Of a stretch of DNA of 64,000 nucleotides, positions 1 through 64,000 are shown one piece after another. The notes under the pieces are model-generated. The model was not told the origin of the DNA. It was given only the letters and a program-made list of their open reading frames with translations, and did no database searches. Position 1 is the stretch's first letter, and each line of letters opens with the position of its first letter. Source of the DNA: Diphasiastrum complanatum (taxonomy: Eukaryota > Streptophyta > Lycopodiopsida > Lycopodiales > Lycopodiaceae); NCBI GenBank assembly GCA_029204225.1, contig CM055111.1:18889015-18953014 (forward strand), read 5' to 3'. The position numbers were made by a program, and so were the translations under genes.

Positions 1-124
1 GAATAAGTATTTTCCTATATAGAAAATTTTTAATAGAAAAGAATTAGTTTTCCTATATAGATAAATAGCTTCCTTTGATCAGTTGCAATATAGTAGCCAA
101 CTCTACTTGTCCCAAAGCATTAAG
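1..124. repeat. Dispersed repeat rich in TTCCTATATAG, copy 1
   Basis: The first 124 bases match 8867-8990 with only a few substitutions. Both copies carry TTTTCCTATATAG motifs, and both end at the same place (AAGCATTAA) before diverging, so this is an element or fragment edge. Here it abuts a copia reverse transcriptase fragment. At 8.9 kb it abuts unassigned DNA. The family is not identified. Confidence 0.75.
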
Positions 125-127
125 CAT

Positions 128-995
128 GAGAATTAGGCGAAGAGGTCTACATGGATCAACCCCCAGGATATGTCTCGAATTCACTTCTTGACTATGCATG
201 CAGAATGCATAGAAACATCTATAGTCTAAAACAATCAGCCCGACAATGGTACAAGAAGAAAGATCAAGCCCTGAAATCATTAGGATTCAAGCCTCTCTTG
301 GCTGATTCCAATGTATATGTCAGAGTTACAGATGGGCAGATTATCATTGTGGCTGTGTATGTGGATGACACTCTGATAAGTGAGTAGCTAATTGCTGAAG
401 TAAAGGCAGACATCTCGAAACATTTCGAGATCGTGGATCTGGGAGAAGCCAGGTGTTACCTAGGCTTGCAAATCGAAAGGGACTATGAGGGAGGTAAGTT
501 ATACCTTCACCCAGAAGATCCTAGAGGACTTTGGGATGCTGAACTGCAAAGGAGCGAACACTCCAATGCTCGCAGGGACGGTGCTGACGAATGATGATTG
601 TCCAAAGATTGAGAAAGAGAGAGAACAAATGCATCTCACACCTTAGAGGAAGCTAATAGGATCACTGATGTACCTTGCTGACAACATACGTCCTGATACT
701 GCTTATGCAGTATTCAGGATGAGCCAATTCTGCACGAATCCAGGCTCAACACATTGGAAGATTGCAAAATGAATTTTGCAATATCTTCAATTAACGAGGG
801 ATTATGGCTTGTGTTATTGTCTTGGTGCATGCTTCAGGCTACTTTCCTATAGCGACGCTAGCTGGGCATCTCTCAAGGATGACTGTAAAAGCGTCTCAGG
901 AGGATGCACCATCGCATCAGGAGCAGCAGGTCTCTGAGTCAGCAAGAAGCAGACCGTTGTAGCCCATCATCCTGTGAAGCAAAATATGTTGCCAA
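128..995 (+). pseudogene. Ty1/copia reverse transcriptase-RNase H remnant
   Basis: This is the C-terminal part of a copia pol. The reading begins with EEVYMDQPPGYV, the usual copia RT entry. It continues through YSLKQSARQWY and the catalytic box YVDD (about 358-369), then LGEARCYLGLQIERD. RNase H follows, with YSDASWASLKDD near 850-880 and SKKQTVVA plus CEAKYVANAL near 940-990. Stops and frameshifts interrupt it after YVDDTLISE and around 500-600, so it is inactive. At about 990 it joins an LTR fragment through a shared TGCCAATGCACT, which suggests a microhomology deletion that removed the end of RNase H and the start of the LTR. The sequence belongs to the same lineage as family A at 12.5-15.7 and 44.6-58.3 kb. 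Confidence 0.85.
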
Positions 996-1262
996 TGCAC
1001 TGCATGGATTTGAATGCAGTGGTTGAAAAAGCAGGGGAAGTTCAATATAGATAATTTCTCTTGTTGTGTCTGATCGAGTATGCAAATGCTTCTGTTGTTA
1101 ATCGTGTGTCTGAGTTTTTTTTTTCTCGTTCATTCTAATTCCGCACCTTGGTTGAAACTATGTTGAATGATGCATTAATTTTATAAACGTAGATCAGCAG
1201 AGCAGCCTAACTACATTCTAGAGGATTGTAGGAGTGATTCAGATGGCAGTGTCTAGTGATCG
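990..1262 (+). repeat. 3' part of a family A copia LTR
   Basis: The stretch matches the last third of the family A LTRs (45240-45500 and 57950-58240). Shared words include GTAGGAGTGATTCA and GATCGCATCT. It lacks the expected LTR end, so it is truncated where the minus-strand region at 1262 begins. Confidence 0.75.
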
Positions 1263-1529
1263 CATCTAAACTCCATCCGAGTCGCAAGAGAACTGTGGTT
1301 CCTTCGTGGAAGCTTCGCGACTGCAAAACCCAAATCGCGATACACAAACCTGATTCCTCATCAAGAATGTTGCACAAAACATCGCGAGTTCTAACCTAAA
1401 TATGAATTTACAAAGTGCAAGTAGGGCTTTACATGAATTTAGACACCATAACACATTTACATGTACAATATAAACAATAATTTTGGATAATGTGGGATCA
1501 TGAGGCTCCACATATCCCCTTCCTCAGCT
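1262..1529 (-). repeat. Possible polypurine tract and LTR start next to the H3-like pseudogene
   Basis: On the minus strand the pseudogene stop codon (1526-1524) lies within a purine run, GAGGAAGGGG. This is followed by TGTGGAGCCTCATGATCCC starting at 1512, and downstream sequence runs to the junction at 1262. A purine tract followed by TG and an early GATCCCACATT word is how many plant LTRs begin. No second copy of this LTR is visible in the window, so the assignment is an inference. It could instead be an ordinary 3' untranslated region. Confidence 0.35.
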
Positions 1530-3709
1530 ATGCAGTGGCTCGCAAACAAATTGCTTACAATCTTCTTTGTCACTTCCTATTGGCTGGCTTTCTATGGAAA
1601 ATAGCTTTTGCTCGGGCTTCATTTCATTCATTGACTTGCCTTTTGTAGCAAGGTAGTAATTGTTCTTCTGGTTGTAATCTTCCTGAAATGATAAATTCGA
1701 ATAACCTCCCATTCCTTGATTTTCCAATGGTGCAAGAGGGTTGTCGATCAATGTGTTATTTTCAAGATAAGTGTACCAACTATCCTCAGACAAGATTTCA
1801 GACATCTCAGCAGAAGGGACAATTAGTGAGAGGACTGCATATGTATATTCTGGGAATTTTTCTTTAATGTACAATTGTTGAATGGACAAAAGGGCATATG
1901 AAATGAGAGAACCAATATTTACATAATTGTAAGTATAGTATGGTTTGGTTATTGGGTTAGTAAATCGAAGTATATCATCTGCTTTAACTTCCTTCAAATA
2001 ATGAGAATAATTAGCTTCCCAATCTGTGTAGATTTGCCACAGATCAGGGAATAATAGCTGACTAGAGAACTTGGAAGGAGTTGGATCAGGGCTAGGAACT
2101 ACTCAATTAACATCAAAAATGTTAATTGGGTCTAGCTTATTCCGATACTCATCCAAAGCTGGAAAAATATTGTTTTCAAATGTTTTTAGATATTCTAGGA
2201 TATATATATGCAAAGATCCTATAACAACATGGATATTGTTAGTTTGCACATTGAGCTTATTCTGAACAATGGCAAGAGCAAAGATACCTTTTTGGTGCAT
2301 TGTTAGTTTGGCCCAAAAAGTGTTTAGGCTAGAAAAAATCCAAGGTCTTTCCCATTGTTCTTTTGTATAACCAAAAAGTTTTGGTAAAAGAAGGTAATCC
2401 ATTCTCCACTGGAGTTCTGGACTATTAAAAGGTAGAAGAAAAAATGTTAGTTCTTGTTGGAATGTCTGAAATTCTGTCTTTAGTAGTGAATACACTACCT
2501 TGTTCTTCCTCTCGACAGCTCCACTGTGTGATGCTTCAGCCTGCTACGAAATGATTGCTAGAGTTGCTGGTTGGTCTAAAGAAGCTATGTCACTGGTTGC
2601 TTTTGGCCTCACAACATCCTCAGGGTCAATCTGCATGTCTTGATCTTTCTGGATTTGCTTAAAAACAATATTTGTCTAGATGGCCTTCTCTGATGTATCT
2701 TTATCTGGCTCATCCATCTGCATAGACTAGTCTTGGCGCTGGACATGTTTTTTATCTTCAAAATTCTGGATTTGGCTTGATTGAAACTTAGCCTCTTCCA
2801 GTTCTTCTTTCAATTTCTCATATGAAACCATCTAGGGTTGCAAATATTGCAGCTGGAAGGTCTGGATAATTTTTTCTTGAATACCTTACAAGTTGTTGGG
2901 CCGATCCTGTATCTCCCATGAGATACACAAGCTCCCAATGTGACTTCGGCACTTATCCGCCATAGAATTGTCTCTTTGGCTTGTTTGATTTGGTTGCCTT
3001 TCCTTAGCAGAGTCTGTAGAATTCTATAGCTAGGCAACAGAGTCCTGAAGCTGCTTTGATTTGCTTGGGCACTCTCCTTGTTGGTAATGGCATTGCTGAG
3101 TTTGTCGCTCAGCTCCTCGTTACTACTCTGCAAAGTAGCTCGTGCAACATCTGACTCAGAGCTCAAGAAGACACGGGGTCTCTTGGCCGGGATACGTCCA
3201 GGAGGAAGGGAGACAGCTAGCCTTCGAGATCCAGCCTTCTTGGGGACAACTTGCTTCTCTTCGTCCTAGAGGTAGTAGGCACGTTGGTTCTATCCAGAGG
3301 CAGGTCTCTAGAGGTGCTGGCATTATCAACATGCAGACCAGAATATCTGTCCCGAAGCCTTTTGAGAATGAAGAAATCCTTTGGCATGATGGTGACACGC
3401 TTACCATGCACTACCAAAAGACAAGTATCCTCAAAAAACTAGGACAGAAAATCTTCTGCAACACCCTGCAAGGTCTGCATGGCTGTCACGGCAAAACAAA
3501 TATCCAAGCCAAGTGACAGAGTGACATTCCATACAGATCAGCTAAAAGGAGCTCTAGGGATTAACAATTCAGTTGATCTCTGGAGTTTTCTGATCTCCCT
3601 CAGCCAGACCTGCTTCCTGCCACGCCTACACCGAATACCAGGGGGAACACGAGAATGGGATGGCTGTATAGTGGTGATGGCACGGGCGGTGGATTTGGTC
3701 CTGGCCATC
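1524..3709 (-). pseudogene. Histone H3/CENH3-like fold fused to a long coiled-coil region (degenerate)
   Basis: From 3709 downward the reading starts MARTKSTAR, the H3 N-terminus, with a tail about 12 residues shorter than canonical H3. A histone fold follows: WLREIRKLQRSTELLIP (alpha-N), then VAEDFL, FFEDTCLLVVHGKRVTIMPKD and KRLRDR (to about 3347). LLIP, AEDF and KDF resemble CENH3 more than H3, but loop 1 has canonical H3 length. In-frame TGA (after PFS) and TAG (after DFLS) fit C-to-T changes. After frame changes near 3250 and 3060 the reading continues through KRPRVFLSSESD, a coiled coil (SSNEELSDKLSNAITNKES; VSYEKLKEELEEAK), and two helical ORFs (2495-2103, 1997-1524). The latter two are in one frame, separated by a single TGA. 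Most internal stops could be former Gln or Arg codons. Total length is about 730 codons without visible introns. The C-terminal part is not recognised. A host pseudogene is the alternative to retroelement cargo. Confidence 0.7.
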
Positions 3710-4017
3710 ATTCTCGGAAGAAGAAAATTAACAGAAAGAAGTTTGAACAAAACAAAAGTGGATCAAAACAAAAAACTTTGCAATGAAAGGGCGCTTGAGA
3801 TCGATACCAGCACTTAATATCGGTTTCGAGCACAAGATCTACAAAGACTGTTTGCAAAAAGGAGATGCACGCTCGAAAGCGATATTGCACAGCAGGCAGT
3901 ATCAGACTCGAGTGCACTGTGAGAGGACGAAAGCTTGAATTATGAAAGAGCGCACTTGAGAGCGATATCGAGAGCTAAAAGCAAAAATTTTGCGGAAAAA
4001 AATGAAAATTCCGAGGA

Positions 4018-4029
4018 CTTATATATACG
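4018..4029 (-). promoter_or_regulatory. TATA-like box upstream of the H3-like pseudogene
   Basis: On the minus strand TATATATAAG lies about 310 bases upstream of the H3-like ATG at 3709. The spacing would fit a promoter plus a 5' leader of a few hundred bases. AT-rich TATA-like words are common, so this is positional evidence only. Confidence 0.35.
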
Positions 4030-4034
4030 AAATT

Positions 4035-4290
4035 TTTGCACGTGTAAAAAAAAGGTCGAGACATGTGTCATCAGATGATTAGACCACGTGGAATGTCTGT
4101 ACTAACAATGATGAGCCAAGTATGAGGCCACGTGGGCTGAGACACGTGTGCGAATCCCTAATCGACACGTGTCATTCATGCACGTGATAGATGTTAGATC
4201 AATCATACTAGGTACGGCGCATTTATTTTGGCTAATCACAAGTTGATACGTGTTCCTTCGCCAGTCCTCCACACGTGCAATTTTTTTTTA
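4035..4290. repeat. CACGTG-dense block, copy 1
   Basis: About 250 bases hold many G-box related words (CACGTG, ACACGTGT, and near matches such as ACATGTGT). A direct copy lies at 4664-4890. The order of sites and intervening words (GAATCCC, CAATCAT, TTTATTTTGGC) is the same in both copies. The block lies upstream of the H3-like pseudogene TATA. G-boxes are bound by bHLH/bZIP factors in plants, but whether the block was a promoter or transposon subterminal sequence cannot be told from sequence alone. Confidence 0.7.
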
Positions 4291-4663
4291 TAAATATGTC
4301 TTTTTGGGCTCAGATTTTCACGCAAATTCATGATTGCATTGTCGGATATCGATTTCAAATGCGACGCTTGCTCTCATTACATCTTGTTGGCTAATATGCG
4401 CTTGGATCCGATAATACATCGTCCAGTTTCGCTTTGGAGCGCGTCTCGCAACCCTTTTCTTTTCTGCTCGTTTTCCTTGCGCTCGGATCCGATACTCCAA
4501 CTTCAAATATCTCTCTCGAGCGCACGTTGATTTGATGTGCTTGTCGGACCTAGGGTTTGCGCCTGAGAGCGATATTTGGAACTTCAGTTCTGTTATTTTT
4601 GTTTAAAATGCTAATTTTGAATCTAGTTTGCTTTCTTTTTTTAATGAATTTTTGCAAATTTTT
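4291..4663. other. Spacer between the two CACGTG blocks; no gene seen
   Basis: The spacer holds several GCGC/ATATCG motifs and T-rich runs. GGATATCGATTTCAA at about 4345 recurs at about 4889, so the duplication unit extends beyond the CACGTG block. Short ORFs on both strands show no recognisable family. Confidence 0.5.
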
Positions 4664-4912
4664 GCACGTGTGAAAAGACGTCCGAGACACGTGTCGTCAG
4701 ATGACTAGACCATGTGGAAATTCCATACTGATAATGATGACCCAATTATGAGGACACGTGGGCTGAGACACGTGCACGAATCCCTTATCAACATGTGTCA
4801 TTCTCGCACGTGACAGATGTCAGATCAATCATTCAAAGTACGACACATTTATTTTGGCCAATCACATATCGACACGTGTTGCTTTGCCGGATATCGATTT
4901 CAAGCGCGCCGC
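4664..4912. repeat. CACGTG-dense block, copy 2
   Basis: Direct repeat of 4035-4290 with scattered substitutions, ending in the shared word GGATATCGATTTCAA. At about 4913 it is cut off by a copia RNase H fragment, so that junction is a recombination or insertion boundary. Confidence 0.7.
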
Positions 4913-4913
4913 T

Positions 4914-5142
4914 TCAGTCAGAGTGGCATTCAGCTAGCAAAGAATCTAGTGTTCCATACGAGAACCAAACACATTGAGATTTAGTATCACTTTATACGTG
5001 CGAGGCTGTTGAGTCGTGAAATTCATGTTATTCATTGTAGTATGAACGAACAACTAGCTGATATTTTCAATAAGCCAGTTGTTAGAAAAAAGTTTGATAA
5101 GTTAAAATCAAAGCTTTATGTACTTAAAGTTTGTTGACTTTA
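4914..5142 (+). pseudogene. Ty1/copia RNase H C-terminus
   Basis: The reading SGIQLAKNLVFHTRTKHIEI, then YHFIRARLLSREIHV and NEQLADIFNKPV, is the conserved end of copia RNase H. One stop replaces a residue after HIEI. It ends with KLYVLKVC and a stop at about 5140. Everything upstream of this point in pol is missing. It is a different lineage from families A, B, D and E. Confidence 0.85.
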
Positions 5143-5180
5143 AAACTATGTATATGACTGTATAGAAAGTAAACTCTACT

Positions 5181-5466
5181 TTAAGGGAGAGAGTTAAAAA
5201 TAAAGTAGAATCACCGTGTTACTGTACTGTGGGTCCTATCAGTAGATAAGGATCAGTTGGCTTCGCCACGAGGTGATGGGACACGCGTCCTGTCAACGGC
5301 AACCTAGGTCATGCATGGGTTGCATGAGTGAAGGACTATATGTATAGTGTATTTTCATTTTGAGAAATACAGTTGCTACGTGAGCTAGGTGTGGAGAGTG
5401 TTTTCTGTCTGTGTTAATGTGTAGCATGACCTCTGTTCCTATTCAAAGCAAATTCTAAGTGAAACA
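5181..5466 (+). repeat. Polypurine tract and probable 3' LTR after the RNase H fragment
   Basis: A purine run AAGGGAGAGAG (about 5183-5193) follows the RNase H stop by about 45 bases, the usual copia arrangement. The sequence after it would be the 3' LTR; its TG start looks mutated, and no second copy is in the window, so the right boundary near 5466 is a guess. Confidence 0.5.
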
Positions 5467-5479
5467 TTATGTTATAATG

Positions 5480-5715
5480 AGCTAGAGGCTTCCTTGGATC
5501 CTAATGACAACATTGCAATTGTACCTAATCCAAGTCCACACATATCAAAACAACAAGTTGGTAATGGTCGTAATCGAAACAAGATGAGACGAAAATCAAG
5601 TTTGTTCGATTTGTATGTCATTGAAAGTTTTGATAGTGATGCAACTGGGATGACATACAATATTATGATTTCAAATGGATTAATAGAAAATCAAACAAAA
5701 ATACACCAAATGTAA
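5480..5715 (+). other. Unrecognised coding-like fragment
   Basis: An open frame reads LEASLDPNDNIAIVPNPS, then KSSLFDLYVIESFDSDATG, ending at a TAA near 5713. The composition looks like real coding sequence rather than chance, but no family is recognised. It sits between a copia LTR and the duplicated segment, so a transposase fragment is likely. About 200 bases of AT-rich DNA without a gene follow. Confidence 0.35.
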
Positions 5716-5916
5716 GCAAATATATTATGTTTACTTGAGATTAAAAGGCTTCGATGTGAATGAAGAGATGTTTATTTACCAACCAATACTAAGTTAACAA
5801 GAGTTGTTCTATGTGATGTCAAGGTCTTGACATCTTAAGGTTGTTGGTTGTTAATCAAACGACTATGTCTGCTCCTCTTTTTGAATTCAAGCTTAATAAA
5901 TAGAATTTCAAACTTC

Positions 5917-6304
5917 ATTGGGTTGTTTGAATGCAACTTAGAAATGTAGAATATGATTACAAATGATGTTATATTTATGCTATTTCACATCTCTATAATA
6001 TGCAACATTATCAATACAAATATATATTTGTAAATGAGTCTAACTGTGCAATTCATTTTCAACAAACAAAATATCCAACAATTTGGAGATTGTTAAAATA
6101 TGTGATTTAGCAAATCATAAGCTCGCATAACTCGCACACATTTACTTGCAAAGTGTCAAGTCCCAAGCCCAAGTAAGTCTCTCTCTCCAAGGACACACAC
6201 TTGCAACCGTAACCCAAATTCTCCACAATTTTCTACCTATTATGAAATTAGAGTTTTGATTAACAAAGAGATTACTAAGTCCATATCGAATGCAATTTTT
6301 TGAA
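5917..6304. repeat. Segmental duplication copy 1, part 1
   Basis: Matches 39343-39730 in the same orientation with few differences, starting at TTCATTGGGTTGTTTGAATG. No coding sequence is recognised. It is the left end of a multi-part duplication that also includes 7180-8085 and 10334-12165. Confidence 0.85.
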
Positions 6305-7179
6305 ATAACAATGTTCACAATATCACAACCTTTTTTGCACATACCCTTTCATACAAAAATTTGTGCAAATTGTCACTACAATTTTTTGAAATTTTAAAAT
6401 AAACAAAATACTTCTCGCTTATTTGACAATAGGGAAGGGCCTTTCTTTATGCCTAGGCGGAAGAGCATTGCAAAACTCCTCTCCACCCCAAAAAAAATCC
6501 CCATACCATAACAATATAAATACTTTAAAATAACCATGCTTGTACAAAACTTACTTGTAATAGAAAAGCATAAACGTAGCATACAATCTGATGCTAAAAA
6601 GACGTATGCTTCACAAAAAGACTCAATTAGTTTGCGCGAACACGTCTTGCTGGGAATGAAAGCAATGGATAACCTCTTGTGACATTTTCTCTCTTATTCT
6701 CGTGCATTATTCTTAATCTCGTTTTGTTAAAATCTTAAAGTTGGAGCTAAGTAGGGCTATGATTCGGCTCGGCACAATTCTGTACAGCGTGTAAACAAGT
6801 TTGATAGATTATAAATGGATTGAAGGAGAGAACTGCTCTTCGTTGAGATTCAACATCACTGCCTTACTCGGAACTCCATAGCGGCATTGTTGGACACCCA
6901 TCATCATATTATTGTTTACGAATATGGCAGGCTCTTATAACTTCGGTTGTGCCTAGAGGGGATTGACTACACAGAAGCAGATAAAGAGTTCAGGTTAACC
7001 TGTGACAGAATAGGAAATTGGATCTTAAAGCTAGTGGAAATGGAAAGAGAACTTGGAGACAATTTCCTGCCCTGCAAGACATCCTAACAACCTTCGAGCT
7101 CGTAGTCGAGCTTTTATTGGCATATTGCTGAGAAAGTCATTTTGTCAGAAAGCTAACACCGCTTCTAATTTTATCTATT
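6305..7179. other. Segment present only in duplication copy 1; no gene seen
   Basis: About 875 bases here have no counterpart in copy 2, where the flanks meet directly at about 39730. Either an insertion in copy 1 or a deletion in copy 2 explains this. Only short ORFs are present, and no target duplication or terminal repeat was seen at the edges. Confidence 0.5.
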
Positions 7180-8085
7180 TTATGCTACTTTTATTTTAAA
7201 GAGGCTTTGGCCCCTCACATCTTGCGAGCACGGGCCGCACGTATGATGGTTTGGCCCCGGTGCCCTCCTGACCACACGTTTTCTTTTTTTAAACTGCCTG
7301 CCTGAACGCCACGTGTCCAAGTAGACAGTTTATATCCCATAAGCATTTCTACAAGGTAAGGGGAGGAAATATATACAGAAACCCACCTAATCGCTAGCAT
7401 GTGTGTGTGTGTGTGCATGGGTGCCCGGCGCCACCCGCCCTGCCCAACGCCACTGCCCGGCGCCACCTGCAGGCTGCCCGGCGCCACCCGTCCTGTCCGA
7501 GACTGCGGCTCGGTGCCGTGGGTGCCCGTGGCCTGGGGCTGCCTGTCGAAAACCCTCAAGCCAGCCACACCTCAAATTTTGGCGGGCACCCCCTTGCGGA
7601 CACCCGTCAGCCGCTGGGGGGCACCGGGGCCAAAACCCTCCCACGTGCGGGCCGTGCTCGTAAGTCCCAGGGGGTTAAAGCGGCCCGGATATCCACCCAC
7701 ACACACGTGAGCAGGGAAGGTAACGGGAATGTACGTAACCAACCAAACCCAACCACCACACCCGGGGGCCTATTACTTCTATGTATTTAACTGAACTACG
7801 CAATATTTCGCGAACAGATTTTTGAGCACTCATTCGCCAATATCATAGACATGCTCTTCAGTGCCTAGAAAAGATGGAGATCCAACATCTACTACCGGAT
7901 TATGAACTCTGGTACTGTATTGTGGAGGTTTGAAAGAGTTAGTAAATACGGATAGACAATCCGTGTTCTTCTGAATCATGAATCATGAAATCTACGTCTT
8001 TAACAAGCCTCTCGGTTTGAGCAGTATAGAATGGAGATTTTAGTTGAGATATCGACATGACTCATGGAAGATGATCAGCACTGAG
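7180..8085. repeat. Segmental duplication copy 1, part 2 (GC-rich core)
   Basis: Matches 39733-40640. The core (7400-7720) is GC-rich, unlike its AT-rich surroundings, and holds a (GT)n run and three imperfect tandem copies of TGCCCGGCGCCACC. Open frames exist in several phases on both strands, as expected of GC-rich sequence, and none looks like a protein family. It may be part of an unidentified mobile element or LTR. The match with copy 2 stops at GAGGAGGGTCG. Confidence 0.8.
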
Positions 8086-8718
8086 GAGGGTCGATACCAG
8101 GACATTTTTCATCAAATAGCCATGATCCGGTCTGGAAAGATTCTGGCGAAAATTCAGGTGGCCATTTTCTGTCTTCTGTATCTTAAGGCCCATATCTATT
8201 TGGTACAGTTGAAAGCGATTGGTAGGTTTTTGAGATGTCATTTTGTTGGTCCACATAGTTGCTAGTAGAACCATCGGTCCTCCCAAAAGTTCAAGACTGT
8301 TTGCAGATTTGTGTCGGAGAAGTGTAGAGAAAAGTGCACCCCAGACTGGAATAGTCATGTAAATGAAAGTGGTGACGGATGCATTCACACCACGCAGAGC
8401 TCGTATTTCCAACCAGCTGCATAGTCCACCATAGACGAGACCATAGTACATCAATGGAAACCATGGTAAAGGTTGGGCTAGCATTGTGGAATCTAAGCCC
8501 CAATCACTGGAACTGGTGCGTAGATTGCATATCTCCCAAAAAGCACTGAGAACAGTTAATACGGCTAACTGAACGACATTTAAACGCTTTGCATTCAATG
8601 CTTTACCAATTTTGAGGACTTCTGCTCGAAATTTTTGCAGAGCGGAAGTTAAAGAACTGGCGAAAACCCATGAATTTCCACCTTGAGCGCGATATATACA
8701 CAAGGAACTTTTGATCAT
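8062..8718 (-). CDS. EamA/DMT-family transporter, C-terminal fragment
   Basis: A 218-codon frame holds an EamA-like half: LNVVQLAVLTVLSAFWEI, then PLMYYGLVYGGLCSWLEIRALRGVNA, TFIYMTIPVWGALFSTLL and LELLGGPMVLLATMW, giving about four hydrophobic segments. Drug/metabolite transporters normally have ten, so the N-terminal half is missing. The ATG at 8718 lies directly at an ATTCCTATATAGGAA palindrome, so the upstream coding sequence was lost or is separated by an intron. The last 20-25 residues read into duplicated repeat DNA and are probably not native. It has no stops inside, so it may be recent or part of a spliced gene. A membrane solute transporter is inferred from the family; the substrate is unknown. 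Confidence 0.65.
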   Translation of the reverse strand: MIKSSLCIYRAQGGNSWVFASSLTSALQKFRAEVLKIGKALNAKRLNVVQLAVLTVLSAFWEICNLRTSSSDWGLDSTMLAQPLPWFPLMYYGLVYGGLCSWLEIRALRGVNASVTTFIYMTIPVWGALFSTLLRHKSANSLELLGGPMVLLATMWTNKMTSQKPTNRFQLYQIDMGLKIQKTENGHLNFRQNLSRPDHGYLMKNVLVSTLLSADHLP

Positions 8719-8990
8719 TCCTATATAGGAAAAAAAAAGAGTTTTCCTAGAACGAAATACACATAACTAGGAACTGTGCATTCACTAGGAAAAATAAAAC
8801 AGTTCCTAGATTGACAATATAGGAAAACTTTTCCTATATAGGAAAATTTTGACCAAGAATTTCCTAGAATAAGTATTTTCCTATATAGAAAATTTTTAAC
8901 AGAAAAGAATTAGTTTTCCTATATAGATAAATAGCTTCCTTTGTTCAGTTGCAATATAGTAGCCAACTCTAATTGTCCCAAAGCATTAAA
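8719..8990. repeat. TTCCTA palindrome cluster, includes dispersed repeat copy 2
   Basis: The stretch contains about nine copies of TTCCTA or TAGGAA, several as palindromes, including a perfect 18-bp TTTTCCTATATAGGAAAA at 8829-8846. Bases 8867-8990 duplicate the first 124 bases of the window. Such arrays resemble subterminal repeats of DNA transposons, but no transposase or terminal repeat was found. Confidence 0.7.
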
Positions 8991-9377
8991 TATGTTAAAT
9001 ATGGTGTCAGCTGTTGTTTGGTGGGGATAATCATATGGACTTCTCTCTGAAAAAAAACACACTTAGGAAACGCAAATTCCCAACTTAAACTATTAAAAAG
9101 CTCGCAGGCAAACCAGAACCGAGATGAGAATTCCCAACTAAAACAAAAATAAAGAAGAAGAAGGGCGAAGTTTAGAAAGAACAAACGATCTTGTATATAA
9201 TGACGTAGACAGTGAGAGTGACCTCAAAGCAAATGGTGGGCTGAAGCATCGCATCTCGAAATGGCACAAATCACAGTCATGAGTTTATTCAAACAAAACT
9301 AAGAGATACAGTCAATATTCCTTGCAGCAGCTTATAATGTAGAACTGAAGAAAGCCATTCATCAGTCGGTTAGACGC
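8991..9377. other. No gene seen
   Basis: AT-rich DNA with only short ORFs on either strand. No recognisable family, RNA gene or repeat boundary was found. Confidence 0.5.
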
Positions 9378-9891
9378 TATAAGTCTGAATTAAGCGCAAC
9401 TACTGATGAGCAACCACAATAGCAATCTCTAATCAACTCTAAAGAAATGAGCTGGAATACTCAAGAGTGTCCAAGCCCGCAGGCTTGAGAGAGAACGCTA
9501 ACTATTCAGTACTTGATTCATTATAATGTAGAAATATGAGCAGCTATTTATACTAAGCAAATGTGGCAACGTCCAATTGTAGGACAACTAATCAGGTCGT
9601 AGATCATAATGGCTAGTGGGCCATAGTGACTAAATATAAGTCTGAATTAAGCGCAACTACTGGTAACCATAACCACAATAGAAATCTCTAATCAGCTCTA
9701 AAGAAATGAGCTAGAATACTCAAGAGTGTCCAAGCCCACAGGCTTGAGAGAGAACGCTAACTATTCAATACTTGATTCATTATAATGTAGAAATATGAGC
9801 AGCTATTTATGCTAAGCAAATGCGGCAACATCCAATAGTAGGACAACTAATTAGGTCGTAGATCATAATGGCTAGTGGGCCATAGTGAGTT
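9378..9891. repeat. Two tandem copies of a 257-bp unit
   Basis: TATAAGTCTGAATTAAGCGC starts at 9378 and again at 9635, and the two units are nearly identical over their length. A reverse-complement relative lies at about 26695-26860 (shared words AAGCCTGCGGGCTTG and AGAGATTGCTATTG). The related copy is next to TATAAATA-like sequence, so the unit is probably part of an LTR. Confidence 0.8.
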
Positions 9892-10333
9892 GGCATCCAT
9901 CTGGATCTTCCTAGAAATCTACTTGCTATAAAATTAGGGCAAGTCTGTAGCTTTAAAAAAAATTGAACAATAAATTGTCTTTCAACCGACACGAAATTTG
10001 TCGTTCACTGCCAATCAAACGACACAAAATTTGTTGATGATGACACTAAATGTTGGAGCCACCTGTGATTCATTTTTGAGTAATTATGTGGACTGTGTAA
10101 AAACATGAAGAAAGCTACAGGTCTGGATAAAAATTGGACGAAGATTAAGAAGTCGATGTAGGAGAATAATCCAACACCTCATGCAACCTGGAATAGCAAT
10201 TGCCCTCCTATTCTTGCGTTATAGCAGTCAAACACCATGCAAGTGCTCCCATGTACAATTATAGGTCTGGGCCCACATATGATTATAAATTACTTTACTG
10301 GTCAAGCCCGGAATGACGAGGCATAACTAATAG
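9892..10333. other. No gene seen
   Basis: Short ORFs only. The right edge is the start of the next duplicated segment, near GCATAGCCGTGCTAAAAT. Confidence 0.5.
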
Positions 10334-12165
10334 GCATAGCCGTGCTAAAATTTTGCATGTACAAAGTTGTTTTTCTAATATATGGTTACCTAGTGTATTT
10401 GCAAAGAAACCGGTTATTCAAAAGAGCCCTAGTCATGAATGTTGTAGCAGCCGATTTTGAGAAAAGAACCGACAAGTTTATGAATAGTAGATAATGTTTG
10501 ATAACAGAGAAAATATATCTACTGTAAGTAGGCATCAAAATCATTCACAGATTACACACCATAGACATAATGTCGCAACTTTTTTTTTTGTTTACAACAA
10601 CATTTTCAAGCACTTTTGTTTCCCAAATCAGCACGTCGATGCAAGAGAGGTAATCATGTCGTACGAGGAACTAGCTACTGCTCATTCTATATCTGTTTGT
10701 GTGACAATGTGTGTCTGCTACTTTGTGACTAACACTGACGCATTAAAAAAAAAAACCAGCACATCTCCCACGTTCATCCTGTTTATATAGCAACAGAGAG
10801 AAGGGAGTTTATAACTAATCATTTGATTACAAGAAATTGTTTAAGCTCATTCTAACGATTTCCAATTGTGCGTTGTCGTTGTCGTCGTCCGTGGAGTCTG
10901 TTCTCCATGTTGGTACTTCGTTGATCTTGCATGGTACTTAGGTCATGAAGATCCACCACTTTTGTAGCCATCTGTGAGTCGTATGTGACCGTAATCATTT
11001 CCTTGCAGTGTCTCTGCGGTCGTGAAGGTTCTTCGGAGCCTGAGACCTTTGGCAAGCAACCGCAGATAGACCGTAGTAGGGGCTTATGCGGTGCTCAGGC
11101 GGTTCGTCTCTTCAAGAGGGGAGAAACATTGTAAATCGTTAGTGTGAACTTTGTGGTGGCCTTCAGTCATCTTCCTTTGTGGACTGCTTTGTGTTTGTTT
11201 CATAGGTGACTGCAATCTCCAACTTGGAGATGGCCTTTGGTTTACTTTGCATTGGACCATAGGCTAGACTCTTTTAAAGTTGTTTGCATTGCAGTTATGG
11301 TTATTTTCAATTTCTGCCTGTTGGAAGTTCCCATGTATTTCTGTAGGTTTTGGTTCATAAGCTAGCAATGCTTTGTGGGTAGAAACTTCGTGTTTCTTCA
11401 AGTTCTAACCATGGCGGTTTGAAGGCAAAGAAACAAGTTGGTGAGCTTTGTTCAATGTCAAAGTTAGAAAGTTTGTCTTATTATAGATCTAGATGCATTT
11501 TCATTTAATACATTTGGATGTGCATTGTAAGAGTGCTTTGAGTAATGGAGGAGCAAAGATGTTTGTGACTTGCATTGAACTTGCATTGGTAACTTTAGTA
11601 GATATTTTTTAACTTATCTTCTAAAGAGTGAGGATTTCATACTTGATGTCTTTCTCAAGTTCAATAACGTTGTGGAGAGTCAATTCAACAATGAAGATCA
11701 AGTGCTTAAAGTTGGCAAATGAGACCTATCAACAAAGTTCAAAGATGTTTGTGTGGCACATGGGATCAAGAGGGAGCTTTCAAACTCAAAGGTTATACAT
11801 AGTCTGGAAGAGAGGAAGATCAATCTTTTTGAAAGAGCCAAATCCATGAGGGTGAATGCAATCTTCATAAGTCTTCTGGGGTGAAGCTTTGATGTATGCT
11901 AAGTTTGTTTTCATAAGGTACTCAAATGAAGATTTATATGGTTGGTAAGAAGCCAAGTTTGGAGCATTTGAAGATCTTTGGTAGTACTTGCTATGTCAAC
12001 TCATCTTTTGGATTCTTGAAGGGAATATGTATTGGCTATAGTGAAGTAATGAAAATTTATAGGGTTTACATTCCTAAGTCAAAGAAAGTTCACATTTATA
12101 AGGATGTTGTCTTTGAAGAGGAGATTGTGGAGAAGATTGATGTTCTTGATGTTGATCAATCTAAG
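10334..12165. repeat. Segmental duplication copy 1, part 3
   Basis: Matches 41818 to about 43650 in the same orientation with occasional substitutions and single-base indels. It contains non-coding DNA (10334-11500) and degenerate copia integrase sequence (11520-12165). Copy 1 stops inside the integrase C-terminus at 12165, where a minus-strand integrase of another element begins, whereas copy 2 continues. Confidence 0.9.
11520..12165 (+). pseudogene. Degenerate Ty1/copia integrase, core to C-terminus
   Basis: Broken frames give KSEDFILDVFLKFNNVVE, AHGIKRELSNS and NLFERAKSMRVNA. A clear C-terminal part follows: GKKPSLEHLKIFGSTCYV, LKGICIGYSEVMKIYRVY, SKKVHIYKDVVFEEE. The catalytic residues are not preserved in any single frame. 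It is truncated at about 12165. The second copy (to 43830) continues into the linker that precedes RT. Confidence 0.8.
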
Positions 12166-12507
12166 GACGGAGTTGGCAATGGACCACAAAGATCGCTATG
12201 TAGAAGATCCAATACATGCTTTGTTTTGATGGAATGTGATTTGGGAAACTTGCTTCTAGAGAGTTTGCCATAGATGCATGATTCACAAAAGAAAGATTTC
12301 CTATCCAATGAAAAAGAGAAATACAATCCATCAACTAAATTATTACAACGCATATAAGAAAGTGATCTTGTATTTACATGTCCAAATCGACTATGCCACA
12401 GAATAGCACTATCGTTTACATTTTCATGAGAGATGGTAGCTAATGCAACTAAGTTAAAGAGCACGTAAAGATTTCCGACTCTAGTGCATGTGGTCAGAGT
12501 AGTATCT
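12166..12507 (-). pseudogene. Family B copia integrase N-terminus (right part of the split element)
   Basis: The minus strand reads NDSAILWHSRFGHVNTRS, then FCESCIYGKLSRSKF and LLHSDLCGPLPTPSLD. This is the HHCC zinc-binding domain and the first catalytic Asp of copia integrase. It continues directly from the protease reading that ends at 15731, once the family A insertion and one TCATC duplication are removed. It is truncated at 12166 by the duplicated segment. Confidence 0.88.
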
Positions 12508-12512
12508 TCATC

Positions 12513-13390
12513 TGAAGCGAAAAAATCGCGAAGCAAAACAATCGGGAATGAAATCAATTCAAATGGAGTTCGGATATGATTGCTAGTCACTGCCTACTAT
12601 ATCATTCCTGCAATCCTCCAGAATGTAGACAGACACTGTTGACCTACATTCTAAATTAATTCAGCATTCAACAAGATTGAACCAATGTGTGGAATAGATA
12701 AAACAAGTGAATGAGATACACGAACAATAGCAGACAATATTCAATCGAGATCAGACAAAATTCAGAATGATATGTGCATAACAGCTATAACATTGTCTAC
12801 TGATCCTCTTGGTTTCAAGCATTGTGTGACAGACCCACATAGCACAGTGGCATGACAGAAGCAATGGTCTCCCACGAACAGTGTCTCGCTTACTAGCGGA
12901 CTTCTTGGATCTCCGTGGATCCTGCTTACAAAATTGTCTCGCTCACTAGAGGACTTTTCTGTTCTATATTTTGTCTATCTGTGTTTGTGTATATTTGATG
13001 CATCTAGCAATTGCATATATTCAAAGTAACATATTTGACTAGATAGATTAAAAAATCTATAACTAATCTTAGATTACTAGAGCGGTGGATTAGGCATGTC
13101 CTAACGCTCTTCTGTTGATGTCACAATATCATATCAGAGATTAGTACTTCATGGTACTTGTTTGATCTTCTTGGTCCTTTGGAACGCAAAGGTTTCATGT
13201 CGCGAAGAGTTTCGTATTGTTTTGTGTCATTTGACCTTCTCCTATTCTGTCGCGAACATTTTTCTTTTGCGTCGTTTGACCTTCTCCTGTTGTTCGTGTT
13301 GTTCACGAACATTTTTTTTTCATGTCTTTTCATCAGATTGGGAGTCAAGAGCTAGTAGAGCTTAGGTAACAGAAACATTTTGTTTCTTCA
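12513..13390 (-). repeat. 3' LTR of the nested family A element
   Basis: About 878 bp. On the minus strand it starts TGAAGAAACAAAATGTTTC and ends CGCTTCA beside the target duplication. It is close to the 5' copy at 14842-15725 but shows many single-base differences, so the insertion is not very recent. Confidence 0.88.
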
Positions 13391-13860
13391 TCTCAAAGCG
13401 TGATAGCTTGATGACTCCAAGACTTCTCCTATGTTTCTCGAACAAACCTTTGTCTAAGGCCTTTGTGAAGATGTCAACAACCGCCTTCTTCGTTCCAATG
13501 AAAGTAGTCTGCAGCTTCTTCTTTTCGATCAGATCCCTTATCAAGTGGTACTTGATTGCAATGTGTTTCTTTCTTGATTGAAACACGGGATCCTTTGTCA
13601 GGTGTATTGTGGATGTATTTTCCATCTGCAAAATCAGAGGTTCATTTCTCGTTTCACCTAGTTCATCAAAGAACTATTTGAGCCAACTGATTTCATTGGC
13701 CATCTTTGTTGTTGTTACGTATTCTGCTTTGCCAAATGATTGAGCCACGATGGTTTGCTTTTTGATGACCTAGAGAATTGCTGCTCCTGCTATGATGGTG
13801 CATCCTCCTGAGAAACTTTTGTAGTCGTCCTTGAGAGATGCCCAACTAGCATCACTATAT
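13391..13860 (-). pseudogene. Family A RNase H end
   Basis: The minus strand gives YSDASWASLKDDYKSFSGG, KKQTIVAQSFGKAEYV, ENTSTIHLTKDPVFQSRKKH and AVVDIFTKALDKGLFEKHR. These are the copia RNase H core and tail, with a few stops. The frame ends in the LTR start. Upstream it is joined directly to gag by a large internal deletion near 13870-13960. Confidence 0.85.
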
Positions 13861-13959
13861 GAAAGCATCTGGAACCATGCATCACAAGAATAACACGATA
13901 CACTCGATTTTCGGATTTAGCCAACATGAATCGATAGTATGTCCTTCGCATTTGCATCT

Positions 13960-14740
13960 CACGCATGTCTTCTTGTCGCCATTCTGCTATTTTGGCTTCT
14001 CTTTGTTTTTTCATTTGCCTCTGTTGGCTCCTTCTGCTTGCTGGTCTCGATCATGCTTTCGGTCTGACTCCCTCTTAGGCTTGAACTACTTCTTCGTCTT
14101 CTCCTTGTTGTTGTAAAGAGCTTGGTCAGAAGCATCCTTGTGATCAAGATGCTCACGATCTTCGACTTCTTCTTGAATCTTGATCATTGTCTTTTAGAGT
14201 GTCATAGCTAGATCCTTTGCTAGCAGCGTTTGGGTTGTCTGGAAGGATCTTGGTAAAGCTCTTAATAGATAGGTGAGCTGTTTCTCTGCTAATACTGCAT
14301 TCTCTGCTATGGAATTGTGTAATGAAAGGATTAGATCCTTCATCTTTCTGATAGAGGAGGTGAGGTCTTTGCCATCCCATTGCAGGTTTGTCAGCTGATC
14401 TTCAAGAAACGTGAACTGATTGTGTGATTTTGTCTGAAATTTTGTGAGTAAAGTATCTCACATCTCTCTTGCATTGGAGAGTGTAGCGAGGTCAAGAGTT
14501 AGGCTATCCTCAATGGATGATGACAACACGGCTACTGCCTTGTCGTTCTTCTCTCTCCATTCACGTACATCTTTGCTTGTAATTGTAGGCATCTCCTCGA
14601 TTCCATCCACCTAGGGAAATAATCATTCTCCCTTTAGTATAAGAGAGGTCTTGACCTTCCATGCTAGGAAGTTAGATCCTGATGAATCAAGGATTGTGCA
14701 GATCTTTGATTGTATACTGCTTATTGAAGCCATTGTTGTG
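13960..14740 (-). pseudogene. Family A gag fragment
   Basis: The minus strand reads a gag N-terminal part: ILDSSGSNFLAWKVKTSLIL, EWREKNDKAVAVLSSSIED, FLEDQLTNLQWDGKD and LTYLLRALPRSFQTTQTLLA. The same words appear in the gag at 45.7-46.2 kb. Several stops are present. The nucleocapsid, protease and integrase parts are absent. Confidence 0.8.
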
Positions 14741-14829
14741 AACTATGTTCTCACTTGTTAATGGTTTTTCGTCATGAATGCTTTGCCTCATGGATCTCAT
14801 AGTTTTGTGGCTATGTCAGACTATGACAA

Positions 14830-14841
14830 GCTCTGATATCA
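14830..14841 (-). other. Primer-binding site of the nested family A element
   Basis: The minus strand reads TGATATCAGAGC right after the 5' LTR, one base from the usual TGGTATCAGAGC that is complementary to the initiator Met-tRNA 3' end. Confidence 0.75.
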
Positions 14842-15725
14842 AAGAGCGAAAAAATCGTGAATCGAAAACAAAACATGAAGTGAAACAATCGCGAATGAAA
14901 TCAATTCGGATGGTTGTTGGTCATTGCCTACTATATCATTCCTACAATTCACCAGAATGTAGACAGACATTGTTGACCTATGTTATAAATTAATTCAGCA
15001 TTCAACAAGATTGAACCAATGTGTGGAATAGATAAAACAAGTGAATGAGATACGTGAACAATAGCAAACAATAATTCAATCAAGATTAGACAAAATTCAG
15101 AATGATATGTGCATAGTTGATACAACGTTGTCTATTGATCCTCTTGGTTTCAAGCACTGTGTGATAGACCCACACAGTGCATTGGCGTGACAAAAGCGAT
15201 GTTCTCCCATGAATAGTGTCTCGCTTACTAGCGGACTTCTTGGATCTCCATGGATCCTGCTTACAAAATTGTCTCGCTCACTAGCGGACTTTTCTGTTCT
15301 ATATTTTGTCTATCTGTGTCTGTGTATATTTGATGCATCTAGCAATTGCATATATTTAGAGAAACATTTTTGACTAGATAGACTAAACAATCTATAACTA
15401 ATCATAGATTACAAGAGCAATGGATTAGACACGTCCTAACGCTCTTTTGTTGATGTCACGATATCATATCATGGAGTAGTACTTCATGGTACTTGTTTGG
15501 TCTTCCTGGTCCTTTGGAGCGCGAAGGGTTTTGTGTCGCAAAGAGTTTTGTGTCATTTCACGTCGTTTGACCTTCTTCTATTGTGTCGCAAACATTTTCC
15601 TTTCATGTCGTTTGACCTTCTCCTATTGTTCATGTTGTTCACGAACATTTCGTTTTCATATCTTTCATCAAATTGGGAGTCAAGAGCTAGTAGAGCTTTG
15701 GTAACAGAAACATTTTGTTTCTTCA
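14842..15725 (-). repeat. 5' LTR of the nested family A element
   Basis: About 884 bp, starting (minus strand) TGAAGAAACAAAATGTTTC and followed by the primer-binding site. It matches the 3' LTR at 12513-13390 and the LTRs at 44648-45550 and 57332-58288. Confidence 0.88.
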
Positions 15726-15730
15726 TCATC

Positions 15731-16843
15731 GAAGATTGTATACTGTTCAGATGAGAAAGTAACAGTGTAGTCCTCATCACTCATTTTAGAAACTGACAAT
15801 AGGTTCTTTGACAACTGAGGTATGTGAAGAACATTGGTGACATAAATAGAAAGATCATTGTTGAAAGTGATTTTGACTATCCCTTTGCTTTCCACGCGTA
15901 TGGTGCTTGAATCTCCGAGGTAGATGAATTGATCTCTGTTGTAAGCTGCATACTCGATAAACCATTCCTTGCGACAGGTCATGTGTTGGGTAGCATCACT
16001 ATCCAAGTACCAGCTATCGTGGTCTTTGTTGCCACTGTTGCAAGCCATTAATAGGTGTGTATCTTGTTCCTTAAATTTTGTCGCATTGGAGGAGTTTGGC
16101 TACTGTTGTTGTTGCTTATTTGCCTCATTGTAGATGCGGATGCGACACTCCTTGATGTTGTGATTGGCTCTCTTGCAATATCTATAGAAGAGCTTCTTGC
16201 GTGATCCACTGTTCTCACCTTGAGTGTGAGGGTTCTACTGTTGCTGCTGCTGCACTTGATTCTTGGCCTTGGAATAGTCTTTCTTCTTGGTGTACAGGGC
16301 CATGGATTTGTCTTTGATGGATAGTTCACTGGTCTTTCTCCGCATTTCTTCTTGAAGAAGATGACGGATCACCTTTTGAAGAGTGAGGTCGGGTTGTGTG
16401 GAGATCATCACCACAAAGTATTCATATGACTTTGGAAGAGAAGAAAGCAAGGTGATAACGACATCATCATCTTAAATGGCACATCCTACAACTGATAACT
16501 GATGCAATACAGATTTGAAGTTATTGATGTGAGAAGTGATGGCAGTAGAATCAGACATGCTAAGAGTAAAAAACTTCCTTCTAAGATGTAATCTAGTGGT
16601 TACATCATGAGTCTCATAGATATTTGATAACAAATCTAATATATCATCTTTGATCTTTCATGTCTTTGCTTGATCACCATCTTCTGGTATTAGGTCAGAA
16701 CCTTCTACTAGATTCCAAAAATCTCTATCTATCAACATCATCCGAAGTTTTAACTTCCAGATGTAGAAGTTAAATCCATTGAACTTGTCAATATTTCTAG
16801 CTTCGTTGGATGATGAAAACAAAGAGCTACCAATGTGAGACAA
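15731..16843 (-). pseudogene. Family B copia gag-protease
   Basis: From 16843 downward gag begins MSHIGSSLFSSSNEARNIDK and FNGFNFYIWKLKLRMML. It continues through LLSSLPKSYEYFVVMI and LTLQKVIRHLLQEEMRR. A damaged zinc knuckle follows (CKRANHNIKEC; the first Cys is lost). The protease is DSWYLDSDATQHMTC, where the catalytic DSG has become DSD. Several stops are present. The frame runs up to the family A insertion and resumes at 12507 as integrase. Confidence 0.88.
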
Positions 16844-16896
16844 ATTAACAGTAATACAAATAGAACAAACTTAATCTCTCAATTTATTTGAGCTAT

Positions 16897-16908
16897 GCTC
16901 TTATACCA
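16897..16908 (-). other. Family B primer-binding site
   Basis: The minus strand reads TGGTATAAGAGC three bases after the LTR end. It is one base from the standard Met-tRNA site. Confidence 0.75.
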
Positions 16909-16911
16909 ATC

Positions 16912-17523
16912 TGATGGGGCAAGGAAGAATGGAGAACCCGAGCGAAGAAGAGAGCAAGAATATTTGCGGAATAGCTCTCCCTCTACAATCAGCTGCTAGA
17001 TGCAAAAATAGTCTAGTAGATTGTTTATGCTAGGTTAGTCATAGCTTAATCGTTCTATTGTCCAACATGATCTTAAAAATTAACTTATACTCACAAAAAC
17101 ATAATGCGTACAGTCCACCGAAGAGATTAGAAATAGTTTGAGGTATTACTATAGATCAAATTTCAATGAGAAGTTTAGTTCAAAAAATAGTTTGAAAGAG
17201 CAGTATGAAAGTGCAAGTTCCTCAGACGTCAAAGACAGCCACTGTCTGATCAAAAACTGAAGAGTTGTAGACATCCGGGTTCTGATCCGAGTGAGTGAAC
17301 AAATTTTATCAAACAACAATGAAGTGCATTCAAATCACAACAAGCGTTCATCTACGTTATACACAGATAGAAGAGCATATAGTTGTTATATTATACTAGA
17401 GCACAACAAATGACTGTTACAACCAGAATGATGCTGTAACTGGGAGGCTCAAAATCATTCATCTCATGGATGGAGCATCAAGTAGATTGTGCTGGGATAA
17501 TCCATTTATAGATTGCATCCATG
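16912..17523 (-). repeat. Family B 5' LTR
   Basis: Homologous to 30168-30873 (shared words CAATCAGYTGCTAGATGCAA, CTGGGAGGCTCAAA and TCATCTACGTTATACA). On the minus strand it ends CCCCATCA just before the primer site. The outer boundary near 17523 is inferred from where similarity with the other copy fades. Confidence 0.8.
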
Positions 17524-18525
17524 TATTAACTACAATAAATGTTTGTCATCTAATTAGGCAAGCCGTTGTACTTGGAAGTATTTGGCTTGTGTGACAACTA
17601 TACATTGTGCACACGGTCAACGAATCAGGGAATGTTGATGTGGATGAGGACGTCGCAATTCTCTCACTTCACAGATTCGGGAAGTGTCTGGGAACGTTCC
17701 TCATTGAAAATAGACGACCTTTGGGACTTTCTCTCTCTTCACATTTTTTCGCAAAAAGCCGAAGGTGAAGGTGCCCATAAAAAGGTGAAGGTGTCTTTAA
17801 AACAGTTTAACTCATGAAAATAGATGACGTTTGGGAATTTTCTCTCTCTTCGCATTTTTGGAAAAATGTGAAAAAGCTGAAGGTGTTAAAAACAATTGAA
17901 TTTTGAACTGTGCATAAGTTAAACTTTTGAACTATGCAATTGTCGCATTTCAGGAAAATGCAAAAACACCAAAGCTGTTGAAAACATAGTTCATTTTTGC
18001 AGATTGTTGCGACACTTAGTGTATTTCTGCAGACTGTTGTGACAGTGTAATTCTGCAAACTGTTGAAAACATAGTGTATTTCTACAGACTTGTTCTAAAT
18101 GCTAATTCGTGGAAGTCATTGAATATGGCCAGGTCTTCAATGACTTCAAGTTATTGAACTTAACATCTGAATTTGAAATTATGATAGGATTGGTTACCCT
18201 TTGCTGGAGATCAACCAGAAGCCCATTTGTAGACGTTCTTCAAATAGTTTGGCTGTCTAAGTTATGAATTCTGCAAGTATCAGATGAGCAAACGTACAAC
18301 CAAAGTTGGTTTCACCTGACCCTATATAAATGATCCATAAACGTGCAGGAAGAATCTTGAAATAGAAAATAGTCATTCACCAAGGAGGCACTGTGGGCTT
18401 AAATTCCAATGGAGAGAACCCACCAACCGTCTTGTAGTTAGCAGTGAGTCTCAGGGGTCAGTTAGCACCCCTGAGAGGGGGGATGCTAAATATCTGCCAA
18501 AAGAAGCTTAGTATCATCAGGTAAG
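17524..18525. other. No gene seen; short imperfect tandem repeats
   Basis: GAAAATAGAYGACSTTTGGGA recurs near 17708 and 17816. A short unit around AACTGTTGAAAACATAGT recurs at 17965-18090. Only short ORFs occur. GCACCCCTGAGAGGGGGG near 18465 could form a small hairpin. Confidence 0.5.
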
Positions 18526-19130
18526 TCATAGCCTGGGGAACTGATTATTCTTAAAGATATTGGTGACAATTTTGCACAATTTATGCCTCATAAAGCCTTT
18601 CTTTTGAAAAACATTGATCAACGTTTGTACTTTCTCAATGAAAATGTTTTGATCACTACAACAGTACATTGCTGCAATGACCTGTGAAATAACGACCTTG
18701 CATGAATTGAAAATAGGCATGTTTGATGAAAGATGAATATATTGGCAGATCGAAAAGGGTAGTGTTTTCCTTTTATCATTTTTAGACATTAGAAAATTGC
18801 CCGTATTTGACTCAAATTTAGTAATAATGTTTAACAAGTTGGCAATATTGTTTTCAACATTGTTTTTAGTGCTCTTCAACAAGACAAATGAATGTTCCAA
18901 GTGAAATACTTACATATTATTGGAGAATGATATTTTCTAGTGATCTTTGCACCTAGTAAAATTCCTATAAAAAAGTGGCTAGGTCATTAGGAGAAGCCAT
19001 AATTTAGATCTGATTTTTGTAAATGTGGGTGGCATTGGGTCAGCCATATTATCAGGTGGTGGTGAACTAGGTGGACTAGGAGGATCAGGATCTAGACTAC
19101 GCTTTGATGAACTTATAAGATATAACATTG
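18526..19130 (-). other. Unrecognised coding-like region with a 124-codon ORF
   Basis: The frame from 18900 to 18526 is open (SFVLLKSTKNNVENNIANLL, then NDKRKTLPFSICQYIHLSS and KGFMRHKLCKIVTNIFKN). It starts on TTG, so it may not be a true start. Upstream in the same direction, a proline-rich reading (SLDPDPPSPPSSPPPDNMAD) is followed by stretches separated by TAG, TAG and TAA. This looks like a decayed protein or a spliced gene. It shares no family signature I can name. Confidence 0.35.
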
Positions 19131-19557
19131 GTTTATAATTTTGTTATTGTTATATTTTTTCTAAAATACAAGAGATAAAAGTTTGAGATAGCATTTTTTT
19201 CTTCAATCTAAATATATCATTTGGAATTCCTTGCAGAATACCATCGAAATAAATTCCTTTACAATGAGACATGGAGGACTTCACGAGGGATCAGCTGTTG
19301 GGCAAAAGGAATCATCGTTCGCCCATTACTTGAAAAGTTTTGTAAATAGAAAAATTTGTATATATTATTCAAGTTATAGTCCATTTTTTGCCACTGTTAT
19401 AATGGCAATTAAGGCCTTATCTATTTGCTTAGGAGGCCATAATTACTCAAGAGGAACATTCAAAATTGTTTTTGTTAAGAGGGATCTAGCCATTAATATA
19501 TTGGGTTATGTGCTTGGAAATACAAGAAAAAGATCATCTTCAATGGCCCTTTATTCA
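19131..19557. other. No gene assigned
   Basis: A 119-codon plus-strand ORF (19231-19590) overlaps the beginning of the copia RT in another frame and shows no family signature. The left limit of the copia fragment is near 19557. Confidence 0.45.
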
Positions 19558-20770
19558 GCTTACATTATTTGGAGGAGGAGATCTACATGAGGCAACCCGA
19601 GGGCTTCATCAAGCAAAAGCATGAAGAAAAGGTGTGTTTTTTGAAGAAGAGCCTTTATGGGCTCAAGCAAGCACCTAGAGCATGGTCCTCTAGGCTAAAC
19701 TCTTTTCTCATGTCCATCAATTTTGTATTGAGTGCATATGATCCATCATTGTATATAAGAGTTCATGACGATAAGATCATTATTCTTGTATTGTATGTAG
19801 ATGACATTATTTTGAGTGGTAATGATCTAGATGGAATTAGAGATGTAAAAATTACTTTGTCAAAAGAGTTTAAAATGGTAGATCTCGGCCTATTAAGCTT
19901 CATTTTAGGAATAGAAGTTATTAGAGGATGTGATTTTAGCTTCATTTGTCAATCTAAGTATGCTACATCCATCCTAGATAGATTTGGAATAAAGAATTGT
20001 AAAGGCATTGATACCCCAATGGAGCAACATGTAAAAGCATCTATTGATGGTGATGAAGCATCCTTTGAGGACATCACTTTGTATAGAAGTCTTATAGGCT
20101 CCTTAACATATTTGACTATAACTGCACCTGATCTTAGTTACAGTGTTGGAAAGTTAAGTCAATTCATGCAAAGTCCTTTAGTTTCACATTGGAAGATGGC
20201 CAAAAGAGTTCTTAGATATATCTCATCTACTACAAATTTTGGCATATTGTATAGAGGGACTAATATTGGCTTAAGAGCCTATAGTGACTCGGATTTTGCA
20301 GGTGACAAAGTGGATAGGAAATCAACAAGTGTTTTTGCCACCTTTCTATGTGAGGGATTAGTATCATGGCTTTCCAAAAAACAAGATACAGTCTCCATAT
20401 CTTCCATAGAATCCAAATACAAGGCCTTGACATCAACATGCAAGGAGGTCTTGTGGCTCAAAAGGCTATTGGTGGAGCTACATGTCATAAAGGAGGAGAT
20501 CCCAATCATCTATTGTGACAACCAATCATCCCAATCACTTGCCACTAATCCTACATTCCATGCAAGGAGCAAGCACATCGAGATTGCTCATCATTTTGTG
20601 AGGGAGAAAGTGCAAGCCAAAGAGATCAAGCTCCAACATGTGCCATCATCAAGTTGCTTGGCTGATTTGTTTACTGAATCTTTACCTAAAGATTCATTTG
20701 TCAAGCTTAGATTTTCAATTGAAGTGATTTTTAAAAGCATTATTGTTTCCAAGGCTAGATTTGAGGAGGA
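19558..20770 (+). pseudogene. Family E copia reverse transcriptase-RNase H, 5'-truncated but open
   Basis: The frame is uninterrupted for over 400 codons. RT motifs are LHYLEEEIYMRQPEGF, KKSLYGLKQAPRAW and the catalytic LYVDDIIL (about residues 75-82 from the ATG at 19569). RNase H follows with AYSDSDFAGDKVDRKST, SWLSKKQDTVSISSIESKY, IIYCDNQSSQSLATNP and ARSKHIEIAHHFVREKV. The reading passes through the polypurine tract into the 3' LTR and stops at 20810. Gag, protease, integrase and the first RT residues are missing, so it is a recent truncation rather than an ancient wreck. Several catalytic residues are conserved, but nothing shows expression. Confidence 0.92.
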
Positions 20771-20771
20771 G
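20759..20771 (+). other. Family E polypurine tract
   Basis: TTTGAGGAGGAG directly precedes the LTR TG at 20772. The same GAGGAGGAG occurs before the 3' LTR of element D at 38220-38228, so D and E share their end region. Confidence 0.7.
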
Positions 20772-21415
20772 TGTGAAAAATTGCCAACTTTGGCAAATGT
20801 AGCCATGTAGCATATTGTACATTTTTGTCTATAATTGGATTCCACACATGTATGGCCAGAGTGCCATGTGGCAATCTACTCCTAAAGTAGGCTAGCTCGA
20901 GTCAAAAGAAGTGGTTGTGTCTATTTAATAGAGATCCCTACTTTATAGGATCTAGACCTTGATTTATGATGAGATTTGGACCAACTAGCTATCTATCAAG
21001 CATGACTCTAGGAAATAGGCTAGGGTTTCATTTTAGGGCAAAAAGGTTGAGATAACCTCCTTATTGCATGCTAGAAATTCACCTAACTTTACAAAGGAAG
21101 TGAGTTTTGCTATGTATTCCATCTCTCCATAGTGAGAAGATAGATTATTTTTGGAGCACATTGGCAATTTCAGATTTGCTCTCTATGTAAATTTTTTTTC
21201 TTTGCTCCAAATGAAACCAACACTTAGTACACATCAAACACTGTCTATAGGCCGTACAACATGCTTCTCTTCACACATGTGGGCTCGGATCTATGTTCTT
21301 GATCTTAAATTTGATTTTCAATGCTTGTTATTTGTCAAATTGCCAATCTAGATCAAGATTTTGTTGACTAGCTTTGGACCAAATTTGAAAAATCATTTCC
21401 TAGACAATTAAGAAC
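20772..21415 (+). repeat. Family E 3' LTR
   Basis: Starts TGTGAAAAATTGCC. It is related to 25170-25768 and 41267-41718 (shared words CTAGGCTAGGGTTTCATTTT and CACATGTGG). The expected end GTACTTTCACA is not reached, because at about 21416 it meets a minus-strand gag. Confidence 0.8.
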
Positions 21416-21418
21416 AAT

Positions 21419-21890
21419 CTATACAAGCTCTCCATCTTGAATATTCTCTCCAATGGAAGCCAACTCCCTATTTAGAGACTTGATTCTAAGCACATAATCA
21501 GGTGCACTCTCCTCACTTCTCTTCATGCTTTGCAAAATTTGATTTCTAAGCATAAGTACTCTAGAAGTGTTACTAGATTCATAGATTGATTTTAAATAAT
21601 TCCAAGCCTCTTTAGCACTTGTACATAATGATTGTTCTCTCAAAAGCTCATTGCTCAAATTCATCCTCACACAATGAAGTTCAAGCCTAAATCTCTTTTT
21701 GTATCTCACTAACTCATGTGCACCTAGAGGTTCATCTTCATCCTCAATCAAGTACTCATAAAGTCTTGGAGCACCAATAGTGACTCCATCCTAACCTTCC
21801 AAATAGCATAATTAGTAGAATTCAATCTCTCACTAGCTTCTAGAAGGTATACTCCAATAGATCCCATCTTACTACAAGAAATAGATTTGA
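21419..21890 (-). pseudogene. Copia gag N-terminal part (family E related)
   Basis: From about 21868 downward the reading begins MGSIGVYLLEASERLNSTNY, then AIWKVRMESLLVL. After a frame change, EPLGAHELVRYKKRFRLELH, LCTSAKEAWNYLKSIYESSN and YVLRIKSLNRELASIGENI follow. This is the retrotransposon gag (UBN2) domain also seen in element D at 35.5 kb. It is cut at 21419 by the plus-strand LTR, giving a tail-to-tail arrangement. Confidence 0.85.
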
Positions 21891-22382
21891 TTAACTTTGA
21901 AACTCACAAAGGTCTCACACTTGTAGTGTTTCACTCAAATTAAATTTCTAATCCAACAAATGGACTTATAATCTCAGTTCTATCACTCCCTCACATCTCT
22001 CTCACACGTCTGGATGTACTTTCAAGTCCTGTAAGTGACTTTAATAGGACTTTATTTCAGCCTTGATTATTTAGATTTCATGAATCAAATTCAAATATAA
22101 TCAATGGCACTCAAACTTGGTAGTTTATTCTAGGATTTCCACTAATAATCACATCAAGATCTCTCAAATTGAGTTTTTAATGATCAAATGAATATCATAC
22201 ATTAAATGCAGGTTCAGAGATGCTCACACGTGTGAACAATATGGATTTTGAATCCTACAAACTTTGGAATCAAATCCCCTCACCAAACCTTAGCTTCTAG
22301 CTCGCCCTCACAAAACTAGTTTTTAGCACCAATACTTGCTAAAAATGAATTTGATTTGATCAATGATTCAAGCCCTTTACTT

Positions 22383-22432
22383 GGATCTGATACCATGTGA
22401 AAGTACAGTACTTTTTGGACCATAAATGGGAG
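22383..22432 (-). other. Primer-binding site and LTR stub upstream of the minus-strand gag
   Basis: The minus strand reads TGGTATCAGATCC at 22395-22383. Adjacent plus-strand TGTGAAAGTACAGTAC is the reverse complement of the family E LTR end seen at 41700-41718. Only about 36 bases of LTR remain before similarity stops near 22432. Confidence 0.75.
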
Positions 22433-22539
22433 CATGTCAAAGTTCTTCCACACTTGTGCTTTTTGCATTCGAGTACTTCTCCTATTCTCTTGTGTTACTT
22501 AAACAATATCTTTTCAAATACAATAAGTGATATCGGATT

Positions 22540-24260
22540 CTTTGCAAGTGTGATTGGATACGGATATCCTTGCTTTAGCACCTCCAATTGATGGCTTACT
22601 AGGAACATTTCCTGACTTTCCAGACAGTTTCTCACTTTTTTCAATTGTGACATTTCCTTTATGTAGTCATGTTTTTGAAAGAACTTCTTCCAACTTTTTG
22701 ATAGTTGATTTAGACAGGGACTCTAGTTTTGTATTCCAAGCAAATAGAATGTGAAGATTAATAAGTTTCTCAATCACATGTACCTCACATGTACCTCAAC
22801 ATGCAATGTGCATATATGAACATATTTCAGTGGAATTGGCAAAACACCTTTTAGATTTGGATCTTCTACTTCTCTTGTTGGGCCATTGTTTGCTCATCCC
22901 AAACTCATATCGTAGCAATTCTTCACGCACTAAATACAAAGATGCTTTGATGTTGTCCCATGAGAGACATTATACATACATTTTAGTGTTTTTAAATAAC
23001 TTGCAAGATGCCATTGGATTTGAAAACATCCATGATTTTCCACTGTAAGTTTCTGACCCTCCAAATGTCCCTTTATAATTTCGCCATAATTTGTACGTGA
23101 AAATATCCATGAGAGAACATTATGATCCTCTTTCAAAACCTGTAGAAAAGCAAGTAATGTATGCTGCATTAATCATGTATTCAAAAATAGAAGTGTACCT
23201 AAACAAATTGAATAGAAATATGTCAAATGTACCTAGAATGCAACTATCCACCATATGCGATTTTCTGATTGAACACTGAATGTGCTATCATTGGTATCTG
23301 ATATTTTGTTCATCAAAGTGACACTCACCCGTTTTAGCTTTTGACCTTTGATGATTCCAGATTTGTCTAGTTTTATCACAATAATCAACTTTCCATTTGT
23401 TTGATATTCATGTAGTTCATAGAATCAAATAATGTATTTTAAGACATTTTCGACATCAAGGAAAATATTGTTGCAATCGTTGTATTAAGCTCACCACTTT
23501 CAAATTTGTATAAATCATTTATATGAAATGGTCGGCCAACAACCTTGAACATTCTCTTGTTGGAATAATTTCTTGCTAATGTTACTCGATATGGACGAGG
23601 AAGATAAGTTTTCTTAATTTCCACTTGAGAGAATGCTTCTTGAATTATTCTGAAAAATGTAGAATAAGCATTTTGCTAATTCCAGCCTGATCACGTGCAC
23701 CTTGTATCACATTTGCATCCAAATAAGTTTGATTCTTACTCAAAACTATCTGTGTAATTTCATTTTCCATTTTTTGAATCGATCATTTTCCATCATTGCT
23801 CTTGTTGACTTTCTTGGGAGAACATGACGTAAAGATTCTCCAATGCATGATCAATTTTTGAAATAGTCCTTTGCAACCAAGCATGATCTGCAACACACAT
23901 ATCAAAGCCATATGATGTTTAGTCAACAATAAAATTGATAATGCAATTGAAACAAACCAAAATTAAATAAAAATATACAAATGAAGTAAAAAATTTATAA
24001 TCTAACATACTTGAATGTTCAAATTCTTTTCTTCTGATTGCCGCTATGTAAAGATAAACCATCAATGTTCCTCTTCGTTACTCTTTTTCGTTTCTTTTTC
24101 ATCACTGTCTTTCTTGATCATTTCCACATCAACAATTGATTTTAAACTTTCAGATCGCAACTTCTCCAATGATTTTGACATATCTTGGTTTTTGATCTCT
24201 AAAGACTTGTTATTGTAGTATTCAACTCCGACATAACATGCTTGAGTGCAATGTTTTCAT
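22540..24260 (-). pseudogene. Unclassified, probably spliced TE-like gene with coiled coil
   Basis: From high to low coordinate the minus strand gives a coiled coil (NQHLQFANEQLQYYVQH, then YYNNKSLEIKNQDMSKSLEK and KSLEKLRSESLKSIVD). A possible intron ends in TGCAG near 23893. Next is DHAWLQRTISKIDHALENLY, then TYLPRPYRVTLARNYSNKRM and GRPFHINDLYKFESGELNTT. A core reads SGIIKGQKLKRVSVTLMNKI, then EDHNVLSWIFSRTNYGE, IQWHLASYLKTLKCMYNVSH and GTTSKHLCI (stop) C. The last part, a W/D-x-K-x-L-K motif followed by CxxC, resembles the core of some transposon proteins of protists and animals, but I cannot name the family. Stops are spread through it. Confidence 0.45.
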
Positions 24261-24796
<536 letters not shown>

Positions 24797-25169
24797 CTCA
24801 TTTCATGCTTATACATGGTTCTCTTGGGTCCATCCATCCATTGGTGCACTATATTGGTGATATCTTGCAATCTTGTGTGTAGAATGCTTATTTTATGCTA
24901 TTTTTGGATCCACACTATTAGTCGATATTTCTGCATGGAAAATTGGACTAATATTGAGATTTCTTTTTTCAAAACTGCAAAAAATCAACATTATTAGCAA
25001 AAAATCAGCATATAGTTGCCTTTATAAAAGGGTCCCAGCCTATCCCTAAAGTGGCTAGACATGTTATAGTAGAATTTTGTCACGGTCTCAAGAATCGTAA
25101 AAAGTATTTGATATATGTCAATTTTTGTAAAGCCGAGCGAAAAGTGCTGGTCCACCTAGAATTGGGTCC

Positions 25170-25768
25170 TGTGAAAAATAGCCTATTTTGTCAAATCTAG
25201 CTATGTAGAACTTTGTAAATATTGTGTATAATTGGGTTGCACACTCCTAATGTAGGTTAGGTCAATTCAAGAGAGTTGGTAATGTCTATTTGGTTCTCAT
25301 CCCTACTTTATAGGACCTACACCTGAGTTTAAGGTGAAAATTTGGCCAACTAGCTACCTACCAAGCATAAGTCTAGGATCTAGGCTAGAGTTTCATTTTA
25401 GGGCAAGAAGGGTGAGTTAACTTTCTTATTACATGCTGGAAATCCACCTGACTTCAAGAAGGAAGTCAAATTTGCTATGTATTCCAAGCTCCCATAGTGA
25501 GAAGAGAGAAAACGTTATGGAGCTCATTGGCAATCTCAAGCTAGTTCACTATGTACATTGAGTTTTTGTGATCAAATGAAACCAAATCAATTTCTACTTG
25601 TTTCTTAGTTTTAAGGCCATACTACAGGCTGTAGTACACACATGTGGACTCGGATTTGGGTCTTTGATCTTGTTTATTGATTATCCATATTTGTTGTGTG
25701 TCAAATTGGTAATCTAGATCAAGATTTATTTTCTAGTTTTTTGATGCATTGTTAAGCAAGCACATTTA
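25170..25768 (+). repeat. Family E LTR fragment
   Basis: Starts TGTGAAAAATAGCC and follows the family E LTR (CTAGGCTAGAGTTTCATTTT, then CTCCCATAGTGAGAAGA). It loses similarity to the 41.6-kb copy after AAGCAAGCACA, so it lacks the true LTR end. No internal sequence is attached on either side. Confidence 0.8.
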
Positions 25769-26690
25769 ATAATTATTTTGAAACCTATGTTCCTTCAAAC
25801 CTAAGTTCCTATAAGCACATCTATAGGCTTAACCAATGTAAAACATAAAGGTTGTGCCTTGTGATTGCACAACAGTGTGGAACTAGGAAAATATCTGCAG
25901 AAACACATATGAATGAGTGAGATCTAGTAGACAACATGAGCATCATATGATCAAACTCTGAGTAGCATTACTGTTGATGTATTGATTTTTTATACATGTT
26001 ATAAAACATGTACAAAGGCAAACAGTTTTATTTTCTGAAGATATAGCTTAGTAGACTTAAGAAAGAGCCAAATCTATAGTAACAGGCACTCATCCGACTG
26101 GATTAATAATTCACAAATTGGTGGAAAAACATGGTTCAACAAAGTTAGCAACACCTTAAACTATCACAAAATATTATGCATATCTAAATGGTCAACTATT
26201 CCTTAACTTACAGAAAAAGCTAGATCATCTTCCATGAGGTCCTTTGCCAGTCCAAAATCTCCTGCAAGATCTTCAAGAAGCCTTTAGATACTAATTCTAC
26301 AAGCTGTGATACTAAGATACTATACTTATCACTATCAGCCTTAATTTTGTGATAACTCAAAACCACATGCAAATAAATTTCATGGAAATCTCGCAGCTTA
26401 TAAGTGGCCATATTCAGATTACAACAAATGGAGATCCCTGAATGTTAGCTATTGCATTAGAAATATATACGTTATATTGAATAATCTACTTTTGCCTAAC
26501 AGACTATGAGAAGCTACAACTTACATTCTACATGAAATTGAAGATATGCATATATTACGGCCAATTTTCACCACTTATCAACAATCAATGACAAGGAACC
26601 GGATGGATGCCAATTGATACCAACCAATTGACGATCACAATTGGTGACCTAATTTCTTAGTATAAATAGCTGTTCATATTCATACAGTGT
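25769..26690. other. No gene seen
   Basis: AT-rich intergenic-type sequence. Short ORFs on both strands show no family resemblance, and no RNA gene or terminal repeat was seen. Confidence 0.5.
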
Positions 26691-27110
26691 CATTATCAAT
26701 CAAAAGAAGCATTTTGAATAGTTAGCTCTCTCTCTCTCTCTCAAGCCTGCGAGCTTGAACAATCCTGAGCATTCTAGCTCACTTCTTAGAGTTGTTTTAG
26801 AGATTGCTATTGCACTACTGTTTATCAGCATTGCACTTAATTCAAACTTTCATTTTAGTCGCTCAGAGATAACATAGAGTATGCGGCTTTCGATCTGCAA
26901 CTTATTGTACTCATTTACATCTTTTTTGGTTTCATACTGAATCAATACTATCTTTTATTGCGTTCAACTTCGTCTCAGAATGTATGCGTTTCTGTAGTTC
27001 TTCGCGACTAATTATTTGTCTTGTGATTCGTGACTGATTTTTTGTCGAGCGTTTCGCGACAAATTAATTGTTTGGCTACATAATCACTACACATGTTAGA
27101 ATTTGTCAAT
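26640..27110 (+). repeat. Probable LTR related to the 9.4-kb tandem unit
   Basis: TATAAATAGC near 26661 looks like an LTR TATA box, and 26695-26860 is the reverse complement of the 257-bp unit at 9378. TCGCGACTAATTA-like words follow near 27003-27060. Boundaries and family are uncertain. Confidence 0.45.
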
Positions 27111-27415
27111 TTTCACTTGAATGACACTGAAAGAATATGTGCGATTTGCAATTGGATTATTGGACCAGTTCCAACCAGAATATGATGAGAGGATACCATC
27201 TACATGCACACAATGCAAAGGCCTTAGGATTCGGACAAGGAGGACTGTCAACGATCATATTTAGGCCAATGGAGTGCACACAGAGAATCCAAGAGTATGA
27301 GAGGTAAACTCTGTAAAGTTTTTTTTGGAAATGCTTTAATCTTTGACACTTATGACACTTCAAGTATAGTTTGGCCAATAAATATTGAGCGATAGGATGA
27401 GTGCCACGATACTTT

Positions 27416-27650
27416 AAGTTAATCTCTCACTTGCTTCTAAAAGAAAAAATCCAAATAGAATAATTAGATGAAGTTAATCTCTCACTTGCTTCTAAAAGGA
27501 AAATCCAAATAGAATAATTAGATGAAGTTAATCTCTCACTTGCTTCTAAAAGGAAAAATCCAAATAGAATGATTAGATGAAGTTAATCTCTCACTTGCTT
27601 CTAGAAGAAAAAATCCAAATAGAATGATTAGATGTAGTTAATCTTGATTT
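27416..27650. repeat. Four-copy 61-62 bp minisatellite derived from a copia gag start
   Basis: The unit beginning TTAATCTCTCACTTGCTTCT recurs four times. On the minus strand it encodes LLEASERLTSSNYSIW, the same phrase as the gag start at 21.8 kb, so the array is an expanded piece of retrotransposon gag rather than ordinary satellite. Confidence 0.85.
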
Positions 27651-27684
27651 CCATATCCAATCACCCATAATAGACTCATTCACG

Positions 27685-27808
<124 letters not shown>

Positions 27809-27809
27809 A

Positions 27810-29032
27810 AAAGTAACCAACACTCCCAATTCTAGGAAGGTGTGTAGCCATTGTTTTCTTCCGTTAAAGGCATGGTTCAAATGTTTTTTGTTGGAAGATG
27901 AGAGTAATGCTATTTGTTGTAACATGTATATCTACTTTCTAAAAGTTGGCATAAAATGTAAGTGATTAAATGAAATATGTCAAACTATTCTAAAAACGTT
28001 TTTCCTATTTTTGCATCAAGGAGATAAGTTTTTCGCTACTCATATTTTTAGTCGATTTTTAGACTTTTGGATTCCTACATGTTTCAAGATCAATCGGTAA
28101 ATTTTAAAACCAACAGGTTGGTTGTAGGACCTTGCCGATTCTCTTTGCGCATTGCTTTCAACTTAGCAATTATTGCTTACACGGGCCATCTCCAATTCAT
28201 CACCATTTGTAGCAGAAAAAGGACCATGCTTAGAGCAAGGACCCATGGGTCGGAGGTGAGCGTTGGATATTTTTGGCTTCAAGAAAGATATTTCTTGGAA
28301 CTTTGCAGGATCAAGGGCAGAGCGTCAGCCTCTCTAACCAACAAAGGCACAAAGTCTACTCACCAGCCCTTCCGCTCAAAATACCTGAGAATTTTTTGAA
28401 GAGAGAACTTCATTGGGTGTTTCCAAGCCCATTGAATAGAGCATCGCTAGTGAAGAGGATTGCCTTGCAAAATGCAAAGGTGACGAATTTTAGCCGATCC
28501 TCTATTTGAGTGGAGATCATTGGCATGCCATGGCAGAACGCCATGAAAATCTTCCTAATTTTCAAGATTTGCAATTCAATGGTATCTTAGCCTCGCAAAG
28601 GGTACTTCTCTGGAGAGCCGGATCCCTATAGTGTAGCCTCTGGTGGATGCAATTTACATGATGACCTCTGAGCAGGATAAACTTAAGAAAAAGAAGACAC
28701 GTATCCAGCCCATGGGGCCCTACTCTTAGTTCTAGTGCTCGGGAAACCTCATTTGAGTTATCCTCAAAAAAACCTGCATTTTATAGAAATGCTCAATTTT
28801 TTGAAGAATTTTTAAATAACTCATAAAGAGGTATCTATGCATGTATTAAAAATCATGAGATATTTTATGGTATTGGTTTTTGAGAAAATCTACCAATTTT
28901 TTCGAGCATTGCTTAGTTCTGTATAAACTAGAAACTATGTTAAAAAGAAATGTAGGCAAGTTGCCAACCATGAGCACACCCCTTGTCATCTAAGAAACTT
29001 GACTCCATGCACAAACTAGGCATGGTTTTACA
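27810..29032. other. Mostly unassigned; one coding-like ORF on the plus strand near 28260-28507
   Basis: The frame FLASRKIFLGTLQDQGQSVS followed by HKVYSPALPLKIPENFLKR has a plausible coding composition and ends at a stop at 28509. A second frame overlaps it. No family is recognised, so a decayed host exon or TE fragment is possible. The rest shows no features. Confidence 0.3.
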
Positions 29033-29440
29033 CAATCCACCGCATTTTTTTTATTTAAATTGGAGTTTTCCCATTGGTTGATTTGGGGGGGGGGGGTCAA
29101 TATCACCCTCCGAGGACATTTACCCTTCCTAAAGCAGAATGACCCAAGGAGGCATCCTTCCCTACCATAAGTTTTGTTTTTTCAATGTTCCTTTTGTCGT
29201 AAAAATTTTTTTACCCGCACCTTTCGAGCGGAACGTGCATGTAAAACAAGGTAAAATTTGGTGCATATAAAAACATTTTGCCATAATTTTTTTGCTCCCA
29301 CCAAATTTTGTGGTGGAGGCAACACCATTCTCTTCATTAAAAATTTAAAACTGAGATTAAGATAAAAAAAAGAGGAGGTTTCATATAATCCACTGCATTT
29401 TTTATTTAGATTGGAGTTTTCCCATTGGTAGATTGGTAAA
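29033..29440. repeat. Two copies of a 50-bp repeat around a 300-bp spacer
   Basis: A segment containing ATTGGAGTTTTCCCATTGG occurs at about 29033-29085 and again at 29388-29437. The first copy is followed by a run of 13 G. The arrangement looks like short direct repeats of a small element; its type is unknown. Confidence 0.5.
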
Positions 29441-29639
29441 AGAAGGATCTTCCCGTCTTTCATTTTTATTTTGAGTTCTGAACATATGAGCCCGTAGAAT
29501 AGAGTGCTGTAAACAATTGACCAAGTTTAAACATGAACCACAAGGCCCTTACATCTCAACAATATAACAACCAAGATTTGAGGATTTGTGGGCTTGACCA
29601 CAGTAAACAACTATACCCAACTCACACCACTATGAACTT

Positions 29640-30165
29640 TCTTTTTCAACAAGCAAAGATTGGATATTTAGTAGCCCGTTGGAGGAGCATGTGCTTGTGA
29701 AAGAAGTCAACTTGCTTACCTTTTTCATCATAAGTGAGTCTCAAAGGTTGTTGCCTTTGCCTTGATGTCATCCTTGGCTTTTGATTTGTAGTAGGCTCTT
29801 CAACATCAACATCCAAAGTATCATCTAAAACGTCTGCCAAGACCTCTAATTAGGATTGAGCGTCAAGAACACAATAAGAGAGTGCAGTGGACAAAACCGT
29901 CCCAACCAAACCTAGACCGTCCGATCTAGCCCCCAAGCACTAGGGAGTATGGCAAATCTCTAAGATAGAAAGCGCTTACCAATCCGATAGCATAACGACC
30001 GTAGACTCTAAATACTCACCTCACTATATCCAATAGATATACCTTTCCTTGAAGATGGATCCTCCTTGGTCCTTTCATCAAGTTGACACTCGACCTCCTC
30101 TTGAATAGCATCTCAAAAGGTGTCCTTCCATCCAAAATAATACTCGGCCACCTATTGCACAAGAA
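29640..30165 (-). pseudogene. Copia integrase C-terminus and linker remnant
   Basis: The minus strand reads ILDGRTPFEMLFKRRSS, KLDERTKEDPSSRKGISIG-type wording in a shifted frame, and then RQRQQPLRLTYDEKGKQVD. The YDEKGKQV phrase is shared with the linker at 43.76 kb. Multiple stops are present. It abuts the family B LTR at about 30168. Confidence 0.7.
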
Positions 30166-30167
30166 AT

Positions 30168-30873
30168 TTATGGGGCAAGGGAGATAGAAGAATGTGAACG
30201 GATAAGAGAGCATGAATATTGCAAAACAGCTCTCCCGTTACAATCAGTTGCTAGATGCAAAAACAATCTAATAGAAAGCTTATGCAAATTATAATAACAG
30301 CTTAAGTATTCTAATTTGCCAACAGGATCTTAAAAATTAGTTCATACTCACAAAAATGAGAGTACAGTCCACCGAAGAGATTAGAAATGGTTTGTGTGTG
30401 GTATTACTGGAAAATGGGTTCAATGTGAAGTTTGGTTATGAAATAGATGGAAAGAGCAATATGATATTGTGAGTTTCTTTGGAATCAAAGACAACCATCA
30501 TCTAATCAGAAATTGAGGAGTCGTAGACGTCCGTGTTCTGAAATAGATGGAAAGAGCAGTACGATATCGCGAGTTTCCTAGGCATCAAACACAACCATCG
30601 TCTAATCAGAAATTGAGGAGCCATAGACGTCCGTGTTCTGATCAGAGTGAGTAAACAAGTGCGATCAAACAACAATAAAGTGCATTCAATCACAACAAGC
30701 ATTCATCTACGTTATACATAGATAGAAAAGCATGTTGCTGCTATATTACACTGAAGCACAATAATATAGCAATTACAACCAAAATGACGGCGTATCTGGG
30801 AGGCTCAAATAATATGTCTAATGGACATAGCGTCTCATAATCTATGCTCGGATGATATATTTATGTCCAGAGT
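30168..30873 (-). repeat. Family B 3' LTR
   Basis: Homologous to 16912-17523. Inside it, a segment of about 100 bases (GAAATAGATGGAAAGAGCA ... CAGAAATTGAGGAG) is tandemly duplicated at about 30438-30520 and 30540-30635, which is absent from the other copy. Confidence 0.8.
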
Positions 30874-30889
30874 CAAGTGAAAAGTGACT

Positions 30890-32785
30890 TGGTTTGTAGC
30901 TGGCCATTCCATACTTTTTCAGCACATTGTTGAGATATCATTGCTGACTGATGAAAATCAATCTGTTGGGTCAATCTCGTTGGATTTGGATTTGGATTTC
31001 GAGACAGTAGTGGGCTCGACCCATGTCACTCATTTTATACTCCTGGGATAGCATGCATTTCGATCCCTTCATCAGATTCAGATCACTACTGAATAGAAGT
31101 GTATCATCTACATAGAGAGTAATGATGATGAAGTAATCTGATACAGACTTGAAGTAGGCATTCGAGTCTGTTGAGTTTGAAATAAAACCATTCTCGATCA
31201 AAAATACATTGATTTTTTGGAACCAAGCTCTAGGTGACTGTTTCAACCCGTAGAGTGCCTTGTGAATTTTGCATACAAGGTGCTCCTTGCCCCTGAGCTT
31301 GTATCCTTCTGACTATGACATGTAGATCTCCTCTTCGATAGTACTATTGAGGAAGGTAGTCTAGGCATCCATTTGGTGGACTTCAAGATTAGTTGTAGCT
31401 GCAAAGGAGAGTAGTAGATGGATCAAAGCATGCTTAATGACAAGGCTGAAGGTCTCTAGATCATCCAGATCTAAAATCTGGGAGTAGTCTTTGGCGACAA
31501 GTCTAGCCTTGTATCGATTTAATTTTCCTTCAGCATCATACTTCGCTTTGAATATCCATTTGTATGGAATCAGATTTCGATCCTTTGACAGCTCGGTAAT
31601 AGTCCATGTTTGATTCTTGATGAGATAATCAAATTCAGTGTCCATTTTGGTTTGCACTAGTCAGCATCAGGTGTCGACATTGCCTTTGAAACAATGTTTG
31701 GTTCCTGCACAAAGTAATAGGCTGGATCATCCATGAATAAGGATGGAGGATGTCTGGATCAGTTCGATCTTCTAGGTTGAACTTCGATCCTCTGAGATGG
31801 TTCGATTTGTCGAGGGTCTATCACTTTGTCGGAGTCAGAGGCGAGTTGTTAATCAATGCTGAGTTCCAAATTGTTGGCTCTGGGATAGGAAATCGATGGA
31901 GCTTTTCCTTTGTGGTCGATGAATTGGTCTTCCACAAAAATGACATCTCTACTAGTGAATTCCTTCTTGGTATCCAGATTGTAAAGCTTCTATGCCTTGT
32001 GGTCTGGGGAATAGCTGATGAAAATCATTTTTCTACTCTTGTCATCTAGCTTTTTTCTTAGATCTTCAGGGATCTGAACGAAAGAGATGCATCCAAACAC
32101 TCAAATACTTTTGAATGATGGTTTCGATCCTGTCCACACCTCATAAGGTGTCTTGCCATTCAAGGTTTTGGTAATGGATCAATTTTACAAATAGACAACT
32201 GAAGTAATAGCTTTTGCCCAAATTTTCTTTGGAAGAGAGGCATGGGCCATCATGCTCTTGGCACTTTTGATGAGTGTCTGATTCTTCTGTTCAACTATAC
32301 CATTGGACTGGTTGTATTTTTGATGTATTTCACTGGCCTTGTAGCACTCCTTAAATTTTGTGGAGATATACTCCCCCCCTCCATCTGTGCATAGAGAATT
32401 GATCTTCCTCTGGGTCTGGTTTTCTGCAAACACCTTGAACTACTTGAAGAATTTGAATGCTTCGAATTTGTTCTTCAAAAAGTAAATAGCAGTCCTTCGT
32501 GAGAAGTCATCGATGAAGGTTAGGAAATAGAGAGCTCTCCCTGTCGAAGCAGTCTGCATCAGGCCACAAATGTCGCTATGTACAAGGCCAAGCAAGCCTT
32601 TGGAAGTATAAACTGAATCTGAAGTGAAAGGGCTTCTAGCATGCTTGTTGATAATACAACTTTCGCACGGAGAAGTTGGCTTGCTGATAGACAACAGATC
32701 TTGTACTAGACTCTGAGCAGACATTTGCTGAATACTATTGAAATTAAGGTGGCCAAGTCTAAAATGCCACAACATATCAGTTGAT
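30890..32785 (-). pseudogene. Family B copia integrase-reverse transcriptase
   Basis: From 32780 downward: LWHFRLGHLNFNSI and CESCIINKHARSPF (integrase zinc domain), then LVHSDICG, LTFIDDFSRR, LCTDGGGEYI and NGIVEQKNQT (catalytic D, D, E region). The C-terminal part is VFGCISFVQIPEDLRKKL. RT has DTEFDYLIKNQTWTITEL, WIFKAKYDAEGKLNRYKARL, KQSPRAWFQKINVF and LYVDDTLL. It ends soon after KKYGMASYKPSHF-type wording. RNase H is missing before the LTR. Several stops and frame changes make it inactive. This is the complementary half of the family seen at 12.2-17.5 kb. Confidence 0.9.
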
Positions 32786-33061
32786 TCGGAAGTGGTTGTG
32801 TGAAGTCTTGACTGTTAGAAGAGTAGCAGTGGCTAAGTTTGTAAAGATAGCTACTTCTTCTTCCAAAGGCTAGAACCTTATGGTGTCAAAAAGGGATCTA
32901 TCTTCAATAAAACCATATTGACTCTTGGAAAAGTGGGAGGAGAGGAGAAGAGAGGGGCAATCCTTGCTACGATCTTGTAAGAGGTGTTTAGCATAGTTAG
33001 AGGGTGGTAATGAGATATTCTAGTGGGTATCTCAGAGATTTTTTTAAGGGTCATCATCTGA

Positions 33062-33955
33062 AGATGCAGACAATTATTTGTCTCAATTTGAATCTATTAC
33101 TATAGCAAATAAAAAACATACAGACAAGGACAAAGTTAAAATTTTTCCAGGTCTTCTGCGGAAGCAGGTTAAGATTTGGTACAGTCAATTAGTACCGGAA
33201 ACGGTTAAAACTTGGAATGCTTTAAGAGCAGCTTTCCTTAAGCAGTTTAGGGAGATAGGATATTATAGAGACAGAGACGTTCGTTGTGAATTTCTTTGTC
33301 ATAAACCCACTAGATACACCACCGTATTCAATATTAATTAGAAGACTGTTCCTAATGGATTTTATTATATTAAGAACTACAAGAGAATCATTGTATAAAG
33401 TATTATTAGGATGACCATGGCTCTACCAGGCCGATGTCATTGCCCACTGGAAGAAGAAGGAGATTACCTTCAGAGATCAGATAGAGACACCGACGGGGAA
33501 AAGTCATAAAAGAATTATGATATCCTGGGAAAAAGATAAGTACGTGAGACACCTACATCATCCTCGAGCTATACTTCGGAGGATGAAGGGCTTCAGTCCA
33601 TAAGGATTGAGGAAGGGGAGAGGTTTGTCACACTAAGTATACCTGCATATAGTAATGAAGTAGAATATATAGATAGAGGAGATTGTGGAGTCCCATAAAT
33701 TAGTGCTGTTATAGGAGATCATACTATAGATAGAATACTTATAGACTCAGGATCCAGTATCAACTTAATAACAGAAAAAATGGTTAAGGAATTAGGACTA
33801 GAAAAATAGATACAGCCTATTACATACCATGAAATCCTTTTAGCAAACGCATCCAAATGCATACCAGTAGGTGAGCTAAAAGGTATTAGTGTAGTTATAG
33901 AGACATAGATGTTCATTATAAATTTCTTTGTCATAAACCCAATAGATACACCACC
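33062..33955 (+). pseudogene. Ty3/gypsy gag-protease fragment, left part
   Basis: 33078-33341 reads FPGLLRKQVKIWYSQLVPET then LRAAFLKQFREIGYYRDRD, a retrotransposon gag (PF03732-type) segment. The aspartic protease follows at 33620-33950: AVIGDHTIDRILIDSGSSIN, LITEKMVKELGLEK and ETxMFIINFFVINPIDTPPY, with the catalytic DSG preserved. There are stops before ISAVIG and after GLEK. Element D is inserted at 33956, and the reading resumes after 39053. Confidence 0.85.
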
Positions 33956-33960
33956 GTATT

Positions 33961-34780
33961 TGTGAGAAACTAACAAAAATCTAGCTTGGTATTTTTTATG
34001 ATAGAAGTTTGTAAGTGAATCTCACATGTGTGGAGGATGTTCCCACGTGTGGAGAATTGTAAAGTAAATCAAAATGTTTGATATAGGGGTCTCATAGAAT
34101 TTCATAGTCAAGCATTTAGGTGTAGGATGTTGATAGGGTCAAATTTGGCATAGATGGCAAATTATCCATTTCCACTTGTTATGCCAATATTGAGCCAAAA
34201 TAGAGCCAAACTTGTGCCAATTAGAGTGTAGACAAGTGTCATGCTTTTGTTTGATGAAGCTTAAGAGGTCCAATAGGATTTAGAGGTGGAACCTTGTGAG
34301 GTCCAATAGAAAATTGGGGTGTGCTTGAATATAGTCCAATAGAATTTAGAGGTGCATGGATCAATGGTCCAATAGGATTAAGAGGTGGCAAAGTGTGATC
34401 CAATCATAGTTAAGCATAGTGGTAGCTCATGAATCTATTAGTATCATTGTACTCCTCCTTTTGGATCTTATTGATTTTGAGATTGAGTGGATTTTGAGTG
34501 TCATTGAATTTCTAGCTTTCTCTCTCTACCCGAGAGCTCATGATGGTTTTTCTCTCTCTACCCAAGGAGAGCAGCTTGTTTTTACTTAGAATACTTTTGG
34601 AACACTTCCCACACGTGTGAGTGAGAGTTGTAAGTGATTGAATGCATGTAGTAGTGTGTTTTTGCCATAGAATCAAAGATAGATCTTGAATCTCAATCTA
34701 GTCTTGATCCTGGTGCATCTACACACCTTAGGAGATCACAAGTACATGTAGTGGACAATCCACACGTGTGAAATTCAACA
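33961..34780 (+). repeat. Element D 5' LTR
   Basis: 820 bp from TGTGAGAAAC to AAATTCAACA. It contains several CACACGTGTG/ACACGTG palindromes and ends directly at the primer-binding site. About 13 differences from the 3' LTR were counted by eye, including three clustered at the start. Confidence 0.95.
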
Positions 34781-34793
34781 TGGTATCAGAGCC
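34781..34793 (+). other. Element D primer-binding site
   Basis: TGGTATCAGAGCC, the standard initiator Met-tRNA primer site, with no gap after the LTR. Confidence 0.95.
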
Positions 34794-35531
34794 TAAGGTT
34801 ACCATGCATTTTGATCCATTTGAGTGAAAACTATTCATCAATCTTGAGTTAGAAATTGTCAAGGCCCATTTTCCTGGCTATCTTGTTCAATTTTGGATCA
34901 AAGAGATCAAAAGGACATTGATTGGGTCTGATCTGGTACTGTACGGAATCAGGTGCTCAGACACGTGTGAGGAACATCCAATTTCAGTTTGGGAGTTCTC
35001 TTTCATGTTTGATCCAAAAATCTTGCTAGATAGCTTGTTTTGAAGCTATTTTTGTCTAGTTTCTAATCAATCAGTTTCATTCCATTTGGTTGAGCCAATC
35101 AAAAGTTATAAGCTTTTGAAGAGGGTTAGGTAGGGCACCTAGACCTGGGTGGACACATTTGGTTTGGTCAAAAGATTGCTTGTTTGATCCAAAATCACAG
35201 TTGAATGCTTACCAATCTCATCTATATGTGATCTAGGCACTGTTTTGAGATCTTAGCCATTTTGTTTCATGCAGTATCATTGTATTTGAGTCAAATTTGG
35301 TTTCTTAGTGTATTTCACACGTGCTAAGAGTGTTTGATCCTAACTTTGCCCATACTCCATCATTTGATGTGAAGTAGATCTAGTTTTGGAGAGATTGAGA
35401 TAGCTAGTGAAAATCATCTCACAATTTGTTGCAAGATCTTGCATAGGAGATGGTAGCACACCATTATTGGATCCTATAGTGAGAGAGAAGCAACATTTTT
35501 TGTTCATCACTTTTATTTATTTCCACTTTAC
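34794..35531. other. Element D untranslated leader
   Basis: About 740 bases between primer site and first ATG, without long ORFs. It holds short CACGTG words and would contain packaging and dimerisation signals in a functional element. No specific structure could be assigned. Confidence 0.6.
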
Positions 35532-38102
35532 ATGACTTCAATGAGTTCATACTTGTTGCAACCAAGTGACAGATTGTCTACTTCCAATTATTCAATATGG
35601 AAGTTGAGGATGGAGTCCATCTTGATACTCCAAGATGTGATGGACATTGTACTTGGGATTGAGGAGGAGCCTCAATTCCTTCAAGAAGTACAAAAATACA
35701 AGAAGAGAGCTAGGATGGCTCTCCACTACATTAAGATGAATGTCTCTAATGAGATATTGAGGGAGATTGGTGATTGTTCTACATCCAAGGAAGCTTGGGA
35801 TTGTCTCAAGTCCATCTATGAGGCTAAGAACACCTCTAGGCTCCTCACTCTTAGAAATCAAATATTCCAAAGTAGTCAAAAGAGTGATGAGAGTGCATCT
35901 AATTATGTTTTGAGAGTCAAGGATATTCATAGGGAGCTTGCATGTATTGGTGAATCAATCAATCAAAGTGAGCTAGTCCAAGTCATTCTCAATGGCTTGA
36001 GAGATGAATATGACAACCTTGTCCAATCCTATGCCATTAAGGAGGAGCTACCAAGTTTGGAGGCCCTTCAAAGTGTGCTTATTTCTGAAGAATCAAGACA
36101 AGAGTACAAACTCTTGAGGATGGACAAGCTATCACTCAATCATGATGATGGCAAAGTTCTATTTGCCAAAGAGAGGAGTAAGAAGCAACACCATCACTTC
36201 TCTAATGACAAAGCTAAAGACCAAGATGAAGATGAGGAGGGGGATACCTCTCATGCTTCTACTTCAAATCTCAAGAAGAAGAAGATCAAGTGCTTTTATT
36301 GTGGCAAGAAAGGCCATTATGCCACCAATTGCTTCAAGAAGAAGAATCAACTCAATCAAGCCAACATCACCAATGAGAAAGAAGACTATATTGCAAGTGA
36401 TGGAGAAGGCTCTCTTATGGCATCAAGCTTCTCCTCTTCCACCTTCAACAAGGATGACTCATGGTATATTGATAGTGGAGCATCTTCACATATGTGTGGC
36501 TCCAAGCACTCTTTTTCATCTATTATGCCTTATGATGGAGTCAAGAAGACCATATACTTTGCAAGTAAGCATGAGTGCAATATTGAAGGAGTAGGGATTA
36601 TTCCCTTGAAGGTTGCATCTTCTAAAGATCTCTTTCTCAACAATGTTCTTTTTGTCCCAAAGCTTACAAAGAACATCTTAAGTGTTGGCCAACTTCTTGA
36701 TAGTGGCTTTGATGTCAATTTCAATATTGACAATTGTGTGATTAAGAAGGATGGTGAGATCCTTGCATATGGATCAAGATTTGAAGGCATCTACAAATTG
36801 GATCCAAGTGAGAGTGCAAACTCTCTTGATGTTTCTTATATTTCCAATATTTCAAAGGAGGAGGATTACACAAGATGCACATATCTTCTCTCTTCAAGTA
36901 TTACGGTGTATGATTATTCCTTATTATTCAAAGCATATGTTGAGAAGAAATTCTCATTGAAGATCAAAGCTTTGAGGAGTATTGGAGATCTTGAAGGAAT
37001 AGCACCATATGAAGTTTTATTCAAGATGAAGCCTAAGGTTGATCACCTTAGTGAACTTGGTAGTGCTTGCTTTGCACATATTCCCTTGGAAACAAGAAGG
37101 AAGGATGATCCAAGCTCATGGATCATGATTTGATACTCATCCAACAAGGAAGCCTTTAGTGTCTTTACACTCTCTATTTCAAATGTGATCGTGAATAGAG
37201 ATGTCATATTGCATGAAGATTCAATCTTGGAAGTGGCCGAGATCAAGGCTTCTCAAGAAGCATCACAAGTTGTCTTTTTTGAAGGTATTCAAGTTATGAT
37301 GGGGCCAATGTGTGAGGAAGAGCTTCTTCTTCATATGATTTCAAGAAGATCTTCAAGATGCATGGCCGAGTCTTTATGGCTCACCTTACATGGCAAAGAG
37401 GGGCATCTTTCATGTTGTATCTACTACAACACATTCATATATGCTTCTCTTCCTTTGCTTGAAATGCTATCTTGCTTCATTGAATTTTTTGGATCTCAAA
37501 GTTCAAGAAAAGCTATACTAGTTTTGTATGATGCTTATGGTATGGACATGTTTCTTGTCATTATTGACTTAGATGTGTTTCCAATACTTTTTGAAAGCAA
37601 GATATTGTATTGTCAAAAGTATGCTCTTGGTTCTAGTAAGAACAAGATTGAGCTTGGTACTCACTTTTTTGAAAATCATGTTTTCACATGTTTTGAGGCA
37701 AATTGTAAACTCCTCTTGAGATTAAGTGAAGCATCCAAAGTGGACACTTACATCCTTGAGAGAGTAACTAGCCTAAAAAAGATCAAGATAGTCTTTGATA
37801 TCAAGATTAGATCCATCATGGATATAGTTCATTGTATGTGGACTAGTCAAGCTAGAAAGCATAATCTTGATTTTCATCATTGTTTCACATCTTATGATCT
37901 TGATCTCCATGATCCTTATGAGGCTTGGAAGCCTCAGATTTTTCTATTTATGGTGCATCCATCATGCAAGTGGAACTTTCAAGGCAAAGATCATCATCAA
38001 GCATGGAGGAAGCCCATGATAATAGTGGCATGTTGGTGGAGCACTCTTCAAAGGCATTGGCAAGAGATCTCTACCAAAGAGACCTTATCATGGATATGGT
38101 GA
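35532..38102 (+). CDS. Element D polyprotein: gag, protease, integrase remnant and unknown C-terminal region
   Basis: One reading frame of 857 codons is broken by one TGA (37131-37133). Gag starts MTSMSSYLLQPSDRLSTSNY and has the UBN2 domain (to about residue 200). The zinc knuckle is CFYCGKKGHYATNC (35.29-36.33 kb), and the protease is DSWYIDSGASSHMCGSKHSF with DSG intact. After about residue 445 most of integrase is deleted; only the C-terminal phrases APYEVLFKMKP, GSACFAHIPLETRRK, YSSNKEAFSV and NVIVNRDVILHEDS remain. The TGA replaces the Gly usually before YSSN. From about 37260 to 38102 (280 codons) the protein matches nothing I recognise. The region has FEANCKLLLRLSEASKVDTY and ends TLSWIW. 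A paralogue lies at 40.6-41.1 kb. RT and RNase H are absent. The gag and protease could still be functional. Confidence 0.85.
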
Positions 38103-38129
38103 GGGTGCTGCTATGATGGATCCCTTGGC

Positions 38130-38228
38130 TGATCTTCACTTCTTATGCATACCAAAGGATCCACTCAAAAAGATTTACAAACTTCTCAAGTGATCTAGTA
38201 CCTTTCCAAGCTATTTTTTGAGGAGGAG
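38130..38228 (+). other. RNase H tail and polypurine tract of element D
   Basis: Shortly after the stop, a frame reads LADLHFLCIPKDPLKKIYKL, the remnant of the copia RNase H end (compare LADLFTESLPKD in family E). The purine tract GAGGAGGAG at 38220-38228 precedes the LTR. The unknown region therefore sits exactly where RT and RNase H should be. Confidence 0.75.
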
Positions 38229-39048
38229 TGTGAGAAATTGGCAAAAATCTAGCTTGGTATTTTTTATGATAGAAGTTTGTAAGTGAATCTCACATGTGTG
38301 GAGGATGTTCCCACGTGTGGAGAATTGTAAAGTAAATCAAAATGTTTGATATAGGGGTCTCATAGAATTTCATAGTCAAGCATTTAGGTGTAGGATGTTG
38401 ATAGGGTCAAATTTGGCATAGATGGCAAATTATCCATTTCCACTTGTAATGCCAATATTGAGCCAAAATAGAGCCAAACTTGTGCCAATTAGAGTGTAGA
38501 CAAGTGTCATGCTTTTGTTTGATGAAGCTTAAGAGGTCCAATAGGATTTAGAGGTGGAACCTTGTGAGGTCCAATAGAAAATTGAGGTGTGCTTGAATAT
38601 AGTTCAATAGAATTTAGAGGTGCATGGATCAATGGTCCAATAGGATTAAGAGGTGGCAAAGTGTGATCCAATCATAGTTAAGCATAGTGGTAGCTCATGA
38701 ATCTATTAGTATCATTGTACTCCTCCTTTTGGATCTAATTGATTTTGAGATTGAGTGGATTTTGAGTGTCATTGAATTTCTAGCTTTCTCTCTCTACCCG
38801 AGAGCTCATGATGGTTTTTCTCTCTCTACCCGAGGAGAGCAGCTTTTTTTTACTTAGAATACTTTTGGAACACTTCCCACACGTGTGAGTGAGAGTTGGA
38901 AGTGATTGAATGCATGTAGTAGTGTGTTTTTGCCATAGAATCAAAGATAGATCTTGAATCTCAATCTAGTCTTGATCTTGGTGCATCTACACACCTTAGG
39001 AGATCACAAGTACATGTAATGGACAATCCACACGTGTGAAATTTAACA
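38229..39048 (+). repeat. Element D 3' LTR
   Basis: 820 bp, same length as the 5' LTR, starting TGTGAGAAATTGGC and ending AAATTTAACA directly before GTATT. Confidence 0.95.
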
Positions 39049-39053
39049 GTATT

Positions 39054-39335
39054 CAATATTATTTGGAAGACTGCGGCTAAATCAAGCAGATGCTATTATA
39101 AACTGGTCTACCAAACAAATATTTTTTCCAGGCGTTCTCACAGCTAGTCCAATAGGTGGTCACCTTTTGAGATGAGGTGAGCAGACCTACTGAATCCTAG
39201 ATCAATTTCATAGAATGCTATGAGCTTGATGAGGATGAGGAAATACCAACAACATCTGAGTCGAGGGAAGTTTTGGGTGAAACCAAAGCAAACCTAACCG
39301 AAGGGATGGTAGATAAAATATATTATGTAGAAATA
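39054..39335 (+). pseudogene. Ty3/gypsy fragment, right part
   Basis: Continues the gypsy pol after element D: LFGRLRLNQADAIINWSTKQ then FFPGVLTASPIGGHLL, the conserved stretch between protease and RT (usually LLGRPWL...). It decays after about 39180 and ends where the duplicated segment starts at 39343. Confidence 0.7.
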
Positions 39336-39342
39336 AAAATTA

Positions 39343-40640
39343 TTTCATTGGGTTGTTTGAATGCAACTTAGAATTGTAAAATAGGGTTACAAATGATGTT
39401 ATATTTATGCTATTTCACATCTTTATAATATGCAACATTATCAATACAAATATATATTCGTAAATGAGTCTAACTGTGCAATTGATTTTCAACAAACAAA
39501 ATATCCAACAATTTGGAAATTGTTAAAATATGTGATTTAGCAAATCATAAGCTCGCATAACTCGCACACATTTACTTGCAAAGTGTCGAGTCCCAAGCCC
39601 AAGGAAGTCTCTCTCTCCAAGGACACACACTTGCAAGTGTAACCCAGATTCTCCACAATTTTCTACCTATTATGAAATTAGAGTTTCGATTAACAAAGAG
39701 ATTATTAAGTCCATATCGAAAGCAATTTTTGTTACTTTTATTTTAAAGAGGCTTTGGCCCCATGCATCTTGCGAGCACGGGCCGCACGTATGGCGGTTTG
39801 GCCCCAGTGCCCTCCTGACAACACGTTTTCTTTTTTTTTGTTTTTTTTTAAAACTGGCTGCCTGAACGCCATGTGTCCAGGTAGCCAATTTATATCCCAT
39901 AAGCATTTCTACAAGGTAAGGGGAGGGAATATATACAGAAATGCACCTAATCGCTAGCATGTATGTGTGTGTGTGTGCCTAGGTGCCCGGCGCCACCCGC
40001 CCTGCCCGACGCCACCTGCAGGCTGTCCGGCGCCACCCGCCCTGTCCGAGACCACGGCTCGGCGCCGTGGGTGCCCGTGGCCTGGGGCTGCCTGTCGAAA
40101 ACCTTCATGCCAGCCACACCTCAAATTTTGGCGGGCACCCCCCTACGGACACCCGTCAGTCGCTGGGGGGCGCACCGGCGCCAAACCCCTCCCACGCGTG
40201 GGGGCCGTGCTCGTAAGTCCCAGCGGGTTAAAGCGGCCCGGATATCCACCCACACGGGGGCAGGGAAGGTAATGGGAATGTACGTAACCAACCCAACCCA
40301 ACCACCACACCCGGGGGCCTATTACTTCTATGTATTTAACTGAACTACGCAATATTTCACGAACAGATTTTTGAGCACTCATTCGCCAATATCATGGACA
40401 TGCTCTTCAGTGCCCAGAAAGATGGAGATCCAACATCTACTGCCGGATTATGAACTCTGGTATTGTATTGTGGAGGTTTGAAAGAGTTTGTAAAGACGGA
40501 TAGACAATCAGTGTTCTTCTGAATCATGAATCATGAAATCTACGTCTTTAACAAGCCTCTCGGTTTGAGCAGTATAGAACGGAGATTTTATTTGAGATAT
40601 CAACATGACTCATGGAAGATGATCAGCACTGAGGAGGGTC
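39343..40640. repeat. Segmental duplication copy 2, parts 1 and 2
   Basis: 39343-39730 matches 5917-6304, and 39733-40640 matches 7180-8085; the two blocks are adjacent here but 875 bases apart in copy 1. It includes the GC-rich core with the (GT)n run and TGCCCGGCGCCACC copies. It stops at GAGGAGGGTCG, where a different sequence begins. Confidence 0.88.
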
Positions 40641-40641
40641 G

Positions 40642-41142
40642 TTGTTTGATCAAATGAGTGCTCTCATATTTAGGAAGATCAAGAATGAGTTAATCACTCA
40701 TTGTTTTGAAACATGTGTTTTTTCTTTTGGAGAGGCAAATTGTAAGCTTCTTATGAGAATAAGTGAAACATCCTCGAAGGACACTTATATCCATAAGCAA
40801 GTATGTAGCCTCATGAAGTTCAAGATCACTTGTAATTACAAAATTAGGAAAATCATGCTTACTTTTGATGGTTTGTGGACTAGTCATTTTAGCATGATAG
40901 ATCTTGGTAATAGTGGCAAGTACATGTTTTGTGATCTTGATCAATGTGACTTTCACAAGACATGGAGACATCAGATTTCCTTCAAAGAGAAGCATCAAGA
41001 TCAAGGAGGAGAAAGTTTCAAGTTCATGCCTCTTCACTCAACATGGAAGAAATCAAGTGCAAAGGTGCAAGGAAAAATCAAGACTCTTCAATTCATCTTG
41101 GAGGAGATCAAGATCAAAGAAGCTCTATCTTGGATATGGTGA
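40642..41142 (+). CDS. Unknown 166-codon ORF, paralogue of the element D C-terminal region
   Basis: The frame is open from FDQMSALIFRKIKNELITHC to EALSWIW, but it begins on a non-ATG codon right at the duplication edge, so it is probably 5'-truncated. It aligns with the D polyprotein at THCFETCVFSFGEANCK, SETSSKDTYI, KIRKIM and WTSH, with about 35 of 62 residues identical by eye. Both also share CDLD/YDLD and a WR/WK-QI motif further on, and both end with an identical LSWIW stop. A piece of a family E internal end and LTR follows, again placing this coding region just upstream of an LTR. No known domain is recognised. Mostly hydrophilic, with no membrane segment. Confidence 0.65.
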   Translation: MFDQMSALIFRKIKNELITHCFETCVFSFGEANCKLLMRISETSSKDTYIHKQVCSLMKFKITCNYKIRKIMLTFDGLWTSHFSMIDLGNSGKYMFCDLDQCDFHKTWRHQISFKEKHQDQGGESFKFMPLHSTWKKSSAKVQGKIKTLQFILEEIKIKEALSWIW

Positions 41143-41244
41143 TAGATCATGTCATCATCTTTAGGGGCCCATTAGTCATTTTCTAAACCTGAATATGATT
41201 CATTTCTGATGTTAAGATTAGGTCTTAGAATTGTATATAAATAC

Positions 41245-41718
41245 ATTATTGTTTCCAAGGCTAGATCTAGGATCTAGGCTAGGGTTTCATTTTAGGACAA
41301 GAAGGGTGAGTTAACTTCCTTATTACATGTTGGAAATCCATCTAACTTCAAGAAGGAATTAAATTGCTATGTATTCCAAGCTCCCATAGTGAGAAGATAG
41401 AAATTTTTTGGAGCTCATTGGCAATCTCAAGCTAGTTCACTATGTACATTGACTTTTTGTGATCCAAATGAAACCAAATTAATTTCTACTTGTTTCTTAG
41501 GTTTAAGGTTGTACTATAGCCTGTACTACACACGTTTGGACTCGGATTTGGGTCTTTGATCTTGTTTATTGATAATCCATACTTGTTATGTGTCAAATTG
41601 CTAATCCTGATCAAGATTTATTGTCTAATTTTTTATGCATTGTTAAGCAAGCACATAATCTCTCTTGTAGATCTTCTAAGATCCATTTTTGGTCCTTATA
41701 AAGTATTGTACTTTCACA
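41245..41718 (+). repeat. Family E internal end plus deleted LTR
   Basis: 41245-41266 matches the end of the family E RNase H frame (ATTGTTTCCAAGGCTAGAT, 20737-20760). It then jumps to the middle of the LTR (CTAGGCTAGGGTTTCATTTT) and continues to the true LTR end GTACTTTCACA at 41718. The missing start was probably deleted between the repeated CTAG-rich words. Confidence 0.75.
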
Positions 41719-41817
41719 GGTCCCAGCCCGGCCTTAATGAGGCTAGAGAAAAGTTTGCGGCTGTAGAAAAGGTCTGTAAAAATGTTTTGCGGCTTTTTAG
41801 CCAGTTGTAAAAATAGT

Positions 41818-43665
41818 CAGCATAGCCGTGCTAAAATTTCGCATGTACAAAGTTGTTTTTCTAATATATGGTTACCTAGTGTATTTGCAGAGAAACCGGT
41901 TATTCAAAAGAGCCCTAGTCATGAATGTTGTAGCAGCCGATTTCGAGAAAAGAACCGACAAGTTTATGAACAGTAGATAATGTTTGATAACAGAGAAAAT
42001 ATATCTACTTTAAATAGGCATCAAAATCATTCACAGATTACACACCATAGACATAATGTCGCAACTTTTTTTTTTTGTTTACAACAACATTTTCAAGCAC
42101 TTTTGTTTCCCAAATCAGCACGTCGGTGCACGAGAGGTAATCATGTCGTACGAGGAACTAGCTACTGCTCATTCTATATCTGTTTGTGTGACAATGTGTG
42201 TCTGCTACTTTGTGACTAACACTGACGCATTAAAAAAAAAAACCAGCACATCTCCCACGTTCATCATGTTTATGAAGGAACAGAGAGAAGGGAGTTTATG
42301 CTAATCATTTGATTACAAGAAATTGTTTAAGCTCATTCTAACGATTTCCAATTGTGCGTTGTCGTTGTCGTCGTCCGTGGAGTCTGTTCTCCATGTTGGT
42401 ACTTCGTTAATCTTGCATGGTACTTAGGTCATGAAGATCCGCCACTTTTGTAGCCATCTGTGAGTCGTATGTGACCGTAATCATTTCCTTGTAGTGTCTC
42501 TGCGGTCGTGAAGGTTCTTCGGAGCCTGAGACCTTTGGCAAGCAACCGCAGATAGACCGTAGTAGGGGCTTATGCGGTGCTCAGGCGGTTCGTCTCTTCA
42601 AGAGGGGAGAAACATTGTAAATCGTTAGTGTGAAATTTGTGGTGGCCTTCAGTCATCTTCCTTTGTGGACTGCTTTGTGTTTGTTTCATAGGTGACTGCA
42701 ATCTCCAACTTGGAGATGGCCTTTGGTTTACTTTGCATTGGACCATAGGCTAGACTCTTTTAAAGTTGTTTGCATTGCAGTTATGGTTATTTTCAGTTTC
42801 TGCCTGTTGGTAGTTCCCATGTATTTCTGCAGGTTTTGGTTCATAAGCTAGCAATGCTTTGTGGGTAGAAACTTCGTGTTTCTTCAAGTTCTAACCATGG
42901 TGGTTTGAAGGCAAAGAAACAAGTTGGTGAGCTTTGTTCAATATCAAAGTTAGAAAGTTTGTCTTATTATAGATCTAGATGCATTTTCATTTAATACATT
43001 TGGATGTGCATTGTAAGAGTGCTTTGAGTAATGGAGGAGCAAAGATGTTTGTGACTTGCATTGAACTTGCATTGGTGACTTTAGTAGATATTTTTTAACT
43101 TATCTTCTAAAGAGTGAGGATTTCATACTTGATGTCTTTCTCAAGTTCAAAAACGTTGTGGAGAGTCAATTCAACAGTGAAGCTCAAGTGCTTAAAGTTG
43201 GCAAATGAGACCTATCAACAAAGTTCAAAGATGTTTGTGTAGCACATGGGATCAAGAGGGAGCTTTCAAACTCAAAGGTTATACATAGTCTGGAAGAGAG
43301 GAAGATCAATCTTTTGAAAGAGCCAAATCCATGAGGGTGAATGCAATCTTCATAAGTCTTCTGGGGTGAAGCTTTGATGTATGCTAAGTTTGTTTTCATT
43401 AGGTACTCAAATGAAGACTTATATGGTTGGTAAGAAGCCAAGTTTGGAGCATTTGAAGGTCTTTGGAAGTACTTGCTATGTCAACTCATCTTTTGGATTC
43501 TTGAAGGGAATATGTATTGGATATAATGAAGTAATGAAAGCTTATAGGGTTTACATTCCTAAGTCAAAGAAAGTTCACATTTCTAAGGATGTTGTCTTTG
43601 AAGAGGAGATTGTGGAGAAGATTGATGTTGTTGATGTTGATCAATCTAGCATTTTTGATGGTGAT
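41818..43665. repeat. Segmental duplication copy 2, part 3
   Basis: Matches 10334-12165 in the same orientation, starting at GCATAGCCGTGCTAAAAT. Copy 1 is separated from its part 2 by 2.25 kb (the transporter fragment and repeats), whereas here the gap is 1.2 kb and holds the unknown ORF and family E piece. Confidence 0.9.
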
Positions 43666-43830
43666 AAAGATGGTTCTTTGGATGGTGATGGTGGAGATGC
43701 ATCTCCAAGTCAAGTTCTAAGAAGATCCTCAAGGGAAAGACCAAAGCCATCTAGGCTTCCATATGATGAGAAAGGCAAGCAAGTTGAAGGTACAAACTTT
43801 GCTTTACTATTACGTCCATGTCCAGTATGA
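43060..43830 (+). pseudogene. Copia integrase C-terminus and linker
   Basis: The clear part (43410-43830) reads MVGKKPSLEHLKVFGSTCYV, LKGICIGYNEVMKAYRVYIP, HISKDVVFEEEIVEKIDVVD. An acidic linker follows, then QVLRRSSRERPKPSRLPYDE, the typical copia stretch before RT. It lasts longer than copy 1, which is cut at 12165. Upstream frames are degenerate, as in copy 1. It ends at a stop after about 43830 with no RT. Confidence 0.82.
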
Positions 43831-44544
43831 GGGATTTAGAATAATTCCTTACATGGATGGCCAGTCATTCCAGTGTATGTGGTTATTAGTTATGCCTTGT
43901 CATTTTGGGCTTGGCCGATAAAGTAATTAATAATCATATGAGGGCCTAGACCTATAATTAGACATATGAGCACTTGCATGGTATTTGACTGCTATAATAC
44001 CTAAATAGAAGGTCAATTGCTTATTCTGGTTACATGTGGATCCTAACAGAAATATTCTCTCCTCTTTGGAGAGAATATATACTAGTGGAAATTTGCCCAT
44101 CTACCTATTGGATTTTTTTATCCTTGAAGCCAGGAGCCCCTCCTCTCTTGCATTCGTTCACCATGGCATGGGGGTGAAGTGATTAGGGTATTGACTAGCC
44201 ATTTCCTATTGGTTGGGTGGTTTTTCTCCACAGGTATCCTTTTGGTTGCATGCAACAGAATCTAGTCAGATCTTCACTAGGCGATCCTTACATTTACTCA
44301 CATGCTTTGGTTCATCTTCTTGTGTAGATGAGGCTATGCAAGTGGATGGTGGCTTTCATGGAATGGAAGCAAATAATGGATCTGGAAAAGAGGTCTTAGT
44401 CAAGGACTTTTATTGTCAAGAGTAAGATCAAGAGGTTGATCTTGAAGGGCTTCAATAACACAAAAGGAAAGGTGGAAATTCGGAGCTAGTCAAGAGCATC
44501 AAAGGGAAGTCAAGTGGAAAAGATAATTTAAATATGTTTTGTAG
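43831..44544. other. No gene assigned
   Basis: Contains ATTCTCTCCTCTTTGGAGAGAAT (a 9-bp stem hairpin) near 44062-44084. A 70-codon ORF at 44213-44425 lacks family features. A splice-acceptor-like TATGTTTTGTAG ends at 44544. Confidence 0.45.
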
Positions 44545-44647
44545 GTGTTTGAAGACTCAAGTAAGGTCAAAGGAGCAAAAAGGAAGTGTTGTTCAAGTTT
44601 ACTTTACTTGTTTTATCTCATGTTTGAGCAATTTCATGTGAATGTGC
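44545..44647 (+). other. Possible exon interrupted by the family A element, left part
   Basis: After the acceptor-like TTTTGTAG at 44544 a frame reads VFEDSSKVKGAKRKCC and continues to FHVNV at the TGTGC target duplication. Excising the whole element with one TGTGC copy keeps the frame, which continues at 58294-58478. No family is recognised; the open frame across the empty site is the only support. Confidence 0.35.
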
Positions 44648-45550
44648 TCAAGAAACAAAACATTTCTATTTACAAAGCTTTGCTAGCTTTCAGCCCTCTG
44701 CCTGAAGAAAATGTTCGCGAATACGAAAGTCAAGAGACACAAAGCACGAAAGTTGTGAACGAGAATCTTTTGTGGTCCAGCACAAGAAAGTCAGACAATA
44801 TAGACGAAACCAACGACGCGACACAAAAGAACGTCGCGAAATCTTTTCTGCCCTCATGCTCCATGAAGGACCAGCAAGGTCACACAGGTACCCAGAAGTA
44901 CAGATGTCTAATATGATGGCATGACGTTAGGAGGTACATTCTACATCGTGGCTAATCTGCCACTCTTGTAATTTTTTGATTAGTTGTACATTTAATTACT
45001 CTAATCTAAAAGGTTACACAGAGCGACTATATACTTACTGGATGATACTTGATAGAGAGAGCATATACAGATATACAGAGATGTATGAAGTAGTCTGATG
45101 CTAGTAAGCAATCAAGACAAAAAATACAGAATTGAAGTCCGCCTGCGTGCGAGACAAGTTCATGTGATCAGGATCCACAAATATCCACAAGTCCGCTAGT
45201 AAGCGAGACATCCACTCGTGAGAAAACTGTATTTCTCTCATGCCAATGCACTACGTGGATCTGCATGTAGTGCTTGAAGAATCAGAGAAAAATCAATAGA
45301 TGATCTTGTAGCCATTGTGCACATGCAAATGTATCTGCTGTTATTCGTATGTCTAAGTCTCTCATTCATTTAATTCTGTAGTTTGTTGAAACTTTGTTGA
45401 ACGCTACATTTATTTATAAACGTAGATCAACAGTGTCTGACTACATTCTGGAGGACTGTAGGAGTGATTCAGCTGGCAGTGACCAACGATCGCATCTGAA
45501 CTCCCTCCGAATCACATTGAATCATTTGCGACTCATTCAATCTTTCATCA
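44648..45550 (+). repeat. Family A 5' LTR
   Basis: About 903 bp, from TCAAGAAACAAAACATTTC (consensus TGAAGAAAC) to TTTCATCA, ending one base before the primer site. Homologous to 57332-58288 and to the reversed LTRs at 12513-13390 and 14842-15725. Confidence 0.9.
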
Positions 45551-45551
45551 G

Positions 45552-45564
45552 TGGTATCAGAGCC
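45552..45564 (+). other. Family A primer-binding site
   Basis: TGGTATCAGAGCC, complementary to the initiator Met-tRNA 3' end, one base after the LTR. Confidence 0.93.
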
Positions 45565-45663
45565 TATCTATTGTCATAATCTGACATAGCCAAGAAGCTA
45601 TCAGATCCAGAAGGCCAAGCATTCAGACGAACAACCATCAACAACTAAAAAGACTTCAGAAGC

Positions 45664-46560
45664 AATGACTTCAGTCAGCAGCATACAGAACAAGATCTAT
45701 ACAATTCTTGATTCTTCAGGATCTAACTTTCTAGTCTGGAAAGTTAAAACATCACTGATACTCAAGGGCGAAGGTTTATTCCCCTAGGTGGATGGCACAG
45801 AAGAGATGCCTATGACATTAGGCAAAGAGCTACGCGAGTGGAGGGAGAAAAATGACAAGGCAGTAGCCTTGCTATCTTCATCCATTGAAAATAGTCTCAC
45901 ACTTGACCTGGCTATACTCTCCAAAGCTAAGGAGATGTGGGATGCATTGCTCACGAGATTTCAAATGAAATCAAGAAGTCAAATCATGATGCTAGAAGAT
46001 CAGCTGACAAATCTATAGTGGGATGGGAAAGACCAGACTTATTTTGTAAGGAAGATGAAAGATCTATTTCTATCACTACATAACTCTGGAGCAGAGAATG
46101 CAGTGTCAGCTGAGAAGTAGCTCACTTACTTGTTGAGAGCCTTACCCAGATCATTCCTGACAACGAGGACCCTGCTCGCGAAAGATCCTACCATGAACCT
46201 CGAAAAGGCGATTGTCGAGATTCGAGAGGAAGTCGAGGCGAGAGAACATCTTGATCACAAAAACCAGGCCCTCTACGACAACAAAGAAAAATCCAAGAAA
46301 CAATTTATGCCTAAGAGGGAGTCGAATTAGAGGCAAGATCATGATCAGCAAGCAAAGGGGACCAACAAAGGCAACTGGAAGAGCAAAGGGGAGTCGAAGC
46401 AGCAAGGTGGAGAAAAGAAGACTTGCGTGAGATGCAGAAGAGATGGGCACATGGTTGATACATGATGGCTCAATCCAAAAATTAACTGTATCCACTGCCA
46501 CAAGAAGGGTCATGCAGCCGTGGATTGCCGGCAGAACCTGAGAAACAACTTAGCATAGAA
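45664..46560 (+). pseudogene. Family A gag
   Basis: Reading begins MTSVSSIQNKIYTILDSSGS and FLVWKVKTSLILKGEG. It continues through EWREKNDKAVALLSSSIENS, MMLEDQLTNL, TYLLRALPRSFLTTRTL and LEKAIVEIREEVEAREH. Two zinc knuckles follow, CVRCRRDGHMVDT and CIHCHKKGHAAVDC; the second is a complete CX2CX4HX4C, whereas the first has lost its last Cys. Five or so in-frame stops, mostly TAG, make it inactive. Confidence 0.9.
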
Positions 46561-46569
46561 TAGACAAGA

Positions 46570-48233
46570 GAACAGCAACAGTTCATCCTATGTCGGGCGA
46601 AGAAAGATCAAATAGAAACTGTTCGACTGCCTATATCTGTGAAGACGTGTGTGCAGCGTCAACATCTGACACACATGAGGTGATCCTAGATTCAGGATCC
46701 ACCTCACACTTTATGACATCAAGACGAATCATGTCTGATTTCAGAAGTGCAGATCCTTCAAGTTTCATAGTTCTTGGAGATGGATCTAAACATCAAGTGA
46801 ACGATATTGGTTCATTGTGGCTCAACACCAATGGCAGAGACAGACGACTCGAAGACATTTTGTTCATGCCTACACTGCAGCAAGACTTGCTTTCTGTAGC
46901 AAGAATAGCAGATGCAGAAATGGGTGTGACACTTTTAGATGAAGCATGCAACGTGGTTGACGCCAGTACTAGTACTTTGGTCGCTCAAGGCAGAAGAAAA
47001 AGTAATCTATATCATCTGAAGGTATGCCTACCTGCAGATCAGGTACATCAGACTCATGATGACTCGCCATACACTCTGTGGAACAGGAGACTCTGCCACA
47101 TGAACTCAATGGCACTTTACCAAGCAAGCCATCATGGAGCAATAACAGGGGTTGTCTCAGTCATTTAAAAGAAACACTCTATAATGCCATCTGAAAAAAG
47201 TGGACCTTGAATGGATCCAAAGATGTCACACACTCCATTCATCAAAGACTCCTACAGAACAACCAAGATTCTGGAGTTAGTGCATTCTGACATCTGTGGG
47301 CCTTTCAATATGATCTCAGTAGGAGGTTCAAAATATTATATAACCTTCATTGATAATTATAGTAAATTCGCTAGCGTATTATATTCAAAATAAATCTGAA
47401 GCACTTGATAATTTCATAGAATACGTGAATTGTACTGAGAGATGTACAGACGACAAGGTTAAGCATATCAGAACATATCGAGGTGGCAAATACATCTCGA
47501 ATCGCTTTACTGACTTCTACAATGATTGTGACATCATTCATAGAAGGACTGCAGCCTACACACCACATCACAATGGTGTTGTAGAAAGAAAGAACAGGAC
47601 CCTGATGGAAGCTGTCAGATGCATGATGGCCTACTCGAAGGCTCCAAGGGTACTGTGGGCTGAAGCAGTAGCTACAGCCGCATACATCTAGAACAAGACA
47701 GACAAGTCTGGTGTCCCTCACACGACACCACACGAGTTATGGTGGGGTAGAAAGCCCAACCTGTCTCACATCCAAATCTTTGGCTGTGTAGCTTATGCAC
47801 ATATTCCTAATAAGCTTCGAAAGAAGCTTGATGAGAAAGCCGAGCAGGGATTTGTAGTAGGTTATGACAACAATTCGTCATACTACAGAGTCTACATGCC
47901 AGACACGAACACTTTGAAGACAGTGAAAGTTGTCAGATTTAATGAGAGCAGAACAATGGCCAATGACGATCCTGTCAGCTATGAAGTTTTGGAGAGACAG
48001 TACTATGACCTGTCACCAATGACAGAGGGAGTAGAGGACGAACACAAAAATGAAAATTTTCGAGTCGTCTCCCATTCGAACGATGAATTAGAAGAAGAAA
48101 GATTTGAGAGACAACTTACTGCTACAGTTCCTGTAAACCAAGATGGTTCCGGACCCAGCAGAGTAGACAAAGGCAAAGGTATTGTTGTCCCAGGAAGATC
48201 TCCTAGAAGGTAAAGAGCACCAGCAAGATACAT
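46570..48233 (+). pseudogene. Family A protease-integrase
   Basis: Protease: HEVILDSGSTSHFMTSRR with DSG intact. Integrase: LWNRRLCHMNSMALYQ (zinc domain, whose Cys pair is lost), LELVHSDICGPF (first Asp), ITFIDNYSK, then a frame change near 47385. IRTYRGGKYIS follows, where the usual catalytic Asp is Tyr, and HHNGVVERKNRTLME keeps the Glu. The C-terminal part is LSHIQIFGCVAYAHIPNKLR and GFVVGYDNNSSYYRVYMP. It ends with the linker RAPARYMLAQL at the CACTA junction. Catalytically dead. Confidence 0.9.
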
Positions 48234-48249
48234 GCTAGCACAACTACAT

Positions 48250-48350
48250 ATATGTGTGTTTTGCCACGTGATGCTGCCACACGAACCCGATACTTAGCCA
48301 AAATTTTGACATTTTTCTTATGCGTGGCACTGCCACGCGTGGCATATCCA
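48250..48350. repeat. Left subterminal palindrome block of the CACTA element
   Basis: Contains TTGCCACGTG and GCGTGGCACTGCCACGCGTGG, palindromic words that are mirrored at 57000-57165. Repeated subterminal motifs are typical of CACTA elements. A clear CACTA terminus was not found, but CAACTACA at 48241 is close. Confidence 0.6.
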
Positions 48351-49090
48351 TGCTAAAATTTTTTCGAGGACTCTGCCGGTGAAATCCATTAGTTTGTTGT
48401 AAATTAGTTTGTTGTAAATTTTTTTTTATCTATTATGAATAATAAGTTAGTAAAAAACAACTTTATGATACATTTAAAAGCAAATAAATTTTTTTTTATA
48501 TTTTGAATAGGTGTACACTTATAATAAAATGTGGACTAAAAATTAAATGATCATAATCTCAAATTATTATGCTCTGACAAATTAAAGTTACTATCAGTTG
48601 AATATTACATGTTATCTTATGTATTTATAGACATTATGATGTGTTTCTATATTGAAAAAAAAAAATTAATCAAAATTTGACAATTTTTTCAATATGGTAT
48701 TGATAGGTAAAAATATAAGCGTGAGCTTAATATGCATGTGAGAGGATGCTAAGTACCTTACATTTGAGAGCTGCGTGGTAGCTTGTTAAGCTAATTTGTT
48801 GATAAAACAATTGCAATGTTATACACCTTTGTGTGTTTGCAAAGATCAATGAATAGTCGAACAATATTGTGGCAAAGTGTATTATTATCTCAAAGAAGAT
48901 GTTTTTTAATTATAATATATAAATAATCAACACATATATCTTTTAATTAGTTCACACATCTATTAATATTGATAAATTTTTATAATTATAAGTGATTGCG
49001 AGATGCGTTTGAAATGAAACTTTAGAAATGCAACATCGTAGAAAAATATAATAATTTTAATTTGAAAACAATATATATTGAGCACAATGG
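48351..49090. other. AT-rich flank of the CACTA gene; no gene seen
   Basis: Long A/T runs with no ORF of note. It lies downstream of the transposase gene stop at about 49132, so it would be the 3' region of the element. Confidence 0.5.
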
Positions 49091-49131
49091 ATCATTTTAT
49101 GACAAAATATTTGTGACATGTACAAACTTTA

Positions 49132-52100
49132 TTTATCATCGCAAGATTCAAATTCATCAACCAATACATCTTGCAACTCATCTCCGCTAAGATGATTTTT
49201 ATCATCACTATCGAAATCAAAACCTCTCTCAATATTGTCCTCATGCAAAGAATCATTGTTGTCCTCTTCATCATCTGAGTTGTCGGAATCATGAGAATCA
49301 ATTCTTGGGTTTTCAATATTTATAAAACTCGAAGGTATATGTACATCTTCATCAGATATACTTGTGTTGTCCAAATTTAGATCTTCCATTTCATTCTCAA
49401 CATATGCATTTTCGAATACATGTCTCGAGCATGGTTTAATTTGAACAACATACCACCAATCTTTGTTTAGTCGATCTGGTTGAAAAAATACCTGCACATT
49501 TAGCAATGTTAGGATTAGATATTTGTTATGCTCACATTTTAATTCACAATAAATAGATGTAATGAAAAAAGTAGTGTAAATGATTAATATAATATTGATC
49601 ACAATTGATCACAATTGACAAAAAGAAAAAAATGTGAAATTCATGCACACCTGTTCACAATGACGAGGCAACACCAACGTGTCTGAAAAGTCCATGCTTA
49701 ATGTCTTGGTTGAATCGATAGCAAAAAATCCACTACGATCGTTTTTTACAGTTGCATTTGATCCTCTATAGTTGATCTTGAACCATTTCACGTCAAACAA
49801 CAAATATTTACCCATTCACCAAAACACACCTCATATATGGCTTGTATGGTTCCTACACACTCAAGCTCTCTAGAAATTGGACTCTGATCTCGAGCACTAC
49901 TTTGACTTTCTTGATGGAAGGATGTCATCACACCACAATCATAAGTTCGTCGTTTCATATCAATTGATTCAATGCGATGATGATGACCACATGCCCACAT
50001 TGCACTATACTTTCGATACCGTCACATGTTGATTATAATTAAAACAATAATCAATCATCGTACAAATCAAAATTGTTCACTTAAAAAAAATAGAGTTATA
50101 GACAAACCTTCCAATCACATCCTCTTGCAAATCCTCATTCTGTGTCAGATATGAATTGTCCCTTTGATCTTGCTTGCTGGAGTGTGTCAACCATTCAGTC
50201 TATAGTGCATTGGTTGGGCAATGGCTCAAGATCATGCGAAGGTGTAGCTTGACCTCTACGCCTATTGCATCAGTGTCAATTTCTAGTCAATACCCTCTTT
50301 TTTTTTTCTTCTTCATATAATTCCAACCATTTATCCATTACTCCTGAATTATATAGCATGAAGGTTGAAATTTTTTCTCTCACACTGGGTGTCATTTTTT
50401 TAAGACTACCCATACCTTGAGGTTCTTTACCTTTCACCTCATTGCTTTCCTCATCATGCCATAGTCGTGGAGCAGATGGATCTATTTGAAACAAAACTTC
50501 AGTAACATAAAATAGAGATTCTTGCACTAACCATCCCTCTGACATGCTTCCCTCTGGCCTTGCCTTCTGACGCACAAAATCTTTCAACACTTTCATGAAT
50601 CTCTCCAAGAAAAACATCCACCTACATAAAATTTTAACACATCAATGAGAACATTCTGTTATTTATATTTTGAGAAAATCACACTACATTTATTGAAACT
50701 ACTAAAATCAAATTCAAGTGTATTATATCTTGAGTGCACAAGACCGGCAATACCAACTTCTTGGACCAAGTGCACAAGCAGATGCACCTGTATGTCTAGG
50801 ATAGAAGTTGGAAAATCCCTCTCAAGCATATATACACCCTCCACCATATCTTCTTGTTTTGTTTGCACGTCTATCTCACGAATCTCCTTACCACACATCC
50901 ATCTATAACATGTTTGTAGTATAACTAGATTTTAGTACGTTCATATTATTTTATCGAACTTGTATTAGAAAAAAACAAAATTTCATAAGATATCGATGTA
51001 AATAAAAAGAATCAAGTACTTGACAACGGATGCTAATTTGTAAATGGCATCACGAAGTTGATCAGTTAGACAGCCACGAATGCACATTGGAAATATGTAC
51101 TCGACCATCTTCAACCAATTGTGAGATTTTAGACCATGGAGTTTTCCTTCAGTTGTGAATGATGTTCGTAGTGAACAAGCAAAACCCGTTGGTGTTCTCA
51201 TCTCTCAAATGACTGACCGTACGTACTTATACTCTTCTTTCGTAAAAATCCAAGGGGCTCTTGGAATACTATAGGTATCTCCATCAGTACATAATTTTGG
51301 CCGATACTCTTTTTTTGTTTTTGATTCTTGTAGATCATGCTTGGCAGAAATACTGTCTTTGTCGCCCACCAAGTGTTTCCATACTGATTCACCCACATTT
51401 TTGAATATCTGCATAGGATCAAGCAAGTAATTGATCAAAAAGTTATTCCAATATGGTAAACAATGAAAGATGGATAGTCTTTTCATACCATTGATTGGCT
51501 TAGTCTCAGATTCAATCCAAAGTTTGTGCCAATCGGCCACGGACATTCTCTTTGGAGGCATCCTTGTTTCTGATCTTCCTCCAAAGCTTCTTCTATGAGC
51601 ATTTCTAAATGGATGATTTTCATCATGCAAGTACTTGCGATGATTTTCATACACAACTTTGTTTAAATGCCGTGAGTGGCGAGCATCAATATTTGGTCCA
51701 CAAATGAGACACGCGTGATATCCAAAAGTTGTAAAACCTAAAAGAATCAAATCCAATTCGTGTTATAAATAGAATTCTTTTAAAGCATAAATATTTTATG
51801 CATAAAGAATAAATATACAAACATTACAAATGATTTCATTTTATAGTCACCTGAACAATCGCCCAATCCTGGATAGTCATGCATAGTCCACATTAACATC
51901 GCACGCAACAAAAATGTTTTGTCTTGAAGTGGACGTGAGATGTCATATGCTTGGACTCCCTTCCATAGTAGTTCTAGTTCCTCAATCAATGGTGCAAAGT
52001 AGATATCCATATTTTTTACTATGTTTTCCAGGAATTAGAAGTGCTAGTATGAGATATCCTTTTTTGATGCTTAGCCAAGGTGGAATGTTATAGTTGACCA

Positions 52101-52452
52101 ACACCACTGGCCAAGTAGACCACGTGCTTGACATTTTTCCAAAGGGGTTAACCCCGTCTGTTGCAAGTCCAAATATTATATTTCTTGTTTCACTTGCGAA
52201 ACATGGATATTCTTTGTCAATGTGTTTCCATGCAGGAGAGTCTGAGGGTACTCTCATGATCTCATCCGAAGAACGATGACTAGCATGCCAATTCACAAGT
52301 TCTGCAAGAGACTTGCAATGAAACATAGGAAGAAGAGGAGATTCTACACAAGGTATGTGAGGTGATGTGGGATGGATGTTGAATTTGATACTTACATGTG
52401 AAACAACTCTATTTTGGTCCCTATTGCTTGACATAGCCCATTGAATAATCAT
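49132..52452 (-). pseudogene. CACTA TNP2-type transposase, multi-exon and N-terminally truncated
   Basis: From 52452 downward, the TNP2 (Transposase_21) domain reads VPSDSPAWKHIDKEYPCFAS, GLATDGVNPFGKMSSTWSTW, VVLVNYNIPPWLSIKK, then MDIYFAPLIEELELLWKGVQ. A donor-like CAG/GTGACT at about 51850 leads to an exon with FGYHACLICGPNIDARHSRH. After a TGA, RTPTGFACSLRTSFTTEGKL and GLKSHNWLKMVEYIFP begin the DUF4218 region. It continues in exons at about 50900-50690 and 50620-50270 (FMKVLKDFVRQKARPEGSM). DUF4216-like parts follow: MGKYLLFDVKWFKINY and QPDRLNKDWWYVVQIKPCSR, ending in an acidic tail (HDSDNSDDEEDNNDSLHEDN). Defects are a frameshift near 52018, a TGA near 51195 and loss of the N-terminus. 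It acts in the nucleus on element ends. It is probably inactive. Confidence 0.88.
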
Positions 52453-52479
52453 AATTAACTAGCATCAAAGTTCAAATTT

Positions 52480-53900
52480 AATGCCTAACGTGTGGTTTTG
52501 ATGTTGATCACTCAACATGGCTGATGAAGGGATTAGACTCAACTAGTTTCAAATCTACTGTAACTGAGATCTAATGACTTAAAAGATCTAGTAGAAGAGT
52601 TAGCATATGGTTGCTTTCGAGCCTTTGAGAATAGCCTCCTTTGCTTAAATCTGTTTACAATGCAAGTATCATAATAGAGCAAACACCTTCCTTAAAATGA
52701 ACATCTAAACCACTATCCATTAGTTGCCCAACATCAAGCAAGCTCCTAGTAAGATTAGAAACATAGAGTACATTTTCTATATCCAATCTTTTAGAGGATC
52801 CAAGACTTAAAGAGATCCAAGACTAGCCTCACTCTCAATCCACCATGTGTCATTGGAGTAGCTCTTGCTTGTTGGTGTAGATGCCATCAAGGATAAATCA
52901 ACTTCATCCTCATAATCCTCAATGGTAAGGTTGTCTTGCTTACTCTCATCTTGTGCATTCTTCTGTTTGTCACTGGGATGCAAAGTGCCTTCCACAAAAG
53001 AAGCACTTTTGTTTGGCTTTGTCTTTCTTCTTTCCTTTAGAGCTTAATTCTTGATCATCATCACTTTTGCCATGCTTTGGATTTTCTTCTTGGACTTCCA
53101 TTATGCAATACATTTAGCTTGATTGTTTTTTTATCACTTATCAATGGAATTGACCCCTATCATACAATATAGCTCAAATTTATTGTCTATCACTTGAGAT
53201 AAGACATTGAGTGATCAAGTTAGAGTAATTTCGAGTTTATGACTTTCATGTAACTTTGAATGTTGTGCTTACATGTGAGACAACTCAATTCTGGTCCTGA
53301 TTACTCATCATTGTTCTTTTAGTGATCATAATTGACCAACATCACATCGAATAGCTCAATCTTGGGGTCTATCAATGTAAATAGCCCCATTTTGGTGTCT
53401 CTATCACTCAAGAAAGTCAAAATTTTCTACCTAACATATGATTTTGTTGCTTATCACTTGACATGGCTCTATCAAGTGACTAGACTCAACAAGTAATATA
53501 TTAAGACAACTCAAGTTCAACCCCTTGTCAAACCCCTATTACACGTGATGACTTAAATTTTATGTCTATGCGTGGTTTTGTTGCTTATCACTCGACACAG
53601 CTCATCAAGTGATCAAACTCAACCAATCCCAAGTCTAATTTACTAAGATAGCTCATATCAAATGAGATAACTAAAATTTGATGTGTATATTTTGGAATAG
53701 CTCACTTTTGGTGCATATCACTAAAGGTTTCTCATAAAGTGACCAAATTTGAGAAATTGTGTGCTCATGAAGTAGATTGAAGTCAATTCCCATCACTTTA
53801 GATAGTTCAAATCTAATGTCCAATACAAGATCTTGGTCCTTATCACTTGACATAGAAGATCGAGTGACTGAACTTGGTCAATCTATGATTTGGAACAATC
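52480..53900. repeat. Dyad-symmetric repeat array, block 1
   Basis: Repeated imperfect palindromes of the form TCACTTGAcatggctctaTCAAGTGA (stem words TCACTTGA and TCAAGTGA) recur at intervals. 53370-53670 is directly duplicated at 54703-55005. No protein is recognised except the copia fragment at 52600-53100. Confidence 0.7.
52600..53100 (-). pseudogene. Copia gag-protease fragment
   Basis: The minus strand reads LMASTPTSKSYSNDTWWIES and EASLGSL, the copia protease entry (usually WWIDSGAS; here DSG is lost). In shifted frames it continues as ENVLYVSNLTRSLLDVGQLM then DSGLDVHF. Highly decayed. Similar to the D/E lineage (compare LSVGQLLDSGFDVNF at 36.7 kb). Confidence 0.7.
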
Positions 53901-54702
53901 AATTTTGGCCCCTGATAGATTGAATCTAGTCCTTGGGCAGGATGATTAGTTTGTTGCTTGGAAGGACAAGAGAGCAATAGTTTTATTTTAAGAAGAGATT
54001 ACGGCAGCAGAGATCTAATATAAGAGCATGAGCACTTCAACAGATGGACATTTCAAATGCTCAATTTTTTCTTGTACCCTATCACCATCTCAAGAAAAAT
54101 CCATTTTACGCTCTCAATGATCTTCTGAAATCAAATTCAACTGTGATACAATCAATTAGTCATGGCGATCCTGTTAGCATTGCTGGTAGCACCTCTGCAC
54201 AAGACCACAACCAAGTATTTCACAAACAAAGATGTTTGATCCATTCCTCAATGCTAGCAATCATCTAACAACGTCCACCGAGTTATTTCCTTTCCATCCA
54301 CTCAACACAAAATCCAAAAATACCCCACCACATTCCCTTGCACTCTTGTCAATTGCTCTCATCTCCATCCATCAACAATCCCTTAACGAAAAAAACCCAC
54401 CTCCAATATCTCCTCGGATTCCACCCACAAAGATTTCAGATCTCTTCTATCCTTAATCTTCCTTCAACTGGCTTTAACCGCATAGCACACAACCATGTTC
54501 CTCGAAATCTATTAGCTCATTGGTACAATACCTCATGGAAGTGGTAGTATATCTAGCGTCCCTCAGTGTATTACAAAAAAGAAGAAGGAAGATTGCACCC
54601 AGCTTAACACATGTTTTTTTATTTTTAAAAAAGATTCCGACCCAGTACGTTCTGACCTAAAAGGGTCGAAAAGGGTTTCTAAGGGACACATATATAAATA
54701 TG
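53901..54702. other. Unassigned; short plus-strand ORFs
   Basis: ORFs at 54044-54268 (ISNAQFFLVPYHHLKKNPF) and 54232-54456 (proline-rich PPPISPRIPPTKISD) overlap and show no family features. AAAGGGTTTCTAAGGGACAC at about 54668 recurs at about 55013 on either side of the duplicated block. Confidence 0.4.
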
Positions 54703-55010
54703 TCTATCAATGTAAATAGCCCCATTTTGGTGTCTCTATCACTCGAGAAAGTCAAAATTTGCTACCTAACATATGATTTTGTTGCTTATTACTTGACATG
54801 GCTCTATCAAGTGACTAGACTCAACAAGTAATATATTAAGACAACTCAAGTTCAACCCCTTGTCAAACCCCTATTACACGTGATGACTTAAATTTTATGT
54901 CTACGTGGTTTTGTTGCTTATCACTCGACATGGCTCATCAAGTGATCAGACTCAACCAATCCCAGGTCTAGTATACTGAGATAGCTCATATCACATGAGA
55001 TAAAGGTCGG
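54703..55010. repeat. Dyad-symmetric repeat array, block 2
   Basis: A direct copy of 53370-53670 with few differences, framed on both sides by AAGGGTTTCTAAGGGACAC. The framing repeat suggests that the block was duplicated or inserted as a unit. Confidence 0.8.
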
Positions 55011-55584
55011 AAAGGGTTTCTAAGGGACACATATATAACAAATTAATTAATACTTTATAAACTAAATAATGTTCACAACTTATATGCACCATCAAACCAC
55101 ATATTTACATTTGTCATTTTTTTTAAATCACAAAATTCTTTGTGTTTGATCATCTCTATCTCATTGTGTATGGAATGATTGTTTATTGTTTATGTTTTTC
55201 TATTTCATCTTGTATAAATTTGTTGTAAATATATACAAACAATAAAAAACAAACAAAACATCAATTTAAGATGATAAAAACATACCTCATCTATTGTTTG
55301 GATGATCTTTAATTCCTTCTAAGATGCATCTCTTTTTTTTCTCTATAAAAGCAAACAACGAAAACCAAATCATTTTTAGATTACAAATCAATCAACAAAA
55401 TGATAATTGCTAGAATACAAATCAAAGAATCATTGTTAAATTAAAAATCATTAATCATTGTTACATCAATCTCACCATGTTCAAGATACTATGAAAATGC
55501 ACTTTATGACTCAAATGTAATCTATCAAAATTTAGAATGCATAATATATCTCATGAATAAACAATGACAAACTAACAAACAAAA

Positions 55585-55588
<4 letters not shown>

Positions 55589-55654
<66 letters not shown>

Positions 55655-55659
55655 CTCTC
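55589..55659. repeat. (CT)n microsatellite
   Basis: About 70 bases of CT repeats, broken once by CG near the right end. Confidence 0.97.
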
Positions 55660-55837
55660 AAATGCTTTTCTTCAAAATTTAGAATGCCTAACATACCTTA
55701 TGCATTTGCTTGGATTGTCTCCTTTCCTTCAAAATTGCATAGCTTTCTTCTACAAAAGCCAACAATAAACAATCATTCACTAACCAATCAATAAACAAAT
55801 TAATAAACAATGAAAAATTAACAAACAAAACTATCTC

Positions 55838-55840
<3 letters not shown>

Positions 55841-55926
<86 letters not shown>
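55841..55926. repeat. (CT)n microsatellite
   Basis: About 86 bases of uninterrupted CT repeats. Confidence 0.97.
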
Positions 55927-55928
<2 letters not shown>

Positions 55929-56040
55929 CAAAGCTCTTCTTCACAAAATCTATTTGGAAATGCAGTCGAGGCCCCCACTTTTTTCATTTCGTGGGTTTTT
56001 TTTTTGTCCCTAAAAAGAATTGCAAAAACGTTTGCCATTA

Positions 56041-56988
56041 GGGCCCTTTTTGGACTCAAAAAGGGCCTCTTCACTAATTATAATTAGTGTTAATGACGAC
56101 ATGTGTACCAATAAGAGAGTGACAAGTGAGATGGAATGGTCCATATGACATGGCACATCCAATGGTGTAAAATAGATCTCCAAATTCTAACCCTCCTCTA
56201 ACTCTACTTGCTCAACCCATAGTAATGATGATTTGACAAGGCACAAATTTAAATTTTAAATACCAATATAACCATTTTTTAAGGCCTTCAAAATTCATCT
56301 TTTTAAGCTTAGAATGAGTGAAAGGGGGGCCCGATATTTCCTTGGGCCACCATTTTGAAAAAAAAAATTGAAAAAAAAAGGGGGAGGGGGATGGGAGTAA
56401 ATCGCCCTCAGCGTGCTCCTGCCCACTTGGAGCCGCTGAGCCGGGTGGGAGCGCGATGAGCGCGCGCTCCCAAGTCTTCCCCCTCCCTCTTTGACAGGAC
56501 AACGAGGGAGGGGGGGTGTTAGGTGTGGCCCTCCGGGCCACGCGATTCAACGAGGGCCAGCAGCCCGGAGGGGTGGGTGGGGCGCGACTGGCCAGCTGGC
56601 CCCGAGGGAGAGAGAGAGAGAGCGAGGGGCCCGGGGGGGGGGGGGGGGGGTGATGTACTCCCATCCCCCTCCCCCTTTTTTTTCAATTTTTTTTTTCAAA
56701 ATGGGGGCCCAAGGAAATATCAGGCCTCCTTTTCACTCATTATAAGCTTAAAAAGATGAATTTTGAAGGCCTTAAAAAAATAGATGCTATATTGGATTTA
56801 AATTTTGGCTACAAATTTTTTGTCCTTGTTATATTATGTTAGGCCTAAGTGAAGCCTACTAACATAGAAGTTAACCCATGATAAACTCAGGGTGAACTGC
56901 CACATAGGATGATTAATGAGTTAATTAATCCTAATTAGCAAACATGTTTAGGCAAGGAAGAGGCCCTTTTTGAGTTCAAAAAGGGCCC
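56041..56988. mobile_element. MITE-like element with palindromic 32-bp terminal inverted repeats
   Basis: The left end starts GGGCCCTTTTTGGACTCAAA and continues AAGGGCCTCTTC. The right end is its inverted copy with one difference in the central word. Each terminal repeat is itself nearly palindromic. GGGCC-type ends recall Tourist/PIF-Harbinger MITEs, but a perfect 3-bp TWA target duplication was not seen. It encloses the foldback at 56245-56806 and lies within the CACTA region. Confidence 0.7.
56245..56806. repeat. Foldback: arms of about 155 bp around a GC-rich loop
   Basis: The arms 56245-56400 and 56655-56806 are inverted copies (shared AAGGCCTTCAAAATTCATCT and GGGGGAGGGGGATGGGAGTA). The loop 56401-56654 is GC-rich, contains GTGGCCCTCCGGGCCAC, and ends in about 20 consecutive G. 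ORFs here are composition artefacts. Confidence 0.85.
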
Positions 56989-56999
56989 AAATTGGCATG

Positions 57000-57165
57000 G
57001 CATGGCAGAACTTCACTTGCTAGAAAAATTTGCCACGCATGGCAAACTTCAGAAAAATTTTCAGAATTTTTGCCACGCGTGGCAAAATTTAACTTTTGGT
57101 AAAAAAAACTACCACGCGTGGCAATTTTCTAGATTATTTAAGCGTGGCAGTGCCACGCGGATTTA
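57000..57165. repeat. Right subterminal palindrome block of the CACTA element
   Basis: Holds TTGCCACGCATGGCAAAC, TTGCCACGCGTGGCAAAA, ACCACGCGTGGCAATT and AGCGTGGCAGTGCCACGCGG, inverted relative to the block at 48250-48350. Confidence 0.65.
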
Positions 57166-57204
57166 AAATTTGAATCGCTCCGAGCCCCCTCCCCACAAAT
57201 CGGT

Positions 57205-57331
57205 TCAGAGGAAGAGCCGATGACGGAATTGGCAAAGGCAATTCCTGGGTGAATTGGGTGAAACAAGTAACGAGCCTTTGGTCTTGAAGATGGATAACAC
57301 CTTTGCAATACATCTGACGAAAGATCTCGTG
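57205..57331 (+). pseudogene. Family A RNase H tail
   Basis: Reads FLGELGETSNEPLVLKMDN and TFAIHLTKDLV, matching the nested family A copy (LGETRNEPLILQMENTSTIH). It then jumps directly into the LTR, so the last part of RNase H, the polypurine tract and the first LTR bases are deleted. Confidence 0.82.
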
Positions 57332-58288
57332 CAAAATGTTTCTATTTACAAAGCTTTGCTAGCTTTCAGCCGTCTGCCTGACGAAAGTGTTCGCGAACAC
57401 GAAAGTCAAGAGACACGCAGCACGAAAGATTCGCGAACACTTGACGAGAAGACACGAACACAAAAGATTTGCGGACGAGAATCTTTTGCAGTCCATCACG
57501 AGAAAGTCAGACGACGGAGACGAAACCAACGATGCGACACGAAAAAATGTCACGAAACCTTTTCTGCCCTCACGCTCCATAAAGGACCAGCAAGGTCACA
57601 CAAGTACCCAGAAGTACAGATGTCTGATCTGATGGCATGACGTCAGCAGATACACTCTAAGTCGCGACTAATCCGTCACTCTTGTATTTTTTGAATTAGT
57701 TGTAGATTTAATTACTCTAATCTAAAAGTTTACACAGAGCGACTATATACTTACTAGATGATACTTGATAGAGAGGGCATATACAGATATACAAAGATGT
57801 ATGAAGTAGTCTGATGCTAGTAAGCAATCAAAATGAAAAATATAGAACAGAAGTCTGTGTGCATGCAAGACACGTTCTTGTGATCAGGATCCACATAGAT
57901 CTACAAGTCCGCTAGTAAGCGAGATCCACTCATGAGAGGACTATATTTCTGTCATTCCAACACACTGCGTGCATGCAGTGCTTGAAGAATCAGAGAAAAA
58001 TCAATAGAAGATCTTGTAGCCATTGTGCACATGTCACTTTTATGATGTATGATCTTGAATGCAAATGTATCTGATGTTATTCGTATGTCTGATTCTCTCA
58101 TTCATTTAATTTTGCACCTTGGTTGAAACTTTGTTGAATGCTTCATTAATTTATAAACGTAGATTAGCAATGCCTGACTATATTCTGGAGGACTGTAGAG
58201 TGATTCAAATGGCAGTGACCAGCGATCGCATCTGAACTCCATCTGATTCGCATTAAATCATTTGCGACTCATCCAATCTCTTCCATCA
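57332..58288 (+). repeat. Family A 3' LTR
   Basis: Homologous to 44648-45550 and ending CTTCCATCA before TGTGC. Its first about ten bases are lost in the deletion that also removed the polypurine tract. ORFs inside are LTR artefacts. Confidence 0.9.
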
Positions 58289-58293
58289 TGTGC

Positions 58294-58478
58294 GCAAATT
58301 GTCAAGATATGGTGAAACTAGTTACCTTGTCTTGCATCATTTTGATGTTGAAGTTATACTAGCCTTCTTGGCTAGTTTTCCTAATGGAAATGAAGCTAAG
58401 GGAGGATCATTATATCACTCATTCATAGTCAAGTCATCAACTGATGATGATATCTTGTGGCAAGATGGCAATCATTAG
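58294..58478 (+). other. Possible exon interrupted by the family A element, right part
   Basis: Continues in frame from 44647 once the element is removed: RKLSRYGETSYLVLHH, then FLASFPNGNEAKGGSLYHSF, stopping at 58478. Unrecognised protein; could be a TE fragment or a decayed host gene. Confidence 0.35.
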
Positions 58479-59050
58479 AGGAGTTTTCAATTCCAAAAGG
58501 GCTGTATAAGAAATCGTGCCTTAGTAAGAGAATGTTAGAGAGAGAATGATAAAATGACCGGATTTTTTTCTCATTTTCTTAGTTTTTGGTGCTGCCCACC
58601 GTCTAAGTTGTGTGGTTGGCTCATTTTTTGAAGTATATTAACAGTGCACATAAAACAAAACACGCTGCCAAGAAACAAAGCACGCGCCACAACCGGGAGA
58701 AATTCCCTCCAAAATTTCATGTGTAAAGGATCGAAGTTTTATATAAATAGAACCTCTAGCCTTTTAGATTTCTCCAGTCATGTTGTCACACTCATTTGCA
58801 TGTCAGCTTGTCGAATACTTGTGAGTCATCCTGAGAATGACTTTGAGGAGCCTTGTAAGGAAGTTTTAGCAATGTGGACTCCTTTTGTAGCTTTTTATTG
58901 ATGTTATATGCCTTATTCTTGTAGGTGCTATGATTGCTTTTCGCAGAGTTCATGTTTATTGTTATTCTGCTCCCTCTTAGATTAATAGTTAATATTGTTG
59001 TAGATAATGTACTGATGTTTCCAGCTTCTTGGTTGAGTAAGATGTTCCCT
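58479..59050. other. No gene assigned
   Basis: An 85-codon ORF at 58644-58901 has no family features. A T-rich region follows. Confidence 0.45.
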
Positions 59051-59138
59051 TTGTTATTAGATTAACCACTCCGTTGTTTAGGATTAAGGGTTTGGAAGAC
59101 AAGGCTTAACCTTTTAGAGGTTCAAATCCTCTTCCCTT
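59051..59138 (+). ncRNA. tRNA-like fragment (3' half)
   Basis: AGAGGTTCAAATCCTCT forms a perfect 5-bp T-arm stem with a TTCAAAT loop, followed by TCCCTTA, which could pair with TAAGGG near 59082. No convincing D-arm or anticodon arm is present, so this is at most a truncated or organelle-derived tRNA or SINE-like piece. Confidence 0.25.
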
Positions 59139-59251
59139 AAATTATTAAAATAAGAGAGAACTTGAAGTTGGGTCTGAATTTTGCTTTTATGTTTTTTCAA
59201 ATTTGAAAATGCAAATTAAAAAGAGCTCAATTATGAAATGAAAATGCAAGC

Positions 59252-60045
59252 TTTTAATTTTTATAGAATTATAATCAAGATACAAACATTCCATCATATT
59301 CTACGCAAAGAGTAGATCAATTTTGCTTTTGGCCTCATCTCTATCAAAGTTTAGATAAGAAAGTTATGGTAGATCAAAGATTAAAGTACAAAATAAGCTT
59401 TTGATGATGCAACACTTGATTATGTGGAATATCTCCACCACGCGAGGATCTGCATTCTAGAAAAAAAAACTTGTCTATTCTCATGTCATGGCGATATGCC
59501 ACATCATCATATTCTATGCAAAGAGTACTTCAATTTTGCTTTTGACCTCATCTCTATCAAAGTTCAGATAAGAAAGTAATGGTAGATCAAAGATTTATAA
59601 TACAAGATAAGCATTTCATGATATGGCATTTTTTATGATGTGGCATTTGATGATGTGGAATATCTTCACCACGCGAGGATCTGCATTATGGTAAAAAACA
59701 CGTGTATTCTCACGTCATGGCGATATGCCACAGCATCAAAATCTTTGATTAGCCATAACTTTTTTATTTGAACTCGGATCGAGATGAAGTAAAAAGCAAA
59801 AATGATCTACTCTTCACGTAGAATCCATTGGAATATCTCCACCATGTGAGAATCTGCATTCTGGTAAAAACAAACTGGTCTATTCTCGCATCATGGCGAT
59901 ATGCCACATCATCAAATTCTTTATTAGCCATAACTTTCTTATACGAACTCGGATGGAGATGAGGTAAAAAGCAAAAATGATCTACTCTTCACGTAGAATA
60001 CATTGGAATGAACACATATTGATTATGATTCTATAAAAATATCAA
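59252..60045. mobile_element. Non-autonomous element with nested inverted repeats
   Basis: The outer arms (about 59252-59375 and 59930-60045) are inverted copies of about 110 bp. A second pair of inner copies lies at 59503-59597 and 59748-59830. Three direct copies of an about 75-bp block (CCACGCGAGGATCTGCATT ... CATGGCGATATGCCACA) sit at 59440, 59658 and 59832. No coding sequence is present. The ordered symmetry argues against random decay. Confidence 0.75.
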
Positions 60046-60480
60046 AAATGTCTAGAAAATCTATTGTTGTTCTACTCATTTGTAGTTTAATGGCTGATGT
60101 TGTTGTAGATGATGTTTTGCAGCTTCTTGTAGGTTGGCCCTCTTTAGAACATGTAAGTTTGTTTAACTATGCTTTTCTCAAAATATATTACTACTAACCA
60201 TAAGTTTTAAGAGTCGGGCAGTTAGGAGTCTTGCGGGCAACAAGTATTGTCGAATCACAACTCTAGACCCTGCCCAGCGGGAGTTTTGAAATGTTCAAAA
60301 TATTACCGGAAAACTCCAAATTTTTTCAGACCGACAAACAACGTTACGTTCCTTCACATGTGTAAAAACTTTATCGGGCCACATGTACATTGAATAGTTG
60401 AATAGTCAATAAAAGCATCTTGACAAACATCCCTTTTGGTGCTTGGAACTCCTCTAATGGGAGGCTCATTCATGGATTTT
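60046..60480. other. No gene seen
   Basis: Short ORFs on both strands. GCTGATGTTGTTGTAGATGA near 60091 resembles a word at about 58993, left of the inverted-repeat element. Confidence 0.45.
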
Positions 60481-60481
60481 C

Positions 60482-60805
60482 TTGGTGGCCCACATTTCAA
60501 GGAAGGACAAAGATGGAGGAGATATGCAAACATTGGTTGATTACTCACAATTATTGTTTGTTTGCTATTATTTTCTAGAAAGTTCAAAGTTGGAAGTATG
60601 GAGGAATCATTGTATTTACATTCTATTTGGTTCTTCATATTCTAGTTACATCTTGATATGTAAAATTGATGTAAGAAATAGTGAAGCATCCAATGTGGAT
60701 ACTATTTTCTATATCAATTATGAAGGCTATTATAAAACCATAGAAAGAAGGTCTATACTTAGAATGGATATCATTCTATCAAAGTTGTGTGGTAGAACTA
60801 GTTGA
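60482..60805 (+). other. ORF directly upstream of an LTR-like sequence; weak relative of the element D region
   Basis: The 107-codon frame includes KIDVRNSEASNVDT, similar to LSEASKVDT in element D, and AGTGAAGCATCCAA is shared at the DNA level. It ends at TGA (60803-60805), and a purine run GAAGAGAG and TGTG follow at once. A long minus-strand ORF overlaps it, so which strand was coding is uncertain. Similarity is limited to short stretches. Confidence 0.35.
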
Positions 60806-60811
60806 AGAGAG

Positions 60812-61310
60812 TGTGTGAAAAATTGTCAACTAGTTTAAGATTTTTCATGTTGAGTTTATTTGGCAATTTTGAGGAATATGTATTTTAATCTTAGAGCTAT
60901 ATAGACTTTATAAAGTTGATAAGGGCTAAGAATAGTGTATTTATAATTTTTGGCAACTTAGGCAAGTTGATAAGGTCGAATTTGGACCTACTCTAATTGG
61001 TTAGTATAGATGCATTGAATCTAGTCATGTTAGATTTAGGGTTTGGAAGAGATCTAGAACCTTCCATAAGTTGATAAGCTTGAGTAAGAGCATCCAAATA
61101 GGACAAAAGACTATTATAAATAGGCTACAAGCGTGGGAGCATTTCATCTCTCTCATTCTTCTCTCATTCATTCTTATGGAATATCTCTTTGGGGTTCTAC
61201 ATCCATTTTTTGCATTTTGGTGATGATATAATAATGGATTATTGTGTATAAACTGCTATTTTTCTTATATGTATGAGGTCCCACGTGTGAGTATTGTTGT
61301 TGTACGACTG
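60812..61310 (+). repeat. Probable LTR
   Basis: Starts TGTGTGAAAAATTGTCAAC after a purine run, similar in layout to the D and E LTR starts. TATAAATAGGC near 61115 would be its TATA box. No second copy and no clear end were found, so the boundary is approximate. Confidence 0.5.
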
Positions 61311-62078
61311 TTGCACGGACTGGAACAATAAATCAACTTACATAAGTGATTTTGACAAGTTCTTGTTGAGTTTACGTCTTTTACATGTAGTAGATGCAAT
61401 ATTTCTGCGTTGTAAAAATCTTGATTTCTCAAAAAAATTATGTATGCAATTCATGTTCGCCACATTGTGTGAACATAAGATAATTGTAAAATTTGGCCAC
61501 CATATTATGGAAAGTGAAATTGGTCACCTACTTTCTTGACATATGATGAAATCTTTATGAAACTTGAAAATGACCTCACATGAGAAAAAATGTTTGTTTA
61601 TCGGCAAAAAATTTGGGACGCAAGATTTTGAAGGCAAATTTTTTTAAAAACCTATAAACAAATTGGAGGGAAACCTAATTTAAAAATTTCAGCCATGAAT
61701 AAAGGATTTCATCATTATCCTTTAAATTTTATGCTTGAGAAAGATCCTTTTATTTTACACTTAGTAAGATCACTCTTTAGTTACAACTTCACTTGACAAA
61801 CTCACCATAATTTTATGATGAAATTATGTTGCTAAAATGAATTTTTTTTTTTGCATACATATTAAGCAACTAGTTACAACATATACAACTTGGCAATGCC
61901 ATTTACAAAGCTAGCCTCCTTAGATGTTACTACATAGCATAGTGGTCGGGATTCAAGACTTCACCTTTTTGGTGGCAATCAACAACTCTACCGAGTACAC
62001 CCCAGTGTGACGGGCAGATCCTTTTTTAATACCTAAAGGATAAAGTAAGCTTAAATAACTCCAATTTCAAAATCTTGG
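61311..62078. other. No gene assigned
   Basis: An 81-codon ORF at 61294-61539 (CCTDWNNKSTYISDFDKFLL) has no recognised family. The remainder is AT-rich. Confidence 0.4.
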
Positions 62079-62700
62079 ATGCCACATGTAGTAGAAGCTC
62101 CTAGAAGCAACGGGTTTTTGTGTGTGAGGCTTCTTCCAATTCTTTTTGATAGACTCTCTAATTCAATACGAATCTTCTCGGACTCCTCTTTTTTGGCTGC
62201 AAAGGGCCACGACGCTAAGACCTCGGGCTCCAGCCTCCGACGCGGACCGACCTCTCACATAAGAAATATTTAGGGAGTCGGTTTCCTAATTTCCTTTCAT
62301 GAGTCCAAGTGAGAGGACTACTGTCTAAGCACCAACGCCACGCAGCTGCCTCACGGACGGTGTTATATGCTTGCACAGGTCACGTCAGATATTATTATTA
62401 TTGCTATTCAGTCATTCGCTATTCCTATTCTCGAATCTCCACCGGCTATTCTCGCCCTTGTTCAGAATTGCACGACTGGGCCCTGCAGCAATGCCTGCCA
62501 TCAGTTTTTTCGCCCTTTTTGTGGAAGAATATTTCGGATCCCATGGGATTCGGGAATCGCATACGAGGAGACTCGTGAGACACAGTCAGAGCCGACTCTG
62601 AACTCTGGACTTTTGTGCTACGTGCAACACAAGCCTTCTTGCTTGATCGAGAATATAATAAGATCAGACATACATGTATAGTTATTGCTGGATCGATCTT
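62079..62700 (+). other. Unassigned region with overlapping ORFs of higher GC
   Basis: Several plus-strand frames overlap (for example ALVQNCTTGPCSNACHQFF at 62455-62515). Three competing frames over the same bases make it hard to choose one. The composition shift from surrounding TE DNA suggests host sequence, possibly a leader or exon, but this is a guess. Confidence 0.3.
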
Positions 62701-63057
62701 GAAACCTGTATAAGTGTAGATCGTCGCAGGACATTGTGAATGCTTTCATACAGTACATACAAAGCTTAGATATTTTGCATGACTTCTTGTTTCAACAGAT
62801 CAAGTCATCGCTTGATAATTGACTAAATATCAGACATTTTATCACTGGCAGATAAAAAAAACAACTAGCTCATCAAAGGTTGATCTCCAAAATACATCCA
62901 ACTGACTGTATAATAAGTGAAGAACACGTAGGGCTTGTTCCTAGAGTTGTAAAGCAGATTAATTCTTTATGCGGGAAAAGTTTGAAGCACTCAATTTGGC
63001 TCTGCTGTCATATAAGCTGCACGTCGAACGAGTTTGGGTGCTTTTAAGAAGTAGGGA

Positions 63058-63669
63058 ATGTTTCTGCAATTAAATGCCGTGACTTTTGCTCCAAAACATT
63101 ATTTTCGACGCACTTCAATATCTGGCACTCGACTTAAGTGTTCAGTTCGAGATCTTGCTATACAATGTCTCGTACGAAGAAAAAGAATAAATAACGTTTC
63201 GTCTTATACATCAGCTTCTAGCTCTACACGTGTTCTTGATAGTTACTCTGTGTACAATGACAGGCCGTGTGTGGCAAACAGGAAATGTGTTGTAGCTTCT
63301 CGTCTCCACCAAGCACAATATCCTATACTCAACTACTCTTGCCACAGATCTAATTCCCTTGCAAGATTGTCGAAGAAATTTACCTATGTCGCAGCCGATG
63401 TAGATCGCAGATGGAGTTATATGGGTTCGATAGATTGCTGCAAACGACCGCAATGTAGATGTGTATGTCTTAGATTTGACATAGAAAAACACATCTTGAA
63501 GGCAAGACAAAAGAAAGATAATAGATCCCGTGTGAAAGAGGACGATAGTAGAAGTCTGGTAAACAAGACAATTCACGATCCCGAAAACGAATGCCCATAC
63601 GCAGCAGTGGACCAAGCACCTCACAATCCAAATCCCTCAAATTACATCGGCGCCATCCGTCCACAGCTA
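63058..63669 (+). CDS. Candidate host-gene first exon, unknown protein
   Basis: An ATG-initiated frame runs 204 codons and then meets GTAAGT at 63670-63675, a perfect plant donor consensus, in phase 0 after RPQL. Without splicing it would end at 63729. The N-terminus (MFLQLNAVTFAPKHYFRRTS, rich in Ser/Thr/Arg, no acidic residues early) could be an organelle transit peptide. The middle has a Cys-rich patch, DCCKRPQCRCVC. The charged later part reads KARQKKDNRSRVKEDDSRS then PENECPYAAVD. I do not recognise the family. The absence of stops and TE signatures supports a real exon. A long overlapping minus-strand ORF is the alternative. Confidence 0.45.
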
Positions 63670-63675
63670 GTAAGT

Positions 63676-64000
63676 ACAAATGCATTTGAAATTTCAATCC
63701 AATTTGATCGAATGCCCAAGTCTGATTGATCTGCCTTTGATCCGTCTTCTAGCTAAAACGTTATGTACTATTTCTTCACATGTATATTTTATGTCTTTAC
63801 TCGCATGATGATTGAGTCTTTACCTAGAACGTTATGTAGTAATTTTTACCTGCATATTTCCATTTGATGCGAGGTTAATGAAAGTCTACGAGGTGTTGAA
63901 TTAGTGAACAGATGATCCGACTTTTAGCATAACTGTTTGTTCCACTACATTATATTCATGTTTTCTTCCAAAATTGTTCACGCTTCATAGTTGATATTGG
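63676..64000. other. Possible intron start; no gene seen
   Basis: AT-rich sequence after the donor-like GTAAGT. ACGTTATGTA recurs at 63757 and 63829 within an imperfect repeat (CTAGCTAAAACGTTATGTACT / TACCTAGAACGTTATGTAGT, halves shown). The window ends before any acceptor can be paired. Confidence 0.4.

What the first reader, a model, noticed from the sequence alone, without database searches (positions are those of the whole stretch)
37260..38102. Element D carries an unknown about 280-codon region in place of its polymerase
The sequence shows a complete LTR element with gag, protease and an RNase H tail, but with an open unrecognised region where integrase core, RT and RNase H should be. 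The region is in the same frame as gag-protease, with a single TGA between. Non-autonomous LTR elements are known, but a retained open fusion region of unknown origin on an element with near-identical LTRs suggests either a captured gene or a functional accessory domain.
Basis: partly seen in the sequence, partly recalled or inferred. Interest (0 to 1): 0.82.

Follow-up and report, generated by a model that had tools for sequence, protein, structure and literature searches.

The report
Jumping gene with swapped-in unknown tail
A plant jumping gene that lost its copying enzymes carries an open reading frame of unknown origin in their place; the same piece sits in a second, distantly related family, but it does not evolve like a working protein, so it looks more like a carried and traded passenger than a new enzyme.

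Summary
Element D (33961-39048, TSD GTATT) is a non-autonomous Ty1/copia element: gag, zinc knuckle, protease, integrase scraps, then an open stretch to 38102. No Pfam or PDB relative, no confident AlphaFold model. The start of the interval holds an integrase-RT linker remnant; the novel module is about 37605 (perhaps 37546) to 38102. D is one of many: of 124 scored genome copies (26,838 candidates) 63 have an open frame of 880 codons or more; D's TGA is absent in 20 of 20 fetched copies. Four of 21 elements have identical LTRs: recent mobility. A second family (F2; one piece at 40642-41142) carries the module between an RT scrap and the PPT, where a polymerase-bearing relative has RT-RNase H. 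Between families the module shows no clear amino-acid selection: codon positions 62/59/64% identical against 66/81/45% in gag. Its fourfold sites are 61-72% identical against 25-35% in gag and protease, so it was shared more recently than gag, or is held at nucleic-acid level. Capture or swap: supported. Functional protein domain: not shown. No autonomous D relative was found; the genome search stopped answering.

The parts
33961..34780 (+). 5' LTR of element D (TG...CA), TSD GTATT at 33956-33960
34781..34793 (+). primer binding site TGGTATCAGAGCC (copia-type, initiator Met tRNA; recalled)
   Evidence: sequence
35532..37133 (+). gag (PF14223), zinc knuckle (36285-36335), protease/BBD (36462-36710), integrase scraps incl. 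SH3-like end (37023-37130); ends at TGA 37131-37133
   Evidence: a stop at that codon in 0 of 20 other copies
37134..37220 (+). rest of integrase C-terminal region, in frame (YSSNKEAFSVF...NRDVILHED; reading by eye)
37342..37398 (+). remnant of integrase-RT linker shared with family F2 (71-78% DNA identity in five of six copies; z 18 and 20 for the two copies tested)
37404..37604 (+). open stretch, hydropathy peak at its end; not securely alignable to RT (z 1.5, 2.4) or to F2 (37404-37545: z -0.3 to 3.4; 37546-37604: z -0.3 to 2.6, though blastn joins 37546-37604 to the core in two of six F2 copies)
37605..38102 (+). novel module, core: shared with F2 at 61-62% DNA and 41-43% amino-acid identity, same stop position
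38125..38175 (+). short scrap like the RNase H C-terminus (LADLHFLCIPKDPLKKI), after the stop
   Evidence: weak (E 1.4)
38220..38228 (+). polypurine tract GAGGAGGAG
   Evidence: same motif before the LTR in F2 copies printed
38229..39048 (+). 3' LTR, TSD GTATT at 39049-39053
40642..41142 (+). second, diverged copy of the module (family F2), truncated at its 5' side
19497..20810 (+). RT-RNase H frame of a polymerase-bearing F2-type element; PPT at 20763-20771, F2-like LTR from 20772

Best explanation
Element D is a member of a large, recently mobile, non-autonomous Ty1/copia family whose RNA encodes one long frame: Gag-protease-integrase scraps-linker-module. It supplies its own Gag and protease and must borrow RT, RNase H and integrase from an autonomous copia element (inferred). 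Its missing polymerase was replaced by a roughly 0.5 kb module of unknown origin whose in-frame composition is coding-like. The same module lies in a second family, F2, whose gag and protease are diverged from D's to about synonymous saturation, while the module is less diverged at silent sites. The most likely reading is that the module was captured once and then passed between non-autonomous families by template switching between co-packaged RNAs. Its amino-acid sequence drifts nearly freely; the frame has so far stayed open, either for lack of time in a family that turns over fast or because a long frame that ends just before the 3' LTR favours the RNA (for example by avoiding nonsense-mediated decay; inferred, untested).
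For: 124 scored copies, 63 with open frames of 880 or more; 20 of 20 fetched copies have two LTRs and a full-length tail; LTR identity 96.5-100% over 21 elements, four at 100%. F2, pieced together from several copies: gag/protease within 1.5 kb upstream in 22 of 30 loci, linker, RT scrap (six of six copies compared), module, RNase H scrap, PPT, LTR. Module not alignable to RT-RNase H of the polymerase-bearing relative (z 0.0 to 1.3, seven tests). Codon positions 0.62/0.59/0.64 against gag 0.66/0.81/0.45 (position 2 against 3: module p 0.50, gag p 1e-14 and 8e-12). Fourfold sites 11/18 to 13/18 over seven F2 copies against 5/20, 10/33, 9/26, 6/20, 10/31 in gag and protease; same-copy Fisher p 0.018-0.036. 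In-frame codon score +0.24 and +0.26 against at most +0.05 in other frames. AlphaFold mean pLDDT 41.8. Precedents for template switching that brought foreign DNA into plant elements: Veju, BARE-2 (PMC13317346, passages read).
Against: Similarity between D and F2 is in islands (37342-37398 and 37605-38102); the DNA between them, before them and after them aligns weakly (z -0.9 to 4.2), which a single recent block transfer does not predict. Zero stops in both lineages is unlikely under pure drift (P 0.005-0.02 per lineage at 20-25% divergence, 0.09-0.11 at 10%), though copies were picked by protein score. The module's amino-acid identity (41-43%) is above the mean of the neutral simulations (33-36%) and just under their maxima (44-47%), and 5 of 7 bootstrap intervals of omega stay below 1, so weak constraint is possible. 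In one of six F2 copies (L042) the match to the polymerase-bearing element reaches about 80 bp into the module's end. Fourfold counts are small and the comparisons are not independent. No autonomous D relative, third family or donor gene was found.
Confidence: 0.5

Rival explanations
1. The module is a fast-evolving functional C-terminal domain of the Gag polyprotein (for example binding RNA, a host factor or the helper's polymerase), with selection on a few residues only.
For: Frame open in D and in F2 with the same stop position; core codons 30-49 show positions 0.75/0.90/0.75; nearly invariant blocks such as E-A-N-C-K-L, D-T-Y-I and an L-S-W-x-W end; 5 of 7 bootstrap intervals of omega below 1; D within-family N:S 41:23 against an expected ratio of 2.86, p 0.09; in-frame composition coding-like.
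Against: No overall codon-position bias; omega 0.54-0.71 inside the neutral simulations (mean 0.81-0.82, minima 0.29-0.45); F2 within-family N:S 110:38 neutral (p 0.70); pLDDT 41.8 and pTM 0.32; no Pfam or PDB relative.
Confidence: 0.22
2. The islands are held at nucleic-acid level: a cis-acting RNA signal (packaging, dimerisation, export) lies in the linker and module, and the open frame is incidental.
For: All three codon positions equally conserved and fourfold sites more alike than in gag; islands of similarity flanked by weakly alignable DNA; whole module folds more stably than mononucleotide shuffles in D and F2 (z -3.5 and -3.8) and the joint fold beats column shuffles (-143.8 against -95.9, sd 6.0); one F2 module window has z -3.1.
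Against: With dinucleotide shuffles the four D tail windows give z +0.3 to -1.8, while two gag windows give about -5; the covariation term of the joint fold is worse than for shuffled columns (88.8 against 76.7); in-frame composition is coding-like.
Confidence: 0.15
3. The module is a decayed, rearranged piece of the element's own RT-RNase H, too diverged to be seen.
For: It sits where RT-RNase H belongs, next to RT and RNase H scraps; in L042 the match to the polymerase-bearing element reaches about 80 bp into the module's end; D 37404-37604 against RT-RNase H gives z 2.4.
Against: Module against RT-RNase H of the F2-type relative: z 0.0 to 1.3 in seven tests, while the true RT scrap beside it is still 72-83% identical at DNA level in six copies.
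Confidence: 0.1

Closest known systems
TR-GAG elements (terminal-repeat retrotransposons with GAG; a copia example in Arabidopsis, PMC8704663, passages read)
   Same: Two LTRs, a single open frame with Gag, no polymerase, mobility that must use other elements' enzymes
   Different: D also keeps protease and integrase scraps, and its family's frame continues into a module of unknown origin shared with another family
Bs1 of maize (PMC13317346, passages read)
   Same: LTR element with foreign sequence taken into the element
   Different: In Bs1 the donors are known host genes; here no donor was found and the module is in two families
Veju TRIMs and BARE-2 (PMC13317346, passages read)
   Same: Unknown or foreign DNA brought in by abnormal template switching
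   Different: BARE-2 concerns the LTR and Veju a small TRIM; here an open frame stands in place of the polymerase
Orchid Gypsy elements with an AlkB m6A demethylase (PMC9289625, abstract and outline read)
   Same: Extra protein-coding region in a plant LTR element
   Different: That domain is recognisable and was tested in vitro; this one has no relative found here and no clear selection signature

Membership tests
Ty1/copia LTR retrotransposon (non-autonomous) | two LTRs with TG..CA, 5-bp TSD, copia PBS and PPT | tested here: met
   (PBS type recalled)
Ty1/copia LTR retrotransposon (non-autonomous) | copia-type gag and protease | tested here: met
   PF14223, PF22936
Ty1/copia LTR retrotransposon (non-autonomous) | lack of RT and RNase H domains | tested here: met
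   no RVT_2 in the two frames scanned (35532-37130, 37134-38099); LTR starts only 4268 bp apart
TR-GAG | single open frame that encodes Gag between two LTRs | tested here: met
   met for the family, not for D itself, whose frame is split by a TGA: 63 of 124 scored copies have open frames of 880 or more codons
TR-GAG | Gag as the only encoded protein | tested here: not met
   protease domain present and 165-230 further codons of unknown origin
TR-GAG | mobilised by an autonomous relative | not tested
   no autonomous D relative was found; genome search unanswered from then on
Captured host gene (Bs1-like) | identifiable host donor | tested here: inconclusive
   no Pfam or PDB match; genome hits were not screened for a gene outside elements
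Functional accessory domain | purifying selection on amino acids | tested here: inconclusive
   no codon-position bias and omega inside neutral simulations, F2 N:S neutral; but 5 of 7 bootstrap intervals below 1

The most novel reading that the evidence does not exclude
A mobile module, an open frame without conserved protein function, is traded between non-autonomous copia families and kept open because an uninterrupted frame up to the 3' LTR protects the RNA (for instance from nonsense-mediated decay) while leaving amino acids free to drift.
Probability: 0.15. Interest if true: 0.65.

Novelty: new variant of a known kind. Interest (0 to 1): 0.4.

Why it matters
High-copy elements that keep Gag and protease but swap their polymerase for an open module let one ask directly why parasites of retrotransposons keep long frames at all. 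A module shared by two families, with silent-site divergence unequal to that of gag, is a test case for module exchange by template switching in plants.

Tried and rejected
Rejected: module as a known domain (Pfam, where the best of six weak and disagreeing families had E 0.008; PDB; phages; viral contigs; prokaryote genomes: no relative). By their descriptions these last collections are not plant collections, so this says little about plants. Rejected: antisense gene (no antisense frame of 60 codons overlaps 37260-38102). Not favoured: remnant of RT-RNase H (but see L042). RNA structure: one search gave stable folds against simple shuffles but a worse covariation term than shuffled columns; dinucleotide-shuffled windows showed nothing special in D's tail; a first, slower run hit the time limit. 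The other integrase-bearing stretch in the window (46.5-48 kb) seems truncated before RT (translations read by eye). The AlphaFold model was too poor for a fold search, so none was run.

Limits: copies are the best-scoring ones (124 of 26,838 and 150 of 10,276 first-look candidates), which favours intact frames; a sample through the 3' UTR, free of that bias, was asked for and not answered. Of the 30 F2 loci, tail comparisons used 7 (with the window copy as one of the seven, 95) to 14 with usable frames; the N:S count used 29 loci plus the window copy. In one search silent distances above the saturation limit were set to 3.0 by my script. In one search the integrase-remnant interval was given one base out of frame; its in-frame score is the third value. 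Two loci (L057, L058) are near-identical hits, and L057 has an RT frame of about 0.7 kb upstream of the linker, out of the usual order; I take it for a rearranged or nested copy and did not follow it up.

Full report
What is there. The window is G000:C20:18889015-18953014 of a 1.74 Gb genome, by its content a plant (inference). Element D runs from 33961 to 39048: LTRs of 820 bp at 98.4% identity, TSD GTATT, PBS TGGTATCAGAGCC, PPT GAGGAGGAG. Gag, zinc knuckle and protease lie in one frame that ends at a TGA (37131-37133) and goes on for 322 codons to 38102. Integrase survives only as scraps (SH3-like end, 24.9 bits, below cut-off); no RT was found in the two frames scanned.

It is a large and young family. 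The 322-residue query gave 124 scored copies out of 26,838 first-look candidates. 63 of 124 have an open frame of 880 codons or more, counted stop to stop (52 exactly 882), and 5 of 124 have a stop inside the tail. Of 20 copies fetched whole, 20 have two LTRs and a full-length tail, and 15 have a frame of 880 or more. With D, LTR pairs are 96.5-100% identical, four of 21 at 100%; TSDs are perfect in 18 of 21 by my reading of the printed ends, with a one-base shift in one and one mismatch in two. A stop at D's TGA codon is found in 0 of 20. These copies were ranked by protein score, so the share of open frames is an upper estimate.

What the unknown region is. Part of the finding's interval is not unknown: about 37342-37398 matches the integrase-RT linker of a second family at 71-78% DNA identity in five of six copies (z 18 and 20 in the two copies tested). 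The part without a known relative begins at about 37404; the part shared with the second family is 37605-38102, with blastn joining 37546-37604 in two of six copies but weak local scores there (z -0.3 to 2.6). It has no Pfam match of note, no PDB match, and AlphaFold gives mean pLDDT 41.8 and pTM 0.32 on 20 sequences from two families.

The second family. Window 40642-41139 translates to a 41.6% identical relative of the tail. Its query gave 150 scored copies out of 10,276 candidates. Pieced together from the 30 loci read: gag/protease matches within 1.5 kb upstream in 22 of 30, a linker, an RT scrap (six of six copies compared), the module with the same stop, an RNase H scrap, the PPT and an LTR that differs from D's beyond its start. 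A polymerase-bearing relative lies in the window: 19497-20810 is RT-RNase H followed by the PPT and an F2-like LTR from 20772. Against it, F2 loses similarity just after the RT scrap (72-83% identical) and regains it near the end of RNase H, in L042 about 80 bp inside the module. The module as a whole does not align to the missing part (z 0.0 to 1.3, seven tests, 60 shuffles each). In F2, then, about 1 kb of RT-RNase H is replaced by a module of about 0.57 kb. One locus, L057, has an RT frame upstream of the linker, out of order; I take it for rearranged.

Selection. Between D and F2 the module's codon positions are 0.62/0.59/0.64 identical; gag gives 0.66/0.81/0.45 and 0.61/0.74/0.39, protease 0.62/0.67/0.43. 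Position 2 against 3: module p 0.50, gag p 1e-14 and 8e-12, protease p 1e-5. The linker (39-40 codons) also shows no bias, e.g. 0.57/0.57/0.57. Omega of the module is 0.54-0.71 over seven F2 sequences, inside neutral simulations that average 0.81-0.82; gag and protease are 0.15-0.32, below the minimum of theirs. Five of seven bootstrap intervals of the module's omega lie below 1, so weak constraint is not excluded. Within F2 (30 sequences) N:S is 110:38, neutral (p 0.70), and 9 of 30 have a stop in the core; within D (21 sequences) 41:23, p 0.09. For a protein speak also: the open frame in both families (P of no stop by drift 0.005-0.02 per lineage at 20-25% divergence, 0.09-0.11 at 10%), coding-like composition in the frame used (D p 0.027, F2 p 0.002 and 0.005), and one better conserved stretch, core codons 30-49.

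Age of the module. Fourfold sites are identical in 11/18 to 13/18 cases for the module over seven F2 copies and in 5/20, 10/33, 9/26, 6/20 and 10/31 for gag and protease; in the linker 3/8 to 4/8. Within the same F2 copy p is 0.018 to 0.036 (small numbers, comparisons not independent). Either the module was shared more recently than gag, as by template switching between packaged RNAs, or silent sites are held by a nucleic-acid role. The islands of similarity with weakly alignable DNA around them fit a simple block transfer badly. Folding is mixed: stable against simple shuffles (z -3.5 and -3.8), not special by dinucleotide-shuffled windows in D (z +0.3 to -1.8) though one F2 window has z -3.1, and no covariation support. 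I lean to transfer with drift, at 0.5.

How it most likely works. Shown: anatomy, copy number, recent insertion, shared module. Inferred: Gag and protease are made by D's family, RT and integrase come from an autonomous element, and the module is translated as a C-terminal extension. Not shown: any role of that extension.

Known and new. The nearest kind is TR-GAG (PMC8704663, passages; PMC9784723, passages). Foreign DNA in plant LTR elements by transduction or template switching is known (PMC13317346, passages), as is an added enzyme domain (PMC9289625, abstract and outline). The listings of the paper searches showed no description of this module that I recognised, but the library cannot be searched by sequence. 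I call it a new variant of a known kind.

Noticed in passing
window 40642-41142: Second module copy, cut at its 5' side exactly where a stretch 91% identical to 7179-8093 ends (39726-40641); by eye it also lacks the PPT and the first part of its LTR.
   Followed up: partly
window 27420-27650: By eye, tandem repeat of a short piece of F2-type gag N-terminus (LLEASERLTSSNYSIW on the minus strand), about four units.
   Followed up: no
window 21007-21867: F2-type gag on the minus strand (21359-21867) directly beside F2-type LTR sequence on the plus strand (to 21361), as if two elements or halves meet.
   Followed up: no
window 51208-51762: Transposase_21 (tnp2) fragment, E 4.4e-11, beside F2-type gag remnants at 52.6-53.1 kb.
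   Followed up: no
window 33048-33960: D is inserted beside a frame that by eye reads like another LTR element's gag (not tested), with a 66-bp direct repeat (33263-33328 and 33895-33960, 91%) whose second copy ends at the insertion point.
   Followed up: no
G000:C20, 16.9-19.2 Mb: The F2 copies closest to the window copy cluster in this interval of the same chromosome: 11 of the 12 best rows lie there, the window copy itself included.
   Followed up: no
window 35561-35760 and 35961-36160: Two gag windows fold unusually stably (z about -5, 30 dinucleotide shuffles; the other D windows lie between +1.1 and -2.9); possibly a packaging signal (guess).
   Followed up: no
L057, about 278-998 of the locus turned to the module's strand: RT reading frame upstream of the F2 linker and module, out of the usual order.
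   Followed up: no
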